Notes under the pieces: model-generated
What the model saw: the letters and a program-made list of their open reading frames with translations, nothing else
What the model was told of the DNA's origin: nothing
Database searches by the model: none
Part shown: piece after piece, positions 1-64,000 of the stretch
Layout of the letters: each line of letters opens with the position of its first letter
Numbering within the stretch: the first letter of the stretch is position 1
Made by a program: the position numbers and the translations under genes
Source: a virus
IMG/VR virus record: IMGVR_UViG_3300031857_024884
Location: 124,001-188,000 of that record
Length of the DNA: 64,000 nucleotides
Strand: one strand, 5' to 3'

Positions 1-782
1 AAGAAAGTTTCTGTATCCATTTCGTTACCATCAGGTCCAATTAATTTACCAGCACCTGCCGCACTATTGAAACCACATAATTTAACGATTAATTTTCTAA
101 CATTTTGGTCTTTTAAATCAACAGAAGAATCTGCTAAAGTAACTAAATCACTGTTTTCCCAAACAACAATCGGACCGTTAATAGTCATAGCTGACCATCT
201 ACCTTTAGAGTAGTCAAATAAACCTGGAGGGTCTAAAGCCGCCTCATTTCCTTCATAGAATAAATCATAAAGATTTTTCTTGTAAGTTGGGTTGTAAGAA
301 CCAGGTGAATAAGCCGGATTTGGGTCGTAACCCCCTGCTAATGCTGCTCCGTCTGTTGCTGGTCTATTTGGTGAACCTACTGGTGCGTAATGTGCTCCTG
401 ATTCTCCCGCTAAAGGACCTACCGCCCCATAATTACCATTATTATAACCTTGAATCTTAGGTACGAAGTAGAACAATTTACCGATAGGTAAGTTCATAGC
501 TTGTACAGATACGATGTCATTCGCTAATAATTTAGAGAATACACGTCTAACGATAGGGAATACAACTGTTTCAAATGCTCCGTTAGAACCTTCTGAAGTT
601 GCTTCGTTTATCAAAAATGACGCTTGGTTTTCATATAACTGCGCCACGTTCTCTTTTAGGTGACCTTTAAGGCCTTCTAGGAATCCTAATTTATCCCATT
701 TTGTGATTGTGTCTTCTTTGATAACTTTTAAATGTTTTAAACCAATGTTACCAACAAGACCTGATTCTAATAATGCTCCCAT
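1..782 (-). CDS. gp23: major capsid protein, T4 gp23-like (partial)
   Basis: Only the first ~260 codons are present; the gene starts at the ATG at 782 and runs off the left edge. The first 60 residues form a charged helical region ending SFLINE-A (E60). T4 gp23 is cut by prohead protease at a similar place after an LAE sequence, so this is the likely maturation site. Downstream stretches such as FPIVRR, NDIV and VQAMNLPIGK resemble gp23. It is the last visible gene of the head cassette, after scaffold and two small genes. The leader before the ATG is almost pure A/T with no Shine-Dalgarno sequence. Confidence 0.9.
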   Translation of the reverse strand, partial: MGALLESGLVGNIGLKHLKVIKEDTITKWDKLGFLEGLKGHLKENVAQLYENQASFLINEATSEGSNGAFETVVFPIVRRVFSKLLANDIVSVQAMNLPIGKLFYFVPKIQGYNNGNYGAVGPLAGESGAHYAPVGSPNRPATDGAALAGGYDPNPAYSPGSYNPTYKKNLYDLFYEGNEAALDPPGLFDYSKGRWSAMTINGPIVVWENSDLVTLADSSVDLKDQNVRKLIVKLCGFNSAAGAGKLIGPDGNEMDTETF

Positions 783-815
783 TTTTTGTTTTTTTTTTAT
801 TTTTTATTTATTTTT

Positions 816-1337
816 TTATTTATTCGGAACTAAAAACGTAGTTCCATCGTTTAATGTGTATAAATTAAATACACTTTGCCCTTCTCCATATAAATACTTA
901 AATGTTTGAATGTTGTTTACTACAGCTAAATTTATTGTTACCGGATTAGTATTTGGTATTAACTTTGCAAAAGTTACTCCATTTCTAACCTCTGTAGTAA
1001 ATAATTCTTTAAAATTAATATTATTAGATATATTATTAATAATATTATTACCAGTTTCGGTATCAACAAAGAAACTTGTCATTTTATTTACAGAAGTATT
1101 AAGAATAACTTGAAACGCTCCTTTTAAATTTGTTTTACCGTCTAAATCAACAACTCTACTTACCAAATTAGTACTAATTTGTAATGGTAAATTAAGACTC
1201 CTATCTAATACTAGTCTATCACCAAAACCACTCTTTAAACTCACTACACCATTTTGTTTGTAAATATTATTAATACTTACAAAGTAACCAGACGGTTGAG
1301 GTTTAACACCTGCAAAATCTGCAACTTTTTCTGTCAT
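816..1337 (-). CDS. hypothetical structural protein, paralogue of the next gene upstream
   Basis: 173 aa, function not recognised. It lies between scaffold and capsid genes, so a head-associated role is likely from position only. Its C-terminus (VFNLYTLNDGTTFLVPNK) matches the C-terminus of the upstream 163-aa protein (LFNLIKMNDGSEIITKYNLP) in pattern, suggesting an old tandem duplication. No signal peptide, membrane segment or catalytic motif is visible. The long A-rich leader is typical of this region. Decoration or completion protein is a possibility, not a conclusion. Confidence 0.6.
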   Translation of the reverse strand: MTEKVADFAGVKPQPSGYFVSINNIYKQNGVVSLKSGFGDRLVLDRSLNLPLQISTNLVSRVVDLDGKTNLKGAFQVILNTSVNKMTSFFVDTETGNNIINNISNNINFKELFTTEVRNGVTFAKLIPNTNPVTINLAVVNNIQTFKYLYGEGQSVFNLYTLNDGTTFLVPNK

Positions 1338-1362
1338 TTTTTTTTGTGTTTTTTTTAGTTTA

Positions 1363-1854
1363 TTATGGTAAATTGTATTTAGTGATTATTTCTGAACCAT
1401 CATTCATTTTAATCAAGTTAAAAAGTTGATTACCTGTAGGTGTATCATAAATTACTTCTTTTGCACTTTCAATATAAAGTCTATTAACATATCCATCTAA
1501 ACCTTGAGCGGATTCAACCACTAAACCATTTTCGTTTTTAGTATAAGTTATTCCAAGATTTATATCAAAAGCACCAGAAGATATAATTGAGTCTACATCA
1601 CTGTTAGAAATAAAAAATGAAGAATTACCTTCTATTAATTCACCAAAAATTTTTAGAGTATAATATTTATTATTTTTATAATCAATAACAGGTAACATTG
1701 ATGACCATTTTTGAAGCGTTGGAAAACCTAATTCTCCTGTTAAATTTTCGATTTCTTTAAATACCGGTGCAATAGTTTGATTCGGCACATCTTTTGTATA
1801 AACAACTTTAACTTGTTTGTAATATTTTATGTTTTGAATTGGGCTTGCTGCCAT
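1363..1854 (-). CDS. hypothetical structural protein, head cassette
   Basis: 163 aa, function not recognised. It is predicted to be mostly beta-strand with a few polar loops and no membrane segment. It is placed directly after the scaffold gene and before its probable paralogue at 816-1337, with which it shares the last ~20 residues in pattern (FNL...NDGS/T). Co-transcription with scaffold and capsid genes is likely because spacing is short (about 20-30 bases) and no terminator is seen between them. Confidence 0.6.
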   Translation of the reverse strand: MAASPIQNIKYYKQVKVVYTKDVPNQTIAPVFKEIENLTGELGFPTLQKWSSMLPVIDYKNNKYYTLKIFGELIEGNSSFFISNSDVDSIISSGAFDINLGITYTKNENGLVVESAQGLDGYVNRLYIESAKEVIYDTPTGNQLFNLIKMNDGSEIITKYNLP

Positions 1855-1877
1855 TACAGTGTTTTTTTGTTTTTAAT

Positions 1878-3380
1878 TTATTTTATTTTTGCCATTAAAT
1901 CTTTCATTCTCAAAAACTGAGGATTCTCATATGTTTTTGATTCGATTAAATTACTAGCAGAACCTGTAGATTGTGATTTTTCAATAACTCTCTCAACTGA
2001 CTCATTAACATTAGATTTACCTTTAGATGTTGTTACTGATAACTCATCTTTAATGGTTTGATATAAATTCTTAGATTCTTTAATAGTTTCAACACTATCA
2101 AATCTCCTTAAAATATTAATCTTCTCCTGTTTTGACGTAGAATGTTCTGTGAACAATCTTGTAGCGTAAGCCAAGTTTGAATTGAAAACTGCAACCTCGT
2201 TAAGTTTATTTCTGAAAACATTAAGAGCTTTTCTGTATTCTTCGTTCTTTTCTCTAAGTAATTCAACTTCTTTAAAATCAAAGTTTTCTTTGATTGCTGT
2301 ATTAGCACTTGAGTGAGCTCTTCTTTTTGGAAGACCTCCTTTTCTAAAGTTAGAACCATTTCCTAAAGTACGAGACGCTTCTTTTGTTTCCATTTTTTTC
2401 GCTCCCTTTTTAACAGGTTTCATTTTGCCGTCCATGTTTTCACCTTCTTTGTATTCAAATTTCGCTTTTCCTGTACCAACTGATTTAGGACCTTGTTTCA
2501 TTTTTTCTTTGAAACCTCCTGACATATTTGGTTTAGAATTGTATTTGAATTTTGGTGAACCCATTCCAACACCTTTTGCTTTTATTTTCATTTTTTTGGA
2601 CTCCATTAGACTTTCATCTTCCTCGAAGAATTCTTCTTCTTCTTCTTCTTCTTCTTCTTCTTCTAATTCATCAGATTCATTGAATTCGATTTCGTAAACG
2701 ATAGTTTCATCTTCTCCTCCAACCTCAGCATCTCCAGAAAACTCATCATCAGCAATGTTATCCATTTCTAATTCGTAAATATTTTCATCCATTTCATCTT
2801 TGAAAATACTTCCAAGTTCATCTGTAAATTCTTCTCGGTCTTCTGTTGAAAATTCATCATCCATAAAATCCATTTCTTCATCAAGTTCCTCTTCTTCGTA
2901 AGATTCGTCCATTTCTTCGTCCATTTCCTCAACGCTTTCGCCAACAATCATATATTCTTTATCCCCATCTTTAATGTTAATGTTACCCGCCTCATCTTTC
3001 TTTACAACGATGTTATCATCAGGTCCCAATAATTTAAATACACGAATAACTTCATCATCTGATTCGTCAGTTAAGTCAATTGCTTCTTCTTCATCTTCTT
3101 CCTCGTTTTCATCTTCCTCTTCTTCCTCATCACCAACTTCATTTTCGGTGTCTCCCATGTCCATACCCATGTCCATGTTCATTGAGTCGTCAGAACCCGA
3201 TTCAACTTCGGTTTCATCTTCAACCTCTTCTTCTTCTTCAGATAGAGATTCTTTTACCAATTCTTTGATTTCTTGCTTCATTGTTGACGCAAGTATTCCT
3301 TTTGCGTTTTCGGCAACAGCCTCTTCAAGATTTTTCATCTGAATGATTGCCTCTTCTACGATTGATTTTTCTTTTGCCAT
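1878..3380 (-). CDS. gp22: prohead core scaffold protein, gp22-like, very acidic
   Basis: 500 aa. The first ~260 residues are extremely acidic, with long Glu/Asp runs including an 11-Glu tract encoded by a GAA/TTC microsatellite near 2630-2663. A basic Gly/Lys-rich linker follows (~265-350), then a helical C-terminal part with LREKNEEYRKALNVFRNKL and YATRLFTEHSTSKQEKINIL, the kind of coiled segment seen in T4-type scaffolds. Position between protease and capsid matches T4 gene 22. Scaffolds are digested by gp21 during maturation, so low conservation and repeats are expected. A TATTTATA motif lies 25 bases upstream of the ATG. Confidence 0.8.
   Translation of the reverse strand: MAKEKSIVEEAIIQMKNLEEAVAENAKGILASTMKQEIKELVKESLSEEEEEVEDETEVESGSDDSMNMDMGMDMGDTENEVGDEEEEEDENEEEDEEEAIDLTDESDDEVIRVFKLLGPDDNIVVKKDEAGNINIKDGDKEYMIVGESVEEMDEEMDESYEEEELDEEMDFMDDEFSTEDREEFTDELGSIFKDEMDENIYELEMDNIADDEFSGDAEVGGEDETIVYEIEFNESDELEEEEEEEEEEEFFEEDESLMESKKMKIKAKGVGMGSPKFKYNSKPNMSGGFKEKMKQGPKSVGTGKAKFEYKEGENMDGKMKPVKKGAKKMETKEASRTLGNGSNFRKGGLPKRRAHSSANTAIKENFDFKEVELLREKNEEYRKALNVFRNKLNEVAVFNSNLAYATRLFTEHSTSKQEKINILRRFDSVETIKESKNLYQTIKDELSVTTSKGKSNVNESVERVIEKSQSTGSASNLIESKTYENPQFLRMKDLMAKIK
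2626..2665. repeat. TTC/GAA microsatellite in the scaffold gene
   Basis: A run of (TTC)n on the plus strand encodes uninterrupted glutamates in the scaffold protein. The trinucleotide unit keeps frame, so slippage here would only change tract length. Confidence 0.9.
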
Positions 3381-3404
3381 TTTTTTTGTTTGGTTTTATT
3401 TGTA

Positions 3405-3412
3405 TATAAATA
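3405..3412 (-). promoter_or_regulatory. candidate late promoter element TATTTATA
   Basis: On the coding (minus) strand the sequence GATATATTTATATAC lies 25-35 bases before the scaffold ATG. The same TATTTAT(A/T) core recurs before most structural genes in the window, for example terminase (12705-12712) and the cargo genes at 34672, 52990, 57167 and 57785. It is the reverse complement of the T4 late box TATAAATA. Confidence 0.5.
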
Positions 3413-3467
3413 TATCCAAATGTTAAAAAGTTTTTATTTTAACACTTGATGAATATAAATATTTTAA

Positions 3468-4457
3468 TTAAAGGTCTAATTTTCCTTGACCTATTGATTC
3501 TAATTTCTTTTTTTCTTTCTGAATAAGTTTCTCTAACGCTTCTTTTTTAAACTCCAAATCTTTAAGTTTTCTTATGTTAACTTTAAATAAATCTTTAACA
3601 TAATCTTTTTTGGTTTGTTTATTTTTAGATTGTTTTCTTTTTTTGTATTGGGTGTTAAATTCTATATTGGTTAATAAATACGGTTCATAAAAAGCGACAG
3701 AGTTTGTTGATTTTGCGACTATATATTTTTTATTATTTGCAAATAGAATATATTTTTGAGAATCAAAATTTACAAAAAATATAATATCAACATTCTTTTC
3801 GGAATATTTTGACGGATTATAATATGTTTTTAATTGGAAATAAGTGTCGGCATTTTCTTCATCGACATAACTCTTAACCTCTTCAAAAGGTTTTACCTGT
3901 ACGTGAAATGAACCACTCCCAACCTCAACTGATAAGTCCATCCCTTTTAACGTGTCTCTCACATCACCTGAACAAAATCTTTTTATAATTCCCGTATCAC
4001 CAAAATATTTTTTTAGCACATCGATTGCAAATTTTTCATTTCTATTACCCGATTCAATTGTTGACTTATTAAGCGCAACTAATTCATCGGTGTAATCACC
4101 ATTAAATAGTTCTTTTTTATTATTTTCAATAAAATCTATTAAACTACTTGATGTTAATTCCTGTCCAGGATTTTTTTCTAAAAAAATTTGTTTTATTCTG
4201 TCTCTGACTTTTGTGTTTGTGTCAAATCTATTTAATATTGACCATTCGTCTTCTCCGGCTAGATGAGGATATGCTCTAATAACCCCTTCACCAGTTTCAC
4301 AGTTATTATCAGGATTTTGAATTGACCCCCAAAATCCTAAAGGTTTGTATACATCTTTAAGACATTTTCTAATATGTGTTGCAATAGGGTCTTCTTCCTT
4401 TTTTTTCCAAGATTCTTCTATTACTTTAAGTTGTTTTTCAGATAGAAAATATTTCAT
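3468..4457 (-). CDS. putative packaged PD-(D/E)xK-type nuclease
   Basis: 329 aa inserted between protease and scaffold genes. The N-terminus (MKYFLSEKQLKVIEES) resembles the short helical head-targeting segments of other proteins here. The middle part (~165-225) reads as a nuclease-like core: GMDLSVEV, a few residues, then FHVQVKPFEEV, followed by the strand VDIIFFVNF. This suits a D...QxK variant of the restriction-endonuclease fold. The C-terminus is a basic coiled coil (KKRKQSKNKQTKKD onward). The nuclease call is inference from motif spacing only. A terminator at 4484-4513 separates it from the gene upstream, and a TATTTATA motif precedes it. Confidence 0.45.
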   Translation of the reverse strand: MKYFLSEKQLKVIEESWKKKEEDPIATHIRKCLKDVYKPLGFWGSIQNPDNNCETGEGVIRAYPHLAGEDEWSILNRFDTNTKVRDRIKQIFLEKNPGQELTSSSLIDFIENNKKELFNGDYTDELVALNKSTIESGNRNEKFAIDVLKKYFGDTGIIKRFCSGDVRDTLKGMDLSVEVGSGSFHVQVKPFEEVKSYVDEENADTYFQLKTYYNPSKYSEKNVDIIFFVNFDSQKYILFANNKKYIVAKSTNSVAFYEPYLLTNIEFNTQYKKRKQSKNKQTKKDYVKDLFKVNIRKLKDLEFKKEALEKLIQKEKKKLESIGQGKLDL

Positions 4458-4483
4458 ATTAATATAAATATGCTGAAAACAAA

Positions 4484-4513
4484 AAAGGAGGGATTTTATT
4501 TCCCTCCTTTTAA
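4484..4513 (-). terminator. rho-independent terminator after the protease/72-aa unit
   Basis: An 11-bp stem AAAAGGAGGGA / TCCCTCCTTTT with a 7-base loop, followed by T-rich sequence on the minus strand. It can work on both strands, but only minus-strand genes are adjacent. Confidence 0.8.
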
Positions 4514-4530
4514 AATCATTGAAATTTGAT

Positions 4531-4749
4531 TTATTCTATCACTTCATCAATTTTGCTTTCAACAATTGCTGTGATTCTCCAATCTTGCGTATAAGCCTCA
4601 AAAATCTTTGTTACTTTCGCCTCAACATCGGTTGGAGAATACCCTCTAACCAATTTTTCTTCTTTTTGTTTTTTAACTTTTCCTGATTCAGCGTCAACCA
4701 TATCGATGGTTATTTTCGCTACAAAATACTTTTCATCCATTTCACTCAT
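4531..4749 (-). CDS. small DUF4494-like protein
   Basis: 72 aa. The pattern YFVAKITIDMVDAESGKVKKQKE, then VRGYSPTDVEAKV and a C-terminal WRITAIVESKIDEVIE looks like the small DUF4494 family found in Bacteroidetes and their phages; function of that family is unknown. It follows the prohead protease gene by 12 bases and ends at a terminator, so it is probably co-expressed with the protease. The family assignment is from pattern memory and moderately uncertain. Confidence 0.5.
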   Translation of the reverse strand: MSEMDEKYFVAKITIDMVDAESGKVKKQKEEKLVRGYSPTDVEAKVTKIFEAYTQDWRITAIVESKIDEVIE

Positions 4750-4761
4750 AATTATTTGATA

Positions 4762-5484
4762 TTAATATCCCAAATAATCGTTTAATTTTTTCATTAAGTC
4801 AATACTTTTATCGTTAACTCCCAAAGAATTTGTATCTCTCATCTTTTTTTCTTCTTCAATGTTCTCTTCAAATTTGGTTCTTTCGTCAGGATTTAAGAAT
4901 AGATACGCACCAGGTGTAGATGGAGAAGACACTAAGTCAAAACAAATTAATTCAAAATCATCTTGAACTTCATTTTGTTCACCAACTTTTTTAAGTGAGC
5001 CAACTCCTCTTGATGATATACCTAAAGTCACTCCCTGTCTTAAATAGTTTGCCGCCATATCTCCTTTTGTTGATACAATTCCTCTTTCATGAAAACCTGG
5101 TGAAGTTAATAATTTAAGTTTACCCATTAGAATAGGTCCGTCCCACCAAATATCTGTAATAATGTGAGATACTCTATCCAAATCAATTAAAGATGATTCA
5201 GGGTGATTTAATTCAGAAAGAGAAGTTCCCTTCTCAATCATTTTTTTATAATTCTGAGACTCTCTTTTTAAGATATTTTCAGGGTAAACTCTACCGTTTC
5301 TATTTGGTGTATTGTATTTCTGTAATACGGCATAAAACTCAAATGGTTTTGAGTGGTCTAACATATTTTTGGACTCTTTAATAATGTCCATATTTCTACT
5401 ATCCGTTGGGGAAATATAGCCCGCATCTTCTTCGATAAGGATTCCCTTACCTGATTGTCCGGGTTTTAAAATCTTTAATTCCAT
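4762..5484 (-). CDS. gp21: prohead core protease, T4 gp21-like
   Basis: 240 aa, close to T4 gp21 in size. Serine protease of the herpesvirus-assemblin-like fold that cleaves scaffold, capsid and internal proteins during head maturation. Visible features: FYAVLQKYNTPNRNGRVYP near the N-terminus, the catalytic-type His in LSELNHPES (H94), the Ser motif GVTLGISSRGVGS (S157/S158) and FDLVSSPSTPGAY. It lies between portal and scaffold as in T4. Its likely specificity, (I/L)NE before the cut, can be read from the capsid site LINE-A and from many other proteins in the window. TATTTATA is found just upstream. Confidence 0.9.
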   Translation of the reverse strand: MELKILKPGQSGKGILIEEDAGYISPTDSRNMDIIKESKNMLDHSKPFEFYAVLQKYNTPNRNGRVYPENILKRESQNYKKMIEKGTSLSELNHPESSLIDLDRVSHIITDIWWDGPILMGKLKLLTSPGFHERGIVSTKGDMAANYLRQGVTLGISSRGVGSLKKVGEQNEVQDDFELICFDLVSSPSTPGAYLFLNPDERTKFEENIEEEKKMRDTNSLGVNDKSIDLMKKLNDYLGY

Positions 5485-5505
5485 AATATTTTTTTAATAT
5501 AAATA

Positions 5506-5967
5506 TTAAAGATTATCAGTTTGTGCAACTTTTTCTTTTGGTTGTTTCTTTAAACTAAATGTAAAATATTCACTTTTGTTAAAAATATGGGTTGAAATTT
5601 CTTTTGAAATCTTTTTCATATATGATTTTAATTTCTCAGATTTAAAATTCATTTCTTCTTTTAAGTAAAAATTTATCTCAAGATTTAAAAATGATTTTTT
5701 TGATACGACAATTCCGCTTGCTCTTAAATCTAAATCAACTATAAAATTATCTTTTAACATATCCTTATCTAATAATTCAAATATTAAATGTTTTATTTCT
5801 CTACTCATATTTAAAACAACCCTTGACCAATTTAGAGAATGTTTTATGGGTAATACCCAAGTTTGTATATTCAAATATACAGATTTGAAATCGACAGAAT
5901 CTACAGTTCCATATACCGATTTCATTTTTTTGAATCCCTGAATTTTACAGGTTTTTCCTTTTTTCAT
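5506..5967 (-). CDS. hypothetical protein between portal and protease
   Basis: 153 aa, function not recognised. Basic N-terminus (MKKGKTCKIQGFKKMKSVYG), then alternating strands and helices, with a Lys-rich tail; no transmembrane segment. It holds the place of the small T4 head genes 67/68 between gp20 and gp21, but no similarity to them can be claimed. It is followed after 21 bases by the protease gene, so co-transcription is likely. Confidence 0.55.
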   Translation of the reverse strand: MKKGKTCKIQGFKKMKSVYGTVDSVDFKSVYLNIQTWVLPIKHSLNWSRVVLNMSREIKHLIFELLDKDMLKDNFIVDLDLRASGIVVSKKSFLNLEINFYLKEEMNFKSEKLKSYMKKISKEISTHIFNKSEYFTFSLKKQPKEKVAQTDNL

Positions 5968-6062
5968 TAATTTTCATTTGTTTAAAAGTTTATTTTTAAA
6001 AAAATTAAGTATAAATGATATCATTGTCAAAAAAATTGTTATATTGGCGATATTTGTATAAT

Positions 6063-6251
6063 ATGATTATTGTAAAATTAGATAAAAATATGTCGCTTGA
6101 AAAAGCTCTGAAGATTTACAAAAGTAAGATTATTAAGACAAGACAACAATCTGAATTGATTGAGAGAAAAGAGTACACCAAAAAATCCGTAAAGGACAGG
6201 GACTCTCTAAAGAAGGCAATTTACGTTCAAAAAAAGTTTAAATCAAATTAA
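6063..6251 (+). CDS. rpsU: ribosomal protein bS21
   Basis: 62 aa from the ATG at 6063; a longer reading from 6015 would only translate promoter sequence. The pattern (MIIVKLDKNMSLEKALKIYK, then a basic stretch with RQQSELIERKEYTKKS, then KKAIYVQKKFK) is that of bS21, the small-subunit protein next to the anti-Shine-Dalgarno end of 16S rRNA. Tyr54 is at the place where, as I recall, the Flavobacterium protein has a Tyr that helps sequester the anti-SD. It is the only plus-strand gene in the first 20 kb and has its own promoter-like sequence (GATATTTG, 6051-6058). It converges with the 238-aa gene, overlapping it by 4 bases. Confidence 0.85.
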   Translation: MIIVKLDKNMSLEKALKIYKSKIIKTRQQSELIERKEYTKKSVKDRDSLKKAIYVQKKFKSN

Positions 6252-6964
6252 AGATTTTCGTTTAAATTCTTTAACTTAAAGTAAGTTAACTTGTCGTATT
6301 TTTCTGAAGAAACTTTTGTTAATGTTTCATCTATTCTTGAATGAATTGTTACGTCCGATTCAGATGATTTCATATTCTCTAATTTTGTCAAAAGACTTTC
6401 TTTAACTAATTGAAATTTTAACTTTAAATCTTTGTCGTCTTCTTTAAGAAGTCTTGTTAATTCTTGTTTTTCAGACTCATTTAAATTCTCTACGTAGTTT
6501 GAGATTGTTTTGTTTGCGACCTTAACCATTGCACTAATAGGAATATTAACAGGTTCTTGTTTTTTAATAGGAGTTCTTTTTAATGACTCAGTAACAACTT
6601 TTTTTGCTTTGATATTTGATTCTATGTTTAACACATCTAAATTAAAAACGTTATCAACGTGTTCATAAATGTTGTTACATTTAACATCAGATAACCAAAT
6701 ATTTAATTTTTTTAAATCTGATTCAGTTATTTTATTTAAGGTATTTTCGTAAATTTTAATTGACTCGTTAATATAGTCTTTCGCAACAGATTCATTTAAT
6801 CCTTTGTTGGAGTTTAATTCATCATACAAGTAATATAGTTTACTTAAATTTTTATTTGCTAAAACTAAATAATTAAAGTTTTTAATTTCGTCTTTAAATG
6901 TGTTATTAGAGTAAGATTCTAATAATACTTTTTCTATTTTTGATTTTATAATACCAAATTTCAT
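6248..6964 (-). CDS. hypothetical helical protein after the portal gene
   Basis: 238 aa, almost entirely alpha-helical by composition, with repeated ESxxK-type heptads and no membrane segment. The N-terminus (MKFGIIKSKIEKVLLES) resembles head-targeting helices in the window, and LNES appears at several places, possible protease cuts. Being directly downstream of the portal gene it may be a prohead core protein, which is inference from position. A TATTTATA motif precedes the start. Confidence 0.5.
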   Translation of the reverse strand: MKFGIIKSKIEKVLLESYSNNTFKDEIKNFNYLVLANKNLSKLYYLYDELNSNKGLNESVAKDYINESIKIYENTLNKITESDLKKLNIWLSDVKCNNIYEHVDNVFNLDVLNIESNIKAKKVVTESLKRTPIKKQEPVNIPISAMVKVANKTISNYVENLNESEKQELTRLLKEDDKDLKLKFQLVKESLLTKLENMKSSESDVTIHSRIDETLTKVSSEKYDKLTYFKLKNLNENL

Positions 6965-6986
6965 TTTTATATTTTTTATATAAATA

Positions 6987-8813
6987 TTAATCTTTTAGAA
7001 TATTTCTTAATTGTTTTTCTATTTCTCCTAATGAATTTCTCGCCTTTGATAAATCTATGTAAGAATCTTCATTAATTAGACCTTCAGATTCTAATAGAAT
7101 ATTTAAATTATCTTTTTTAAATGACTCAGGTGTTACCGCCGCTTCAGGTGCCGGTGGAGGTGGTGGAGCTCCTCCACCCATTTCTTCACCTCCCATTCCA
7201 CCAGGTTCTCCTCCGCCAGGAGGTGGTGGTGGAGTTGCTGCAGATGCTGTTGAACCTGTAACAACTTTATATAATTTATCTACATTATCAAATATACCTG
7301 TATGAGTAATGATTGTCGCAGTTCCTGTTAATTCAGCACCAACGGCCTTCTCAATTCTTTGTTGTTGTAAGTCAAGTTTAATTTCATCATCAGAGAATCC
7401 AAGTATATGTTTTTTAGCCCAAGATACAGATGTCGGAGCAATACCTTCAATTGCGGTTACGGAGTCTTTATAAGCTAATAATTTTTCTTTCCAAACATCA
7501 ATTTTTAATAAATCGGCTTGAGAAGAAGGATTTGTTAATGTTAGTGTAAAATTATTTAACTCATCTTCAAAACCTAATAAAAATAAATGAATAATTGCAA
7601 TCTTATTTAATTCTCCAATCATTGATTTTTGAATCTTATTAATTGTTCTTGCAAAACGAATATCTAATAATGATAAATCTTTTCCGCCACCAACTGGTTC
7701 TTCAAAACCTAAGAAAGCTTTTGGAACTCGGAGAGCCGTTAATAATTTCTTTTGGATGTATTCAATATCCGCAATTTCTCCCATGTTCTGACCACCTGGT
7801 AAAGTTTCAATTGGTGATGCTTGTGCCGGGTCTCTAACAGGGATAAAATAATCTTGGTCAACCGCCATTTGATTAAATCTCATATCAACATTTCCTGTCT
7901 TTGAATCCACAACTTGGTCTCTTTTAAATTTGTTAGCAACACGTTGTACATACGCCTCAACATCTTTATCATCCATATTACCTACAAATACTTTAAATAC
8001 ACGTCTTTCAGGGGCTCTTGCGGTTCTGTATATTAACATCGCGTCTTCAGATAATAATAATTGTTTCCAAATACGTCTTGCCTTTTCTAACATTGAGGTT
8101 CCGTATGGTAATTTTCTATCATCACCTAATAATCTAAAATGAGCAATTTCCCAAGAATTAAATTCCATATCCTTGGTTTTCCATTTAAATCTTAAACCTT
8201 TGTTTTCTTCAGGTTCTTCAAGTCTGGATGTTTTCGCTGGCATACCTCTCTCCAAACGTTCAATTTCTATGTTTGGTAATTGCATACAACCAACAATTCC
8301 TTTTTCAGAATCTAATTTAAGATAAACAAAATTATCACCATACTTACAAGCGTTTCTTGTCCACATTGGTAGATTAATATTGATATCTAACACATTGTTG
8401 AATAGGTCAGCCAAGATTGATTTAATACGTTTTGATTCTGAATAAATTTGTAACATATAACCATTTTGATTAACAGTTGTGGATTCTTCAGCGTATATGT
8501 CTAAAGCAGTTGAAATCTCAGGAGTATACTCCATACTTTCGTAATCGTAAAATGACGCCAATCTTGTTGGTTCGTAATAAACTGCTTGAGTATAAAGATT
8601 ACTTTCAATTTTCGCCCATTGATTTGCTAAGTAAAATGTTTGTTGAGCTTGTAATTTTTCTTTCTCGTATTCTTGTTTGGAGTTTGTTTTAAGTAATTGT
8701 TCCTTATCAAACTTATATGTGGGATAATCCTGATTTAACAAAGCGTTAGGACCCATAGCCCTTTGTAGTCTTTGCCAAACCGTTAAATTCTTTTCGTTCT
8801 TATTATTTTCCAT
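6987..8813 (-). CDS. gp20: portal vertex protein, T4 gp20-like
   Basis: 608 aa, longer than T4 gp20 (524 aa). Dodecameric portal at the head vertex through which DNA is packaged. Recognisable gp20-type segments: ALDIYAEEST near residue 100, NACKYGDNFVYL, the stem/crown region with KRDQVVDSKTGNV, FNQMAVDQDYFIPVR, LPGGQN and LRVPKAFLGFEE. The extra length is a C-terminal Gly/Pro/Ala-rich linker (PPPPPGGGEPGG onward) followed by a helix. Terminase, portal and protease lie in T4-like order. Confidence 0.93.
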   Translation of the reverse strand: MENNKNEKNLTVWQRLQRAMGPNALLNQDYPTYKFDKEQLLKTNSKQEYEKEKLQAQQTFYLANQWAKIESNLYTQAVYYEPTRLASFYDYESMEYTPEISTALDIYAEESTTVNQNGYMLQIYSESKRIKSILADLFNNVLDININLPMWTRNACKYGDNFVYLKLDSEKGIVGCMQLPNIEIERLERGMPAKTSRLEEPEENKGLRFKWKTKDMEFNSWEIAHFRLLGDDRKLPYGTSMLEKARRIWKQLLLSEDAMLIYRTARAPERRVFKVFVGNMDDKDVEAYVQRVANKFKRDQVVDSKTGNVDMRFNQMAVDQDYFIPVRDPAQASPIETLPGGQNMGEIADIEYIQKKLLTALRVPKAFLGFEEPVGGGKDLSLLDIRFARTINKIQKSMIGELNKIAIIHLFLLGFEDELNNFTLTLTNPSSQADLLKIDVWKEKLLAYKDSVTAIEGIAPTSVSWAKKHILGFSDDEIKLDLQQQRIEKAVGAELTGTATIITHTGIFDNVDKLYKVVTGSTASAATPPPPPGGGEPGGMGGEEMGGGAPPPPPAPEAAVTPESFKKDNLNILLESEGLINEDSYIDLSKARNSLGEIEKQLRNILKD

Positions 8814-8880
8814 AGTAATAATTTTAACTTTAAATCTTTATAATTAAATAGTTTAAAAACTGAAGTAATTATTGATTTAA

Positions 8881-9087
8881 TTATATAATACCAAGAATTC
8901 GTTTTATCTCTTCTAATTCTTCCGGAGTTGCTTTTAAAATTGCGTCTAATGCTAATCCTTTTGGTGGACCATCTGGTAAATATTCTTTCATAATCATTTC
9001 ACCCTCATCGTTGTATGTAATTTTATTACAACCTTCTCTTGGTGTTCCGTCTGGTTTTAATAAACCGTATTCGTATTCTATTCTCAT
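8881..9087 (-). CDS. hypothetical small acidic protein
   Basis: 68 aa, not recognised. Contains a Gly/Pro-containing N-terminal half (YGLLKPDGTPREG) and a helical C-terminus (TPEELEEIKRILGII). It starts 4 bases after the stop of the tail-fibre-like gene, so the two are probably translated from one mRNA. No membrane segment or motif. Confidence 0.5.
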   Translation of the reverse strand: MRIEYEYGLLKPDGTPREGCNKITYNDEGEMIMKEYLPDGPPKGLALDAILKATPEELEEIKRILGII

Positions 9088-9091
9088 ATTT

Positions 9092-10444
9092 TTAATTTTT
9101 TATAAAATGTAAGTCAACAAAAATTCCACAAGATGTTGGTATTGACATCCAATTAGGGGTTTCCCATTTTATCTGAACTTCGTCATTCACATTTAATGAT
9201 TGTGAAAGACTTGAATTTATTACCGATTGCATTAATGGTGCAGTTCCACTAAATGAAACATTATTTGATAATAAAACATCTGTGTTATTGTTTATTCTAA
9301 AATAAACGGTGGAAAGTTCATTCGAACCTCCGCTACCAAGAGCGTACGTTGTGATTGTACAACCAATTAATGTACAGTTAAAAGGTATATTATATTTGTT
9401 TAATGTTGGACTTGAAAAAAGACTACTCGAACTAACGACAGTAGTATAATAAGTCGATAATTGAGACGGATTTACACTTGTTAATTGTTGTCTAAAAGAA
9501 AATCCTACACCACTATAAGTAATTGAACCTGTTGTTCCTGTAACGACATTTCCACTGTTATCTAAACCTAAATTAATGATTGGACTTCCTCCGCCAATAG
9601 TTCCAATATTAAGTGTTCCACCTATTTTGGTATTTCCTGTAACGTCAAGTGATTCAGTTGGGGTTAAAGTTCCAACACCTATTCTAATGTTATCAACATC
9701 CACAGTTATTGCGCTTAATGAACCAAAATATACATTACCTTGGTCACCATTATTAATAAGTAATGGTGAATTAGATTCGATAAAACTGGTTTTAGCCAAC
9801 GCCATAGTAACTAATCCGTCATTTCTAATGGAAAAATTAGTCGTTCCACTACTATCTTCAACCTTTACTGCGTATTGTGAAGAATCGTTAGTTGTTCCCG
9901 CAATGTGCATTTTTGCAGTTGGGGTGGTAACACCAACTGACCATTCACCACTTGTTAAATCAACAAATGTTTTTTCGTCTGATGAGAATTTTGCCCTTTT
10001 ATTTGGGACTGTGGAACTAAATTTAATATCATTATCAGTCTTAATTTGTGGTGTTATAACTTCTGTTGATGTTACCCCACTATTAAATGTCACTGGTTGA
10101 TATACGGTTCCTCCTGTTACGGTGGGTTGCCAAGTCGCGTTTCCATTACCATCTGAAGTTAGTACATATCCTGGACTGGCCCCAGACATCACTTGCAAAG
10201 TATTTGTTTTTGTTTTTCCTGTAACATCTAAATCTGGATTTATTGTTACCCCAGAATTAAATACGGTTACCCCTGTTACAGTACCCCCACTCAATGGAAG
10301 GTAACCAGTCTCAAATGTTTGAGTTATGGTTGAGAATGGTATATTATATGTTATACCACTATATTCTACGGCAAATAGTGTATCTATTGTAATACCCGTT
10401 AGTGTTATTAATTGTCCTATTGTTTTACCTGTTAAATTTGGCAT
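9092..10444 (-). CDS. tail-fibre-like beta-structured protein
   Basis: 450 aa rich in Thr, Ser, Gly and Asn with many short repeated strands (LDVTGKTK, SLDVTGNTKIGGTLNIG, GVGTLTPTESLDV). Such TG-N-T repeats are typical of trimeric fibres and of Bacteroidetes surface proteins. The segment SGASPGYVLTSDGNGNATWQP is a common fibre motif. The C-terminal ~120 residues look like a compact beta domain, possibly for receptor binding. It sits between terminase and portal genes. A TATTTATA box is upstream. The exact role (tail fibre, whisker or head fibre) cannot be told. Confidence 0.65.
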   Translation of the reverse strand: MPNLTGKTIGQLITLTGITIDTLFAVEYSGITYNIPFSTITQTFETGYLPLSGGTVTGVTVFNSGVTINPDLDVTGKTKTNTLQVMSGASPGYVLTSDGNGNATWQPTVTGGTVYQPVTFNSGVTSTEVITPQIKTDNDIKFSSTVPNKRAKFSSDEKTFVDLTSGEWSVGVTTPTAKMHIAGTTNDSSQYAVKVEDSSGTTNFSIRNDGLVTMALAKTSFIESNSPLLINNGDQGNVYFGSLSAITVDVDNIRIGVGTLTPTESLDVTGNTKIGGTLNIGTIGGGSPIINLGLDNSGNVVTGTTGSITYSGVGFSFRQQLTSVNPSQLSTYYTTVVSSSSLFSSPTLNKYNIPFNCTLIGCTITTYALGSGGSNELSTVYFRINNNTDVLLSNNVSFSGTAPLMQSVINSSLSQSLNVNDEVQIKWETPNWMSIPTSCGIFVDLHFIKN

Positions 10445-10467
10445 TTTTTTACTTTATAAATATTATA

Positions 10468-10914
10468 TTATGGGTCAACAAACAATAAATATTCGTCTTC
10501 ACCTGGTGATAAATAAGTTTCACCGTCAATTAATAATGCGTCAATAATTTCTGGTGTTGGTTCGGGACAATCTACAATTAAATTATCACCATTTTCAGTT
10601 ATTATTGAATCTAAAAATTCTGTTGATAGATAACAAATTTCTATTGGTGTTGGTGTTGGTGTCGGAGTAAAACTCGGAGTTGGTGTTGGTGTTGGAGTCG
10701 GAGGTATTGTTGGTGTTATTGTTGGAGTTGGAGGTATTGTTGGTGTTATTGTTGGAGTTGGAGTTTGACTTGGTCTAGGGATTCTTTCTATCTGCGACTT
10801 AATCGATTCTTTATCGTTAGGTTGTCTAACAACAGTATATATCCCTTGCCCCGGAACGTTTAATTTACTTCCACCAATAAACCTACCTGATTTATTTCTC
10901 CTGATTAAACCCAT
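10468..10914 (-). CDS. hypothetical protein with Pro-Thr repeat stalk
   Basis: 148 aa from the ATG at 10914 (MGLIRRNKSGRFIGG); a start 36 bases upstream would overlap terminase. After a small N-terminal domain there is a TPTPTITPTIPPTP repeat stalk of ~50 residues, then an acidic domain with ICYLSTEFLDSI. Such PT stalks often hold surface-exposed domains apart, so a virion appendage is plausible. The repeat is also visible at DNA level (GTTGGTGTT units, 10650-10760). A TATTTATA element lies just upstream of this start. Confidence 0.55.
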   Translation of the reverse strand: MGLIRRNKSGRFIGGSKLNVPGQGIYTVVRQPNDKESIKSQIERIPRPSQTPTPTITPTIPPTPTITPTIPPTPTPTPTPSFTPTPTPTPIEICYLSTEFLDSIITENGDNLIVDCPEPTPEIIDALLIDGETYLSPGEDEYLLFVDP

Positions 10915-10928
10915 TTTTTGTATAAATA

Positions 10929-12692
10929 TTAACGATGACCAAATAGCCAACCGTATTTCATATAATCTTCTTTTGTATAACTGTTATTTGATGTTGACTG
11001 TCTTTCATTATATACCGGAATTACAGGGTTAAATGATAATTGATTTGACACACTTTCAGTATTACTAACCGACCAAGAATTTAACATAGCCTTTGTTTGT
11101 TCTGTTACTTTTGTTAAACTACTAAAAGAAGATTCCGCAACATATGTTGCCATAGCAATTGACATAATTAAATCGTCATGATGACCTTTTTGATGGTCTG
11201 GTCTTCCGTTAACATAAATGAATGTATTCATTTCGTTAAACAATCTACTACTATATATTTTAAAATCGTGTCTCATTGCCTCCTCAAAAGAAGCAATTAT
11301 TTGAACTCTTTTATTATTGAAGTTTATTCCAGGTATTTTATCTGCGGCATTTGCAACATATTTCCATTTATTCATCATATCCACACCATCAATATATAGG
11401 TTTTTATAACCCATCTCTTGAAGTTTTCTTGATGTTGAAACTCCCATACCTCCTGTAATATCGACAACAATAAAACAGTTGTACATATTTGCCCATTTAT
11501 AACAAACCTCCGCCATATTGTCGGGAGGTAATTTACCAACGTATTCTGCGACTTGTTCTCTTGTATCAAAATCTATGATTTGAAATGAACTAAAATCTTC
11601 GCTATCCCCTCTACTAACATCAACCCCCATTACATATTTGTGACCAACAACGGGTTCTCTCCATATCCATAAAGAATTACCCATCATTTTATTTTCAGGT
11701 TCTCTGACATAAGTTTCATGTATTTTTTGTAAAAGTTTAGAATCAAATACATTATCACCAGAACCTAAGAAATTACACTCCAACTCTTGTGATACTTTTC
11801 GTTTGTCGTACTTTAATTTTTTAACCATTTTTTCAAACCAATCTGAACAAGGTTTGAATCCATCTTGCATTATCTTTTTGGCTTCCTCAAAATTTCTATT
11901 GTTAAATGACTTATCCGACCAATCAATTATCTCCACATTCTTATGGTCGTTTTTATTTAAAAGGTAATGAACAATATCGTCAGTTTTAACAAAATATAAA
12001 TCTTTTGTATATCTTGGGTCTCTAAACCAAAACATTTCAGATACTTTAAAATCGTTTAAATTTCTTAATGCTTGGTCATAAATTTCATAGTAAATTGGGT
12101 CAAATCCGTTAGGAGTTGAAATAACAATAACCTTACCACCTGTTGATAGTGACGCCATACAAGCCGCCCAAAAATCACTATCCGCGTCAATAAACGCCGC
12201 CTCATCAAATATAAGAATTGTTGGTGTAAAACCACGTAAAGCGTCCTTTGATGTCGCAACCGCCTTTACCTCACAACCATTTGTTAATTTATAATGTTTT
12301 TGTGAATTTTTTTCAGGGGCAAAATCAATACCCGTCCATTTAGGCCATTGAGCAACAAACGCCCTTATTTTATTAGCCATCTCTTGAGATGTATCGAGTT
12401 TGTTTGCTATAATAAGAATTTTTTCAGGTTTTGTTTTTTGAGCCAATACTAATTTTTTGGACGCCCATGCCGCGGTAACTGTTGTTACACCAGCTTGTCT
12501 ATATTTCAATGCAATATTTTCATTGTAATTCTCATAGTCTTCTAACAATGAAATTTGGTCAGGAAACAATTCTAACGGTACGTATTTTGAAACCGTATTA
12601 TCGTATGTTTGTAGATATGTTCTTAATGCGTATGTAGTATCCTTATGACACTTTACATATTCCATTAGAACCTGTTCTTTACTTAAACTCAT
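10929..12692 (-). CDS. gp17: terminase large subunit, T4 gp17-like
   Basis: 587 aa, near T4 gp17 (610 aa). ATPase and nuclease that packages DNA into the head. N-terminal ATPase: Walker A-like RQAGVTT (65-71), Walker B ILIFDEAAF (D163-E164), then a coupling motif VISTPNG. C-terminal RNase H-like nuclease: MGVDVSRGDSEDF and the late acidic motif HHDDLIMSIAMA. The Walker A lacks the usual GKT, as in gp17-type terminases. A terminator and then a TATTTATA motif lie upstream, so it heads a new late transcription unit. Confidence 0.95.
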   Translation of the reverse strand: MSLSKEQVLMEYVKCHKDTTYALRTYLQTYDNTVSKYVPLELFPDQISLLEDYENYNENIALKYRQAGVTTVTAAWASKKLVLAQKTKPEKILIIANKLDTSQEMANKIRAFVAQWPKWTGIDFAPEKNSQKHYKLTNGCEVKAVATSKDALRGFTPTILIFDEAAFIDADSDFWAACMASLSTGGKVIVISTPNGFDPIYYEIYDQALRNLNDFKVSEMFWFRDPRYTKDLYFVKTDDIVHYLLNKNDHKNVEIIDWSDKSFNNRNFEEAKKIMQDGFKPCSDWFEKMVKKLKYDKRKVSQELECNFLGSGDNVFDSKLLQKIHETYVREPENKMMGNSLWIWREPVVGHKYVMGVDVSRGDSEDFSSFQIIDFDTREQVAEYVGKLPPDNMAEVCYKWANMYNCFIVVDITGGMGVSTSRKLQEMGYKNLYIDGVDMMNKWKYVANAADKIPGINFNNKRVQIIASFEEAMRHDFKIYSSRLFNEMNTFIYVNGRPDHQKGHHDDLIMSIAMATYVAESSFSSLTKVTEQTKAMLNSWSVSNTESVSNQLSFNPVIPVYNERQSTSNNSYTKEDYMKYGWLFGHR

Positions 12693-12704
12693 AAATCATT
12701 TTTA

Positions 12705-12712
12705 TATAAATA
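12705..12712 (-). promoter_or_regulatory. candidate late promoter element before terminase
   Basis: The coding strand reads TAGTATTTATATAAAA directly after the terminator at 12718-12747 and ~13 bases before the terminase ATG. Terminator followed at once by the motif is good evidence that it starts a new transcript. Confidence 0.55.
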
Positions 12713-12717
12713 CTAAA

Positions 12718-12747
12718 AACCCCCATTTAATTTCTTAAATGAGGGTT
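12718..12747 (-). terminator. terminator between the 539-aa gene and terminase
   Basis: A stem AACCCcCATTTA / TAAATGaGGGTT closes a 6-base loop, with TTTTTAGT following on the minus strand. Confidence 0.75.
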
Positions 12748-12768
12748 AATAAAATTATTAATAGTTAA

Positions 12769-14388
12769 TTAAATATCTAAATCAAAATCCCAACCTGAAT
12801 CAGAATCTTCACTTGACCCATATTGTTTTTTCTTAACATAAGAAGGATTTTGTTCCATCTTCTTTCTAAGTTTTCTTGACTTCTCAACAATACCTTTAAT
12901 ATACATTTCCGCAAATTCAGGTTCTTCTAACCCTAAAGTAAATAATGATTTTGTTAGTCTAAAAAGAACATCCTTATTTTCTTCAGACAAGAACTTTAAT
13001 AAGAACGGAGTCAATTCTCTTTGTTCTGTAACATCGGTTACAACTTTATTGTAAATTTTATAAAATTCAATATAAAATTTTTCACTATATACCAAATCAT
13101 AAGCCTCGGTTTCCAATGACGTAGATGCCTTTTTCGCTAATTGTCTTTGTTCAGGACTTCCTTTACCTCCGGCAGATGTAAAGAACATAATAACACCTTT
13201 AACTAATTCATGAACAAGTAAAGGTAATGTTCCCGCTCTTGCTTGAATTATAAAAGGACCTGACTGACTTTTAGATTGTTGTTTTGGTGGTTCAGGTCTT
13301 TTAGGGGTTTCAGGTTCTTCATCCTCTTCTTCCTCATCCGACCCTCCTTCTTCTGAACCTTGAGATTGTGGTGGCTTAACTTGAATTTGACCAATGTGAC
13401 CACCTCCACCTGCTCCGACACCTCCAATATCATCAAATAACCAATACATATGTAACATTATAGGTTGGATAACATTTGATAGTTCTATAATTCTATCTCC
13501 ATCAGGTAATTCTCTTATCTTATCTTCACAAATATCGTACGCGTTTGCATAATACAATGACATACCTCTTCTAAACATATTGATAATCATTCTTCTCGAC
13601 ACTTCATCAGAAAATTCATTTTTTGCTTTTTCTAATGTTTGTGGTGATATTTGAAATGTTGACTCTACTGCCTGCTTAACTTTTTCTTCATCAACCTCAA
13701 CTCCGGCGGATTCAATATCTCTTTTTAAGTCTTCGATTTTTTGTTGTTTTTCAGCGTCAATATCAGCAAATTTATTTGCAATTTCCTCATCTGATATTTT
13801 TTCAATTTTGTTTTTCATCCCTTTTAGTTTGGATAAAAAACCTGTAGTAAATTTACCGTCTAATTTTAATTTTTTATCAAAAAATTCTCTATCAATACCC
13901 ATAGCTTTCTCAACAGATTCCGTTGCAATCTGTTCAAGTTCTTCTTTGTTTGCCATTTGTAAAGACATCAGTTCTCCCATTAACTCACCAACAACACCCA
14001 TAAAAGTACTAAACGCGGTTCTTGCATCAGTTTTAAGATTTCTATTCGCGATTGTTAAACTACGACTAACACCTGAACTTCTACCTAATAATTCTTCTAA
14101 TCTATTAACCGAATCTTTAAATGCTTCAGAAGTAAAAAAATCTACTTGAGCTTGAGTTAAACCAAATTTACTAAGAGGTAATTCACCCCTTTCAATTTTT
14201 GATTGTAAAGTTCTACTTGGTCTTGCTCCGCCAAGACTTTCAGGGTCAAATGACATCGCGTCTTCCGTAAGAACATTAATTTTATCTAAAAGATTTTTTT
14301 CTTTTTTTGTTAAACCTTCATTGATTAATTTATTATCAAGATTGTTTTTAACTTTTAATATTTTTTCTATTCTGTGATTTAAACTCAT
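12769..14388 (-). CDS. large hypothetical virion protein with a LINE cleavage-type site
   Basis: 539 aa, not recognised. The N-terminus is a basic helix ending DNKLINE-G (E24), the same signature as the capsid cleavage site. The body is helical with long charged heptads (about 120-260), a Pro/Glu/Gln-rich linker (about 330-375, RPEPPKQQSKSQSG) and a second helical domain. There is no membrane segment. It precedes terminase and is followed by a terminator. Likely a structural or head-internal protein; inferred from position and the N-terminal signature. Confidence 0.5.
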   Translation of the reverse strand: MSLNHRIEKILKVKNNLDNKLINEGLTKKEKNLLDKINVLTEDAMSFDPESLGGARPSRTLQSKIERGELPLSKFGLTQAQVDFFTSEAFKDSVNRLEELLGRSSGVSRSLTIANRNLKTDARTAFSTFMGVVGELMGELMSLQMANKEELEQIATESVEKAMGIDREFFDKKLKLDGKFTTGFLSKLKGMKNKIEKISDEEIANKFADIDAEKQQKIEDLKRDIESAGVEVDEEKVKQAVESTFQISPQTLEKAKNEFSDEVSRRMIINMFRRGMSLYYANAYDICEDKIRELPDGDRIIELSNVIQPIMLHMYWLFDDIGGVGAGGGGHIGQIQVKPPQSQGSEEGGSDEEEEDEEPETPKRPEPPKQQSKSQSGPFIIQARAGTLPLLVHELVKGVIMFFTSAGGKGSPEQRQLAKKASTSLETEAYDLVYSEKFYIEFYKIYNKVVTDVTEQRELTPFLLKFLSEENKDVLFRLTKSLFTLGLEEPEFAEMYIKGIVEKSRKLRKKMEQNPSYVKKKQYGSSEDSDSGWDFDLDI

Positions 14389-14395
14389 TTGTATA

Positions 14396-15325
14396 TTATT
14401 TTAACATTCCTTTATTCATTACTTGTTTCATAAACATTGAAAATCCTCCTCCTCTTGCTTCAGGGGCATCCGGGTCTGGGTCATTAAATGGGTCATAATC
14501 AATATCAGGTGTTGGTTCTGTAACAGGTTTTGGTTTTGTATCAGGTTTTGGTGGAGCCTCTAAAGGACTTCTTGCTTCAGGGGCATCCGGGTCTGGGTCA
14601 TTAAATGGGTCATAATCAATATCAGGTGTTGGTTCTGTAACAGGTTTTGTGTCCGGTTCTTTTTCTTTAGTTCCCGGGTAATCCATTTCAAAAATCAATT
14701 TTATAAAATCTCTTTTAGACATTTTTGGATTCATGTTGTCCTCCAATAATTTTGTTATTTGCTTCTCTAATTTACTCTCAAATTGAGGTGAAAGTGTTTT
14801 ACCAAGATTATTTTTATATAGTTGTGCCGCGGTATTTTTTACAATATTTTGATAGTTACTACTTTCTTTAGTTTCTTTCTTTTTTTCTGGTAACTTTTTA
14901 AAATTTGTTTTGTCTGAAAATTCTTTTGCCATTTTACACCATTTTTTTTGTTCTTTTGTTTTTCCATCTCCACATTTTGAGTAGAAATGTTTTTGTTTTT
15001 TTTTGGATTCAAAGGACTCATCCAACTCCTTTTCAGTAATTGCACCTGTTGACGATGTTGTCATTGTAATTTTTTTAGTTGTGGGGTCAACGTGTATACC
15101 TTTTTGAGCTAATTTTTGTTGGTCACCATTGTTTCCAGGGTCAAAAGTTAAATTAGTAACTTCAGTTTTTGTTTCTTCTTTATTTTCTTTCTTTGTCTCC
15201 ATTAATCGCAAATATAATGAATTAATTTGAGACTCTGACAAATCTGATAAAGTTTTTGGTTTTAAACCATACTCCATTAATTTTAACATTTTTTGTTTAG
15301 TTTTCATATACAACGTTTTTTTCAA
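14396..15325 (-). CDS. hypothetical protein with duplicated acidic repeat
   Basis: 309 aa (or 303 aa from an ATG at 15307; both starts overlap the stop of the upstream gene). N-terminal basic helix, then a Cys-containing motif YSKCGDGKTKEQKKWCKMAK (two Cys, 14 apart), then a helical segment. The C-terminal half holds two copies of a 26-residue repeat built on TEPTPDIDYDPFNDPDPDAP, encoded by a 78-bp perfect direct repeat. No function recognised; position among virion genes suggests a structural role. Confidence 0.45.
   Translation of the reverse strand: MKKTLYMKTKQKMLKLMEYGLKPKTLSDLSESQINSLYLRLMETKKENKEETKTEVTNLTFDPGNNGDQQKLAQKGIHVDPTTKKITMTTSSTGAITEKELDESFESKKKQKHFYSKCGDGKTKEQKKWCKMAKEFSDKTNFKKLPEKKKETKESSNYQNIVKNTAAQLYKNNLGKTLSPQFESKLEKQITKLLEDNMNPKMSKRDFIKLIFEMDYPGTKEKEPDTKPVTEPTPDIDYDPFNDPDPDAPEARSPLEAPPKPDTKPKPVTEPTPDIDYDPFNDPDPDAPEARGGGFSMFMKQVMNKGMLK
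14454..14531. repeat. 78-bp direct repeat, copy 1
   Basis: Identical to 14571-14648. The repeats encode the duplicated acidic Pro-rich unit of the 309-aa protein. Perfect identity implies a recent duplication or ongoing homogenisation. Confidence 0.9.
14571..14648. repeat. 78-bp direct repeat, copy 2
   Basis: Second copy of the repeat at 14454-14531, 117 bases apart start to start. Unit gain or loss would keep the reading frame (117 is divisible by 3). Confidence 0.9.
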
Positions 15326-15707
15326 ATTCGAGAATTAAATCTCTTTCGTATAGTTTATTTTTAACAGTTTCTTCTGTTTCTCCAAACCTAAAAACTAATC
15401 TTTTATCAATGTCAAAATTTATACTATCAGATTCGTTTTCCCATCCTAATGCAATTACGTCATCCATAGCGTCAATCATTGAGAAGTAATCCGATTTTTG
15501 AATCACAGACAAAGATACTAAATTATTTTTTAATATCCCAACTTTTTTTACAAAATTTAATTCAGGCGGTTGTGGATAATCATTGGCGGGTTTTGACTCC
15601 CAAGAGTCTCCCCAAATATTTTCTAACGTATCAGAAAAAATAAATTCATATATATTATCTCCTTTATAGTTAGGACCTAATTCATTTATGTAAATTAAAT
15701 AATTCAC
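15297..15707 (-). CDS. hypothetical protein, conserved-looking small domain
   Basis: 136 aa. Begins MNYLIYINELGPNYKGDNIYEFIFSD and contains DAMDDVIALGWENES; the fold looks alpha/beta. I do not recognise a named family. Its start overlaps the stop of the 417-aa gene by 4 bases (ATGA) and its end overlaps the start of the 309-aa gene, so the three are translationally coupled in one operon. Confidence 0.5.
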   Translation of the reverse strand: MNYLIYINELGPNYKGDNIYEFIFSDTLENIWGDSWESKPANDYPQPPELNFVKKVGILKNNLVSLSVIQKSDYFSMIDAMDDVIALGWENESDSINFDIDKRLVFRFGETEETVKNKLYERDLILEFEKNVVYEN

Positions 15708-16957
15708 TTAACTTGTCCCTTTGGAGTAATTAAATATCTTTTATTATTTTGTTCAAATACTATTGTTTTATTTAAAGTTTTACCAACTAATTTTGCTTTT
15801 GGATTTTTTTCGATAAATTTTAAAGTTGCAACTTCTTGAACAACATTTTCAGAAATAGTTTTTATTTTATTTTTTATTTCTTTTTTGTTTTCTTTTTGTT
15901 CTTTAATAACTTCTTTTTCTTTTTTATCGTATTTGAAATAACTTTTTAAAATACTATCAACTTTTGATTCAGAAAATAAACTTTCTACCATTTCTGACAT
16001 AGCATCAGATTCTTCATCAGTTAAATCAGGATGAATTTTTTTTCTTCTTTTTCTAGCACCTCTCATAGTATAGTCTTCATCAAATTCTTCACTCATTTCT
16101 CCTTCAGGAGCTGGTGGAGCTTCTGCAGACACTTCTTCAGGTTCCGGCATTTCCTCATCAGGAACTGATGATTCCTCATCACCTCCAACATTATCCATAT
16201 CTTCCTCACCTTCAAATTTTGCCATAATTTGCTCTTTATCTTCAGGTTCTAAAGAATTTAAATCAAGTGCGGATAAAATTGAATTTATAACATATTTTAT
16301 GTCTTTTGAAGACATAGGATTTTCTTCATCAGAAGCTAACGTTCTTATTTTTTGTGCTAATTTACCTGTTAATTTTTGTATTGTTTTAAATGTAACAACC
16401 TCTTCTTTATCTGTATCATCTTCAGGAGTAGTATCTGTATCCATTTCAGGTTCAGGTAATTCATCAGTTGGAGTTTCTTCAGGTGATGGTTCAGGCATAG
16501 GTTCAGGAGCGGGTGCAGGTGCTGGAGCGGGTGCAGGTGCTGGTGCAGGAGGTGCTTGCTCATTAGCATTTACTTTTAAGTAAAATTTTGTTTCATTATT
16601 ATCACTTTCGTAAAAAAGAGAAACATTTTTATCGTAACCTACATTAGTATTAACTTCTTTAGCAATTAAATTTAATCTTTTCATTGCTTGTGAATACGAA
16701 GAATAATATTTTCTATTTTTCATAGGTTCAATATATTCAAACTCAGATTCATTAATTGCTTTAGTGATAACGTATCCGTTTTTTTCTTTAACGATTTGAT
16801 AATTGTTATTATCACTTAAAGTTTTACGATATTCAATAGATTTATCCTCATTAATAGGGTTTGGTTTATTTTCCTTATATCTTGCAATTTCAAGAATTCT
16901 ATTAATTTTATCCATACCTTGAAGTTTTTCACTTCCAATTGGTTTTAAATTTCCCAT
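15704..16957 (-). CDS. hypothetical virion protein with PINE site and Pro-Ala linker
   Basis: 417 aa. N-terminal helix MDKINRILEIARYKENKPNPINE-D (E37) resembles the head-targeting plus cleavage pattern. A small domain (to ~130) is followed by a PAPAPA linker (~137-155), very acidic regions, and a C-terminal part with KLVGKTLNKTIVFEQNNKRYLITPKGQVK that looks like a small beta domain. No catalytic motif. First gene of the 16957-14396 operon, with a TATTTATA element about 40 bases upstream. Confidence 0.5.
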   Translation of the reverse strand: MGNLKPIGSEKLQGMDKINRILEIARYKENKPNPINEDKSIEYRKTLSDNNNYQIVKEKNGYVITKAINESEFEYIEPMKNRKYYSSYSQAMKRLNLIAKEVNTNVGYDKNVSLFYESDNNETKFYLKVNANEQAPPAPAPAPAPAPAPAPEPMPEPSPEETPTDELPEPEMDTDTTPEDDTDKEEVVTFKTIQKLTGKLAQKIRTLASDEENPMSSKDIKYVINSILSALDLNSLEPEDKEQIMAKFEGEEDMDNVGGDEESSVPDEEMPEPEEVSAEAPPAPEGEMSEEFDEDYTMRGARKRRKKIHPDLTDEESDAMSEMVESLFSESKVDSILKSYFKYDKKEKEVIKEQKENKKEIKNKIKTISENVVQEVATLKFIEKNPKAKLVGKTLNKTIVFEQNNKRYLITPKGQVK

Positions 16958-17023
16958 TTTTTATTTTTTTAAAAAATTATTTTATTATATAAATATACAA
17001 CATACATAAAATGTTTTAATTAG

Positions 17024-19300
17024 TTAAGCAATAACATCAAAACTTGTAGAGTATTTATCGGCAGCCTCTCTTGAGAATGATGAACGACCCCCGGCATTAA
17101 TATCCGCAAAGTAGTTAACTGCGTCTTGTTTGTTCTCAAAATTAGGAATACTTTGAGGTGGTTTATTTTTTGTAAAAAACGCAACCGCCACCTTTGCAGC
17201 AATTTCAGGGTCTTCTACTTTTTCGGGGTTAGATTCTAAATCAACTCCTATCATATTACCATATTTTCTATAATTTGCTCTACCCGTAAGTCCATTCATA
17301 CCCCTACCAACATATCTCCAACCGTCACCAGGCATTGTGTTACCTAATTTCATACCTGAATTCATCCCATACATCGCATCAAAAAAATCTTCATCATTTT
17401 GTTTTAATCTTGATAATTCAGAATCAGAATATTTAGACACTCTTCTACCAAAAATATTTCGTATTCTTGAATTTGAGGTATTACTATACCCAATTTCTTT
17501 ATATGTATTAAAATTAGATTCTTTACCTATAACGGATAAAATACCTGCTTGAGTATATGGATTTGTAATACCTTTATTATTAAGCTCATTAATAATTAGA
17601 TTTATATTTTTTAATTGTTCTCCATTAAATTTTCCTTTACTTAAATCGATTTGACCATTAACTACGAAATCAGAATCTCTCTGAATACCGCTTAGTTTTT
17701 CATCAGTAAATCCCTTTTCAGATAGATTACTTAATAAAACTTTTAAATCATTGCTATTTAATTCTCCATCCACTTTTAATGAATTTTTTTCTTCAAAAGA
17801 TTCTACCGCTCTTTGTGTTTCAGGACCAAATAAACCGTCTACTCCCCATTTAGGTAATGAAAATCCTAAAAATTGTAGTGCGGTTTGAATAATCTCAACA
17901 TCTTTATCATAAGGTATTTTTGATTTTGGAGTTTTTATATTCTTTAAAATTTTATCAGAATCTATAATATCAATTATAGATTTTAAAAATTTAGAGTCTC
18001 CCACATCATCAACAATTTTTTCAAAATTCTTATCTTTTGATTTACCACTAAGACCAAATAAACTAAATAAAGATGATAAAAAACTATCGTGTTTTTCATA
18101 TTTCATATTTTTACCATCACCACCTTTAAATACCTTATCATTGATTAAATCTTTTAAATGATTTCCTCTCGGTAAACCAATATGAACATGAGTTCCATCC
18201 ATTTTTTTAGAACAATTTTCATCCACACACCATTGTATAATTTCACCAATATAATCCCCGACATTAACTTTATCTCCCGAAGATAGTTTAACATTAGTAA
18301 GATGTGTGTAAAAAATATCAGGATATCCATTTTCACCTTTTACATTAATCTGAGTTCCAAAAACTTTACCAGACCTTTTACCATTGTCGTAGACTTTAGA
18401 TACCACTCCATCGGTATATGAATTAACTACGGTGCCGGCGGGAGCAAAAACATCCCAAGCATTGTCTGATTGCCAATTACCAAACGCCCTTTTTCCGTGA
18501 TTAGCGGGACCGTTTTCTAAATCAACTTTAAATTCGTCTCCAATTGTAGTTATCGACTCTTTAATAGATAATTTTTTATCTATTAATTTATTTTTCATGT
18601 CTTTTAACCTGTCTAAATAACCGTTTCTTCTTAAAATTTTAAATACTAAATTTTCATCAGAATATTCCCCACCTTTTTCTAATCCACATTCTCTATATTT
18701 TCTAATTTTTTCAGTATATTTTTTTAATAATTTTTTAGCTGACTCAATATCCTCATCTTGAATAGTTTCTTCAACACCATCAATTATTTTCATCCATTTT
18801 TTAGCCTTTTCTTTAATATCTTTTTCTCTTATTTTGAACGATTCTTTAGGTGGTTTTACGGTCCATTCATTATGCAAAATTGAATACCTTCCCGCTCCTT
18901 TAACATCTCTAGCTATTGATTCGTCCTCAACGTACAATTCAACGTCATAACCAAATATTTTAATATCGTGTTTCGCTCCGTAAACCGTCTTTTTTAGTCT
19001 AAATAATTCTTCGTATAAAGACCTCACGTTTTTTGAAAATTGTCCGAAATCCGCAATAATATGTAAATCAATATCTGAATAGTTCGACCAATTATAATTA
19101 GCCAAAGAACCTGTCATTATTATATCACTGATAACAACATCAACTTTTAAAGACTCAATAAAATCGTAAGATATTTCTAATAGGTTAGTTCTAACTTTTG
19201 GGTTTAATGTATATCCTTCTTTTTTGGATTTTTCCCAAACTTTAGAGTTTAGTTCATTTTTTAATTTAAAACTTGATAAAATGCTTTTAAGATTATCCAT
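17024..19300 (-). CDS. multidomain protein: nucleotidyltransferase + M23 peptidase + PG-binding + GH19-like lysozyme
   Basis: 758 aa from the ATG at 19300, chosen because the earlier ATG at 19363 lies inside the upstream gene. Four parts in order: a minimal nucleotidyltransferase (MTGSLANYNWSNYSDIDLH, GS...DxD); an M23/LytM endopeptidase (NHGKRAFG..SDNAWD and the HxH motif THVHIGLP); a peptidoglycan-binding repeat (IIQTALQFLGF...VDGLFGPETQRAVESF); and a lysozyme domain like GH19 (IGKESNF, WRYVGRGMNGLTGRANYRKYG). The last matches the endolysin at 63273 in its RGxGxxxLTGxxNY motif. Likely a virion-associated wall-degrading protein; why a nucleotidyltransferase is fused is unknown. Confidence 0.75.
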   Translation of the reverse strand: MDNLKSILSSFKLKNELNSKVWEKSKKEGYTLNPKVRTNLLEISYDFIESLKVDVVISDIIMTGSLANYNWSNYSDIDLHIIADFGQFSKNVRSLYEELFRLKKTVYGAKHDIKIFGYDVELYVEDESIARDVKGAGRYSILHNEWTVKPPKESFKIREKDIKEKAKKWMKIIDGVEETIQDEDIESAKKLLKKYTEKIRKYRECGLEKGGEYSDENLVFKILRRNGYLDRLKDMKNKLIDKKLSIKESITTIGDEFKVDLENGPANHGKRAFGNWQSDNAWDVFAPAGTVVNSYTDGVVSKVYDNGKRSGKVFGTQINVKGENGYPDIFYTHLTNVKLSSGDKVNVGDYIGEIIQWCVDENCSKKMDGTHVHIGLPRGNHLKDLINDKVFKGGDGKNMKYEKHDSFLSSLFSLFGLSGKSKDKNFEKIVDDVGDSKFLKSIIDIIDSDKILKNIKTPKSKIPYDKDVEIIQTALQFLGFSLPKWGVDGLFGPETQRAVESFEEKNSLKVDGELNSNDLKVLLSNLSEKGFTDEKLSGIQRDSDFVVNGQIDLSKGKFNGEQLKNINLIINELNNKGITNPYTQAGILSVIGKESNFNTYKEIGYSNTSNSRIRNIFGRRVSKYSDSELSRLKQNDEDFFDAMYGMNSGMKLGNTMPGDGWRYVGRGMNGLTGRANYRKYGNMIGVDLESNPEKVEDPEIAAKVAVAFFTKNKPPQSIPNFENKQDAVNYFADINAGGRSSFSREAADKYSTSFDVIA

Positions 19301-19331
19301 AATTAAATAAATATTCTTAAATAAGGATTTA

Positions 19332-19574
19332 TCATATTTTCTTGTATTTAAATGTTTTTGCAATTTTTGAGCTAAAGAATTTACCCTGAGATTCTGACAT
19401 TCTGAATTGGGTGTATAACTGATGAGGAACTTCTTGATACTCGTATTTCATACCATTATTAAACTCAACTAATAATGTTTTATTTTCCGTATCGTATTCG
19501 GTTTTTCTAATATTAGATGATTGAATTTCATTAATAATTTTTGTTCCATTAATTTCTTCTTTTAATATTGCCAT
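19332..19574 (-). CDS. KTSC-domain protein
   Basis: 80 aa. The pattern SSNIRKTEYDTENKTLLVEF, GMKYEYQEVP and SQGKFFSSKIAKTFKYKKI fits the KTSC domain, a small domain also found at the C-terminus of some lysyl-tRNA synthetases and as stand-alone phage proteins. Biochemical role unknown. It lies upstream of the 758-aa fusion gene and downstream of a terminator (19600-19622). Confidence 0.7.
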   Translation of the reverse strand: MAILKEEINGTKIINEIQSSNIRKTEYDTENKTLLVEFNNGMKYEYQEVPHQLYTQFRMSESQGKFFSSKIAKTFKYKKI

Positions 19575-19598
19575 AACTTTTTTTAATTAAAAATAAAA

Positions 19599-19622
19599 AA
19601 CCCCCGATTTTTGTCGAGGGTT
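19599..19622 (-). terminator. terminator after the UVR-domain gene
   Basis: A GC-rich hairpin ACCCcCGA / TCGaGGGT with loop TTTTTG, followed by TTTTTTATTTTT on the minus strand, lies between the UVR gene and the KTSC gene. Confidence 0.75.
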
Positions 19623-19629
19623 TATTTGA

Positions 19630-20079
19630 TTATTTTTCTAATTTTTTAATCTCATCTCTTAATTCGATTGCTTTTTCGTAATCTTGGTTTTTAACCGCTA
19701 AATCTAACTCAGACCTTAAAGAATCAATTTTTTCTTTATGACCTTCAATTTTTCTAATTTTATCTCTTAATTTAACCGCCTCTTCGTAGTTTTGTTCCTC
19801 TACAGCTTTACTTAATTGTTTTTGTAATTCAGTTGTTTTAGAATTTGTTTTTGATTCTGTTTTTTTAGTGGAGTTACCAACTCTAACAAAGTTAGTGTAA
19901 GAATAACTTCCGTCAGGAGATACGTAAGTTGTTTGTACCCATTCACCATTTTCATCAGTTCCTTTTTCAGTTTTTGTTTTACCCGCAAAATACTTAGAAG
20001 GGAATTCGTAGTTAATCGACTCATTTAAAAGTTCTCTCATTAATTCATCAAAATTTTTAAAGTAATTAAAATTTTTCAT
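19630..20079 (-). CDS. UVR-domain protein (McsA/ClpC-linker-like), with head-targeting-type N-terminus
   Basis: 149 aa from the ATG at 20079. N-terminal helix MKNFNYFKNFDELMRELLNE-S ends in LLNE (E20), the cleavage signature. A small domain follows (about 21-70, with PSKYFAGKT and VSPDGSYSYTNFVRVG), then two UVR motifs: AVEEQNYEEAVKLRDKIRKI and AVKNQDYEKAIELRDEIKKL. UVR motifs mediate contacts in UvrB/UvrC and in the McsA-ClpC pair. The divergent neighbour encodes a ClpC-like unfoldase that itself has a UVR motif, so an adaptor role is an attractive inference. Confidence 0.7.
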   Translation of the reverse strand: MKNFNYFKNFDELMRELLNESINYEFPSKYFAGKTKTEKGTDENGEWVQTTYVSPDGSYSYTNFVRVGNSTKKTESKTNSKTTELQKQLSKAVEEQNYEEAVKLRDKIRKIEGHKEKIDSLRSELDLAVKNQDYEKAIELRDEIKKLEK

Positions 20080-20154
20080 TTTGTTTTTATTTTTTTGTTT
20101 ATTTTTTTCACCCATATCTAAATATGTACCAAAATATATTCTTTGTAAATATTT

Positions 20155-20175
20155 GTGACAAATTGTCAGTATTGT
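20155..20175. promoter_or_regulatory. palindromic operator-like element between UVR and ClpC genes
   Basis: The perfect 13-base palindrome TGACAAATTGTCA lies in the 170-base divergent region, ~80 bases before the ClpC start. A related sequence, TGACAAAATGACA, lies upstream of dnaK (60196-60209, coding strand). The sharing suggests a common stress-type regulator or promoter element. Confidence 0.5.
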
Positions 20176-20248
20176 TTTTTATTTATGACATTATATCAAT
20201 AGTTGAATATTAAAATAAATTTCATATATTTTTTAAAAACAACTAACT

Positions 20249-22285
20249 ATGATTGAATCAGCAGACAGTGGAGGAAAAAAGAATAAATCGGAAGACCAAT
20301 CAAATACTCCGGTTCTTGATAACTTCAGTAGAAATTTAATTAAACTTGCCGAGGAAGGTAAGTTAGACCCTGTAATCGGTAGAGATAGAGAAATCTCAAG
20401 GATTGCTCAAATTCTTTCAAGAAGAAAGAAAAATAACCCTATTATTATTGGTGAACCTGGTTGTGGTAAAACCGCAATTGTTGAAGGATTGGCTATAAAG
20501 ATATTCAATGGGGAATGTCCAAGAAACTTAATGGATAAAAAGATTGTATTACTTGATATGACTTCTGTTGTTGCGGGAACAAAATACCGAGGACAATTTG
20601 AAGAAAGGATGAAAGTTATAATTGAAGAACTTCAATCTAACCCTAACATTATTGTTTTTATTGATGAAATTCATACAATCGTTGGAGCGGGTAATTCTTC
20701 AGGTTCTCTTGATGCGTCTAACATATTTAAACCCGCATTAGCGAGAGGAGAAATACAATGTATTGGTGCTACGACCTTAGATGAGTATCGTAAAAACTTT
20801 GAAAAAGATGGTGCTTTAGAAAGAAGATTCCAAAAAGTTATTGTTGACGCGGCGACAAAACAAGAGACGTTACAGATATTAGAAAATGCTAAAGAAAAAT
20901 ATGAAAGTTATCATAACGTAATCTATTCAAGTGAGATTCTAAAATTATGTGTTGATATGGCGGAAAGATATATTACGGATAGAGAATTTCCTGATAAAGC
21001 GTTTGATATTATTGATGAGGTTGGGGCAAGAAGTCAGGTTGAGATTAAAATGCCAGAAGTTATTGAAAAACTAAAACAAGATGCTTTGGATGTTAAGAAA
21101 GAAAAACTTGATGTGGTTAAACAACAAAATTATGAATTGGCGGCATCACTAAGAGATAAAGAAAGAAAGATTCTTGATAAGTTAGAATCAGAAAAGAAGA
21201 AATTTGAAACTGAATTACAAATTAAAAAGAAAGAAGTAACTGAGGATTTAGTATATGAAGTAGTATCTAATATGACAAAGATACCTTTATCTAAAATAAA
21301 CTCTGATGAAACCAAAACTTTAACAAATCTTGCTGAAGTTATTAATAGTAAAGTTGTTGGTCAAAATGAAGCGGTAAATAAAATTGTTAAATCAATTAGA
21401 AGAAATAGATTAGGAATTAAAGACCCAAATAAACCAATCGGTTCATTTATCTTCTTAGGTTCGACAGGTGTTGGTAAAACATATTTAGCAAAACAATTGG
21501 CTAAAGAAATATTTGGAAGTGAAGATAATTTAATCAGAGTTGATATGTCTGAGTTCCAAGAGAAACACACAATATCAAGATTAATTGGGGCACCTCCGGG
21601 TTACGTTGGTTATGATGAAGGCGGTCAATTAACAGAACAAGTTAAAAATAAACCATACTCAGTTATCTTATTTGATGAAATTGAGAAAGCAAACAAAGAT
21701 ATATTCTCAACCCTTTTACAAGTTTTAGATGATGGTCATATTACTGATGGATTAGGTAGAAAAATTAATTTTAAGAATTGTGTAATCATTATGACATCAA
21801 ATTTAGGTGTTAAGAAATTACAAGAGTTTGGTTCTGGTGTTGGATTTAAATCAAAATCATCCACCTATGTTGAAGAAGAACACAAACGAGATATTCTTAA
21901 AAAAGAATTGCAGAAGTTTTTCGCTCCTGAGTTTTTAAATAGAGTTGATGAGATTATCATATTTAACAAATTAGTTAAAGAAGATATTGATAAGATTGTT
22001 AAAATAGAATTGGATAAATTATTTAATAGATTAGAAACATTAAAATATAAATTTGTATACGACCCATCAATTATCAATTTAATTTCTGAGGTTGGTTTTG
22101 ATGAGATGTACGGAGCGAGACCACTAAAGAGAGCAATCCAAGATAAGATTGAAGATTACATTTCTGAGGAAGTGTTAAAGGGAAACATTGAGGATAATGT
22201 GGAGTATGAATTATATGTCGAAGAAAAGGACATTAAGATAAAAGAAAGAAAACAAAAGAAGACTAAAAAGAAAAAGGGAGAATAA
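20249..22285 (+). CDS. clpC: ClpC-like AAA+ unfoldase lacking the N-domain
   Basis: 678 aa against ~810-850 in cellular ClpC; the Clp_N double repeat is missing. Two AAA+ modules: Walker A GEPGCGKT (68-75) with Walker B VFIDEIH, and Walker A GSTGVGKT with [10 protein letters not shown]. The linker has a UVR motif ([19 protein letters not shown], about 285-310), a mark of ClpC. V531-G532-F533 in SGVGFKSK sits where ClpC carries its ClpP-docking VGF loop, so it could feed host ClpP. No ClpP gene is in the window. The Lys-rich tail ends in a terminator hairpin. Confidence 0.9.
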
Positions 22286-22299
22286 TCTCCCTTTTTTTT
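22274..22299 (+). terminator. terminator overlapping the clpC stop codon
   Basis: AAAGGGAGA / TCTCCCTTT with T7 after it; the stop codon TAA lies in the hairpin loop. It is symmetrical enough to end the convergent peptidase transcript as well. Confidence 0.85.
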
Positions 22300-23119
22300 A
22301 TCCAAATAAAACTGATTTTTCTTTGGTAACTTTTTTATATTTTTTATAACCCAAAGATTCTATTAACTTTTTACCGGCACTAATTCCATTATAGACATCC
22401 TCAACAACAACGTATTCATTTCTTGTATGATAATTGTAATATCCAATAGCAAAATTAATACAAGAAAAATCGAACAATGATTTTAAGGCGTAAACATCGG
22501 TATAAGGATGTGATTGATATCTTGGAGCGTTTTTAAAACTTTCATTTAATATCCTATCACAAGAACTAAAAAATTCGGATTCTCTATCAAATAATTGAAC
22601 TCCCATACAATATTCGCTAACCATTGTATTACCTGGTGCATCAAACTGAATTGCGTAACCAACATTTTTAAAAAATTCTTTGTCCGAATTTCTTGAACCG
22701 TGACATCCCGTTTCTTCTGACACAAAAAATGCGACTTTAATGTTTGGTAATTCTTTTAATAATTCAAGACAAGCATAGACACCGCATTTATCATCACCAC
22801 CAATTCCTGTTGGTTTACCTAAATCGTTATAAGCTTTTAAGGCTAGTTTATAATTTCTTTGTTCATTTACTAATGTCTCTTCTTTTATATTAATTGGTTC
22901 TATATTATGAACCGTATCAATATGAGACACCACACAAGGAAAATATTCAATATCTTTGTCAGTTTGTTTTGTAACATAGATATTTTTCATATTATCGGTG
23001 GTAAATGAAAAATTATTTTCTTTTAACCAATTGGTTAAAAATTCAACCATCATATCTTCTTGGTAAGTTTTGGTTGGGACTGATAATACAGTTTTAAGTA
23101 GGTTATAATCTCTTTGCAT
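22298..23119 (-). CDS. M20-family (peptidase T-like) zinc aminopeptidase
   Basis: 273 aa. Metal and catalytic motifs of the M20 clan in order: VSHIDTV (His and Asp), GIGGDDKCGV (bridging Asp), VSEETGCHGS (catalytic and metal Glu), FDAPG and, near the C-terminus, YYNYHTRNEYV (last metal His). The usual dimerisation domain seems largely absent. Such enzymes trim peptides to amino acids in the cytosol. It is convergent with clpC. Its start is leaderless: TATCTTTG at 23124-23131 lies four bases before the ATG. Confidence 0.8.
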   Translation of the reverse strand: MQRDYNLLKTVLSVPTKTYQEDMMVEFLTNWLKENNFSFTTDNMKNIYVTKQTDKDIEYFPCVVSHIDTVHNIEPINIKEETLVNEQRNYKLALKAYNDLGKPTGIGGDDKCGVYACLELLKELPNIKVAFFVSEETGCHGSRNSDKEFFKNVGYAIQFDAPGNTMVSEYCMGVQLFDRESEFFSSCDRILNESFKNAPRYQSHPYTDVYALKSLFDFSCINFAIGYYNYHTRNEYVVVEDVYNGISAGKKLIESLGYKKYKKVTKEKSVLFG

Positions 23120-23123
23120 AATA

Positions 23124-23131
23124 CAAAGATA
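23124..23131 (-). promoter_or_regulatory. leaderless host-type promoter of the peptidase gene
   Basis: TATCTTTG (-7 box TAnnTTTG) followed by TATT and the ATG. Transcription starts in Bacteroidetes lie ~5 bases after this box, so the mRNA should begin at or next to the start codon. Confidence 0.7.
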
Positions 23132-23132
23132 G

Positions 23133-24254
23133 TTAGATTTTTCTTATTTTCCTAATTTTATTTTCAAAAAGTTCCGGATTATGTAAAAAGTCAATAAAAC
23201 CTTCTAAATTATAACTTCTTTTTTCTTGTTGACTATTAGGTTTTTGAAAAAATAAAACAATTCTATCGTTTGCTGGTTCAACTCTCACTAAACGAAATGA
23301 ATATTCTTTGTTATATGGTAATTCATACCATCTATTAATTTGGTAGTTATTGTAAACTTCTTTACTATACAGTTTAAATAAATCTCTATTAAAATTAAAT
23401 TCGTCACTATTTTCAATTCTGTCCAAAATTTCATCGAGTCTTTTTGAAATCTCTTGATTAAATGCCGTGGAAACTTCCTCCCAATTATCACAACTTGTTT
23501 CATAATAATATTCGTAATAATCAGGGGCTTGTGTATTAATTGCCACTTGTTTTAACATTTCATATAAATCTACGTCAAAATTTTTGGTTTCTTCGTATAA
23601 AGATATTAAAATATTAACTGATGTTACGTAAGTTTCAAAACAATCCCCCTTACTAAAAATACCATAGTTAAATAACCTATCACACATATCTTTTTTAATA
23701 TTGTTCTGTTCCGATTGTACTTTACAATCATTAACTAATTGCCAACGTTCATCTAAAATATAATCAATTTCACGCTCAAATGTGTTGTGTAAAAATCTCG
23801 CGATTGATGAGGATTTGTCATCTAGATTAGGATTAAAATCCGCCAATTCAGGATTTACCATTAGTAAAATATCTTTAAGTTTTAAAATATTTTCATCATT
23901 AAAATCCATAAGTATATATCCTTCTTTCCAATCTTCCCAAATATAATCTGAAGATTCAAATTCAAACCTATCATAATATCTCCTATCATTAATAATTCTT
24001 TCCATATATTTTGGATTGTCTTCAGTTTCATAGAATAGTTGGAAATAATCTTCATCAGTATCAAAGTTTAAAGTAATCATACTTTTTCTAGGTGTTCTTT
24101 GATTGTATGTAAAATTAAAAACAATCTCCTCATCAAAGGTAATATTAGGGTCTTCCGTACTTTGAGCGATTTTTAATAGTTTTTGATAGGTTGTTTGAGG
24201 CTCGTCAGACTCAAAAATCCGTCTTATTTTGTTATTTTGCAATCTATTGGACAT
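23133..24254 (-). CDS. hypothetical protein, 373 aa
   Basis: Not recognised. The N-terminal MSNRLQNNKIRRIFESDE is like the short basic helices of other suspected head cargo, with IFE-S as a possible cut. The body is acidic and aromatic-rich (many DY, YY, WE pairs), with no membrane segment and no clear catalytic motif. It is followed by the peptidase gene but that gene has its own promoter. Upstream on the minus strand is a TATTTAT motif; the tmRNA gene diverges from it. Confidence 0.5.
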   Translation of the reverse strand: MSNRLQNNKIRRIFESDEPQTTYQKLLKIAQSTEDPNITFDEEIVFNFTYNQRTPRKSMITLNFDTDEDYFQLFYETEDNPKYMERIINDRRYYDRFEFESSDYIWEDWKEGYILMDFNDENILKLKDILLMVNPELADFNPNLDDKSSSIARFLHNTFEREIDYILDERWQLVNDCKVQSEQNNIKKDMCDRLFNYGIFSKGDCFETYVTSVNILISLYEETKNFDVDLYEMLKQVAINTQAPDYYEYYYETSCDNWEEVSTAFNQEISKRLDEILDRIENSDEFNFNRDLFKLYSKEVYNNYQINRWYELPYNKEYSFRLVRVEPANDRIVLFFQKPNSQQEKRSYNLEGFIDFLHNPELFENKIRKIRKI

Positions 24255-24281
24255 ATTTATATGAAATAAATATCTTAAAAA

Positions 24282-24312
24282 TTTGTTATTTCAAGTTTTT
24301 GTTGTATATTTG
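24282..24312 (+). promoter_or_regulatory. promoter of tmRNA
   Basis: TTTG at 24282-24285 and TATATTTG at 24305-24312 form a Bacteroidetes-type promoter with a spacing near 19. The start would be ~20 bases before the mature tmRNA 5' end, leaving a leader that holds a boxA-like sequence. Confidence 0.7.
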
Positions 24313-24321
24313 TATTCAGAA

Positions 24322-24333
24322 AGTTCTTTAACA
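24322..24333 (+). promoter_or_regulatory. boxA-like antitermination sequence before tmRNA
   Basis: AGTTCTTTAACA closely matches the rRNA boxA (TGCTCTTTAACA). It lies in the leader between promoter and mature tmRNA. Related GTTCTTTGAAA sequences occur in the leader of the large RNA at 26.9-28.7 kb. Confidence 0.55.
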
Positions 24334-24337
24334 TTAT

Positions 24338-24724
24338 GGGGATAAAATGGTATCGACTAGCATAATCAACTATTCGGGGCATGTCAAGGCTGAGTTAACC
24401 TTGTTAAAACTGATTCAAATCGATATACGGCAACGTAATCAACAAACTTACTTCTGTAGGATTAATTCGTACTGAAGAAGTAGCTGTGGCTTAATTAGAT
24501 TAAGTCACACAATTGGGTCGGTGGACATATAACCTAGAAACAGGAGTCTAAATAGAGGTGGAAAAATGACTGAACCCTAAATCGAGTCATTCATTGGTTG
24601 TTAATTTACGATGGTGAAGAACGAATTAACTATTTTTGGAAAGTTAGAAAACTTTATCCTAAGCATGTAGTCCTTAATACTTGGGATGTTTAGCACTTGG
24701 GTTCGACTCCCAATATCTCCACCA
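24338..24724 (+). ncRNA. ssrA: transfer-messenger RNA (tmRNA)
   Basis: 387 nt with encoded CCA. The 5' end GGGGATA pairs with 3' TATCTCC (one G.U pair), the T arm reads TTGGGTTCGACTCCCAA, and the 5' domain has TGGTATCGACTAGCATAATC typical of tmRNA. The tag frame most likely starts at GGC (24429) and ends at TAA (24492-24494). It gives a 21-residue tag beginning GNVINK and ending EEVAVA, longer than the usual ~10-15 but with the hydrophobic end that Clp proteases read. tmRNA rescues stalled ribosomes and marks products for proteolysis; here it sits in one block with a ClpC-like unfoldase and a peptidase. Confidence 0.92.
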
Positions 24725-24730
24725 AATAAA

Positions 24731-24753
24731 AAACCCACCTAAATGGTGGGTTT
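24731..24753. terminator. bidirectional terminator between tmRNA and the membrane-protein gene
   Basis: AAACCCACC / GGTGGGTTT with loop TAAAT and T-rich flanks on both strands. It ends tmRNA on the plus strand and the 25050-24760 gene on the minus strand. Confidence 0.85.
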
Positions 24754-24759
24754 ATTTTT

Positions 24760-25050
24760 TTAGTTTAAACTCTTATCTATTCGTTTATCCGTATACTTTT
24801 TAGATTCTTTAATTTGTTCATCCATATTTCTATATAGACCACCAATTCTAACGTCCATATCACGATAAATGTTTTGACGAAATTCATCCAAATTTCTATA
24901 ACTTCTTTCTAAGTCATTTCCATATTGAGTTTGAAAATCCTCAACTTTTTTTTCTAATCTAAAAATTTTATTAGTACCGATAACTATAACCATAACAAAT
25001 ATCACGGCCACAATCGACAGAGCTCCTAAAGCAAAATAAGTAAGTCCCAT
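24760..25050 (-). CDS. small membrane-anchored coiled-coil protein
   Basis: 96 aa from ATG 25050. A start 30 bases upstream would translate the promoter (AATCTTTG then TAAA then ATG). One N-terminal membrane helix (GALSIVAVIFVMVIVIG) is followed by a charged coiled coil (KKVEDFQTQ to the end). Topology and size recall small phage membrane-anchored spacers, but no family is recognised. Leaderless promoter of host type. Confidence 0.55.
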   Translation of the reverse strand: MGLTYFALGALSIVAVIFVMVIVIGTNKIFRLEKKVEDFQTQYGNDLERSYRNLDEFRQNIYRDMDVRIGGLYRNMDEQIKESKKYTDKRIDKSLN

Positions 25051-25120
25051 TTTACAAAGATTAAATTGTTTATACCTCAAGGGTAAAATAAAAATAGTAA
25101 TTTTAAGTGGAAGATAAAGA

Positions 25121-25690
25121 TTATCTAATTAAACTAATATGACCGTATTTTTTGTAATTACGTTTGTCTATCCCCTTCCAAAAACAAACAAAAATATAAA
25201 CATCTGTTTGACAAGGTTTATTATTTAATGTACCGTCCCAAGGTTTATCTTCAGAATTAGAATTAAAAACTAATTCACCCCATCTATTATAAATTGAATA
25301 TTGTAAGTCGGTATAATTAATTCCTTTGGGTGACCATGTTTCATTTTCAACATCTCCAGTAGGGGTAAAAGCATTTGGAAACCACATAAATGTTTGAGTA
25401 CAAGGAATTACTTTTATTGTATAAAAAGTACTATCATAACATCCAGTATTTGTTATAAAAATTAATCTTAATTTATATTCGCCTATTTCAGTCCAAGTAT
25501 ATCTAAACTCATTAACAAAAACATCACTACTACCTGTACCAGGATTTAAAGTCCAAACATTAACACCTGATAATCTTTGGGGGGAACTATAAGTAAATGT
25601 TGTTTGTCCGTCATCACACAATTCTACTACTTGTTGTGTATAACCAAACAAAGGAAATAAAAAACAAAATATATAGAATAATTTTTTCAT
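25121..25690 (-). CDS. secreted protein with type IX secretion (type B) C-terminal sorting domain
   Basis: 189 aa. Signal peptide (MKKLFYIFCFLFPLFGYTQ), a PKD/Ig-like domain with a Cys pair (25-95), then the gliding-motility-type C-terminal domain: PNAFTP (105-110), YNRWGE (134-139), PWDG (150-153) and the terminal strand GHISLIR. In Bacteroidetes this type B domain sends proteins across the outer membrane by the T9SS. A phage gene with it implies a host-exported product. It is third in a row with two other signal-peptide genes (26875-25692). Confidence 0.85.
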   Translation of the reverse strand: MKKLFYIFCFLFPLFGYTQQVVELCDDGQTTFTYSSPQRLSGVNVWTLNPGTGSSDVFVNEFRYTWTEIGEYKLRLIFITNTGCYDSTFYTIKVIPCTQTFMWFPNAFTPTGDVENETWSPKGINYTDLQYSIYNRWGELVFNSNSEDKPWDGTLNNKPCQTDVYIFVCFWKGIDKRNYKKYGHISLIR

Positions 25691-25691
25691 T

Positions 25692-26261
25692 TTAATTATG
25701 TTGTATTGGAGCTAATACAGGGTTTTGACCAACAACAACTGTTGTTGATGTACTAAAGTTACAACCATTTTGAGTTACAGTGTAAGTAACAGTAAAAGAA
25801 CCTACTCCACTTGTTGTAGGACAGAATTGATTACTCACTACACCTGTTCCACTAAATAAACCACCTGACGGAGTTCCAACTAAATTAACACAAGGAGCTC
25901 CTTGACAAAAAGGTCCTATTGAAGTAATTGTCGGTGTTAATGTTAATACAAACACATTTAGATTAACGGGTTGACTTTGACATCCTGTAACAGTATTAGT
26001 CGCAATTACACTTACCGCGTTTGTATTTAATCCTGCGGGTAATGAACCCCAATTAACCGTAATTTGATTTGTTCCAGCACCTGCGGTTATTGTTCCTGGA
26101 GATACTACAGTCCAAGTATAATTAAACCCAGCACCTAACGATGGGACTTGATAAATTGAGCCCGTAGCATTGGGACAAATTGTATCAGGGTTATTAGTTG
26201 TTAACTGAGCAAAAGATATTGTGGTTAACATTGTGAATAGAATTAAGAGTAACTTTTTCAT
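25692..26261 (-). CDS. secreted PKD/Ig-like repeat protein
   Basis: 189 aa with signal peptide MKKLLLILFTMLTTISFAQ. Two Ig/PKD-like segments follow: FNYTWTVVSPGTITAGAG...VNWGSLPAG and FTVTYTVTQNGC, typical of flavobacterial surface proteins. It ends APIQHN, like the GAISHN end of the next gene upstream, and has no T9SS sorting domain of its own. It is separated by one base from the T9SS-cargo gene, so it is co-translated with it and may be a partner. Confidence 0.7.
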   Translation of the reverse strand: MKKLLLILFTMLTTISFAQLTTNNPDTICPNATGSIYQVPSLGAGFNYTWTVVSPGTITAGAGTNQITVNWGSLPAGLNTNAVSVIATNTVTGCQSQPVNLNVFVLTLTPTITSIGPFCQGAPCVNLVGTPSGGLFSGTGVVSNQFCPTTSGVGSFTVTYTVTQNGCNFSTSTTVVVGQNPVLAPIQHN

Positions 26262-26272
26262 TTTTTTATTTT

Positions 26273-26875
26273 TTAATTATGACTTATAGCACCTAAAACA
26301 ACAGGAGTTGCGCTACTTGTTCCTGTGTATATATTAACGTAATTAACATTATCACATGCTGTACTTGTGTAACTACCCCAAACTCCGTCAGCAGCCGCAG
26401 CCACTTCTATTAATAAATTTTGAGGAATACAATTTTGAGAAACCCTAACACTAAAACACATAGTCCAAGTACAATTTGAACCATTACTATCACCATAATC
26501 ATTTCCAGGATTTCCATCACTATTTCTATCAAAAAAATATCCGGGTCCCACGGTAACTGATGGGGTCGCGTCTGATGTTACTGATGTCATCCATAACCAT
26601 TGACCACCAGTACTATTTCCACCACAATTTGCGGGTGATGATACCGGAGTAACATTAGTCCAACCTGAACCTAAATTAATATCAAAACCTTCAAACCAAT
26701 TACTTCCTGTTTGAGTAAAACTTTGTAAAGTAACACAGACATTAACTGTTGTTCCTGGAGTATAACCACCGACTGGTGGGGATGGAGTTAAAGTAAAAGT
26801 TAAATTACCGCTACATTGAGAAAATGATTTTAATAGTGATAAACTAAAAAGAATATAAAAAAAGAAATTTCTCAT
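26273..26875 (-). CDS. secreted protein, first of the three-gene exported cluster
   Basis: 200 aa from the ATG at 26875 (MRNFFFYILFSLSLLKSFSQ, a signal peptide). An earlier ATG at 26920 would run through the terminator and promoter. The mature part is Gly/Ser/Asn/Cys-rich and contains WFEGFDINLGSGW and YFFDRNSDGNPGNDYGDSNG, the latter like a Ca-binding DxNxDG loop. It ends VVLGAISHN. A TATTTAT motif 10 bases upstream suggests late expression. Similar domains occur at the start of large flavobacterial adhesins. Confidence 0.65.
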   Translation of the reverse strand: MRNFFFYILFSLSLLKSFSQCSGNLTFTLTPSPPVGGYTPGTTVNVCVTLQSFTQTGSNWFEGFDINLGSGWTNVTPVSSPANCGGNSTGGQWLWMTSVTSDATPSVTVGPGYFFDRNSDGNPGNDYGDSNGSNCTWTMCFSVRVSQNCIPQNLLIEVAAAADGVWGSYTSTACDNVNYVNIYTGTSSATPVVLGAISHN

Positions 26876-26909
26876 ATTAAATAAATATATGAAAAAGTAC
26901 AAAATAAAA

Positions 26910-26945
26910 AAGGGAGACATCGTTGGCTAAATCGATATCTCCCTT
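26910..26945 (-). terminator. terminator of the large structured RNA
   Basis: Coding strand: AAGGGAGA, internal pairing, TCTCCCTT, then TTTTATTTT. It shows that the transcript runs on the minus strand and ends just before the secreted-protein cluster. Confidence 0.85.
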
Positions 26946-27350
26946 CTAAGCCATAAGTTTCTTTCACAAGGATAACTTTTAAACCTTACTATTATGGTGA
27001 GTGAACCATATTGTAACTACTTACGTGAGTTGTGACGTTGGTTAAACCAATTTACGTTTGTGTGTTTTCGGTCTTTCTTGAATCACCTGAAGACCTTGTG
27101 GTTATCACAAACTACCACACCCTAAAAAATCGGTTTCGTACAGTTTTTTTCCTTTAGACGGGTGAGTCGTGTATTTAGGACTCAACATCAGTTTTTTTGT
27201 ATTCATTTTTTCCTTACACAGGATGAAATCGTGAACAACAAAAACTATAAAACACACAATATAACAACCGAACTTATGTTTTTGGATGAAAAGTTTAAAC
27301 TCATTATCGTTTAGTGTTAAAGTCAAACACTTTCTATTGGAGTCACTTGG

Positions 27351-27422
27351 TAGCGGGTGATGGAATCGAACCATCCGTCTTTAGGTTATGAGCCTAACGA
27401 GTTACCATTTCTCTGACCCGCA
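27351..27422 (-). tRNA. tRNA-Met (CAU), initiator-like, inside the large RNA
   Basis: Anticodon loop CTCATAA, T arm GATGG-TTCGATT-CCATC perfect, and CCA encoded after discriminator A. Features of initiator tRNA: the first acceptor pair is broken (T1 against T72) and the D stem has A11:T24. The anticodon stem ends in two G:C pairs instead of three. Position 8 is C and D-stem pair 13:22 is A:A, both unusual. So it is either a functional phage initiator tRNA or a tRNA-like domain of the large RNA. Confidence 0.8.
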
Positions 27423-28300
27423 CTATTTTTTGTTAAATCATGGCTGAGAATACACCATTACTTGAGAACCTTTAGTGAGATTATTAGTTCCTCACATTTC
27501 CACTTTTTTTTGGAAAGTATTCCTCAGTGACGGTTATTTAGGTAAACCACTCCTTGAGGTATCAATTACTCTCTTATTACTCAACTCTCTTCGAGGATGC
27601 CTCCCCAACTCGTTCTTGCGGAACTAGAGGTTTTTGGTAAGATTACATTCAGACTTGGGGTCTTCGTGTGCAATGAACGACTCATTACTATGTAGTCACC
27701 TTTCATCGATACCTGACAGACACTTTTCCTTTGAACAAATTTTTAGTTTATTTAAGTACGTGTCGTGGATTAATCGAAGTAGTGGTCTGCCTTAGGTTCA
27801 GTCATCTTTTGAACAACTGAATGCCAAACTACTCCGTGAAATGTCCCCATCTCCATTCTTTAAGTTTACTTCATATCACAACCTTGGCGGGTCGTTAATA
27901 AGGACGGTAGCGACACCACTCGTTCTCCATCTTACCTTTCGGTTTTAAGTCCACTTTTAAATTGGAAACCGCAATAATATGGTCGGATAACCACACCTTT
28001 TACAGGATTCCTATGAGTTATTCTTATTGTTCTTCCGAACTCAACCTAACAATCCACATTGCTCGGTCACCAAACCACTTTCCCTAAAGCGTTGCCCTCA
28101 GTACTAAAGGTCGGATGATATCCCACTTGTATACTCGAGCTCAGTTTCCCGAGCCGCAGAATCACTAACACAGGTGACCCCACTTTATCCTACTTTCGTA
28201 GTTTATTTAACGACCATATACGGCCGATTATCATTTATCAGTATCCCCTCATAATCAACCCGAAGGTCTCATAATCGAGGACTGAATGGATAATTCAATA

Positions 28301-28312
28301 TTTCAAAGAACC
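28301..28312 (-). promoter_or_regulatory. boxA-like sequence in the leader of the large RNA
   Basis: The coding strand reads GGTTCTTTGAAATATTG, resembling the boxA sequences of Bacteroidetes rRNA leaders. Two further copies of TTCTTTGAAAAA occur in the promoter repeats (28533-28543 and 28443-28452). Confidence 0.45.
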
Positions 28313-28393
28313 GAGTTGATTGTGGTGAGGAACCTTTATAACCTTACTAAGTAAGGAATCTTTATGACCTCATTCCCACTTTCAAACTCTTTA

Positions 28394-28426
28394 CAAAGTT
28401 AAGAAAAATTTTCTGTTCTGTCAAAC
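28394..28426 (-). promoter_or_regulatory. large-RNA promoter 1 (nearest the RNA)
   Basis: TAACTTTG box at 28394-28401 with TTTGAC at the -33 position (28420-28425) on the coding strand. Confidence 0.65.
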
Positions 28427-28483
28427 TTTTCTTAAACTTCTTTTTCAAAGAATCTATCAGTTTTTTACTCCGATTTTCTTTTA

Positions 28484-28516
28484 CAAAGGTAAGAATTATT
28501 TTTGGATTTACCAAAT
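28484..28516 (-). promoter_or_regulatory. large-RNA promoter 2
   Basis: TACCTTTG box at 28484-28491 with TTTGGTA at 28509-28515. Confidence 0.7.
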
Positions 28517-28569
28517 TTTTCTAAAACTTTTTTTTCAAAGAACTAATCGGACATTCCCGATTTGTTTTA

Positions 28570-28602
28570 CAAAGATAAGAAGAATTTTTTAATTTACCAA
28601 AT
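28570..28602 (-). promoter_or_regulatory. large-RNA promoter 3
   Basis: TATCTTTG box at 28570-28577 with TTTGGTA at 28595-28601. A perfect AATCGG/CCGATT hairpin would form in the first 30 bases of its transcript. Confidence 0.7.
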
Positions 28603-28665
28603 TTTTCTCAAACTTTTTTTTTCATTCGAGAAACTATAAATATTAACCTTTCCTCAAATGTTTTA

Positions 28666-28697
28666 CAAAGGTAATAAAAAAATCTTAATTAACAAGA
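28666..28697 (-). promoter_or_regulatory. large-RNA promoter 4 (farthest)
   Basis: TACCTTTG box at 28666-28673 with CTTGTT at 28691-28696. Confidence 0.6.
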
Positions 28698-28791
28698 AAA
28701 AAATAAAATTTTTTAAAATAAAAATTAAATTTTGTTGACTTATCGGGTTTAATCAACTATTTATTAAACGAAATAAACAATAATTTAAAAA

Positions 28792-28971
28792 ATGAAAAAA
28801 GTAATTTTAGTATTAGCAATTTTAACGGTAACGTTAACTTCTTGTGGAGGTGGTGAGTCAGAGGCTCCTAAAACAGATTCAACTGCGGTAGTTGTGGTTG
28901 ACACTAATTCAGTTAAACCTGTTGACACCGCAACTGTTGTTGCGGCGGACTCAACAAAAGAAGTAAAGTAA
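28792..28971 (+). CDS. small lipoprotein
   Basis: 59 aa: a signal sequence MKKVILVLAILTVTLTSC with a lipobox (LTSC) and lipidation Cys18, then GGGESEAP and a Thr/Val/Asp-rich low-complexity tail. Expected at the host envelope. It stands alone between the large RNA (divergent) and a bidirectional terminator. A CTATTTATT element lies ~35 bases upstream. Small phage lipoproteins often act in superinfection exclusion, but nothing here proves that. Confidence 0.7.
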   Translation: MKKVILVLAILTVTLTSCGGGESEAPKTDSTAVVVVDTNSVKPVDTATVVAADSTKEVK

Positions 28972-28999
28972 TAGAGAAACGTGTCTATTAGAAACAAAA

Positions 29000-29020
29000 A
29001 ATCCCCTAAAAGGGGATTTT
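29000..29020. terminator. bidirectional terminator
   Basis: AATCCCC / GGGGATT with loop TAAAA and T-runs on both strands, shared by the lipoprotein gene (+) and the 29022 gene (-). Confidence 0.85.
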
Positions 29021-29021
29021 T

Positions 29022-29591
29022 TTATTTTAGTAATTGTTTAATTCTATTTATTTCTTCAGTCAATTTATCTTCATCTTTGTTTTTATTGTCACCTAAGAAT
29101 TTATTTACTAATTTTAAAGGTGTTGTAGTTAAATCAATTAATCTTTTTGTTATTGGGTCGGCTTTAAAACCATAATCTTTTGATTGTTTTACAGATTTGT
29201 TTTCTTTTGATTTATTTTCCTTTGATTTATTTTCCTCACTATTTTTATCATCTTTGTCTTTAAAAATATCATAAATATTTTGAGTATCTCCCGCTTGGTC
29301 AACTAACATCCAAATAAGATTGTTTCCTGACATTTCCGCAATTTCTTCACCCTCAGATAATTCTGAACTACTTTTTGATACAGATTCAACTCCACACAAA
29401 ACAGAAGTATATTTTTTTCCGTCTATTTTATGTTTAATTTCTAATTTTCCGTTACAAGTATTAGAATCAAAATCTTTGATTGTACCTTTATAAGGCATCA
29501 CTACTTTTGTCCCTTTTAGTGAATTGTATTTTATTTTATTTTGTAATAAATTTTCAATAGACATTGTATCTACAGGATGTTTAAATTTCAT
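29022..29591 (-). CDS. hypothetical cargo protein, degenerate M23-like domain
   Basis: 189 aa. A segment VVMPYKGTIKDFDS..GKLEIKHKIDGKKYTSVLCGV...LSEGEEIAEM follows the strand pattern of M23/LytM peptidases but lacks the HxH metal motif, so it would be inactive. A Lys/Glu/Asn/Ser repeat follows. The C-terminus LTEEINRIKQLLK matches the helix EIxR(I/V)KxL found at one terminus of two neighbouring proteins, taken here as a head-targeting signal. It overlaps the next gene by 4 bases. Confidence 0.5.
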   Translation of the reverse strand: MKFKHPVDTMSIENLLQNKIKYNSLKGTKVVMPYKGTIKDFDSNTCNGKLEIKHKIDGKKYTSVLCGVESVSKSSSELSEGEEIAEMSGNNLIWMLVDQAGDTQNIYDIFKDKDDKNSEENKSKENKSKENKSVKQSKDYGFKADPITKRLIDLTTTPLKLVNKFLGDNKNKDEDKLTEEINRIKQLLK

Positions 29592-30103
29592 AAACTCATT
29601 AAATTTTTAATTCTTATTATCTCATAATTAATTGATTCTGACATCACCCCCGGCATTGCTTTAGACGCCGCAGCGGTCATAATTTTTAACGCCGCCGCAT
29701 CAGGATTTAACTCTGATGACGCTCCTGTGGTAATCTTACTAAGGTCAATATTCACTCCAGTTGTATTATTATAAATCACAAAACTTACACTATTGTCTTG
29801 ACCTTTTTTCCAAACATATCCTTTTGGTAAATTATCTTTTTTATATCCTTTACTTGAAATTGTATTTGCGAAAGTATCAACTAATGCTCCTATTTCTGTT
29901 TTATCATTTGATATAGGTGTAAATCCTAACGATACACTCATTCCTGATAAAGTTGAACCTAATAAATTAACTTTAACTTTGGAGGCACTCGCTGATGAAT
30001 CAATGTCATCAAATATTGATTTTTCAATTGAAGTGATTTTACCGACATTAACATTTGACGTAGATGTTGGTTTGATTAATTCTTCTATTAATATTTTTTT
30101 CAT
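29588..30103 (-). CDS. hypothetical cargo protein with C-terminal targeting-like helix
   Basis: 171 aa, not recognised. N-terminus MKKILIEELIKPTSTS; the C-terminus ESINYEIIRIKNLMSL repeats the EIxRIKxL helix motif of its neighbours. The body is an alpha/beta domain with no membrane segment. It overlaps the genes on both sides by 4 bases, so the three genes 30438-29022 form a coupled operon. Confidence 0.5.
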   Translation of the reverse strand: MKKILIEELIKPTSTSNVNVGKITSIEKSIFDDIDSSASASKVKVNLLGSTLSGMSVSLGFTPISNDKTEIGALVDTFANTISSKGYKKDNLPKGYVWKKGQDNSVSFVIYNNTTGVNIDLSKITTGASSELNPDAAALKIMTAAASKAMPGVMSESINYEIIRIKNLMSL

Positions 30104-30438
30104 ATTTTATATGTTGCCCTTAATAAATTATTTTCAGACCTTAAAGATTCATTATCTTTTCTTAGAAACTCAACTTCAACTTCTAGTCTTGAAACTTGTG
30201 ATGTTAATGAAACGATATTTTCTCTCATTTTATCTTTTTCTTTTGAAGATTCTGTTAGTAAAGTCTCTAATTTAACAACTCTATCTCTCAAATCATCTCT
30301 GAAAAGTCTTCCATCCATTGTACTGTCCTCGTCTTTTTTAGCCTTTAAACTAAGTCTTCTTTCGTAGAATTTCCATGCCGCAGTAGAACTTAATACCGTT
30401 ATTAATGTTATTAATATAGTATAAAATTGTTGTTCCAT
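30100..30438 (-). CDS. membrane-anchored coiled-coil protein (spanin-like topology)
   Basis: 112 aa. One N-terminal membrane helix (YTILITLITVLSSTAAWKF) and a long coiled coil from ~50 to the end (MRENIVSLTSQVSRLEVEVEF). The topology matches inner-membrane spanins or phage chaperone-like anchors. No lysis gene is directly adjacent, so the role is open. First gene of the 30438-29022 operon. Confidence 0.5.
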   Translation of the reverse strand: MEQQFYTILITLITVLSSTAAWKFYERRLSLKAKKDEDSTMDGRLFRDDLRDRVVKLETLLTESSKEKDKMRENIVSLTSQVSRLEVEVEFLRKDNESLRSENNLLRATYKI

Positions 30439-30532
30439 TTATTATTACTTTAAGGGTTATTTAAAATATAAATATATTATTAATATTAATTATTATTAAA
30501 TCACTAATATTTATTATAAATAAATAAGTAAA

Positions 30533-31648
30533 ATGGAAAATAAGACATTATTAAATGAAATAATTAGAGTTAAAGAACTTATTAATTTTAAAAATAACTC
30601 TATTAACGAACAATTAACTGTTAGAATTGCAAAAGGAAGAGGAAAAACGTTAATCGATACCGGAACAAAACGTCAATCTATGTCGTTTGATACTCAAGAT
30701 ACTAACTATAAGATTTTAACACCTCAACAAGATTGGGATAAATATTTAAAAGATAGTGAGTCAACAATGGTCGGACTTATGAACTCCCAATCAAAAAAAG
30801 TTTGGGAAAAATTCAAAGCAGACCCAAATGAAAAAGGACACGCTGTTGCGGCATTAGAACAATTTAATGCAACTTACCCTGAAAAAAAATGGGACCTTGT
30901 AACTGTATTAATGTCAACATCCACCACAGTACAACCAAAAGAGTCGGTGATTCCAGTTACTCCAAAATTTCCGGTAGTTCCTTTTGTATTTCCTGCCAAC
31001 CTTAGTCCAAGTACTAAATTTTTTAAGGACAATTATTATGAGGTAACTGACGAATTTATACAAGCGGTTAAAACCGATATTTTAGACCCAATACAAGAAA
31101 AATTGAAATCCATACCTGAACCTCAAGAAGGTAAACCAAAGGCATTTTTACAATCAATAAATGTTGAGACTTCTTGTTCTACACTACCAAATGGGGTTTC
31201 TCCTGATGGTAAAAAATATACATTTCAACAATTATCTAGTTTAAGAAATAAAACCGCAAAAGATTATATCATAAGTGAATTAACTAAACTAGGTGTTTTA
31301 GTTAATCAAACTACCAAAGTAACTACAAATTTTTTAGGTGAAAACAAAAATGGAACATCAGGACCTAAATGGACTGGAAAAAATGAAGATAGACCTAACT
31401 ACGAACAATACAAAAAATTGGACGTTGATTTAGATGTTATATTTAATGTTCCGGCACAAGAAGAACAAACTGACCCTAATGAACAACCTGAGTTAACAGA
31501 AATTAAATCAACAAAATACAAAATAAATTTTGTAAAAAGAGCAAAAAAAGGTTTAAAAATTAAATTACCTAAAATTTTTATTAATTTAGAAACAACAAAA
31601 AATCCAAGAAAAAAATCAACATCAGTTGACGCTTGTCCATTCTTTTAA
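30533..31648 (+). CDS. putative head-cargo protein, possibly OmpA-like C-terminal domain
   Basis: 371 aa. The N-terminus holds LLNEIIRVKELI and then NNSINE-Q (E26), combining the EIxRxKxL helix with the cleavage signature. A Pro-rich linker (~140-165) leads to a C-terminal domain whose segment SSLRNKTAKDYIISELTKLGV is arranged like an OmpA peptidoglycan-binding helix; that similarity is weak. Promoter of the TATTTAT class 20-30 bases upstream. It converges with the RNA ligase gene with no gap. Confidence 0.5.
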   Translation: MENKTLLNEIIRVKELINFKNNSINEQLTVRIAKGRGKTLIDTGTKRQSMSFDTQDTNYKILTPQQDWDKYLKDSESTMVGLMNSQSKKVWEKFKADPNEKGHAVAALEQFNATYPEKKWDLVTVLMSTSTTVQPKESVIPVTPKFPVVPFVFPANLSPSTKFFKDNYYEVTDEFIQAVKTDILDPIQEKLKSIPEPQEGKPKAFLQSINVETSCSTLPNGVSPDGKKYTFQQLSSLRNKTAKDYIISELTKLGVLVNQTTKVTTNFLGENKNGTSGPKWTGKNEDRPNYEQYKKLDVDLDVIFNVPAQEEQTDPNEQPELTEIKSTKYKINFVKRAKKGLKIKLPKIFINLETTKNPRKKSTSVDACPFF

Positions 31649-32713
31649 TTATAGTTTTTTAAATTCGGGTCTTATGAGTTTCCATATTATCTGGTCATAA
31701 TTCTTTTTATCCCACATAAAAAACATTATAGGTCTGAATTCGGGTTTTACGTTTTTCATAACAAATTCAGCGTATTCCTTTTTGGTGGGTTCTTCTTTAT
31801 CACCGTATTTACCATATCTAAATCCGTCATGTAATTTACCGCAGTATTCTGATATTGAAAAGTATTGATACCTCAACTCTTTTTCGTAGTCCTTTATTTT
31901 ATTGTAGAACTCATCAGGAACATCTTTAAGTATTTCCTCAAAGTTTCCACCGGTACTTAATATTTCCCATATACCGGTGGTTGATACATTGGTCATTATT
32001 TTGTGAAGTCTTATATATTCTTCACCTTTTATTTTGACCCTTTCCCCATTTGAAAACCTAACCACAAAACCTTCTTCATTGTCTTTAACCATATTTTTTA
32101 AGGTGTTATAGTCTTTTATACCATCGTATTTTTTAACCAATTTAAACCCTAAATTGTTATATAGGTTTCTTAATCTTATACCTTCTATATGGATAGAATC
32201 ATCAAATATCTTTAATTCATAACCATCTTTATTATCTATTACAGATAACAATATTAAATCCTCATAACCATAATTAACAACTATTCTGTTCTCAGGGTAT
32301 ATTATCTCAAATAGGTAGGTAAAACCTTTAACCAATCTTTTATAGTCGTATTTTTGAAGTAACTCAAATCCTTTAACCGCTTGGTCTGAGGTGAATGAAC
32401 CTCTGGTTGCCATTATCCATTCTCCCTCATAATTAAACAATATCCCCAATGAACCATCCATTTTATCGAAAACTTCAAAGTAAGGGGTTGCGGTATGTTT
32501 TTTTTCCTCTAAATTGAAAAACTTTTTAAAAGGTCTAGCAACTATATTTCCCTTATCATCAGTTACCAAACCTCTGGTCTGTATGGTTATTTCATCCCAT
32601 AAGTTCTCGTATTGAACTTTCTCGGTGTAATTCCATATAGTTAAAGGAAGAGTAGGGTGAGTCTGTTTATACAGAAGTCCGTCTTCAAAGTATCTATTTA
32701 GAGTCTCTAACAT
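31649..32713 (-). CDS. rnlA: T4 RNA ligase 1 (Rnl1)-like protein
   Basis: 354 aa from the ATG at 32713, close to T4 Rnl1 (374 aa). The inner start is chosen because TATCTTTG-TATT sits just before it. Ligase motif I is K84-M-D-G in FEVFDKMDGSLG; later motifs are LFEIIYPENRIVV (IIIa), EGFVVRF (IV) and VKIKGEEYI (V). Rnl1 re-joins tRNAs cut by host anticodon nucleases such as PrrC. A P-loop kinase at 56501 may supply end-healing. Confidence 0.88.
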   Translation of the reverse strand: MLETLNRYFEDGLLYKQTHPTLPLTIWNYTEKVQYENLWDEITIQTRGLVTDDKGNIVARPFKKFFNLEEKKHTATPYFEVFDKMDGSLGILFNYEGEWIMATRGSFTSDQAVKGFELLQKYDYKRLVKGFTYLFEIIYPENRIVVNYGYEDLILLSVIDNKDGYELKIFDDSIHIEGIRLRNLYNNLGFKLVKKYDGIKDYNTLKNMVKDNEEGFVVRFSNGERVKIKGEEYIRLHKIMTNVSTTGIWEILSTGGNFEEILKDVPDEFYNKIKDYEKELRYQYFSISEYCGKLHDGFRYGKYGDKEEPTKKEYAEFVMKNVKPEFRPIMFFMWDKKNYDQIIWKLIRPEFKKL

Positions 32714-32717
32714 AATA

Positions 32718-32749
32718 CAAAGATACGAACTTTTTTTGAATTTACCAAA
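32718..32749 (-). promoter_or_regulatory. leaderless host-type promoter of the RNA ligase gene
   Basis: TATCTTTG (32718-32725) four bases before the ATG and TTTGGTAAA (32741-32749) at -33. Confidence 0.75.
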
Positions 32750-32766
32750 TTTTTTTAAATAAAAAA

Positions 32767-32785
32767 ACCTACCGTTTAGGTAGGT
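32767..32785 (-). terminator. terminator of the 34608-32912 operon
   Basis: ACCTACC / GGTAGGT with loop GTTTA (perfect 7-bp stem) followed by TTTTTTTATTT on the minus strand. Confidence 0.85.
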
Positions 32786-32911
32786 GTCAAAGGGTAATTT
32801 GTTGATAGTCCCATTTCTGTATCTATCTTTTATTGGGTGACTTCCACTTAAAACCCACGAAGTCAACAATCATAAATATAATTGAGTTTTTCAATATGTC
32901 AATTATTTATG

Positions 32912-33148
32912 TTAAGGAATTGTTAATTTTATTTTTACCTTACAATCATAATACCAATTCTCAGATACTCTCTCAAAAACTGTTTTACAATTTGAGCATG
33001 TTAATTCGTCATCATAAGTTAAGTCAAAATAACTTTCGGTTGGAGCGTATTTTTGATTACATACCGGACAATCAATATGGTTGTGAATAACATCGTTACA
33101 CAAATCACAACATATCTCAGGATAAACCTCTAAACTAATCTCATCCAT
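32912..33148 (-). CDS. small double zinc-ribbon protein
   Basis: 78 aa with three CxxC pairs: CCDLC, CPVC and CSNC, plus a late single Cys (YYDCKVK). Probably two metal-bound knuckles. Nucleic-acid or protein binding is usual for such ribbons, but no partner is evident. It overlaps the metallophosphoesterase gene by 8 bases, last of a four-gene operon. Confidence 0.6.
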   Translation of the reverse strand: MDEISLEVYPEICCDLCNDVIHNHIDCPVCNQKYAPTESYFDLTYDDELTCSNCKTVFERVSENWYYDCKVKIKLTIP

Positions 33149-33812
33149 TGTCTTTATTTACAATATCATCTGTATGATGGTCGTTTAACATATCTGACAT
33201 AATTTCTCTCCTATCTAACATAGGGAATATTTCTTTTAAGATGTGATAAGGTCTGAACGAGGGATGACCATCAATGCCGACATCAATTCTCCTTCCTTTC
33301 CCGAATCGGATTTCGGTAGGTAAGTGAGTATGACCGTGAAGGTGCATCACCCCTTTATTCAACCCGTTCCAAGAGCTTATCGGATAGTGCATTAGAACAA
33401 ACTTCTTGCTTCCGATAACAAGGGTTTGATAAGTTGACACCGTCAGAAATAACTCCTGAATACTATCTTTATTATTCTCAATATGTTCATCGTGGTTTCC
33501 TAAAACCAAATGTATGTTTTTACAAACAAGTCTATCATAAAATTCTCTTACTTTATCAAAACCTCCAAAAGACCAATCCCCCAAATGTATTAGAATATCT
33601 TGTTGTTTTACAACACTATTGATATTGTCAACAATTATAGAATTCATTTTTTCAATAGTTGGAAAGTCTCTTGTTTGGTCGATAGGAATTGAGCCGTCAG
33701 GTAGTCTCCATCCTGTAACTCCCCTACAGATATTTCTATGATGATAATGAGTATCAGATGTTACCCACACATCAGGAAATCTACCTTTTCTATCTGGCTC
33801 TATTCGTATCAT
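33141..33812 (-). CDS. calcineurin-type metallophosphoesterase
   Basis: 223 aa with the complete motif series: SDTHYHH (D-x-H), GDWSFG (GDxxxG), GNHDEH (GNHD/E), HYP and HGHTH. Cytosolic two-metal phosphoesterase; substrate unknown (phage members act on cyclic or 5' nucleotides, RNA or protein). It is translationally coupled with the CYTH gene upstream (4-base overlap) and the zinc-ribbon gene downstream. Confidence 0.85.
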   Translation of the reverse strand: MIRIEPDRKGRFPDVWVTSDTHYHHRNICRGVTGWRLPDGSIPIDQTRDFPTIEKMNSIIVDNINSVVKQQDILIHLGDWSFGGFDKVREFYDRLVCKNIHLVLGNHDEHIENNKDSIQELFLTVSTYQTLVIGSKKFVLMHYPISSWNGLNKGVMHLHGHTHLPTEIRFGKGRRIDVGIDGHPSFRPYHILKEIFPMLDRREIMSDMLNDHHTDDIVNKDNG

Positions 33813-34270
33813 TTTGATAATGCAAAATTACTAAATTCTTTTAATCCGGTCAATTCTTTTACAATTTCTTTTTTAATATTTTCAGGGAACGGTATTTTCT
33901 CATTAATATCATCAAGTTCAACCTCTAATGTTATTAAATCATAATCTTTAAATTCGTCTATTTCAAAATCAAACCCTTTATGTTTTACTACCGTTCTTAT
34001 TTTTTCTAATATTCTCACCTTTGATAAATCAATCTCCAAAAACTCTTTTAAAGAAATAGGTTCTTCATCTTCTTGAAAGACCCCCTTAGATATGTTGGAT
34101 TTTTTTGTCTTATAAATCAATACATCATTTGTTTTTGTATCGACTTGAAATCGATATCTTAATCCGTCAGGAGTGTACCACTGTTTAATCTTGTATCGTG
34201 TATAATCACCTTCAATCTTTGGGAATCTTCTAAGTAAGAATTTTCTTTCTATTTCTTTATTTACATCCAT
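33809..34270 (-). CDS. CYTH-domain (triphosphate tunnel) protein
   Basis: 153 aa. Starts MDVNKEIERKFLL with the ExExK signature (E6-x-E8-x-K10) and continues with alternating strands rich in K/R and E pairs (IRTVVKHKGFDFEIDEF, LITLEVELDD). The fold binds triphosphates: thiamine triphosphatase, inorganic triphosphatase, class IV adenylate cyclase and RNA triphosphatase belong to it. The adjacent phosphoesterase makes a nucleotide-signal or RNA-end role plausible. Confidence 0.8.
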   Translation of the reverse strand: MDVNKEIERKFLLRRFPKIEGDYTRYKIKQWYTPDGLRYRFQVDTKTNDVLIYKTKKSNISKGVFQEDEEPISLKEFLEIDLSKVRILEKIRTVVKHKGFDFEIDEFKDYDLITLEVELDDINEKIPFPENIKKEIVKELTGLKEFSNFALSK

Positions 34271-34608
34271 TATCTGTTTTCTTTATGAGTTAATTGAACG
34301 TCTTTTCCGTTCACGTCAATCTCATAAATATATTCTTCACCTGAATTACCTACACTATCTAAACTTGTGATATATACATCACCAGGTTTATCTTTCAAAA
34401 TTGATATTATTGATGCGAATAAACAACCCGCTCCGTTAAACACTTTACCTAATTCTGAGTTAATACCCAAACCATTGGTTATCTGTCCCCCCATAACAAT
34501 TTCTTCCAAACTTTTACCAAGTCCTGAAGGATAACCATCCCAATGTTTGTAAACCGCTAACATTGGTTTACCTTCTTCTTTCATTACTATTGACGCTCTT
34601 GTTGCCAT
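34270..34608 (-). CDS. hypothetical protein of the YKHWDGYPSGLG type
   Basis: 112 aa. Starts MATRASIVMKEEG and contains AVYKHWDGYPSGLGKSLEE, a combination I remember from uncharacterised phage and bacterial proteins. No function known. First gene of the operon that continues with CYTH, phosphoesterase and zinc ribbon; a TATCTTTG box 19 bases upstream starts the transcript. Confidence 0.55.
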   Translation of the reverse strand: MATRASIVMKEEGKPMLAVYKHWDGYPSGLGKSLEEIVMGGQITNGLGINSELGKVFNGAGCLFASIISILKDKPGDVYITSLDSVGNSGEEYIYEIDVNGKDVQLTHKENR

Positions 34609-34655
34609 ATTTATTAGATTTATTTTACAAAGATAGTAAATATTTATGATTAAAA

Positions 34656-34765
34656 CAAATATTTATTTAGTATGAAAAACAAATTATTTATTGATGAATC
34701 TGAAAAAAGTAGGATTCTTGAAATGCACAAAAACGCTATAAGTAAACATTTATTAAATGAGGAAT
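34656..34765. repeat. 110-bp direct repeat A1: late promoter plus targeting peptide
   Basis: Identical to 36211-36320. It covers the TATTTAT promoter, the start codon and the codons for the 31-residue N-terminal segment of two paralogous genes. Confidence 0.95.
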
Positions 34766-35691
34766 CACTTTATGTTCCAAATAACAAGAATATAAATATA
34801 AACCCCAAAAAATTAAAACTTGGCGACGGAACCTCAAAAAATCCATCATTAAACGCTGATGTTAAAATATTACAAGGTAAATTAATACAACTAGGTTGTT
34901 TACCTAAAGGTAGTGATGACGGTAGATTTGGTAATATCACAAATAAAGCATTATTAAGATATCAAAAAGAAGGAAGTTGTAAATCGGTAGGAATTAAAAC
35001 TCAAAATGATAATACAACTAATGATTTACATTACACTAATAAACCATTATCCAGTGATTATTTAGGTAGAGGGGGTGAATTTGAAAGAAATTTATATGGT
35101 GGAAATATTGATAAATATCTAGAAATGAAAACATTTATTAATAACATACCCCAATCAAAAAAATCTTCATTACCTTTACACATAAGAGCTTTAATGGATT
35201 ATTTGGTCGGAAGAACGGAGCCATTTACCGCTAAAGATTTAACCGCTGATGAACAAATATTTCTAAAAAAGGTTGCAATCGCAAACGCCAAAAGAGGATT
35301 AAACTATCCTTTATGGAAAGAGATTGGTGCTGGTAATTTACCAACATCAATGACTGTAGCCGGGTCTGAAAAAGAAAACAAAAAACTTTTAGATAAAGGA
35401 GGTCAAGGAAGTTTACTTAAACCTGAATTAGCAGGTCAATTTATGTATACTCTTGGACGAATAGACCCTCCGAATATCAGAGTATCTCCCGACAAATCAA
35501 AAGTTACTGTTTTAGATACATATGATTTTAATACTGAAGGCAAAACTAAAGAAGACCTTATGAAGAGTTTTGTTGACCAAGTTGGTAGTTGGTGGAATGG
35601 CAAATCTACACTTTATAGTGTTATTAGAAATACAGTGGCTTTTAGAGAGACTGGTGAATATAAAGGATTTCCGGTTAATATTACTGTTTAA
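34672..35691 (+). CDS. head-cargo protein: targeting peptide + PG-binding domain + unknown C-terminal domain
   Basis: 339 aa. N-terminal segment MKNKLFIDESEKSRILEMHK...KHLLNE-E with cleavage-type LLNE at E30. A peptidoglycan-binding repeat follows (VKILQGKLIQLGCLPKG...DGRFGNITNKALLRYQ). The C-terminal 200 residues (GRGGEFERNL, LPLHIRALMDYLVGR, AGQFMYTLGRIDPP) are unrecognised. The first 31 residues and the PG-binding DNA are identical to the gene at 36227, while C-termini differ. Its 3' end overlaps the transglutaminase-like gene by 11 bases. Inferred role: ejected wall-active effector. Confidence 0.6.
   Translation: MKNKLFIDESEKSRILEMHKNAISKHLLNEESLYVPNNKNININPKKLKLGDGTSKNPSLNADVKILQGKLIQLGCLPKGSDDGRFGNITNKALLRYQKEGSCKSVGIKTQNDNTTNDLHYTNKPLSSDYLGRGGEFERNLYGGNIDKYLEMKTFINNIPQSKKSSLPLHIRALMDYLVGRTEPFTAKDLTADEQIFLKKVAIANAKRGLNYPLWKEIGAGNLPTSMTVAGSEKENKKLLDKGGQGSLLKPELAGQFMYTLGRIDPPNIRVSPDKSKVTVLDTYDFNTEGKTKEDLMKSFVDQVGSWWNGKSTLYSVIRNTVAFRETGEYKGFPVNITV
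34858..34980. repeat. 123-bp direct repeat B1 (PG-binding module)
   Basis: Identical to 36470-36592. Sequence between the repeats A and B has diverged, so homogenisation acts on the modules and not on the linker. Confidence 0.93.
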
Positions 35692-36178
35692 TAATTATTT
35701 TACCAAAAACTTCAGAAAGACTTGGGTCAATAATATATTTTTTATTCGTATTGTTGTCGTATACTACACAAATATCATGGTCTTTAAATTCTTTCATGTT
35801 TATAACATGAAGATTCGCACCTAAAAATTTAACTTTAGCCCTAACGTGAGTTATTTTAATATTTTTTAAATTATTATTAACTACTAATTTATGTAAAACA
35901 GAATTAAAATAATTAGAATACCCAATACAATGGGCGACATGTGTTTCGTTTAATTTATTAACATCAGAATTATATTGACTTTTTAAGTCAAAAGACAACT
36001 CATTTAATGTAATATCTAAAGACTCATTAATTAACTCGTCAATATTTTGAGACTTGTAATTAAAATTTTTAAAATTGTTTTGAGGAATACTATTAACCAC
36101 AAAAATTTCTTCATATGAAAAAAAATTAGAGATTATGTATATAGTCAAAATTGATGTTATGATTATTATTGTTTTCAT
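35681..36178 (-). CDS. membrane-anchored transglutaminase-like cysteine protein
   Basis: 165 aa. N-terminal hydrophobic anchor (MKTIIIITSILTIYIISNFF). The Cys-His-Asp order of the transglutaminase-like fold is visible: HVAHCIGYSNYFNSVL (Cys), then ANLHVINM (His), then YIIDPSL (Asp). Such enzymes are peptidases or amidases, often wall- or envelope-related. Leaderless promoter TAAATTTG-TATT-ATG. Convergent with the 339-aa cargo gene. Confidence 0.65.
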   Translation of the reverse strand: MKTIIIITSILTIYIISNFFSYEEIFVVNSIPQNNFKNFNYKSQNIDELINESLDITLNELSFDLKSQYNSDVNKLNETHVAHCIGYSNYFNSVLHKLVVNNNLKNIKITHVRAKVKFLGANLHVINMKEFKDHDICVVYDNNTNKKYIIDPSLSEVFGKIIIKQ

Positions 36179-36210
36179 AATACAAATTTATGAAAATATT
36201 CTCAAATTAC

Positions 36211-36320
36211 CAAATATTTATTTAGTATGAAAAACAAATTATTTATTGATGAATCTGAAAAAAGTAGGATTCTTGAAATGCACAAAAACGCTATAAGTAA
36301 ACATTTATTAAATGAGGAAT
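36211..36320. repeat. 110-bp direct repeat A2
   Basis: Second copy of 34656-34765. Confidence 0.95.
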
Positions 36321-37321
36321 TACCTTATTTTCCATCAACAAGCACTAAAAGCGTTGATAATAAAATAACTAAACCTGTTGATACTAACGTTAGTAAACCT
36401 ATTGAGGATATTAATCCTAAAAATTTAAAACTTGGGGATGGGACAAACAAAAAACCATCAACAAGAGATGATGTTAAAATATTACAAGGTAAATTAATAC
36501 AACTAGGTTGTTTACCTAAAGGTAGTGATGACGGTAGATTTGGTAATATCACAAATAAAGCATTATTAAGATATCAAAAAGAAGGAAGTTGTTCTACAAA
36601 AAGTTCTGGAGTTGTTAATAAAGATGATAGTTTATTAAAATCTAAAAACAAAGGTACTTTAGAAAGACCAACAATAAAAACAGATAAAGGATTTGTCATA
36701 ACATTTTCATTTCCAACGTATAAACCAAAAGTGGATGGTAATTCAAAATTTGATATAATGTCCGCATATGCAATTAAAATCTTATCTCTTTCGGGTAAAG
36801 ATGTTGTAACCGATTTATTTAAAGGTGAAAATCCTTTTAGAAATGATAAAACATATGGTAAATTAGGTCACGGTGGAGTTGCCACGGTAAATTCAAATGG
36901 TAATGTTGAGATATTTGAATTTGGTAGATACGCTGGTGTAAAAACTAAAGGATTTGGTACTGTTGTCAGTAAAAATTTAGGTAAAATTGCAAAAATAGAT
37001 GGTGAAAATATTTTAAATATTGAGGACGTTGTTAAAATTATTAAATCAAGAACTGAAGGGGAAGGACCTAGATTACCTATGGATTGGGTGTTAACAGTTG
37101 CTCCTAATATATCACAAGGTATTAGTTACGCGAAAAGTGTAAAAGAAAAAGACTATAGTGCTCTTGATTTTAGTATTAGCAATGATGCCGCTAATTGCGG
37201 CACATATGCTTTAGAGGTTGTTAAGGCTTCAGGAGTCAATATACCCGATAAATGTTTCCCAACTCCTAATATGATGACAAGGGAAATGAAGTTATTTGGT
37301 ATTGATTCTGGCTCAGTTTAA
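36227..37321 (+). CDS. head-cargo protein: targeting peptide + PG-binding + permuted NlpC/P60-like domain
   Basis: 364 aa. Same first 31 residues and PG-binding module as the 339-aa protein, joined by a different linker. The C-terminal part has LGHGGVATVN (His) and later NDAANCGTYALEVVKASG (Cys), the His-before-Cys order of permuted NlpC/P60 (YiiX/LRAT-type) hydrolases. So the constant N-terminus carries a different C-terminal activity, as in polymorphic effectors. Its stop overlaps the YiiX-like gene by 4 bases. Confidence 0.6.
   Translation: MKNKLFIDESEKSRILEMHKNAISKHLLNEELPYFPSTSTKSVDNKITKPVDTNVSKPIEDINPKNLKLGDGTNKKPSTRDDVKILQGKLIQLGCLPKGSDDGRFGNITNKALLRYQKEGSCSTKSSGVVNKDDSLLKSKNKGTLERPTIKTDKGFVITFSFPTYKPKVDGNSKFDIMSAYAIKILSLSGKDVVTDLFKGENPFRNDKTYGKLGHGGVATVNSNGNVEIFEFGRYAGVKTKGFGTVVSKNLGKIAKIDGENILNIEDVVKIIKSRTEGEGPRLPMDWVLTVAPNISQGISYAKSVKEKDYSALDFSISNDAANCGTYALEVVKASGVNIPDKCFPTPNMMTREMKLFGIDSGSV
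36470..36592. repeat. 123-bp direct repeat B2
   Basis: Second copy of 34858-34980. Confidence 0.93.
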
Positions 37322-37941
37322 AAATTAGAATAGATTAAATTTAATTTATCACTATTGTAAATATCAACAGGAGCAACCACTACTTCATTTAAACTAAATT
37401 CATTTTTATTTTTAAATCTACTTTTTATTGCTTGCCTTACTTTTTCGTTAGTTAAATTAAAGTCCGAAAATTTTTTAGTTTCACACAACTCAATACCCGC
37501 ATTTTTATACATTTTCCAAACTAACTCTGAACAATACATCGTATTATCTCCCCATTGGAATTTAATATCGTACGGTTTACCTAGTTGTTTTTTACCCCAA
37601 GAAATCATTTTATTTTTATCTTCATTAGTTAATTCGGTTTCATATCTCATTACTTTGTATTTAGCATTTTCACCTCTGTTAATGAAAGAGTTTAAACTAG
37701 TAACTTTAACAGGTTGTACCGCCTCAATTACATAAGGTAACCCATTTTTATAAAAAATAACACCAACGTGAGTTAAATTAGAACCCGTAGCGGATTTTAA
37801 CATTTTACTTTGTTGTGACTTAGATGTGTGGAATATTATATCACCATCTTTAAATGATTCTGGTTTTGTTTTAAAACTACAACTGATTGATGATAACAAA
37901 ACAGTTGATGCGATTGTTATTGTTTTTATTATTGTTTTCAT
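37318..37941 (-). CDS. YiiX/NlpC-P60-like lipoprotein hydrolase
   Basis: 207 aa from the ATG at 37941. Lipoprotein signal (STVLLSSISC). Permuted papain-like motifs: GDIIFHTSKS, LTHVGVIFYKNG (His), VIEAV and MYCSELVWKMY (Cys), as in YiiX/YebB-type enzymes. Probably hydrolyses amide or ester bonds in the periplasm. Promoter TTTGGCAGA...TATCTTTG (37946-37977) gives a leaderless mRNA; translating the promoter would add MYLCI, which marks the false longer start. Confidence 0.75.
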   Translation of the reverse strand: MKTIIKTITIASTVLLSSISCSFKTKPESFKDGDIIFHTSKSQQSKMLKSATGSNLTHVGVIFYKNGLPYVIEAVQPVKVTSLNSFINRGENAKYKVMRYETELTNEDKNKMISWGKKQLGKPYDIKFQWGDNTMYCSELVWKMYKNAGIELCETKKFSDFNLTNEKVRQAIKSRFKNKNEFSLNEVVVAPVDIYNSDKLNLIYSNF

Positions 37942-37945
37942 AATA

Positions 37946-37977
37946 CAAAGATACAAAATGTTTTTTAATCTGCCAAA
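37946..37977 (-). promoter_or_regulatory. leaderless host-type promoter, overlapping the upstream gene's stop
   Basis: TATCTTTG 37946-37953 and TTTGGCAGA 37969-37977. The -33 element encodes the last residues and stop (NLAD) of the upstream 163-aa gene. The whole promoter, about 39 bp, is identical to that at 41135-41173. Confidence 0.8.
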
Positions 37978-38456
37978 TTTTTTTCAAAATTATACCAAAT
38001 AGGAGTGTCCCTTTTTTTCCACGTTGCAAAAGATTTTTTTGCCCCCATATAATAGTTCCTGTAGGACTCTACAACGTCTTTAACTTTGTATTCATCGGGC
38101 ATTGCCTTTGGTGGCTCTGTTAATCCTTTGTCACAAATTTTTACCTTATTTGTTACACACCATTCTATTACTTCTTGAGATTTGTGTCGTTTTTCATACC
38201 TGTAACTATATTCTTTACATAACTCCAAACCTAACTCACAAAGGTATAGATAATTGGTTAAACTTTCTCTAACCCATATAGAACACGGATGATTCTTATG
38301 AGCCAACTTATATGGTATTTGGTCGGTTACTTGGTCTGTTATATGATGAGCCGAACAAAGAAGTTGTGCGGTCTCAAGTACCATTTTAACAACGTGTTTG
38401 TCACAATGGTACTCTGCACATTTTTTAACATCCATGTCTAAAAAGAATATATTCAT
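37965..38456 (-). CDS. conserved-type phage hypothetical protein, 163 aa
   Basis: Starts MNIFFLDMDVKKCAEYHCDKHVVKM and has NHPCSIWVRES, YRYEKRHKS, PPKAMPDEYK and YRNYYMGAKKSFATWKKR. This pattern I associate with an uncharacterised protein common in large phages. Conserved Cys/His at the N-terminus may bind metal. The end NLAD is encoded by the promoter of the next gene. Its own host-type promoter lies inside the divergent gene (TATCTTTG near 38491-38498, TTTGGCTGG upstream). Confidence 0.5.
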   Translation of the reverse strand: MNIFFLDMDVKKCAEYHCDKHVVKMVLETAQLLCSAHHITDQVTDQIPYKLAHKNHPCSIWVRESLTNYLYLCELGLELCKEYSYRYEKRHKSQEVIEWCVTNKVKICDKGLTEPPKAMPDEYKVKDVVESYRNYYMGAKKSFATWKKRDTPIWYNFEKNLAD

Positions 38457-38470
38457 AGTATTTATATTTT

Positions 38471-38848
38471 ATGAGTGACCCCACAAAGATAATAAAAATG
38501 TTATTACCAGCCAAATTAGATTGGATAAAAGAAGTTGTTGATGTAGAACATTCGGGCACTGTTAGTAGATTTTCTAGTAGTGGTAGTATGTCCAAACCTG
38601 ATGAACAGTGGGAAGAATACGAAATAACAATAAAAATAGATTATTCTAAATTACGAGATAAAAGACGTTGTGACACACCAAAAAGATTGGTTGTCACAAG
38701 TCGTTATTTTTTGGAGAATATGTTAGGTTATCACGAATATATTTGTCTCTCTGAGGTTATGTATGAAATAAATCTTTTATTTACATTAGATTATAAATAT
38801 CAGTTTAAAATTGTTGACTCAAATAGTTTACAAGACAGACCGTTTTAA
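38471..38848 (+). CDS. hypothetical protein, 125 aa
   Basis: Not recognised; alpha/beta, with a Ser-rich loop (SRFSSSGSMS) and no membrane segment. Only 14 bases (AGTATTTATATTTT) separate its ATG from the divergent 163-aa gene, so its TATTTATA promoter would give a nearly leaderless mRNA. Convergent with the cREC gene with no gap. Confidence 0.5.
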   Translation: MSDPTKIIKMLLPAKLDWIKEVVDVEHSGTVSRFSSSGSMSKPDEQWEEYEITIKIDYSKLRDKRRCDTPKRLVVTSRYFLENMLGYHEYICLSEVMYEINLLFTLDYKYQFKIVDSNSLQDRPF

Positions 38849-39256
38849 TTAAACGGTATGTTCAATATTCACTCTAACACAATTTTGTGGTAATTTATTT
38901 ATATGTCTGTAGTTATTAATGTACCCCATAATGTTAGCAGCACCAATCGCATTTGCTGAGTGAGTATAAACGTCAACCACAGGTTCTCCGTTCATCCATT
39001 GTTCCACTAACCACTTAGCACAATCATAACCAGTTTTTTCGGTAATGTTGTCATAATTTAAAGTATAATTATGATACACATTCTTATGCCATTCTTTCAT
39101 TGCGGTATCACCTAAATCGTGGTCTAATGAAATTGTTTTAATATTTTCTAAACCATATGTTTTTACTATACGAACAAATTCGTCATAGTTTCTTGCGATA
39201 ATCCAATCTTTATCGATTGGAGTTCTTACATCGTCAAGGTATATTCTCTCTTTCAT
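38849..39256 (-). CDS. cREC-like receiver-fold protein (cyclic-phosphate processing type)
   Basis: 135 aa. Motifs IYLDDVRTP (acidic pair), TISLDHDLG, TGYDCAKWLVEQW and VYTHSANAIGAANIMGYIN correspond to the stand-alone receiver-like family proposed to process cyclic phosphates in RNA repair. It has no signalling partner nearby. Together with RNA ligase and the P-loop kinase it may form an RNA end-repair set. Overlaps the downstream-of-promoter membrane gene start by 4 bases. Confidence 0.65.
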   Translation of the reverse strand: MKERIYLDDVRTPIDKDWIIARNYDEFVRIVKTYGLENIKTISLDHDLGDTAMKEWHKNVYHNYTLNYDNITEKTGYDCAKWLVEQWMNGEPVVDVYTHSANAIGAANIMGYINNYRHINKLPQNCVRVNIEHTV

Positions 39257-39492
39257 TTGAATAATTTGTTATATAATTTAATTAATAATGACATTGTTAC
39301 TAATGTTACTCCTCCGAATAATAGTAACATTCCTAAAAATTCAAAAAAGAATTTGTAGTAGTTTTTAAAATACTCGACAAATCCGTATTTTGTGGGTACG
39401 GTAAAGTAAGTTGATAAACCAATTAATGTGGATAATACAATAATTGATAGTAGGAAAAATAATCCTTTTAATACAATTGTTTTTGTGTTCAT
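39253..39492 (-). CDS. small two-helix membrane protein
   Basis: 79 aa with two membrane helices (VLKGLFFLLSIIVLSTLIGL and FLGMLLLFGGVTLVTMSLLI) and a Tyr/Phe-rich link. No family recognised. It is coupled with the cREC gene by a 4-base overlap and preceded by another tiny membrane gene. Confidence 0.5.
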   Translation of the reverse strand: MNTKTIVLKGLFFLLSIIVLSTLIGLSTYFTVPTKYGFVEYFKNYYKFFFEFLGMLLLFGGVTLVTMSLLIKLYNKLFK

Positions 39493-39497
39493 GTTTT

Positions 39498-39632
39498 TTA
39501 GTTTAATATAAAGATTAATAATATAATTAATAATGATAATAATACACAGATTGTACCAATTTTATTTGCATACTCAACCTGGTCTTTTCTTCTACCTTGA
39601 TATTCATCTGAATTCCATTCTCCGTTTTCCAT
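39498..39632 (-). CDS. tiny membrane protein, 44 aa
   Basis: ATG at 39632 (MENGEWNSDEYQGRRKDQVEY) followed by one hydrophobic helix (GTICVLLSLLIILLIFIL). The charged N-terminus and single C-terminal anchor argue for a real gene. It lies between the tRNA-Glu-like element and the two-helix protein gene in the same direction. Function unknown. Confidence 0.5.
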   Translation of the reverse strand: MENGEWNSDEYQGRRKDQVEYANKIGTICVLLSLLIILLIFILN

Positions 39633-39649
39633 TTTTAATATTTTTTTTG

Positions 39650-39721
39650 TAGTCCCACTAGGAATCGAACTCGTCTCTCATCCGTGAAAGGGATGTGTCC
39701 TAACCGATAGACTATGGGAGC
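39650..39721 (-). tRNA. tRNA-Glu (UUC)-like, possibly decayed
   Basis: Anticodon arm CATCC-CTTTCAC-GGATG is perfect and the D arm GTCT...GGAC pairs. The T loop TTCGATT is normal, but the T stem (ACGAG against CCTAG) has several mismatches and the acceptor (GCTCCCA / TGGGACT) one. CCA is not encoded. It may be an edited, degenerate or non-functional tRNA. Confidence 0.6.
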
Positions 39722-39726
39722 GTTAT

Positions 39727-40248
39727 TCAACAATCTTTATTTTCTTTAGATTTTAATATTGCTTTAGCGTATCTATTAACACAAGGTTTTCCAGTATTAT
39801 ACGCTCCAAAGACTAAACCCCAATCGTTATATTTTTCATGTAAATGTCTTAATAATTTCATTGAAATCTCTACATTTAAACCGATATTATTTTTTAATTC
39901 GTTTTTAGGTATTTTTTTACCGTAAATATATTTTGCAGTTGCCGGCATTATTTGCATGGGACCTAAAGCACCCGCACTTGAAACTCTATTTGGTCTATAT
40001 AAGGTATCATCAATTCCGTTATATCTTGTTTCTTGGTAAGCTAATGAAAATGCGTATTCTTCAGGTATATTATATTCTTTTGAATATTTTTTAATGAAAT
40101 AGTACATTTGAATTTCGGCACTTGATTTTACTACTTCTGAACTATCCATTTGTTCGACCATCTCTTTTTTATTTAATTTTTTTGATGGATAAACCAAAAA
40201 TACTATTGATGCTCCTATAATCGTTAATGTTAATAATATTTTTTTCAT
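39727..40248 (-). CDS. lytic transglycosylase (SLT fold) with N-terminal anchor
   Basis: 173 aa. N-terminal hydrophobic segment (MKKILLTLTIIGASIVFLVY), then the goose-type/SLT catalytic domain: AYQETRYN (catalytic Glu), AGALGPMQIMPATA and GAYNTGK. It cleaves peptidoglycan glycan strands in the periplasm. Located beside tRNA-Glu-like; its neighbours are not other lysis genes. Likely a host-expressed wall enzyme or a virion-independent lysis helper. Confidence 0.85.
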   Translation of the reverse strand: MKKILLTLTIIGASIVFLVYPSKKLNKKEMVEQMDSSEVVKSSAEIQMYYFIKKYSKEYNIPEEYAFSLAYQETRYNGIDDTLYRPNRVSSAGALGPMQIMPATAKYIYGKKIPKNELKNNIGLNVEISMKLLRHLHEKYNDWGLVFGAYNTGKPCVNRYAKAILKSKENKDC

Positions 40249-40287
40249 TTTAATTATAAATTTTAATTACCACTTAGTCAAACATTT

Positions 40288-40812
40288 TTATATATCATAT
40301 AAAGTGAATTTTTTTGATAATTGGGAGTGCATTTGCTCGCTCATCCCCACCTTATTTAAAATGTATTCCATTGTTTCACCATCAACATCAATCATTTTTA
40401 GTTTAGATATTATTTCTTCAACCACCTTATACCTATCAATCTCATCCTTTAAAGGAATAAAATTTTCATCACTTTTTTCTTTTTTTTCTTTATTAAACAT
40501 ACCATACCAATCATTCTTTATTGGTTCATCATCTCCCAAATCGGTCGCTATCATTATATCGTGACTACCCCTTAAAATAACATCGTGGTTATCAACACTC
40601 ATTTTAAATGCCTCGTTACCATCAACACTTTCAGTATATTTGCTAATTGCAAGCTCAATTTCCCTTGCCGTTTTATCAACAATCTTTAAACGCTTTTCAA
40701 CTTCTGCAATCTTTTGTTCTAATTCTGTTAAAGCCATACCAACTTCATCACATTTTTGATATAAGTCGTAACGGTTCATTTTTTCCACCAATTGATTAAA
40801 CTCTTTTCTCAT
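40288..40812 (-). CDS. hypothetical coiled-coil protein
   Basis: 174 aa. A coiled coil (about 15-60, MALTELEQKIAEVEKRLKIV) is followed by a charged region and a C-terminal helical part with MEYILNKVGMSEQMHSQL. No catalytic motif or membrane segment. It follows the 112-aa-type gene upstream with one base between, so both share the leaderless promoter at 41142. Confidence 0.5.
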   Translation of the reverse strand: MRKEFNQLVEKMNRYDLYQKCDEVGMALTELEQKIAEVEKRLKIVDKTAREIELAISKYTESVDGNEAFKMSVDNHDVILRGSHDIMIATDLGDDEPIKNDWYGMFNKEKKEKSDENFIPLKDEIDRYKVVEEIISKLKMIDVDGETMEYILNKVGMSEQMHSQLSKKFTLYDI

Positions 40813-40813
40813 T

Positions 40814-41137
40814 TTAACTATAAATTTTAATTACAACTTCATCAACTAATTTAACTGCCTTTAGAATGTCCTTTTCTTTATCCGCAGGGTAACTAACATA
40901 ACTTAAACCAAATTCAAATCCAAGGTCATACTTGTTTAATGCGAACTTAAACTCTCCATTTGAATCCATAACATATACACTTACATCACTTAAACCATTT
41001 CTAAGGTCATAAATTAACTTGAATTTCTTTTCATTAAATTCAAATATTCTTGTGTGTCTTGCTCTATCTTTATCTACTAATTTAGTTTCGTGTAACACCT
41101 TAACAGGTGAATTTTTGGTTGTTGTTGTTTTTTTCAT
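40814..41137 (-). CDS. hypothetical protein, 107 aa
   Basis: Start at 41137 (MKKTTTTKNSPVK), immediately after the promoter; the longer reading MYLCI is promoter sequence. A Thr/Lys-rich N-terminus leads into a beta-rich domain (ARHTRIFEFNEKKFKLIYDLRNG). Not recognised. First gene of a pair with the coiled-coil gene. Confidence 0.5.
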   Translation of the reverse strand: MKKTTTTKNSPVKVLHETKLVDKDRARHTRIFEFNEKKFKLIYDLRNGLSDVSVYVMDSNGEFKFALNKYDLGFEFGLSYVSYPADKEKDILKAVKLVDEVVIKIYS

Positions 41138-41141
41138 AATA

Positions 41142-41173
41142 CAAAGATACAAAATGTTTTTTAATCTGCCAAA
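41142..41173 (-). promoter_or_regulatory. leaderless host-type promoter (identical copy)
   Basis: TATCTTTG 41142-41149 and TTTGGCAGA 41165-41173, embedded in the last codons (NLAD, stop) of the glycosyltransferase gene upstream. Same 39 bp as at 37939-37977. Confidence 0.8.
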
Positions 41174-42027
41174 TTTTTTTGAGTAATTAAAATTTCATTA
41201 ATTTTTTTTCCGTAAGAATTTGATGAAAAATAATTTAAATATAAATCATAGCATTTTTTTTGTCGTTTAATCACATCTTCCTGAGAAGAATTTTCCCAAA
41301 AATTTAAAACCGAATCTAATAATTTTTTTGGATTATCCTCAATAAAAATATATTCATTCCAATTTATTTCGTCTTCAAAAGGCAAACACGTATTATCGTT
41401 AATTAAAATCGGAATTCTACCCATTGACAAAACCTCATAAAATCTCATTGAGAAATTTCCAACCCCTCGATTACAAATCGTAAAATGAGAATCGTTTATA
41501 TTTTTTTTAAATTCATCAATCAAAGTTTTATCACCGGGTTTACCTCCCCAAAATTTATCTCTAATAATAAAATTAGTATTTATTGAATCTGAGTTTTTAA
41601 ATTCTTCGCATGTAATTTTTCTTTTAGTGAAATCACCGCAAAAATAACCACAAAATCCAATATTTGGTTTTTTTTCTTTTAAAAGGGGTTCAAATTTAAA
41701 CTTTAAATCTTCTTCAATTATATGAGGTAATACAAATTCATTATTTTTTTTATTTTTTTTATTTGTTGATGTTCTGAACAATATCGTGTTTTTTTTTAGT
41801 TTTAATTCAGATTCACAATCCGATATTAAAAATGTAACGTATTTTTTATTATCAATATTATTTAATCCTAATAAATTATTTATCCTATCAATATCTATCA
41901 TCCCTGTAGGAATAACTCCATTAATAATATAGTCACATTTAGTAATATCCACCTCTATATGCTCAACATTTTTTTTAAAAAAATTAAAAGTGAAATTATT
42001 TTCTGCATTGAAAAAAAGTTTTAACAT
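41161..42027 (-). CDS. exostosin-like glycosyltransferase
   Basis: 288 aa. The C-terminal segment SHFTICNRGVGNFSMRFYEVLSMGRIPILINDNTCLPF is the signature of exostosin/GT47-type enzymes (R-G-x-G-x-x-S-x-R-F-Y-E-x-L-x-x-G-R-I-P). It probably transfers a sugar onto a phage or host glycan. Other glycosyltransferases lie at 45.2-49.0 kb. It precedes the tRNA-Cys in orientation and ends inside the next promoter. Confidence 0.75.
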   Translation of the reverse strand: MLKLFFNAENNFTFNFFKKNVEHIEVDITKCDYIINGVIPTGMIDIDRINNLLGLNNIDNKKYVTFLISDCESELKLKKNTILFRTSTNKKNKKNNEFVLPHIIEEDLKFKFEPLLKEKKPNIGFCGYFCGDFTKRKITCEEFKNSDSINTNFIIRDKFWGGKPGDKTLIDEFKKNINDSHFTICNRGVGNFSMRFYEVLSMGRIPILINDNTCLPFEDEINWNEYIFIEDNPKKLLDSVLNFWENSSQEDVIKRQKKCYDLYLNYFSSNSYGKKINEILITQKNLAD

Positions 42028-42041
42028 GTTTTTATTTTTTG

Positions 42042-42112
42042 AGTTCCGAGTAAGAATCGAACTTACTTAAAAGGTTTTGCAGACCTTCTCCTAACCAATC
42101 GGACATCGGAAC
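42042..42112 (-). tRNA. tRNA-Cys (GCA)
   Basis: Perfect acceptor GTTCCGA/TCGGAAC, anticodon arm AAGGT-CTGCAAA-ACCTT and T arm GTAAG-TTCGATT-CTTAC. Discriminator T73 is the expected identity base for tRNA-Cys. CCA is not encoded. Confidence 0.95.
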
Positions 42113-42228
42113 AAAATTAGGAAAGTAGAAGATGGGTGAGTGGACATCTACTTTTACGATTGGCATTACTTTGACTTCATTCAGTCCCCTCTCCCGCATG
42201 AGCAGTTTTCCCCAATCAACCTTTTTTA
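42113..42228 (-). other. structured non-coding leader before tRNA-Cys
   Basis: 116 bases with no reading frame. On the minus strand AAAGTAGATG...CATCTtCTACTTT forms a bulged hairpin and GACT-GAATGA-AGTC a small one. It may be a processed leader or a small RNA; nothing known is recognised. Confidence 0.4.
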
Positions 42229-42513
42229 TTATCCTTGATAACCTAAATCACTATGATTATGTCCCGAAAGTAAACCCTGTAACTCAATCATTTGTTCTGT
42301 AACCTCTTCTTTGGTTAGATGACCTTTAATGTCTTCGTCACAACTTCTCCATATTTCAAAAGTATTTACCCCATCACCGTACAACCCCATTCCACCACCT
42401 ACTACTGAAATCTTATGACCATTTTCAAAAATCATTTTTGCGTGAGTTGCTCCACCAATATTTCCGTGAGATTTAAACTCTAAATCCTCGAATGTCAATG
42501 TTTTATTTTTCAT
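42229..42513 (-). CDS. hypothetical protein, 94 aa
   Basis: Start MKNKTLTFEDLEFKSH at 42513, the ATG that lies just after the upstream stop. The body is Gly/His-rich (GNIGGATHAKMIF, VVGGGMGLYGDG) and ends LLSGHNHSDLGYQG. Not recognised. Probably co-transcribed with the 110-aa gene. Confidence 0.5.
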   Translation of the reverse strand: MKNKTLTFEDLEFKSHGNIGGATHAKMIFENGHKISVVGGGMGLYGDGVNTFEIWRSCDEDIKGHLTKEEVTEQMIELQGLLSGHNHSDLGYQG

Positions 42514-42514
42514 A

Positions 42515-42847
42515 TTAATATGCTCTTGTTGGTCTATTTTGATTCTGTTCAAATGTTGCACTTTCCCACTCATCGTCCTCATGATTTGTAATGTTGTGGA
42601 AGTATCTTGCTAAGTTATCCGCAATTTCTACTAATGTATCATCACCACTCCAATTACGAATCGTACAATCATTTCCAATTCTACCTAACATTCCTCCACC
42701 TAAATAGTTTTGATAGGCGGTCATTTTTTCACCAGGGTAACCCCATTCTGATAAACTTATCTCAACTCCACCACCTCTATGAGACGCTTGGATTCTTAAT
42801 GTCGTGTCTTCAATTTTTTCGATGATTTCTTGTGTTAATTTTGTCAT
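42515..42847 (-). CDS. hypothetical protein, 110 aa
   Basis: Helical N-terminus (TQEIIEKIEDTTLRIQAS) then a Gly/Asp-rich region (YLGGGMLGRIGNDCTIRNWSGDD). Not recognised. Its promoter cassette (42848-42914), with TATCTTTG at 42873-42880, is duplicated exactly before the 125-aa gene. Confidence 0.5.
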   Translation of the reverse strand: MTKLTQEIIEKIEDTTLRIQASHRGGGVEISLSEWGYPGEKMTAYQNYLGGGMLGRIGNDCTIRNWSGDDTLVEIADNLARYFHNITNHEDDEWESATFEQNQNRPTRAY

Positions 42848-42914
42848 ATTGTTATTGTTTTTATTTATAATACAAAGATACTAATTGTTTTCTAATCTGC
42901 CAAATTTATTTTTA
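42848..42914. repeat. 67-bp duplicated promoter cassette, copy 1
   Basis: Identical to 43296-43362; contains TATCTTTG and TTTGGCAGA. Unlike leaderless promoters here, it has a ~30-base A-rich leader. Confidence 0.9.
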
Positions 42915-43289
42915 GATAAATTCTTTAATTCTCTCAACTTTTGATTTGAAAGTTGTATCGTAATACTTATCAAAAGTTTTTTTGGTAAAGTTCCAATTAA
43001 CTTCACTATGGATTTTTTGTCTATCGTCCCAATTCATACCATCATTTTTCATTAAATGAGCACTAATTGAAACTGATACTTCGTTAAGACCTACAATCCG
43101 AACAGAAACTTTTAATGTTGGATTATATAAACTTCTTTCCTCATATCCTTTTCTTGGGTCAACAGTAAATCCTTTATTCTTGAAACTTTTAATTACAAAA
43201 TCAATCATTTCTTCTTTGAGTCCCTTTTTAAGGGTTTTCATTTCTTTCTTTAACTCTGTAATTCTTGTGATTTTATTTAGTGTGGTCAT
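42912..43289 (-). CDS. hypothetical protein, 125 aa
   Basis: Basic helical N-terminus (ITELKKEMKTLKKGLKEEM), then an alpha/beta part with LKVSVRIVGLNEVSVSISAHL and a Lys-rich end. Not recognised. Expressed from the second copy of the 67-bp promoter cassette. Confidence 0.5.
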   Translation of the reverse strand: MTTLNKITRITELKKEMKTLKKGLKEEMIDFVIKSFKNKGFTVDPRKGYEERSLYNPTLKVSVRIVGLNEVSVSISAHLMKNDGMNWDDRQKIHSEVNWNFTKKTFDKYYDTTFKSKVERIKEFI

Positions 43290-43295
43290 ATTGTT

Positions 43296-43362
43296 ATTGT
43301 TATTGTTTTTATTTATAATACAAAGATACTAATTGTTTTCTAATCTGCCAAATTTATTTTTA
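43296..43362. repeat. 67-bp duplicated promoter cassette, copy 2
   Basis: Exact copy of 42848-42914, overlapping the stop of the next gene upstream by three bases. Confidence 0.9.
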
Positions 43363-43560
43363 CTTTTCTAAATAATGTTCAATATTATCCTTTTTTAATG
43401 TCCATTTTTTAAATTTATCGGATATTCCATTGAAGTAATGAGAGTCTAAAGTGTCATTAATAAAATCAATTACCATTTCTTCTTGTGTAGTTTCGTCAGT
43501 AATTCCTAATTCTTTAAGTCTATCTAAAACTCCATCGGGTATGTTTAATGTTATTTTCAT
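43360..43560 (-). CDS. small hypothetical protein, 66 aa
   Basis: Start MKITLNIPDGVLDRLKELG at 43560; TATCTTTG-TATT precedes it, so the mRNA is leaderless. The N-terminal strand plus helix (ITLNIPDGVLDRLKELGI) resembles a ribbon-helix-helix DNA-binding segment, but the second helix is not clear. A transcription regulator is possible. Confidence 0.5.
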   Translation of the reverse strand: MKITLNIPDGVLDRLKELGITDETTQEEMVIDFINDTLDSHYFNGISDKFKKWTLKKDNIEHYLEK

Positions 43561-43596
43561 AATACAAAGATACAAAATGTTTTTTAATCCACCAAA

Positions 43597-44214
43597 TTAA
43601 TTTCCTGATTCGATTTGTCTTATGGCAAGTTCTATTAATTTATCATCACCATTCGCATCATACTCAGATTTTAAGTTTGACCCAAAAAGTCTTGCCACAC
43701 CTTGCCACATAAAGGCTGAGAATCTACCTCTAAGTTTTTTAACAAGTTCATAAGACGTATTACCAGTCTGTCTATCAATCAATTTGATTAATATTTTACC
43801 TTGTTTCATCGACAATTTTTTTAATTCTTCTCCGAATTGTTTTTGTAATTGGTCTTCGGCGTATTTCATATAGTCATCACGGTCATCTTCGTCTTGTATT
43901 TTACTTAACGCAACCTCATATTCTTTTAGTTTTGCCGATGCTAATATTGCGTATGGGTACACTTTTCTTACATTGAATTTAACCACATCCCATTGTTCTC
44001 TTTGTCTTCTTGTGGCAAAAACCATATCAGTTTGGATAGTTACCATACTTAAATTAACCACAGGTAAGGTATCTCCATTGATTACAATTGCTTGTAATTT
44101 TGTTCCTTTTTTAGGGGGTTCGGGTTGATTGTCAGGGGTTGCTGAAACACTAACAGAAGATAGTAATACCATTGCTCCCGTAAGTAACGCTGTTTTATAT
44201 TTATTTGTTTTCAT
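43597..44214 (-). CDS. DUF4294-family secreted protein
   Basis: 205 aa with a signal peptide (ALLTGAMVLLSSVSVSA). The core (VRKVYPYAILASAKLKEYE, KQGKILIKLIDRQTGNTSYELVKKLRGRFSAFMWQ, ARLFGSNLKSEYDANG) is that of DUF4294, a family I know from Bacteroidetes chromosomes, function unknown. So this looks like a host gene taken up by the phage. Leaderless promoter TACCTTTG-TATT-ATG at 44219-44226 with TTTGGCGGA. Confidence 0.8.
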   Translation of the reverse strand: MKTNKYKTALLTGAMVLLSSVSVSATPDNQPEPPKKGTKLQAIVINGDTLPVVNLSMVTIQTDMVFATRRQREQWDVVKFNVRKVYPYAILASAKLKEYEVALSKIQDEDDRDDYMKYAEDQLQKQFGEELKKLSMKQGKILIKLIDRQTGNTSYELVKKLRGRFSAFMWQGVARLFGSNLKSEYDANGDDKLIELAIRQIESGN

Positions 44215-44218
44215 AATA

Positions 44219-44250
44219 CAAAGGTATGAAGTTTTTATTAATCCGCCAAA
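44219..44250 (-). promoter_or_regulatory. leaderless host-type promoter of the DUF4294 gene
   Basis: TACCTTTG 44219-44226, TTTGGCGGA 44242-44250. Confidence 0.75.
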
Positions 44251-44256
44251 TTTATT

Positions 44257-44520
44257 TTAATATTTGTTCAAAATATCTTTAATTGTCTGAATATCAGTAG
44301 AATCCATTTGTTGTCTGATTTTGGACATTTTATCCAACATTTTAAACCATTCTTCATCAAAGAAAGATAGGTGTTGACCAGGAAAAATATCTATAATATT
44401 TGCTAAATGACCGTCTTCTTTAAGATACTTAATTAATTGTTTTATTTCTTTTGGACTACAAGATGATAAGTATTCACCTGCATCAACATCTACTTCTACA
44501 TCAACTGATACGTATGCCAT
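44257..44520 (-). CDS. hypothetical protein, 87 aa
   Basis: Starts MAYVSVDVEVDVDAGEYLSSCSPKEIKQLIKYL; the N-terminal VDVEVDVD strand followed by CSPKEI is seen in small phage proteins of unknown role. Soluble and acidic. It follows the archaemetzincin gene by one base and is likely co-transcribed with it. Confidence 0.5.
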   Translation of the reverse strand: MAYVSVDVEVDVDAGEYLSSCSPKEIKQLIKYLKEDGHLANIIDIFPGQHLSFFDEEWFKMLDKMSKIRQQMDSTDIQTIKDILNKY

Positions 44521-44521
44521 A

Positions 44522-45145
44522 TTATTTATTTAAAAAGTTTTTACATTTATTACAAAAATCACCACTATCGTATTGGTCATTATAAATAGCCATGATACAA
44601 GTTAAGTTATTACAGTGATGTAAACCTAAAGTATGTCCAAGTTCATGTATTAAAGTCTCTTTCATATAAGATTTATCACTTTTAACAACAACCGCCTTAC
44701 CGTAAGTGGTTGTATAACCCCTAAGTTCTAATGTTCCTCGATATAAGTTTTTATTGGTTAAAAATATAGTTCTTGTGTTAAGGTTATTATATTTAACCAT
44801 AACCTCATGACTTTCAATAACAGACTGATTACCATTAAGATATAGTTCGTTAGATATTTCTAAATTTTCTGAAATAACACATTTATAACCATAAAACTCA
44901 TTTATAACTTTTGACGCGTATTCTAAGTCAGATTGACTAACATAACCTAATCCTCTGATTATGATAGTTTTATTTGGGTCATAATATTTCTGACCATTAT
45001 TATTAATAGGGTGTTCATAATGATTACAAACGTGAACACTTGTTTCTTGATTAGCGAGTTCAATTTGAGATTTTTCTGTATTCTTGTTTACGCAAGATGT
45101 TAGTAGTACAGAAGCCACTATTGCGGTTTTGATTAATGTTTTCAT
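44522..45145 (-). CDS. archaemetzincin-like zinc metalloprotease lipoprotein
   Basis: 207 aa from the ATG at 45145. Lipoprotein signal (IVASVLLTSC). The C-terminus carries the full archaemetzincin signature: HELGHTLGLHHC, four residues, C-I-M, then FCNKCKNFL, i.e. the extended zinc motif plus the four-Cys structural site. M54 peptidases are known mainly from archaea, vertebrates and some bacteria; a phage-coded, lipid-anchored form is unusual. Leaderless promoter at 45150-45157. Confidence 0.8.
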   Translation of the reverse strand: MKTLIKTAIVASVLLTSCVNKNTEKSQIELANQETSVHVCNHYEHPINNNGQKYYDPNKTIIIRGLGYVSQSDLEYASKVINEFYGYKCVISENLEISNELYLNGNQSVIESHEVMVKYNNLNTRTIFLTNKNLYRGTLELRGYTTTYGKAVVVKSDKSYMKETLIHELGHTLGLHHCNNLTCIMAIYNDQYDSGDFCNKCKNFLNK

Positions 45146-45219
45146 ACTACAAAGATACATATTTAATTATAATAACCAAAAAAAATATATATAAAAAATA
45201 TGTTAAAATTTTTGTTTAT

Positions 45220-47703
45220 TTAAAATTTTTTTTTATTTGACTGTATATTAGGTAAATTTTTTCTTCTTTCAGGTTTGTCTGGTAGTATTATTTTTAATAA
45301 TTCAGAATTAATTCCTTTTTTCTTTTCAATTAATTCGTTCCTATTTTTAGGAGTATTTTCTCTAATAGGTTTGATTGACGACTTAACATCATAAACCCCT
45401 TTTTTTGAAATTACTTCATTTATTTTGTCATAATTAATCTCCGTTCTTGTGTGGGTATTACCAACAATGTTGTTAACTAAATTTCTGGATTTATTACGAT
45501 ACTCCTCAAACTCATTATTTTTATTGTTTAATTCATTAATATCCGTTTCAATATATGGAGATGTGATAAACATATCACAAGAATGTTTGGTTCTGTTTTT
45601 TTTACTTAAACCATAATAATAAGCTCTTAATTTTGAAGATAAGTTTGTTTCTGGGTGGACTGTTAGACTATTGGGATGAATTCTCCTCAAGAAAGAAATT
45701 GTTTTACCAACATAAAATTTAATATTTTTTTTGTAAAATCTGGCCATAAAATCGGAATCCGCCGCGCATCTCCACCCTTCAAAACCATTAAAATCTAAAA
45801 AAATTTCTTTATTAATTGCAAAAACACCTTCACCTAATTTGTTTGTCTTAATATTAGTATTAATATTTTTGATTTCATTTTCGTTTTTAAAATCAAAATA
45901 CATTGGTTTATACATTTTAAAATTATCTAAACTATCTATAATTTCAGGTATCATATGTTCTAACATAACATCATCCGAATCAAAAAATAATATTTTACTT
46001 GATGACGCGATTGATACTAAAGTGTTTTTTATAACATAAGGCCCTAAGTTTTTTTCAAAAAAGTAAAATTTAAATCGTCTATCAAATTTATTTTTTTTAA
46101 TATAATCCATTGTTTTTTTACAAGAATCAATTCCAATTAATACTTCACAATCTAAATCTTTAATAGATTTTAATATTGAATTAAAACAATCAGGTAAAAA
46201 TTCTACGTTGTTATAAGTCGGTATTATTATCGATATATTTTTTAAAGTCTTATCGTCCCGTAAACCTCTTCCTTTTTTAACGTTTCTATAAGTTTTGGTT
46301 AATATTTCATTAATATATATTTTATTTGGAACTGTATTATATAATTTTTTTGAAATTCTATAATCCCCATTTGTAAACGGCTCCCAATTTTGTTTATAAC
46401 CATTAGGAAACATAAACCCCATAGTATCAACTTGACTAAATACAGGTTCTTTACCAAAAAATTTATCTGAAGGTATTACTGTATGATTAAATTTTACTTT
46501 CCAAAAAAGCAAATCTTTTTCGGTTTTTATTTGATTAACAATGTTCATTAGACTTTTAGTATCTTCAAATACATCGTCATCATCCAAATACATAATATAT
46601 CCTTTTTTTACTTCGTTTTGTAAATCATTCATGTAAAGATTTGGTTTAAAAAACACACCATAATCCTGACCTATATCGCTTGGTTTTTCATACTCCTTTA
46701 AATTGATATAATCACACTCTATTTGTCTACATCTTTCTTTTAATACATAATCTTTAGTATTTTTAGTGTCTGTAGATGCTATTATGTTAATATTTTTATA
46801 AGTTTGACCTTCAATTGACTTAATACAATCTTTAAAAAATAAAGGTCTTTCAGATGTTCTAACTAAAATATTAATCAATGGTTTTTTATCCACCCATTTC
46901 TGTTTAACTAATTCAGTTAAATTATCATAATTATCAACATGGTGAAATATTCCATCATTAAATTTGTGATACCATTTAAAAAATGAATTAACTTCAGGAT
47001 TTAACTCATTACATTTTTTTGAAAAAATAATATTTTCCCCTCCAAAATATGCCGACAATATTAATTGTCCGCCATTAGATGAGATGTATTTTTCGCAATT
47101 AGCAAATATTTTTAATTGTATTTCGTTAATTGTTAAGTCGGGATATAATGACTGTAACTTATTAAAAGTTAATATTGAAGGGTATTTTTCTATAATTTTA
47201 AAGTCATTAAATTCTAAAGGTTCAAAATGGTCAAAATATCTTTTATCGTGATTTAAGTTTAAATAAACTATTTGGTAATTTTCATTCAACATTGAAAATA
47301 ATTTATCTAACGTATTTAAATCTAAATAATTAATTGGTTTTTCTCCCCATTCGTTATTATACCTATTAAAAATAACAATAGTTTCTTTTTCAAATTTAAT
47401 ACTTTTATCTTTATAAAATTCTTTTAACGGTGGAGGAGAAAAGTATTCCCAATCTAATTCATTTCTATGAATATTAATATTTGGGAATTTTTCATTTTTT
47501 AATTTTAAAACATTATCCCAACTCCTTTTTTCATTTATTTCTGTGTGCTTTGGACTAAAAAAATACAAGCATTTTGTGTCAAACCCCGATATTGTTTCTG
47601 ATAAATTACCTTCTTTATATAATTTATAAGCATAAGGTAATACTGATATTAATTCATATCCAAATTCAACACATTTAGAATTTATAATTTTATTACTACT
47701 CAT
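45220..47703 (-). CDS. large multidomain glycosyltransferase
   Basis: 827 aa. Part 1 (~1-280) resembles a GT-B-type enzyme (CVEFGYELISVLPYAYKLY, YISSNGGQLILSAYFGG). Part 2 (~285-480) is GT-A-like with NILVRTSERPLFFKDCIKSI and the metal site YIMYLDDDDVF. Part 3 (~490-720) is GT2: ISIIIPTYNNVEFLPDCFNSI, LIGIDSC, ILFFDSDDVM and WRCAADSDFMARFY. Three sugar-transfer modules in one chain suggest synthesis of a phage-specific glycan, on virion proteins or DNA bases; the acceptor cannot be told. Confidence 0.8.
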   Translation of the reverse strand: MSSNKIINSKCVEFGYELISVLPYAYKLYKEGNLSETISGFDTKCLYFFSPKHTEINEKRSWDNVLKLKNEKFPNINIHRNELDWEYFSPPPLKEFYKDKSIKFEKETIVIFNRYNNEWGEKPINYLDLNTLDKLFSMLNENYQIVYLNLNHDKRYFDHFEPLEFNDFKIIEKYPSILTFNKLQSLYPDLTINEIQLKIFANCEKYISSNGGQLILSAYFGGENIIFSKKCNELNPEVNSFFKWYHKFNDGIFHHVDNYDNLTELVKQKWVDKKPLINILVRTSERPLFFKDCIKSIEGQTYKNINIIASTDTKNTKDYVLKERCRQIECDYINLKEYEKPSDIGQDYGVFFKPNLYMNDLQNEVKKGYIMYLDDDDVFEDTKSLMNIVNQIKTEKDLLFWKVKFNHTVIPSDKFFGKEPVFSQVDTMGFMFPNGYKQNWEPFTNGDYRISKKLYNTVPNKIYINEILTKTYRNVKKGRGLRDDKTLKNISIIIPTYNNVEFLPDCFNSILKSIKDLDCEVLIGIDSCKKTMDYIKKNKFDRRFKFYFFEKNLGPYVIKNTLVSIASSSKILFFDSDDVMLEHMIPEIIDSLDNFKMYKPMYFDFKNENEIKNINTNIKTNKLGEGVFAINKEIFLDFNGFEGWRCAADSDFMARFYKKNIKFYVGKTISFLRRIHPNSLTVHPETNLSSKLRAYYYGLSKKNRTKHSCDMFITSPYIETDINELNNKNNEFEEYRNKSRNLVNNIVGNTHTRTEINYDKINEVISKKGVYDVKSSIKPIRENTPKNRNELIEKKKGINSELLKIILPDKPERRKNLPNIQSNKKKF

Positions 47704-47764
47704 AAGATACTTTATTTATATATATAATATAGATGTTATTATTGTTATAATAAATAAAAAAATA

Positions 47765-48349
47765 ATGATAGATATTATTACTGTAACCTACGGTCAAGAT
47801 GAAAATTTAAAATGTTTCATTAATTCTATTAAATCTCAAACAGATAATAGATGGAGACTTTTTATAATACATGACGGACTTAATGAAAAGCTAAAAAATG
47901 ATTTAACTAAAAATAATTATTTAATAGATGAAAAAATTGTTTTTATTGAGTACCCTAATAGAACTCAAAAATATGGTCATATTTTAAGAGGGTGGGGATT
48001 AGAGAATTTGGTAAATAACGAATATGTTTTAATAACTAATGGGGATAATTATTATACCCCAAATATGGTAAATGAAGTTCTTTCAAGAAATGAAGATTTT
48101 ATTTATTTTAATTGTGTACATTCTCATAAAACAATCAATAACAATAATAAAACGGATTATGGTTTTTTAGATGCGAAACTAAATAGAGGATGGATTGATA
48201 TTGGTTCTGCGGTAATTAAAACAAAAGTTGCAAAAAATATTGGTTTTAATTCTACTGAATTTGCCGCCGATTGGTTTTATTTTGAAGAAATTTTAAAAAC
48301 TAGACCATCAATTTATAAAATTGATAAAGTATTATTTGTACACAACTAA
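47765..48349 (+). CDS. GT2-family glycosyltransferase
   Basis: 194 aa. MIDIITVTYGQDENLKCFINSIKSQ, FIIHDG and YVLITNGDNYYTPNMV are GT2 motifs with NGDN in place of the DxD. Short for the family, so it may be catalytic core only. Its stop overlaps the next ATG by one base (TAATG), so the two are coupled. Divergent from the 827-aa enzyme. Confidence 0.75.
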   Translation: MIDIITVTYGQDENLKCFINSIKSQTDNRWRLFIIHDGLNEKLKNDLTKNNYLIDEKIVFIEYPNRTQKYGHILRGWGLENLVNNEYVLITNGDNYYTPNMVNEVLSRNEDFIYFNCVHSHKTINNNNKTDYGFLDAKLNRGWIDIGSAVIKTKVAKNIGFNSTEFAADWFYFEEILKTRPSIYKIDKVLFVHN

Positions 48350-48960
48350 TGGAAGATTTTGAAATTTTAACCGTTCATTATAAAACACCGGAGTTAATTT
48401 ATAAACAATACTCCACCGTTAGAGAATTTTATCCTAATACAAAATATACTGTTATAGATGGTAGTGATAATGGGGAAATTTATTTTAAAGATTTGGAAGA
48501 AAGTGATACTAATTTTAACGTAAAAAGATTTGGTTATAATATTCATCATGGACCTGGTATGGATTATGGGATTAGAACATCACAATTTAATTATTTATTG
48601 ATTATTGATAGTGATGTTACTTTAAAAAAACCGTTAGTTTACGAAATGTTTAAAGTTTTTAAGGGGTATTCTGTGGGTAAAAAAATTATTATGGATAGTA
48701 CTGGACATGAATTTAATCAAAAACCTGATAGAGATAAAAATTCGTTTATTTATGAGTACATACATCCTTACTGTATGTTAATATCCAAAAAAAGATATCT
48801 TGATTTCCATCCTTTTATTAAACATGGTTCACCATGTATTAAATCTATGATAGACGTTTATAACAAAAAATGTCTTAATGAATTGACAGATTTTAAAATT
48901 ACTGACTATATTGAGTTAAAAACTAAAGGCACTAGGTCTGTTTGGGGTTTAAATATATAA
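48349..48960 (+). CDS. GT2-like glycosyltransferase
   Basis: 203 aa. FEILTVHYKTPELIYKQYSTV, YTVIDGSDNG and YLLIIDSDVTLKKPLV give the GT-A fold with a DSD metal site. Second gene of the pair, followed by a terminator. Probably works with the 827-aa and 194-aa enzymes on one glycan. Confidence 0.75.
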   Translation: MEDFEILTVHYKTPELIYKQYSTVREFYPNTKYTVIDGSDNGEIYFKDLEESDTNFNVKRFGYNIHHGPGMDYGIRTSQFNYLLIIDSDVTLKKPLVYEMFKVFKGYSVGKKIIMDSTGHEFNQKPDRDKNSFIYEYIHPYCMLISKKRYLDFHPFIKHGSPCIKSMIDVYNKKCLNELTDFKITDYIELKTKGTRSVWGLNI

Positions 48961-48984
48961 TTTTATAGATATATTATAAAAACC

Positions 48985-49010
48985 AAAAAGGTGTCTCTCG
49001 ACACCCTTTT
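48985..49010 (+). terminator. terminator after the glycosyltransferase pair
   Basis: AAGGTGTC / GACACCCTTTT with loop TCTC. Confidence 0.8.
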
Positions 49011-49060
49011 AGTAGATTTAAACCCCCCCTTTCTTTTTAACGGTTTATTCCAATCTATAT

Positions 49061-50620
49061 TTATGTTTTTGATTGGATAGGTTGTAGAGCGCTTTGTGTT
49101 CCGCTCATTAAAGTTTCTTTTGTTTTATCAACTAAATTTGACATTTTGGTATTAACGTTTTTAAGTGACGGACAAATAAAACTAGCAATTCCGTTCTCAA
49201 TATTTTGAGCCAACTGCGTATCATCAATAGCGTCCATCACACCATTTCTAATTATAGTAATAATGGCATCAGCGTTTTCGACTTTAGGTTGCATTTTGGC
49301 TAAAACAGTTTCTACAACACTCTTAGTTAAAAACTTAGACAAAAATTTACAATCCGTTAATTTACTAATGTCTGATATGTTAAGATTACCAATAGAAGTA
49401 CTGATAAATTGTCCAAACCATCCATCAGGGTCAATAGGGGTTAATTTTTTAACTATTAATTTTACTAAAAATTCTTTAAATGATGGTATAATTGAGTCCG
49501 CCCCATATCCAAAAATACTTTTTAACATATCCCAAAAACCTTCATTGATTAATTCTTTACTATAATTTTGATTATTTAAATCATTAATTTCTGATAATAA
49601 ATTTTTGAAAAATTGTTCTTTTTGTTTTTTAGTATTGAATTTAGCGTTTTCAGCAATAACCATAAATCTTTGATTTATAATTTTTTCTTCTGAAATTATT
49701 TTTTTTCTTTTGCTAATAGCGGTTTTTTCTAAATTTTCTTTTACAATATTTTTTAATAATTGTTGGGACTCGGTCATTGCTTTTCTTGTTGAATTTTCAG
49801 TATTTGTTTCGTCTGAATTTTCATCGTCAGATTTATTACCTAATAAATCAGGTATTCCAAAAGAACCCTTATCATTAGAAATTTTCTCTAACTGATTTTT
49901 AGTCATTCCCATCGTGAAATAAAATTTAAATCTACTATTACAAGCTTTAATACCATCTTTCCAACTAAAAAGTTCCTTTTCAGTTACTTTAGTATTTAAT
50001 TTTCTTAGTTCATTATAATCACCTATAAAGTTAGCACAAAAAGCTCTATCATTATAATTTTTTTGTTTTACATAACGATTTAATTTTCTAATAATTTCAT
50101 TGGTATCCGCAGACTCTATTGATTGAGCGTTAACAACATCTTTTCTTTTCCAAACAACAATATTCTCAGGAATATTATCCTTTTCAAAACCAGGTAATGT
50201 GTTAACTTTAACCTCTTCAAAATTATTTATTATATCTAATGTTGGTTTTTCCATTTGATATAAAGGTTCTCCTGTAGATGTTTTACTATTTTTAATTAAA
50301 TTATCTAAACTTTTTTGTTGATAGTCGGTTAATTTTTGTTGAGTTTCCGCCGGATTTGCGGTTGAGTCTACTGATGGTAAAACACATTTTTTAGTTGATA
50401 TTTTTTTTGTTTTTAAATTTTTGGCAGTTAAAACACCATCTTTAGGAGGGAAAAATATTACAGTACTTCCTTTACTACTCTTACCATACCAAACTGTTTT
50501 ACCACTTTTGGTTTTACCAATTTTTCCATCAGTTAACCATGTTGGCATACATTTATTACTAACCGCCTGTTTTAATAAATCTATATCTGTTTGGGTAGAA
50601 ACTTGCTCGTTTAATTTCAT
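49061..50620 (-). CDS. head-cargo protein with internal LINE site
   Basis: 519 aa. N-terminus MKLNE-QVSTQTDIDLLKQAV has an early LNE; a second, stronger site KELINE-G is at E360, matching the capsid site. So protease could release a C-terminal 159-residue part starting GFWDMLKSIFGYGADSI. The middle contains helical linkers. No catalytic motif recognised. Encoded next to the annexin-like cargo gene and others of the same type. Confidence 0.55.
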   Translation of the reverse strand: MKLNEQVSTQTDIDLLKQAVSNKCMPTWLTDGKIGKTKSGKTVWYGKSSKGSTVIFFPPKDGVLTAKNLKTKKISTKKCVLPSVDSTANPAETQQKLTDYQQKSLDNLIKNSKTSTGEPLYQMEKPTLDIINNFEEVKVNTLPGFEKDNIPENIVVWKRKDVVNAQSIESADTNEIIRKLNRYVKQKNYNDRAFCANFIGDYNELRKLNTKVTEKELFSWKDGIKACNSRFKFYFTMGMTKNQLEKISNDKGSFGIPDLLGNKSDDENSDETNTENSTRKAMTESQQLLKNIVKENLEKTAISKRKKIISEEKIINQRFMVIAENAKFNTKKQKEQFFKNLLSEINDLNNQNYSKELINEGFWDMLKSIFGYGADSIIPSFKEFLVKLIVKKLTPIDPDGWFGQFISTSIGNLNISDISKLTDCKFLSKFLTKSVVETVLAKMQPKVENADAIITIIRNGVMDAIDDTQLAQNIENGIASFICPSLKNVNTKMSNLVDKTKETLMSGTQSALQPIQSKT

Positions 50621-50639
50621 TTTATTTAATTTTTAATAA

Positions 50640-51539
50640 TTAATTGTCAATATCACTCATATTATCATCAACAATTGAGTCTTCATCTTCGTCAGCCGCA
50701 GGGGCTTTGGAATTATTTTCATAATCAGATTTATATTTTTCCCAAGCTCTTCTTGTGTTAGGACCACAAACTCCATCAATTCCGTCTTCATTTGCTCCAT
50801 ATCTTCCTAAGATTGTGGTATCTTTAATTGTATTAACAACATAAGTTTGGAAATCAATAACTTCTTTTCTTGTTCCATTACCAATAGGGCATTTGTTTTT
50901 AACAATATTATTTTCGGTTTTGGCGGTATTAGTCTCAGGATTTGTTTCTTCAGATTTTGCCTTTTCTAAGTCTTCTTTAGCATCTTCTATTTGGGGAGCA
51001 ATTCCTGTCCAAACATATTTTTTGAAATCTTCTCCGTCTATATCAGAATCTAAATCATCAAATAAATCTCCAAAAGTTTGTTGGTAATACTTATACATCG
51101 CACACAAGTCAGAAACTGTTGACATACCGACTAATGCAGATTTTATTGATGGTCTATCAGTACCAACACCTTCAATAGCGTTATAAATTTGTTCTGCCGC
51201 TACTCTATGTTCTTGTTTACCTAATGTTGGTTTTAAATTTTTATAAATTTCAGTATTACACCCTTCAAAAAACGACTTAGTTTTTGCAAATGAGTCTCCC
51301 CCACCCCAAACACCATTTATCCAAGCACCAACACCAGCAACTACTGCCGCTCCACCTGCCCAAAGCCAAGGTGCTGCTATGGTTATCGCCGGAATTACAA
51401 GTGGTGCAATTTCATTGATTGATTTTTTATTTTTTAATTTCTGTTCATTTTCAGATAATGTTTTTTTTGTATCATAATTCATTAATAATATACTTCTTAT
51501 TAACTCATCATTTCCTTCGTTTAAACTATATTTTCCCAT
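50640..51539 (-). CDS. head-cargo protein: targeting peptide, membrane helix, annexin-like repeat, PG-binding-like end
   Basis: 299 aa. The targeting-type N-terminus ends KKSINE-I (E43). Next a strongly hydrophobic segment (PLVIPAITIAAPWLWAGGAAVVAGVGAWI), so the processed protein could enter a membrane. Residues ~105-165 (YNAIEGVGTDRPSIKSALVG, then YYQQTFGDLFDDLDSDIDGED) follow the annexin repeat pattern (A-I-x-G-x-G-T-D, then Y...G..L..D...G). The C-terminal region has ANEDGIDGVCGPNTRRAWEKY, like a PG-binding repeat. An ejected pore or wall-crossing factor is a plausible role. Confidence 0.6.
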   Translation of the reverse strand: MGKYSLNEGNDELIRSILLMNYDTKKTLSENEQKLKNKKSINEIAPLVIPAITIAAPWLWAGGAAVVAGVGAWINGVWGGGDSFAKTKSFFEGCNTEIYKNLKPTLGKQEHRVAAEQIYNAIEGVGTDRPSIKSALVGMSTVSDLCAMYKYYQQTFGDLFDDLDSDIDGEDFKKYVWTGIAPQIEDAKEDLEKAKSEETNPETNTAKTENNIVKNKCPIGNGTRKEVIDFQTYVVNTIKDTTILGRYGANEDGIDGVCGPNTRRAWEKYKSDYENNSKAPAADEDEDSIVDDNMSDIDN

Positions 51540-51572
51540 TTTATTTTTATTTTTATTTTATAAATATTCTAG

Positions 51573-51830
51573 TTATAGTAAAGTATTCGCCTTTCCTCGA
51601 TTTATTTTTACAGTATCTCTCCATTTTGTCAAACCTATTTGATTTGCGGGGCCTCTTGTAACCCCGCTTTCCCATTTTGTTACTGTAGGATATTCTGCTG
51701 CAGTTCCTCCACCTCCAGCTGCCGCTCCTCCACCTCCCGCAGGAGCATCTTGTTCACCAACCTCACCTTTACTTTCGGTTGTCGTATATTTTTTCATTAA
51801 ATTTATTAAATAGTTAATATCACTTTCCAT
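51573..51830 (-). CDS. small Gly-rich virion-type protein
   Basis: 85 aa. A short helix MESDINYLINLMKKYTTTESK (targeting-like) is followed by an Ala/Gly-rich linker (GGGGAAAGGGG) and a compact end with YPTVTKWESGVTRGPANQIG. Not recognised, but its layout suggests a linker-borne virion or cargo component. Same operon as the 102-aa gene upstream (one base apart). Confidence 0.5.
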   Translation of the reverse strand: MESDINYLINLMKKYTTTESKGEVGEQDAPAGGGGAAAGGGGTAAEYPTVTKWESGVTRGPANQIGLTKWRDTVKINRGKANTLL

Positions 51831-51831
51831 A

Positions 51832-52140
51832 TTAAAATAACTCTGGTTTTGGTAATCTATTAGGATAAACTAAATAATACTCATTTAAAAATGAAATTAC
51901 TTCATCAAATCCTATCCCATTATCTAAATCATCATACATATCGTAATCAAATTCATCATCAAGGTCTTCATTTATTCTTACTTTTTCAAATAAAAACCCT
52001 GTTTCAAATTCTTCCAAATTTTCAATTTCAATAGTGTCTTGTCTTATTTCATCTTCACTATCATCAATTGTTCTAAATGTTACCTCCAATATATTTGAAG
52101 TTTCATCAACATAAAAAGATACTAATTCTTTAACTTCCAT
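51832..52140 (-). CDS. hypothetical acidic protein, 102 aa
   Basis: Very acidic (DDSEDEIRQDTIEIENLEEFE, DDEFDYDMYDDLDNG). Contains VRINE-D, the cleavage-type tripeptide, near the middle. No fold recognised; perhaps a DNA mimic or scaffold-like element by composition only. Confidence 0.45.
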   Translation of the reverse strand: MEVKELVSFYVDETSNILEVTFRTIDDSEDEIRQDTIEIENLEEFETGFLFEKVRINEDLDDEFDYDMYDDLDNGIGFDEVISFLNEYYLVYPNRLPKPELF

Positions 52141-52176
52141 AATTTAAAATATTAAATAACTTTTTAATAAACTAAA

Positions 52177-52647
52177 TTAATAGTTTTTAAAACGTTTAAA
52201 CATATCTAAACTTTTATTTACACTCTCTGTTAAAGATGAAATTTCTTCTTCATCTAAATTTTCTAAATCATCTAATTTTAATTCAAACTCAGTAGATTTG
52301 TCTTCATGACCAAATGTTCCGTGTTCTAAATCATAATCGCCGTCTCCTATGGTGTCAAGTCCTGTGAATTCATCATCTTCTAATGGGACACTAGTCTCGA
52401 TATTTTGAGATGGAGTTAATTCGGAACTAATATGAGCATCTTCATTTATTCTCATATTACGATATTCACCAACCTCACCTTTATTATTAACGGTGATTCC
52501 CGCTTTATCATTTGCAAAGTCTTGAACATATAAAGGTTGTTCATTTGATTGATTATATCTTGTTACATAACCATCATAAAGGTCTTTATGTTGGTCTAGG
52601 ATGTTTTTTCTTTCCTCATTTGTCATTTTAAAAAAGTATGCGTTCAT
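52177..52647 (-). CDS. acidic protein with targeting-like N-terminus
   Basis: 156 aa. Start MNAYFFKMTNEERKNILDQHK; the helix MTNEERKNILDQHKDLYDGY recalls short N-terminal segments of virion cargo, and MRINE-D follows near residue 67. The rest is acidic and probably disordered, ending in a basic helix (VNKSLDMFKRFKNY). The ATG could also be at the internal Met8. Overlaps the upstream gene by 4 bases. Confidence 0.5.
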   Translation of the reverse strand: MNAYFFKMTNEERKNILDQHKDLYDGYVTRYNQSNEQPLYVQDFANDKAGITVNNKGEVGEYRNMRINEDAHISSELTPSQNIETSVPLEDDEFTGLDTIGDGDYDLEHGTFGHEDKSTEFELKLDDLENLDEEEISSLTESVNKSLDMFKRFKNY

Positions 52648-52943
52648 AATTTTGTTTTTCTATAAATATTACGTTTATAGGAAGTTTCTCCTAATCTTTT
52701 TTTTCTTCTATTTCTAAGGTCTTCTTCAAAATCGGATTCTAATACCCATTTATCCACATTACTTATTAAAGAATAGTTTCTACCGCTTTCAACATCTTCC
52801 CATTCCATTTTATATTGTACAATTCCTTGAACTCTTTGACCATTATCTCCAACAACTCCTCTTGTGAATGGAGGTAGTGATTCACCATCCATATGTATTA
52901 GGACAACTCTATCTCCTTCTTTTAAACTCGGATTTCTTTCCAT
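52644..52943 (-). CDS. hypothetical protein, 99 aa
   Basis: Start MERNPSLKEGDRVVLIHMDGES at 52943, after a TATTTATT element on the minus strand. The N-terminal half looks like a small SH3-like barrel (GDRVVLIHMDG...TRGVV...Y.MEWED); the C-terminus is basic. Often such proteins bind nucleic acid, but this is a guess. The start region is divergent with the 210-aa gene. Confidence 0.5.
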   Translation of the reverse strand: MERNPSLKEGDRVVLIHMDGESLPPFTRGVVGDNGQRVQGIVQYKMEWEDVESGRNYSLISNVDKWVLESDFEEDLRNRRKKRLGETSYKRNIYRKTKL

Positions 52944-52975
52944 AAATTTATTTTTAATAATAAATATATTCAAAG

Positions 52976-52983
52976 TATTTATA
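52976..52983 (+). promoter_or_regulatory. late-type promoter element before the 210-aa cargo gene
   Basis: AGTATTTATATATCGT followed by ATG: the box ends six bases before the start codon, so a leaderless or nearly leaderless mRNA is predicted also for this promoter class. Confidence 0.5.
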
Positions 52984-52989
52984 TATCGT

Positions 52990-53622
52990 ATGGCAATTAC
53001 AATTATTATAACTGAAAGTCAAAAAAGAAGACTTATAAATGAAGGTGGTGGTGGAGGTAATTTCTCTGAGGTTATCAAAAGAAACTATGATTTAGTTAAA
53101 GATATTATAAGTAAATCATCATCTCAAATAGGTTTAAATTTAGAATTTTTACTCACTTGGGGAGCAAGTATTGGGGGATTTGTAGGTCCTTTAAATGACT
53201 TTATTGCTAATCAAAACCCAGAATTTTCAGATTTAGATATTAGTTTAATATTAACAGGGATTATTGCCTCTTATTATATTGATAACAAATCTTTGGTAAA
53301 TAAAATTACCACAATAATAAAAGAAAAAGGATTAACTGAGTCTTTTAAAAAATATCTAAGAAAAAGTAGAGAACTTAAAAAAGTATTTGTCGAGTTTATT
53401 GGTAGTTTAGGTATTACATTACACAAAGTAACTAACATTCTAAGTTACACATTTATTTTACCATTACTACCTATGTTATATGATATGGCAAAAACTGGTG
53501 CAGATTCCAAAGATATAAAAGAATTGGTAACAAGATTAACAGGATTTGGAGTATTAACTGTATCAGGTATCGTATTAAAAGAATTAATAACTAAGGTAGT
53601 TAGAAGATTTAAAGGAAAATAA
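52990..53622 (+). CDS. head-cargo membrane protein
   Basis: 210 aa from the ATG at 52990. MAITIIITESQKRRLINE-G (E18) is the clearest targeting/cleavage peptide in the window, followed by a Gly-rich linker. The remainder has several hydrophobic helices (FLLTWGASIGGFVGPLNDF, ISLILTGIIASYYI, TFILPLLPMLYDMA, GVLTVSGIVLKELI) and a basic end. A membrane protein inside a head would have to act after ejection, for example in DNA passage through the inner membrane (inference). Confidence 0.6.
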   Translation: MAITIIITESQKRRLINEGGGGGNFSEVIKRNYDLVKDIISKSSSQIGLNLEFLLTWGASIGGFVGPLNDFIANQNPEFSDLDISLILTGIIASYYIDNKSLVNKITTIIKEKGLTESFKKYLRKSRELKKVFVEFIGSLGITLHKVTNILSYTFILPLLPMLYDMAKTGADSKDIKELVTRLTGFGVLTVSGIVLKELITKVVRRFKGK

Positions 53623-54180
53623 TTACATATTTTCCAATATAGAATCGGTTACAATTTTCTGTTCTTCATCAGTTAAATTGTGTATATCTAAATGTTTTAC
53701 AAACCATTTTTTAATCAATATCTCGGCAGGTGTTTTTGTTAATTTTGATAATCTTTTAAAACCTTTTGATTGAGCATCAAGTTCTTCAGGTAAAAGATAA
53801 TATTCCAATGGTGGTAAATCTTCATTATCTCTATCATCCAATTCACCGTTATAGTTTTGTATTGAGTGTTGTAATTCGTGCGTAACAACTTCATTTAACT
53901 CACCAATTAAGTCATACATATTTTTTTCTAATGTATTTGGGTTAAACATAACTAATACCTCAACTACATCATCTTCGGTAGAATAATAAGCGTTAACAAT
54001 AAAATTGTCTGAATTTAGGTTATGTTTTAACGTCACCTCAACTCCAACTTGAACAGGGAATCTGCCAACAGAATAAAAATCATTATCTTCAGGTAGATAA
54101 ATTAAACCCGTTTTTTTATTTTTAACAATATTAACAATATCTCTTATTATTGTTCTTATTAATAGTCTACCTCTTTTCAT
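53623..54180 (-). CDS. putative zinc metallopeptidase (HExxH)
   Basis: 185 aa from the ATG at 54180. Zincin motif NEVVTHELQHSIQNYNGE with a downstream LLPEELDAQSKGF, whose Glu may be the third ligand. No signal peptide, so cytosolic. Family not known to me; the arrangement recalls minimal metallopeptidases of phages. TATCTTTG-TATT stands directly before the ATG (54185-54192), giving a leaderless mRNA, though a good -33 element is not obvious. Confidence 0.65.
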   Translation of the reverse strand: MKRGRLLIRTIIRDIVNIVKNKKTGLIYLPEDNDFYSVGRFPVQVGVEVTLKHNLNSDNFIVNAYYSTEDDVVEVLVMFNPNTLEKNMYDLIGELNEVVTHELQHSIQNYNGELDDRDNEDLPPLEYYLLPEELDAQSKGFKRLSKLTKTPAEILIKKWFVKHLDIHNLTDEEQKIVTDSILENM

Positions 54181-54259
54181 AATACAAAGATACGAATTTT
54201 TTATTAAATTTTGGTTATTACAAAAAAATTTATTATAATTGATTATCAATTAGTTAATT

Positions 54260-55291
54260 ATGAATAAAAAGTTTGATTTTAAGGACATTACATTAGTTCC
54301 TGAAGCAATTAGTTCGGTTAATTCAAGAAAAGAAATTAATCCTTATAATGAAAATGGTAATTTACCAATTATGGTTTCACCAATGGATACCGTTGTTGAT
54401 GAAGAAAATTGTAGTTTATTTTTAGACCAAGCATTAGAGGTCTGTTTACCGAGAGGCGTATTTTCAGAAAGAAGTGAACCATTTAATTCAATATCATTAT
54501 CAGATTTTGAAGAGGTTGTTAATTGGTATGAAGATGGTAGTATTGAATCTGAGACAACAAGATTTTTGGTTGATATTGCAAATGGTCATATGAAAAAATT
54601 ACACGAATTATCCGAGAGATTTACTAAAATTAGAAAATCTGATAAACATCAGATAATGGTTGGTAATATTGCAAACCCTAACACATTTGAAAAGTTTTGC
54701 GAAATTGGAGTTGATTATGTTAGAGTCGGTATTGGTGGTGGTAGCGGATGTTTAACTTCGGCAAATACAGGCGTTCATTATCCAATGGCATCTCTAATCT
54801 CAGAATGTTACAGAATTAAAGAATATGGTGGTTATAAAACAAAAATAATTGCTGACGGTGGTTTTAGAAATTATGATGATATTATAAAAGCATTGGCTTT
54901 AGGTGCTGATTATGTTATGTTGGGTGGAGTATTAAATAAAACTTTAGAATCTTGTTCTACAACAATGTTATTTAATCTAATACCAATTAATCAAACATAT
55001 TCTAAGATAATTTGGGAAGAAATGCCATTACTAAAGAAATATTTGTATAAGGGTTTTAGAGGTATGAGTACCAAAGAAGTTCAAGATAAGTGGGGTAAAA
55101 CAGAACTAAAAACATCTGAAGGGATAAGTAAAACAAATAAAGTGGAATACACTTTAAGTGGGTGGGTTGAGAATTTAGAGGACTATTTAAGGTCGGCGAT
55201 GTCTTACACCAACTCTAATACACTTGAAGAATTTAAGGGTTCTGAGTATGTTTTTATTACTCAAAACGCTCTTAATCGTTTTAATAAATAG
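54260..55291 (+). CDS. GMP reductase / IMP dehydrogenase-like enzyme
   Basis: 343 aa, the size of GMP reductase and without the CBS domains of IMPDH. TIM-barrel motifs: FDFKDITLVP, VSPMDTVVD, the catalytic Cys loop GIGGGSGCLTSANTGVHYP (C164), IIADGGFRNYDDIIKALALGADYVMLGG and the flap YKGFRGMSTKEVQ. It would change purine nucleotide balance during infection. The promoter appears to be TTTTGG...TATAATTG upstream on the plus strand. Confidence 0.85.
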   Translation: MNKKFDFKDITLVPEAISSVNSRKEINPYNENGNLPIMVSPMDTVVDEENCSLFLDQALEVCLPRGVFSERSEPFNSISLSDFEEVVNWYEDGSIESETTRFLVDIANGHMKKLHELSERFTKIRKSDKHQIMVGNIANPNTFEKFCEIGVDYVRVGIGGGSGCLTSANTGVHYPMASLISECYRIKEYGGYKTKIIADGGFRNYDDIIKALALGADYVMLGGVLNKTLESCSTTMLFNLIPINQTYSKIIWEEMPLLKKYLYKGFRGMSTKEVQDKWGKTELKTSEGISKTNKVEYTLSGWVENLEDYLRSAMSYTNSNTLEEFKGSEYVFITQNALNRFNK

Positions 55292-55295
55292 GGGG

Positions 55296-55877
55296 TTATT
55301 TAAGGGTGACTTTTATTTTTAGGTCACCTTTACCTTTAATTACTCTGTGGAAAACGCCTTCAGGTATGTGATATTTTTTACCTTTAAGTAATTTTTTTGG
55401 TAATTCGTTATCCATTTGTAAGAACCAATTATTACTTTCAATTACCTCAACTATTCTATTTTCTCTATCTCTATGCCATTTCAATTCATCACTTTCAACA
55501 GACTCTTTAAAAACTCTAACTTTAGTATTTTCAGAAATACTAATTTGGTCGAATGGTACATTAGGCATAAGAGTTCTCTTATTAAAAAAATATCTAAAAT
55601 TCCAAATGTCAAGTCCAAGATGGGATAAACAAGTTTTTAACTCTTCCCAAACAACATCACTAAAAGAAACAGTCTCGCCGTCATCATCTTCAATAGAATG
55701 TTCTAATCTTATTGGTTCACTATCAATAAAAATCCAAAATTTACCGTCATTACCTTTTCTAATGTCGTGAACATATATATCAATATCGTGGTCAATAGAG
55801 TATTCATCGATAATTTGTTGATTACCGAATTCTTTAAAATAATAGTTAATAAAATTAATTAATTTTTCTTTTTTCAT
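55296..55877 (-). CDS. hypothetical protein with cupin-like C-terminal domain
   Basis: 193 aa. N-terminal helical region, then a C-terminal segment LKWHRDRENRIVEVIES, WFLQMDNELP, LLKGKKYHIPEGVFHRVIKG that follows the cupin strand pattern with candidate metal ligands (H, D/E, H). Phage proteins of this kind are uncharacterised. It follows the 193-aa virion-type gene with one base between, hence co-transcribed. Confidence 0.55.
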   Translation of the reverse strand: MKKEKLINFINYYFKEFGNQQIIDEYSIDHDIDIYVHDIRKGNDGKFWIFIDSEPIRLEHSIEDDDGETVSFSDVVWEELKTCLSHLGLDIWNFRYFFNKRTLMPNVPFDQISISENTKVRVFKESVESDELKWHRDRENRIVEVIESNNWFLQMDNELPKKLLKGKKYHIPEGVFHRVIKGKGDLKIKVTLK

Positions 55878-55878
55878 A

Positions 55879-56460
55879 TTACCAACTCCTTGAAGACTTT
55901 AACCCCAATTTTTTACGATATCTTGATACATTACAACTCCAATATCCTGCGGTAGTCCTATCTTTCTTTTGGTCGCATTTGTGTCTTGCCCTAAATGATT
56001 TTGCTCTACCCTTACTAGCATTTTTAATTCTTAAATTAGGGTCTCCAAATGTAACTTTTTTAACAGTTCCTTTTGGTGTTTTAACATATACGGCAAACTT
56101 TTTAGGTCCTCCTGGCGTTCTAAATGGACTACCTAATTTTACATTTTTACCTCTATGTTTTGCCTCATTTAAAACTTCTTCTAAATCTTCTTCATACATT
56201 GGAGCGTCAAGCCAAACCTCTTCACCATTTTCAAGTAACACTTTTTTACCTAAATCAGACTCCATTATCCATATATCATCTTCACCTAAACTAATTAAGT
56301 TTTTATTATATAAGTTTCTAACTTCATTTATAAGGTCAAAAAATTTATCGGAGTAAACTCTAAATATATTTTCAGATAAAGGTATTTCATTAACAATATG
56401 ATACATTAACTCATCAGATACCTTTGTATTTTTAACTAATTTCATTGGTGTTGATTCCAT
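55879..56460 (-). CDS. virion-type protein with LNE-A site and basic Cys-containing domain
   Basis: 193 aa. The N-terminal ~110 residues are helical and end EEVLNE-A, a cleavage-type signature. The C-terminal domain is strongly basic (KHRGKNVKLGSPFRTPGGPK, FGDPNLRIKNASKGRAKSFRARHKC...YWSC) with two conserved-looking Cys. I recall this domain from T4-like marine phages, where it is uncharacterised; a DNA-binding head-core component is plausible. The cut would free the basic domain inside the head. Confidence 0.6.
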   Translation of the reverse strand: MESTPMKLVKNTKVSDELMYHIVNEIPLSENIFRVYSDKFFDLINEVRNLYNKNLISLGEDDIWIMESDLGKKVLLENGEEVWLDAPMYEEDLEEVLNEAKHRGKNVKLGSPFRTPGGPKKFAVYVKTPKGTVKKVTFGDPNLRIKNASKGRAKSFRARHKCDQKKDRTTAGYWSCNVSRYRKKLGLKSSRSW

Positions 56461-56500
56461 AATATTTGTCTTTCCAAATAAATATCCTTATAATTGTATT

Positions 56501-56926
56501 ATGGATGAAAAAGTTTTATACATAGTTCGTGGATTACCTGGTAGTGGTAAATCAACATTCGCTAAAAAATTGGTTAATTCAGATTTTTTGGTGTGTGAGG
56601 CGGACAAATATTTTATTGATAAAGAAACAGGTGAATATAAGTTCGATGGGTCTAAGATAAAAGATGCTCATAAGTATTGTCAGGATTTAGTTGAGACTTA
56701 TATGAAAGATAGTATGGTTAACGACCAATGGTATCGTGAGATTGTAGTTTCTAACACTTTTACTATGGAGTGGGAAATGACACATTATTTTGAACTGTCG
56801 AAAAAATATGGTTATAAAGTGTTTACTATCATTGTTGAAAATAGACATAATGGAGAGAATGTTCACGGAGTTCCTGATGATAAAATCGAACAGATGAAAG
56901 ATAGATTTGAAATTAAATTACATTAA
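56501..56926 (+). CDS. P-loop kinase (polynucleotide-kinase-like)
   Basis: 141 aa. RGLPGSGKSTFAKKL (Walker A), then VCEADKYFIDKETGEYKFDG and VVSNTFTMEWEM, which match the 5'-kinase half of T4 PNK and related AAA_33 kinases. No phosphatase domain is fused. With Rnl1 and cREC it could re-phosphorylate broken RNA ends. Leaderless promoter: TATAATTG-TATT-ATG. Confidence 0.75.
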   Translation: MDEKVLYIVRGLPGSGKSTFAKKLVNSDFLVCEADKYFIDKETGEYKFDGSKIKDAHKYCQDLVETYMKDSMVNDQWYREIVVSNTFTMEWEMTHYFELSKKYGYKVFTIIVENRHNGENVHGVPDDKIEQMKDRFEIKLH

Positions 56927-56927
56927 A

Positions 56928-57122
56928 ATGAAAAACTTTTTTATTTTTATATTAGTGATAATAAGGTTAGCAATTATGATTAATATTGTTTACTTATTAT
57001 TTGTGTCGTGGAAAGACTCTTCAGGGGTTGAGTTTCAAAAACTAACTTGGTGGGTTTATTTTATGATATTTGATATTTGGCTCGAAAAGACCGTTCAGAT
57101 TAACGAAAAAAATCTTGATTAA
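56928..57122 (+). CDS. small membrane protein, 64 aa
   Basis: Start MKNFFIFILVIIRLAIMINIV at 56928, just after the kinase stop. One or two hydrophobic helices (to ~26, and around YFMIFDIW). Not recognised. Likely co-transcribed with the kinase gene. Confidence 0.5.
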   Translation: MKNFFIFILVIIRLAIMINIVYLLFVSWKDSSGVEFQKLTWWVYFMIFDIWLEKTVQINEKNLD

Positions 57123-57166
57123 TTCTTATTATAGATATATTTATATGTGTATAATAATATTTAATT

Positions 57167-57670
57167 ATGAAAAAAATTAAGATAAAAGAATCTGATATTC
57201 GTAAAGTAATCAGAAAACACCTATTGGAAGAAATGGGTGAAGAAAAAGAAGAAAAAAAACCAAGATGTTTAACTGACAACACAATGCCTTTGGATGAAAT
57301 TGTTGGAACTTCTGACGATTACAATGATTATACATCTAACGTTAAAAAAAGACGTGGGGGTATAAAAGGAATGATTGACACTTTAGACATTTTAAGAACT
57401 CTAAGATTACATCCAAATATTTCTGATGGTGGTGAACACTTATCTTATGAATTGTTAAATCATTTAAGAAATTATAGAAATAAACATTATTTTGATGAGA
57501 CAAATAATGATTGTCACAGAGCTATGGATAAAGTGATAGAACTTTATAAAGAAAATGAACATGGTGAAGAATTAGTCAAAGATATTGAAAAGGTATTGAA
57601 TCACTCTGACCCAACTCCAAGAGCTAAAGAATATTTAAAGAGATGTTTAATGTTGATTAAAGAAAAATAA
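57167..57670 (+). CDS. head-cargo protein with N-terminal targeting helix
   Basis: 167 aa. MKKIKIKESDIRKVIRKHLLEE-M is a typical basic targeting helix with LLEE in place of LLNE. A Glu/Lys linker and a helical domain follow (ELLNHLRNYRNKHYF, HRAMDKVIELYKE, YLKRCLMLIKEK). Not recognised. TATTTATA at 57138-57145 upstream; a set of three hairpins follows the stop. Confidence 0.55.
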   Translation: MKKIKIKESDIRKVIRKHLLEEMGEEKEEKKPRCLTDNTMPLDEIVGTSDDYNDYTSNVKKRRGGIKGMIDTLDILRTLRLHPNISDGGEHLSYELLNHLRNYRNKHYFDETNNDCHRAMDKVIELYKENEHGEELVKDIEKVLNHSDPTPRAKEYLKRCLMLIKEK

Positions 57671-57750
57671 TCCTCTTAACTGAGGACTTTTAGGACCGTT
57701 ATCGTTACGATAACAGAAAAAGGGGAAGTTCGCTACTATCCCCTTTTTTA
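57671..57750 (+). terminator. three successive hairpins ending in a terminator
   Basis: CCTC-ttaact-GAGG, the palindrome GTTATCG-TTA-CGATAAC, then AAAAGGGGA...TCCCCTTTTTT. Only the last is terminator-like; the first two may stabilise the mRNA 3' end. Confidence 0.7.
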
Positions 57751-57784
57751 TTTCAATATATTTATATTAAAAAATATATAAATT

Positions 57785-57919
57785 ATGGCAACAACTAAGT
57801 CAAAAGGAACAACTAAATCAACTAAAATTTCTTTCGGTAAAAAGAAAGTTGGTAAATTAAAAAAACATTACGGACCAAAAGAACAGAAACCAAAATCATA
57901 CAGAGGTCAAGGTCGTTAA
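57785..57919 (+). CDS. very basic small protein, 44 aa
   Basis: Lys/Arg/Thr-rich from MATTKSKGTTKSTKISFGKKK to the end KSYRGQGR. Calculated charge is strongly positive and no hydrophobic core is visible, so nucleic-acid binding is likely. The YRGQGR end recalls small basic proteins of T4-like marine phages. TATTTATA at 57759-57766 supports expression with the virion genes. May condense DNA in the head. Confidence 0.6.
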   Translation: MATTKSKGTTKSTKISFGKKKVGKLKKHYGPKEQKPKSYRGQGR

Positions 57920-57970
57920 TATAAAAGACTTTTGATGAAAAGTAAATATTTATTATAAAAAATAATAATT

Positions 57971-58222
57971 ATGAAAAATTTCATCAAATCAATGTTCGGA
58001 GGTGGAGACACTTCAATTAAGAGAGTTATAGCTTTCTTAGGATTTTTATTTATTGCAGTAACTATGTTACTAAATTCGTATCAACACGAATCTATTAAAC
58101 CAAGTGAAGAACTTGTTGATGCGGTAAAAGTTATTGTTTTGGTTTGTATTGGTGGTAATGTGGTAGAAAAGTTTTTAGACAAAACCACAAAAAAAACCGA
58201 TAATACACAGGACACTAATTAA
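57971..58222 (+). CDS. holin-like membrane protein
   Basis: 83 aa. Two membrane helices (VIAFLGFLFIAVTMLLNSY and AVKVIVLVCIGGNVVEKFL), amphipathic N-terminus (MKNFIKSMFGGGDTSIKRV) and a charged Lys/Thr/Asp tail, the layout of phage holins. The endolysin candidate is at 63273 and not adjacent. TATTTATT motif upstream. Confidence 0.6.
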   Translation: MKNFIKSMFGGGDTSIKRVIAFLGFLFIAVTMLLNSYQHESIKPSEELVDAVKVIVLVCIGGNVVEKFLDKTTKKTDNTQDTN

Positions 58223-58226
58223 CAAA

Positions 58227-58248
58227 AAACCCCTCTACTGAGGGGTTT
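58227..58248. terminator. bidirectional terminator between holin-like gene and dnaK
   Basis: AAACCCCTC / GAGGGGTTT with loop TACT and T-runs on both strands. Confidence 0.88.
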
Positions 58249-58254
58249 TTAATT

Positions 58255-60105
58255 TTACTTAACTTCTTCAAATTCTACATCGTTATGATTAATATCTGAA
58301 GGTTCTTCTGTTTTATAAAGTTCCTCACTTATCTTATGAAACTTTTCATTTAATTCATTAACTAAAGTTGTTACGGTATCTATTTCTTTTTTAGAAATTG
58401 ACTCTGTTAATTTATCAATTATAGAATTAATCTCACTTTTTTGTTCTTCAGTTATTTTTTCACCTAAATCTGTCATAGATTTTTTGATATTGAACACGGT
58501 ACTATCCGCTATATTTAAAATCTCCACATCTTCTTTGGCCTTTTTATCACTTTCGGCATTTAATTCAGCATCCCTCTTCATCCTTTCAATTTCTTCTTTT
58601 GACAACCCTGAAGATGATTCAATTCTGATTGATTGTTGTTTGTTAGTTGCTTTATCTAAAGCGGATACATTAATAATACCATTTGCATCAATATCAAATG
58701 TAACCTCAATTTGAGGTGTACCTCTCATAGCCGGAGGAATTCCGTCTAAGAAAAATTTACCAATAGTTTTATTATCTCTCGCCATCGCTCTTTCGCCCTG
58801 TAATACATGAATCTCAACACTTGGTTGATTATCCGAGGCAGTTGAGAATACTTGCGAACGTTTAGTTGGAATCGTTGTATTGGATTCTATAAGTTTTGTA
58901 AAAACTCCACCCATTGTTTCAATACCTAATGATAGTGGGGTAACGTCTAATAATAAAACATCTTTAACATCACCAGCTAAAACCCCACCTTGGATAGCGG
59001 CTCCTAACGCAACTACTTCATCAGGATTAACTCCTTTTGACGGTTCTTTACCGAAGAATTTTTTAACTGCGTCTTGAATTACGGGAATTCTTGTTGTTCC
59101 ACCAACTAAAATAATTTCATCAATTTCTTCAGTTTTTAATCCCGCATTTTTTAATGCCGATTTACAAGGTTCAATAGTTCTTTCGACTAATTTATCTACT
59201 AATTGTTCGAATTTAGATTTTGTTAACGTTCTAACCAAATGTTTTGGGATACCGTCAACCGGCATAATATAAGGTAAGTTAATCTCGGTAGAACTTGTTG
59301 AGGATAGTTCTACTTTCGCTTTTTCTGCGGATTCTTTCAATCTTTGTAACGCCATAGAATCTTTAGTTAAATCAATCCCATTTTCGGTTTTAAATTCCGA
59401 TACTAACCAATCAATAATCGCTTGGTCAAAATCATCTCCGCCTAAATGAGTATCTCCATCCGTTGATAGTACTTCAAACACTCCATCACCTAATTCTAAT
59501 ACGGATACATCGTGAGTTCCTCCACCACAATCAAAAACAACAATTTTTTGGTCTTTACCTTTCTTATCTAATCCGTAGGCTAAGGCGGCTGCGGTAGGTT
59601 CGTTGATAATTCTTTTTACGGTTAGTCCTGCAATTTCACCCGCCTCCTTTGTTGCCTGTCTTTGAGCATCGTTAAAGTAAGCCGGTACCGTAATAACCGC
59701 CTCAGTAACCTCAGTTCCAAGATAATCTTCAGCGGTTTTTTTCATTTTCTGTAAAATCATTGCTGATATTTCCTGTGGAGAATATTTTCTATCGTCAATT
59801 TCAACTCTTGGAGTATTATTATCTCCTTTTACTACTTTATAAGGGACTCTTTCTATCTCACTTTTAGACTCTGTGAAATTAGTGCCCATAAATCTTTTAA
59901 TTGAGTAAATTGTTTTATTCGGATTGGTTACCGATTGTCTTTTTGCAGGGTCTCCAATTTTTCTTTCACCCTCACTAACAAAACCAACAATAGATGGTGT
60001 TGTTCTTTTTCCTTCGTTATTCGTAATCACGACTGGTTCGTTACCTTCCATTACGGCAACGCATGAATTTGTTGTTCCTAGGTCAATACCTATAATTTTT
60101 CCCAT
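58255..60105 (-). CDS. dnaK: chaperone DnaK (Hsp70), full length
   Basis: 616 aa. Complete nucleotide-binding domain ([73 protein letters not shown]) and substrate-binding domain ([28 protein letters not shown]), ending VEFEEVK like Bacteroidetes DnaK. GGGTHD has His where cellular DnaK has Phe. Phage genomes rarely carry a whole DnaK; DnaJ and GrpE are not in the window. A TGACAAAATGACA element lies upstream. Confidence 0.95.
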
Positions 60106-60277
60106 AGTTTACTGTTTTTTTTAATTATATTATTTTTTTATTATGGAATCAAGTCCGTTCGCGAGATATTAAATTCTATGCCAAATTATTTGTTATGTCA
60201 TTTTGTCATAAAATTAAAAATACACCTGACAAATATTCTTTTGTATTTATATAAAAAAAAATTATTACATTTGTAAA
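60106..60277. other. divergent regulatory region of dnaK and the 64-aa gene
   Basis: 172 bases without a gene. Minus strand: TGACAAAATGACA (60196-60209 on plus as TGTCATTTTGTCA), followed by AATTTGG and a TAGAATTTAATATC stretch toward dnaK. Plus strand: TTTTG...TACATTTG-TAAA-ATG, a leaderless promoter for 60278. Confidence 0.5.
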
Positions 60278-60472
60278 ATGAAACCAAAAATTGAAAAACA
60301 AAATCATCGTAAATGGGAAGTTGTGTATGAAGATGAATATACGGTATCAACTTGGAAATACGATACTAAAAAAAACGGTAATAACCCATATGAAGTTGAT
60401 ATGAAATATAAAAAAGAATACCCGACTGAAGATAAAAAACCTACAATAAAAAGAACAAGAAAGAAAACTTAA
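60278..60472 (+). CDS. small basic protein, 64 aa
   Basis: MKPKIEKQNHRKWEVVYEDEYTVSTWKYD and a Lys/Thr/Arg-rich end (KPTIKRTRKKT). The middle looks like a short beta sheet. Not recognised; nucleic-acid or ribosome binding is possible from charge. Leaderless host-type promoter (TACATTTG, TAAA, ATG). Convergent with the membrane coiled-coil gene, overlapping by 4 bases. Confidence 0.55.
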   Translation: MKPKIEKQNHRKWEVVYEDEYTVSTWKYDTKKNGNNPYEVDMKYKKEYPTEDKKPTIKRTRKKT

Positions 60473-61149
60473 TCTTCTTTCTTTTCTGAAGCGTATTTAA
60501 CACCCATTATTGTTCCTATGATACTAAAAGCGTTGGTTAATAATATACCAAACATATTTGACCATGTTGAACCTATCATTTGAGTGTCTTTATTTGCAAA
60601 AATTGAGATAATATACATTAATGTTGTTACAATACCGACTGATACGATTACCCATAAAGCAACTTTAACAATTTTACCGATAAGTTCTGTTTGAGTTTTT
60701 TTCTGAAGTAAATCTAAATCATTTATTGCGTGTTGTTTGGCATTTTCCGCTTCAAGTCTTGCTTGTTCGGATTTTTCCATTTCACTTTGTAATTCTAAAC
60801 TAATTTTTTCATTTTTTTCTTTCCATTCAACAAGTTCAGTATTTTGTTTTTGAATCTCCTCTTTGGAAGTCTCAACATTTTTTAAAGTTTCTTGTAATTC
60901 GGACATAATTTTTGTATTTTCCAAATTAAGGTCAGATAATTCTTTGTTTTGTAATTGAACCTGTTTTGTTATATCCAAACGCCTCTTTCTAGTCTCCCTA
61001 TCTTTATTAACACAGTATTCAATATAGTTTTTAAAATCTTCATCGTTTTCGGTATCAATAACTTTGGCAATATTTCCCTCCAAAGTTATATTTTTAGTAT
61101 TATATAACTCTATTAATTGTAATTTAGTCTCTTTGTTAAGTTTAATCAT
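60469..61149 (-). CDS. coiled-coil membrane protein of the signalling cassette
   Basis: 226 aa. N-terminal helical region, a long coiled coil (~60-150: LQNKELSDLNLENTKIMSEL onward), then two membrane helices (VALWVIVSVGIVTTLMYIISIF and MFGILLTNAFSIIGTIMGV). It overlaps the receiver gene by one base, so the three genes 63197-60469 form a unit. Possibly the output or sensor partner of the kinase; no known family. Confidence 0.6.
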   Translation of the reverse strand: MIKLNKETKLQLIELYNTKNITLEGNIAKVIDTENDEDFKNYIEYCVNKDRETRKRRLDITKQVQLQNKELSDLNLENTKIMSELQETLKNVETSKEEIQKQNTELVEWKEKNEKISLELQSEMEKSEQARLEAENAKQHAINDLDLLQKKTQTELIGKIVKVALWVIVSVGIVTTLMYIISIFANKDTQMIGSTWSNMFGILLTNAFSIIGTIMGVKYASEKKED

Positions 61150-61580
61150 TATTTATAAACCTTAAAAGGTGAGGTTCTATTTTTATAACCTTCGTAATCT
61201 TTTCTAAACTCTTCTAAACGAGGTTCAATATCATCAGATTTTATTATCCAAAATTGAGCTCCCGCTTGAATAGCCTTTGCCTGTTCTTCCGATTCGTTAC
61301 TCGAAGATATAATACCTATAACTACGTTATTACCGTATTCAAAATTAATCTTACGAATAAGTTCAATACCATCAAAGGATGAACCTATAATATTAAGGTC
61401 AACGAATACACATTCGGGTCTACCACTTGAGTTCTTTTGCCAATCGGCGAATAACCTAGCCGCCTCATCAGAACTATTTAAACTTTTTAATGACAATGTA
61501 ATGTCTAATAAGGAACAACTATCCTCAAAAACCAAATGGAATAAATCCTCGTCATCAACTAATAAAATTGAATCAATCAT
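61149..61580 (-). CDS. response-regulator receiver domain protein
   Basis: 143 aa, receiver domain only. Acidic pocket D9-D10-E11, phospho-acceptor D61 (CVFVDLNIIG), S92-S94 in GIISSSNES and K114 (WIIKSDD): all functional positions are kept. No output domain, so it acts by protein contact like CheY-type proteins. It lies 15 bases after the histidine kinase gene and overlaps the membrane-protein gene. Confidence 0.85.
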   Translation of the reverse strand: MIDSILLVDDEDLFHLVFEDSCSLLDITLSLKSLNSSDEAARLFADWQKNSSGRPECVFVDLNIIGSSFDGIELIRKINFEYGNNVVIGIISSSNESEEQAKAIQAGAQFWIIKSDDIEPRLEEFRKDYEGYKNRTSPFKVYK

Positions 61581-61595
61581 TTTTTTTCTTTTTTT

Positions 61596-63197
61596 TTATT
61601 TTATTTTTATTTTCATTTTAGTCCCAATTTCGTTTTTCTCGCACGTAATTGTAAATCCGTGTTCTTCTAAAATTGCAACACAAATATTTAATCCCAACCC
61701 TGTTCCTGATTCTTTTTGACCTTCTTTTCTTGTATACGGTTTAGACAGATAATTAAAATCTTCTTGAGTAATTCCTCTACCATTATCTTGTATTAAAATT
61801 AAATCTCCTTCATAATATATCTTAACAAACTTTGTTTCAGAGTCATTATACTTTAAACCATTTCTTATTAGGTTATCAACCGCAGTACAAAACAACGCTT
61901 CATTAATTTCAATCGTTGGTAAATTATCTTCTAATATGACTTGACTTATATAGGCGGTCGATGATAAATAATCATTAAGGATATTCTTTACATTACATTC
62001 AGATTTGTTTAATACAACATCTTTCTTTACAAGATTGGTGAACTCATAAACACCTTTATAAACTTTTTGTGAGTGTTTAAGACCTTCTTTAATCATTTTA
62101 AGAGGTGATTCAATCTTTAACAACTCAATATCTTCAGGTTTTAATCTACGTTCTAATGAACTAAGTCCTCTTGGCATATAAGTATTAATTCCTGAGTGCA
62201 TATCATGTCTCAATATTTTAGCAGCATGTTCTAGGTAAGTGTTTTTCTTCTCAATCTCTTTCTTTTGTTCATAAGAATTAGTTACATCAGTTGCGATTTT
62301 CATAATACGATAAATTTTACCATCCACACCAATAATAGGGTTATACGTGGCTTGTAAATGTACCAAAGACCCGTCTTTTTTGATTCTAACAATTTCTCCA
62401 GAAAACAATATACCCTCATTTAATTTTTTCCAAAAAAGAGAGTAATCTTCACTTTTTGCATATTCATCATCTATAAAAATTCTGTGATGTTTCCCAAATA
62501 GTTCATCTTGTTGAGAATATCCCATAGTTTCTATAAATAAATTATTTGCGAAAATAATGTTTCCTTCTAAATCAAACTCAATAACCGCGTTAGATTTATT
62601 AATCGCATTCATTCTATTACGGATTTCCGTCTCTTTTTTCTTAAGCTCTGTAACATCTTGTCTAATTGATGAAAAACCTTCTAATTTACCATTATTATCG
62701 AATTTCGCTTTAATATATGTGTCAACGTAATATAATTCACCAGATTTTGATTTATTGGTAACAACATCATTCCATATCTCACCTTTCATTACCGTCTGAT
62801 ACATTTTACCCCAATAACCATTAGGTTGTCGTCCTGAGTTAACAATATTATGGTCTTTACCAATTACTTCATCCAAAGACCATCCGGACACATCCTCAAA
62901 TTTTTTATTAACGTATGTAATTTTACCATTTTTATCCGCTACTGAAATAATCGCAGCAGCATCAATAAACCCCTCATCATCTTTTATTTTCTTTAATAAA
63001 TTACTTTTTAATTCATCGTTTTGTGATTTCATCAAAAAATAAAATAATGGTATAAATAGTATTATACAAAGATATTCAACAACTTTAGTAATTTGAGTTG
63101 ATTCAATATAACCAATTATTATCATTGTTTTAAGAATAAAAAAAACAGACATGATAATAATTGAAGGGAGTAAATAAGTTTTAAATTTATAATTCAT
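61596..63197 (-). CDS. PAS-domain sensor histidine kinase
   Basis: 533 aa. Two N-terminal membrane helices (~8-58), PAS 1 (ADKNGKITYVNKKFEDVSGW...) with PAC-like end, PAS 2 (IEFDLEGNIIFANNLFIETMGYS...), a helix with the likely phospho-acceptor His in AAKILRHDMHSGINTYM, and an HATPase domain: NLIRNGLKYND (N box), LIQDNGRGI (G1) and GTGLGLNICVAIL (G2). All catalytic boxes are kept, so it should be active. Promoter of the TATTTATT class upstream, shared divergently with the endolysin. Confidence 0.88.
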   Translation of the reverse strand: MNYKFKTYLLPSIIIMSVFFILKTMIIIGYIESTQITKVVEYLCIILFIPLFYFLMKSQNDELKSNLLKKIKDDEGFIDAAAIISVADKNGKITYVNKKFEDVSGWSLDEVIGKDHNIVNSGRQPNGYWGKMYQTVMKGEIWNDVVTNKSKSGELYYVDTYIKAKFDNNGKLEGFSSIRQDVTELKKKETEIRNRMNAINKSNAVIEFDLEGNIIFANNLFIETMGYSQQDELFGKHHRIFIDDEYAKSEDYSLFWKKLNEGILFSGEIVRIKKDGSLVHLQATYNPIIGVDGKIYRIMKIATDVTNSYEQKKEIEKKNTYLEHAAKILRHDMHSGINTYMPRGLSSLERRLKPEDIELLKIESPLKMIKEGLKHSQKVYKGVYEFTNLVKKDVVLNKSECNVKNILNDYLSSTAYISQVILEDNLPTIEINEALFCTAVDNLIRNGLKYNDSETKFVKIYYEGDLILIQDNGRGITQEDFNYLSKPYTRKEGQKESGTGLGLNICVAILEEHGFTITCEKNEIGTKMKIKIK

Positions 63198-63244
63198 ACT
63201 TAATAAATAGTTTTATTTTTAAAAAACCATTTACATTTTTGACA

Positions 63245-63251
63245 TATTTAT
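63245..63251 (+). promoter_or_regulatory. late-type promoter element before the endolysin
   Basis: CATATTTATTATAATAAAAAC about 20 bases before the ATG. On the other strand CTATTTATTAAGT leads to the histidine kinase ATG. Confidence 0.5.
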
Positions 63252-63272
63252 TATAATAAAAACTTTTAAAAT

Positions 63273-63875
63273 ATGATAAACGTAGAAAAATTAAAAGGTC
63301 ATGTACCTGACAATGTATTATCTCAAATCCCTGATACGGCGTCAAAATTTAACATTACATCTAATTTAAGATTGGCTCATTTTTTGGCTCAATGTGCCCA
63401 CGAATCGGGTAATTTTAAGGCCGTTAATGAAAACCTAAACTATTCTAAGGACGGACTTATGAAAGTCTTCCCAAAGTATTTTCCCGGTAACTTGGCGGAA
63501 TCTTATGCAAAAAATCCTGAAAAAATTGCGTCAAGAGTTTATGGTAGTAGAATGGGGAATGGTGATGAAACAACTAAAGAAGGGTATAAATTTAGAGGTA
63601 GAGGTTATATTCAGTTAACCGGAAAAAGTAACTACACTAACTTTACTAAATTTATCGGAGAAGATTGTGTTGTAAATCCTGATTTGGTCTCAACAAAATA
63701 TCCTTTGGCTTCAGCCGCATTTTTCTTTAACAATAATAAGTTATGGGAAATTTGTGATAAGGGGGCGGATGATGCAACCGTAACTGCGGTAACTAAAAGA
63801 GTTAATGGAGGTACATTAGGTCTTGCCGACAGAATTAAACACTTTAAACATTTTTATCAATCGTTAAATAGTTAA
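63273..63875 (+). CDS. endolysin, GH19 (chitinase-type) muramidase
   Basis: 200 aa. LAHFLAQCAHESGNF carries the catalytic Glu and YKFRGRGYIQLTGKSNYTNF is the GH19/lysozyme signature. No signal peptide, so it would need a holin. The same fold occurs as the last domain of the 758-aa fusion at 17024-19300. Followed by a terminator. Confidence 0.9.
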   Translation: MINVEKLKGHVPDNVLSQIPDTASKFNITSNLRLAHFLAQCAHESGNFKAVNENLNYSKDGLMKVFPKYFPGNLAESYAKNPEKIASRVYGSRMGNGDETTKEGYKFRGRGYIQLTGKSNYTNFTKFIGEDCVVNPDLVSTKYPLASAAFFFNNNKLWEICDKGADDATVTAVTKRVNGGTLGLADRIKHFKHFYQSLNS

Positions 63876-63880
63876 TAAAA

Positions 63881-63900
63881 AACCCCTCGTTGAGGGGTTT
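63881..63900. terminator. bidirectional terminator after the endolysin gene
   Basis: AACCCCTC / GAGGGGTT with loop GT-T and T-runs on both sides. Confidence 0.85.
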
Positions 63901-63905
63901 TTTAT

Positions 63906-64000
63906 TTATATGAAGGTTACTTCATTTGTTTCAGGATTCCAATCAAAATGAAATGGTTTATTTTGATATGTGTATCTTTCACCTAAAACCGCCGCATTAA
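63906..64000 (-). CDS. unknown protein, C-terminal end only
   Basis: The last 31 codons of a gene entering from the right edge, ending YQNKPFHFDWNPETNEVTFI. Too short to assign. It ends at the terminator shared with the endolysin gene. Confidence 0.55.
   Translation of the reverse strand, partial: NAAVLGERYTYQNKPFHFDWNPETNEVTFI

Follow-up and report, generated by a model that had tools for sequence, protein, structure and literature searches.

Three consecutive genes of a large phage encode short signal-peptide proteins, of which the first two end in a common I-x-H-N motif and the third carries a type B C-terminal domain (CTD) of the type IX secretion system (T9SS). There is about an even chance that they form a phage-borne surface complex of three subunits, displayed by the T9SS of the host, with the tail of the first protein docking on the second and that of the second docking on the third. 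Judged from the sequences of its relatives, the tail is the most distinctive feature of the cassette; the earlier note on this DNA, made from the sequence alone, assigned it no role. With confidence that falls a little short of even, I-x-H-N can be regarded as a new docking or co-secretion tag, through which CTD-less proteins would be exported, with assembly taking place in trans on a type B carrier, and which large Bacteroidota phages would spread as a modular cassette with exchangeable tips.

The cassette belongs to a 203,171-bp virus record of IMG/VR, of which a window of 64,000 nt (record positions 124001–188000) was analysed. Matches to the T4 portal (6.9e-77) and the terminase large subunit (3.9e-23) demonstrate that hallmark virion genes are present, and the record is that of a large T4-like phage with putative Bacteroidota hosts. 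The three consecutive signal-peptide genes recognised in the earlier note are all in place on the minus strand (Table 1). The intergenic gaps measure 11 nt between genes 1 and 2 and 1 nt between genes 2 and 3; the start of gene 1, an ATG at position 26875, is backed by homologues. The late-type promoter postulated for the cassette was not found: TATAAATA is absent from the 125 nt upstream of gene 1, and sigma-70-like sites upstream of the cassette are no commoner than in shuffled sequence. A hairpin with a same-strand T run upstream of gene 1 indicates that a terminator precedes the cassette; the loop of this hairpin exceeds the loop limit of the hairpin scan, from which it is missing.

Table 1. 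Features of the three-gene cassette (positions refer to the window)
Feature	Position	Strand	Description
Gene 1, 200 aa	26273–26875	-	Signal peptide, domain of ~170 aa and C-terminal AISHN; proposed tip subunit
Gene 1 tail AISHN	26276–26290	-	C-terminus of gene 1
Gene 2, 189 aa	25692–26261	-	Signal peptide, two Ig/PKD-like domains and C-terminal PIQHN; proposed linker subunit
Gene 2 N-terminal PKD_6 domain, residues 23–96	25974–26195	-	PF19408, 3.2e-11; proposed acceptor for the gene 1 tail
Gene 2 tail PIQHN	25695–25709	-	C-terminus of gene 2
Gene 3, 189 aa	25121–25690	-	Signal peptide, PKD-like domain and type B T9SS CTD; proposed carrier/anchor
Gene 3 N-terminal PKD-like domain	25400–25633	-	Akin to the gene 2 N-domain; proposed acceptor for the gene 2 tail
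Gene 3 type B sorting domain, residues 104–189	25124–25381	-	PF13585 and TIGR04131
Terminator-like hairpin and T run	26913–26944	-	Just upstream of gene 1; read from the sequence

The type B CTD ascribed to the last gene is complete. Gene 3 contains the motifs PNAFTP, YNRWGE, PWDG and GHISLIR, spaced as expected, and matches both PF13585 (CHU_C; 5.7e-15, 55.7 bits against a cut-off of 27) and TIGR04131 (55.3 bits against a cut-off of 35; positions 3–85 of the 85-position model, reaching the last residue of the protein), in each case above the curated cut-off. The signal peptide of gene 3, MKKLFYIFCFLFPLFGYTQ, was read from the sequence; in the AlphaFold2 model of the protein (mean pLDDT 89), residues 2–16 form a helix. 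Signal peptides of the Bacteroidota type, also read from the sequence, start all three proteins (..FSQC, ..SFAQ and ..GYTQ). These features argue strongly for the use of the host T9SS by gene 3. The same genome encodes a second T9SS-type protein outside the window (1,855 aa; G000:C1 191924–197491, equivalent to L012 3924–9491), which comprises a signal peptide, a Gly-rich domain, SprB repeats, seven PKD_6 domains and a type A CTD. Thus, with the type B cassette and this type A protein, the phage invests in both T9SS routes. Good support for the proposal that the phage supplies the T9SS of its host with cargo comes from the curated type B domain, which is found on a protein with a signal peptide and is conserved among related phages, and from the 1,855-aa type A protein. 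Its extension to three exported cargoes is not borne out as it stands: gene 3 alone has a sorting domain, and all that genes 1 and 2 have is a Sec signal peptide and the I-x-H-N tail.

Type B CTDs depend on a cognate PorP/SprF shuttle both to be secreted and to be anchored at the surface (PMC9143113, PMC12618676). A nearby PorP/SprF gene is common but not universal, and orphan type B cargo is known (PMC12618676). PorP/SprF (PF11751) was not found in the 203-kb phage record, so a host shuttle must serve, and it may not match. A shuttle supplied by the phage was ruled out, there being none in the record; in one related locus, L029, a 362-aa barrel-like neighbour has no Pfam match.

Neither a type A nor a type B sorting domain was found in genes 1 and 2 with Pfam and NCBIfam; these genes are therefore classed as proposed partners of T9SS cargo, not as cargo. 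Gene 1 has no family match in Pfam or NCBIfam and lacks a PKD-like N-domain; its homologues occur in 13 other viral loci (alignment A5). The alignment of gene 2 (A4) contains 18 sequences. Fold searches returned only generic Ig-like matches and one viral PKD protein, A0A6J5NML0 (59% identical). Pairwise dN/dS was about 0.11–0.38 for gene 1, 0.11–0.57 for gene 2 and about 0.2–1.0 for gene 3, the highest values being those where synonymous sites were saturated. These values indicate that all three genes are functional and that the carrier, gene 3, evolves fastest, which would fit adaptation to differing host shuttles. A single gene split by frameshifts was ruled out by the separate signal peptide of each gene, the retention of the split in 19 loci and purifying selection.

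The tails GAISHN (gene 1) and APIQHN (gene 2) are real, and the (A/P)I(S/Q)HN end that had been seen to be shared by the two proteins has its counterpart, of the form I-x-H-N/Y, in the gene 1 and gene 2 products of all 19 phage loci. Among 326 non-overlapping complete ORFs of these loci, an I-x-H-N/Y end closes all 38 of the 38 gene 1 and gene 2 products and none of the 288 other ORFs (at least 80 aa). I and H are invariant in the tail of gene 1, with N in 13 of 14 sequences; in gene 2, P, I and H are invariant (18/18) and N occurs in 17 of 18. The last five residues of gene 2 constitute the second most conserved five-residue window of the mature protein. L029 is the sole locus with Y in place of N, and the replacement affects the tails of both genes. 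The tail also ends gene 1 proteins of unrelated fold (Gly-rich, SprB repeat); when differing gene 1 types are compared with hhalign, the signal peptide alone aligns.

The search for similar clusters in other phages, advised in the earlier note, was productive. A scan with gene 1, followed by scans with the alignments of genes 1 and 2, gave about 30 viral loci, which after merging of duplicates represent 18 distinct further loci with the cassette. Alignments were required, as scans of viral and genome data with single proteins yielded few or no relatives; genes 1–3 were not found in any cultured phage of INPHARED. The order of the three genes is kept in every further phage locus long enough to include gene 3. 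The neighbourhoods vary (GOLLD/tmRNA, DnaJ and a metalloprotease, tail sheath/tube, GltX, GIY-YIG, nuclease). Some loci have one or more extra signal-peptide genes between genes 1 and 2, one of which, in L019, carries a borderline type A CTD. A different gene 1 protein is present in L040–L042, L044 and L045; the replacement contains a Gly-rich domain in L040 and a SprB repeat in L044, and belongs to no family in L041.

Some of these contigs encode further proteins of T9SS type. In L010 (9543–12665), a second type B CTD belongs to a GEVED/Ig protein of 1,040 aa encoded downstream of the cassette. In L040 (2473–4932) and L042 (2484–4934), signal-peptide proteins of 816–819 aa with Ig_7 and a type A CTD sit directly upstream of the Gly-rich gene 1. 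Dense tRNA arrays lie beside the cassette in L040 (9362–10647), L041 (7601–9970) and L042 (7227–7934 and 11648–12485).

Across about 300–400 Bacteroidia genomes, the raw IxHN motif shows no visible excess over the built-in control, and none of 26 random short CTD-B genes has an IxHN-tailed neighbour; on these grounds, a general Bacteroidota C-terminal signal was ruled out. The same results, and the fact that the neighbour of a tailed gene nearly always encodes a PKD-like N-domain and a type B CTD, make it unlikely that I-x-H-N is a short C-terminal signal that the host envelope machinery reads, with genes 1 and 2 exported independently of gene 3. Candidate readers would be the translocon, a PorP/SprF-like shuttle or a periplasmic chaperone. 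Such a signal would explain why proteins of unrelated fold, and both subunits that lack a CTD, share one tail; moreover, both tails of L029 shift together to HY, as expected with one common reader.

Fused forms with a single type B CTD and without IxHN are found in two huge phages, LR745206 (732 aa; domains homologous to genes 2 and 3) and LR756502 (1670 aa; domains homologous to genes 1 and 3), and in one further viral contig, L011 (688 aa). The proteins of the two huge phages are single polypeptides with one signal peptide and one CTD, whereas the cassette consists of separate genes. Fusion of the matching domains with one CTD is a Rosetta-stone sign of working together; the presence of the tail on separate subunits and its absence from fused forms indicate that the motif goes with a free C-terminus.

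Cellular versions were found in three Bacteroidia genomes. A genome scan with gene 2 returned mostly giant PKD proteins and one locus of a Draconibacterium MAG (L092/L179), where consecutive signal-peptide proteins ending in SPIQHN and SGIYHN precede a protein that starts with PKD_6 and is truncated at the end of the contig. Pattern searches gave G010, with proteins of 596 aa (..NIFHN), 392 aa (..SPIFHN) and 332 aa (PKD-CTD-B) and then PorP/SprF (1.7e-57), which follows the cassette only in this genome, and G081, with a 204-aa protein (..TGIFHN) and then a 346-aa PKD-CTD-B protein. The cellular form is real but uncommon, since the motif does not visibly exceed the control genome-wide and the 26 CTD-B genes have no tailed neighbours.

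The absence of a sorting domain from genes 1 and 2 would agree with a scenario where gene 3 alone reaches the surface and the other two proteins are periplasmic, acting, for example, on the T9SS, the gliding machinery or incoming phage, and are co-transcribed by chance of operon history. This scenario is rendered quite improbable by the fusion of related domains to a single CTD in other phages and by the cellular operons, which share the gene order, with PorP/SprF in G010.

In all three cellular operons, a PKD_6-like domain (i-E < 1e-13) forms the start of the subunits that come after a tailed one. The N-domains of phage gene 2 are all homologous and PKD_6-like. Profile–profile comparison of gene 3 with gene 2 (hhalign, A4 against A6) showed a clear relation, with 97.7% and an E value of 2e-12, the signal peptide being included in the alignment; a domain-only HMM matches phage gene 3 weakly, with i-E < 0.01 in 5 of 18 sequences and < 1 in 17 of 18. 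First subunits have no PKD_6-like N-terminal domain, and a PKD_6-like start is seen in 1 of 11 random short CTD-B proteins. This rule suggests that the tail is the donor and the PKD domain the acceptor, in the order tip–linker–anchor. In an AlphaFold2 model of a linked gene 1–gene 2 chain, with the stop read through, the core domains fold and the gene 1 tail is unstructured (pLDDT < 50) and undocked; the read-through signal peptide and the thin alignment weaken this docking test. The undocked tail, the weak homology of the gene 3 acceptor, the lack of PorP/SprF in the phage and the rarity of the cellular form count against a chain.

Ig-like domains are common on phage virions, and L026 and L030 have tail sheath and tube genes ahead of the cassette, so that the three proteins could be virion parts (decoration or fibre), the T9SS-like domain being an Ig-like fold borrowed for the virion; the three signal peptides, the full type B signature and the location of the remaining loci far from virion genes make this very improbable. 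The least probable explanation is a covalent tail, in which the C-terminal Asn would be linked either to the following subunit or to a glycan at the surface (isopeptide/sortase-like), giving a cross-linked fibre: the C-terminal His-Asn is strict, with N in all loci but one, but the cassette has no candidate enzyme and Tyr replaces Asn in L029.

In the proposed three-subunit complex, Sec would take each subunit across the inner membrane, as the signal peptides suggest. Type B CTDs in general are established to engage SprA and PorP/SprF and to be anchored at the surface. Gene 3, the sole subunit with a sorting domain, would engage the host SprA translocon and the host PorP/SprF shuttle through its CTD, and the shuttle would anchor it on the cell surface. 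The acceptor of the free I-x-H-N tail of genes 1 and 2 would be the PKD-like domain at the N-terminus of the following subunit, onto which the tail would plug, probably in the form of a short peptide or an added strand. The set may be exported or assembled as tip–linker–anchor, with the type B subunit carrying it through the host translocon; co-export or assembly of genes 1 and 2 via the tail is predicted with moderate confidence. Gene 1 would be an interchangeable tip, and the infected cell would show a modular surface fibre. Speculatively, the fibre might alter the surface of the infected cell, for example in superinfection exclusion, receptor masking or adhesion. Three proteins acting separately would fit less well than a surface structure; the uses put forward in the earlier note (blocking of receptors or of gliding, or a surface structure) are all candidates.

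In chaperone–usher, type V and other donor-strand pili, the terminal peptide of one Ig-like subunit completes or docks on the next. The cassette may have in common with them the idea of a variable tip, a linker and an anchor; unlike those pili, it has no usher or chaperone and would use the T9SS route, and the proposed likeness is one of idea. The type B CTD region aligns with that of grappling hook protein A of Aureispira (PDB 9flp; E 1.5e-14), which is a single protein of 5,898 aa, in contrast to the three short proteins of the cassette. Type B cargo with a shuttle, such as SprB–SprF of Flavobacterium johnsoniae and PG1035–PorP of Porphyromonas gingivalis (PMC9143113, PMC12618676), resembles the cassette in combining a signal peptide and PKD/Ig-like modules with a type B CTD. 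Anchoring by PorP/SprF is expected for the cassette as well, and the cellular G010 has an adjoining shuttle gene. However, those cargoes are single polypeptides, whereas in the cassette CTD-less IxHN subunits precede the CTD subunit and the record has no PorP/SprF.

Phage T9SS cargo was published in 2019–2020, namely the type A cargo of Cryophage (PMC7468147) and sorting domains near crAss-like BACON genes (PMC6949934). These proteins, like those of the cassette, are presumed users of the host system; in the available portions of the two papers they are single proteins, with no split cassette or shared tail reported. No description of a split cassette or an IxHN tail was found in the literature searched, a limited collection, and the split architecture and the tail motif appear to be undescribed. 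If the proposal is true, T9SS export is not confined to CTD-bearing proteins, and phages remodel the Bacteroidota surface by a multi-subunit structure instead of single cargo proteins. As the motif is short, strict and cassette-specific, the travel or assembly of CTD-less proteins on a CTD subunit is open to tail-deletion and tag-fusion tests.

The surroundings of the cassette in the window contain several other elements. A GOLLD RNA (27441–27836, minus strand; RF02032, 317.7 bits, E 3e-91) is situated directly upstream and is adjoined by a tRNA-Met (27348–27422); the order GOLLD–tRNA–cassette recurs in L033 and L038. A phage-coded tmRNA (24338–24724, plus strand; RF00023, 92 bits) was missed by ARAGORN; a tmRNA also adjoins the cassette in L033 and L038. 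A ClpA/ClpB-like ATPase without a Clp N-domain match (20249–22285, plus strand), an IMPDH/GMP reductase (54260–55291, plus strand) and a DnaK called by sequence (58255–60105, minus strand) are encoded farther away. Adjacent genes on the minus strand encode a receiver (response regulator; 61149–61580) and a PAS histidine kinase (61596–63197), and L041 has a related receiver/histidine-kinase pair (2210–4413) immediately upstream of the cassette.
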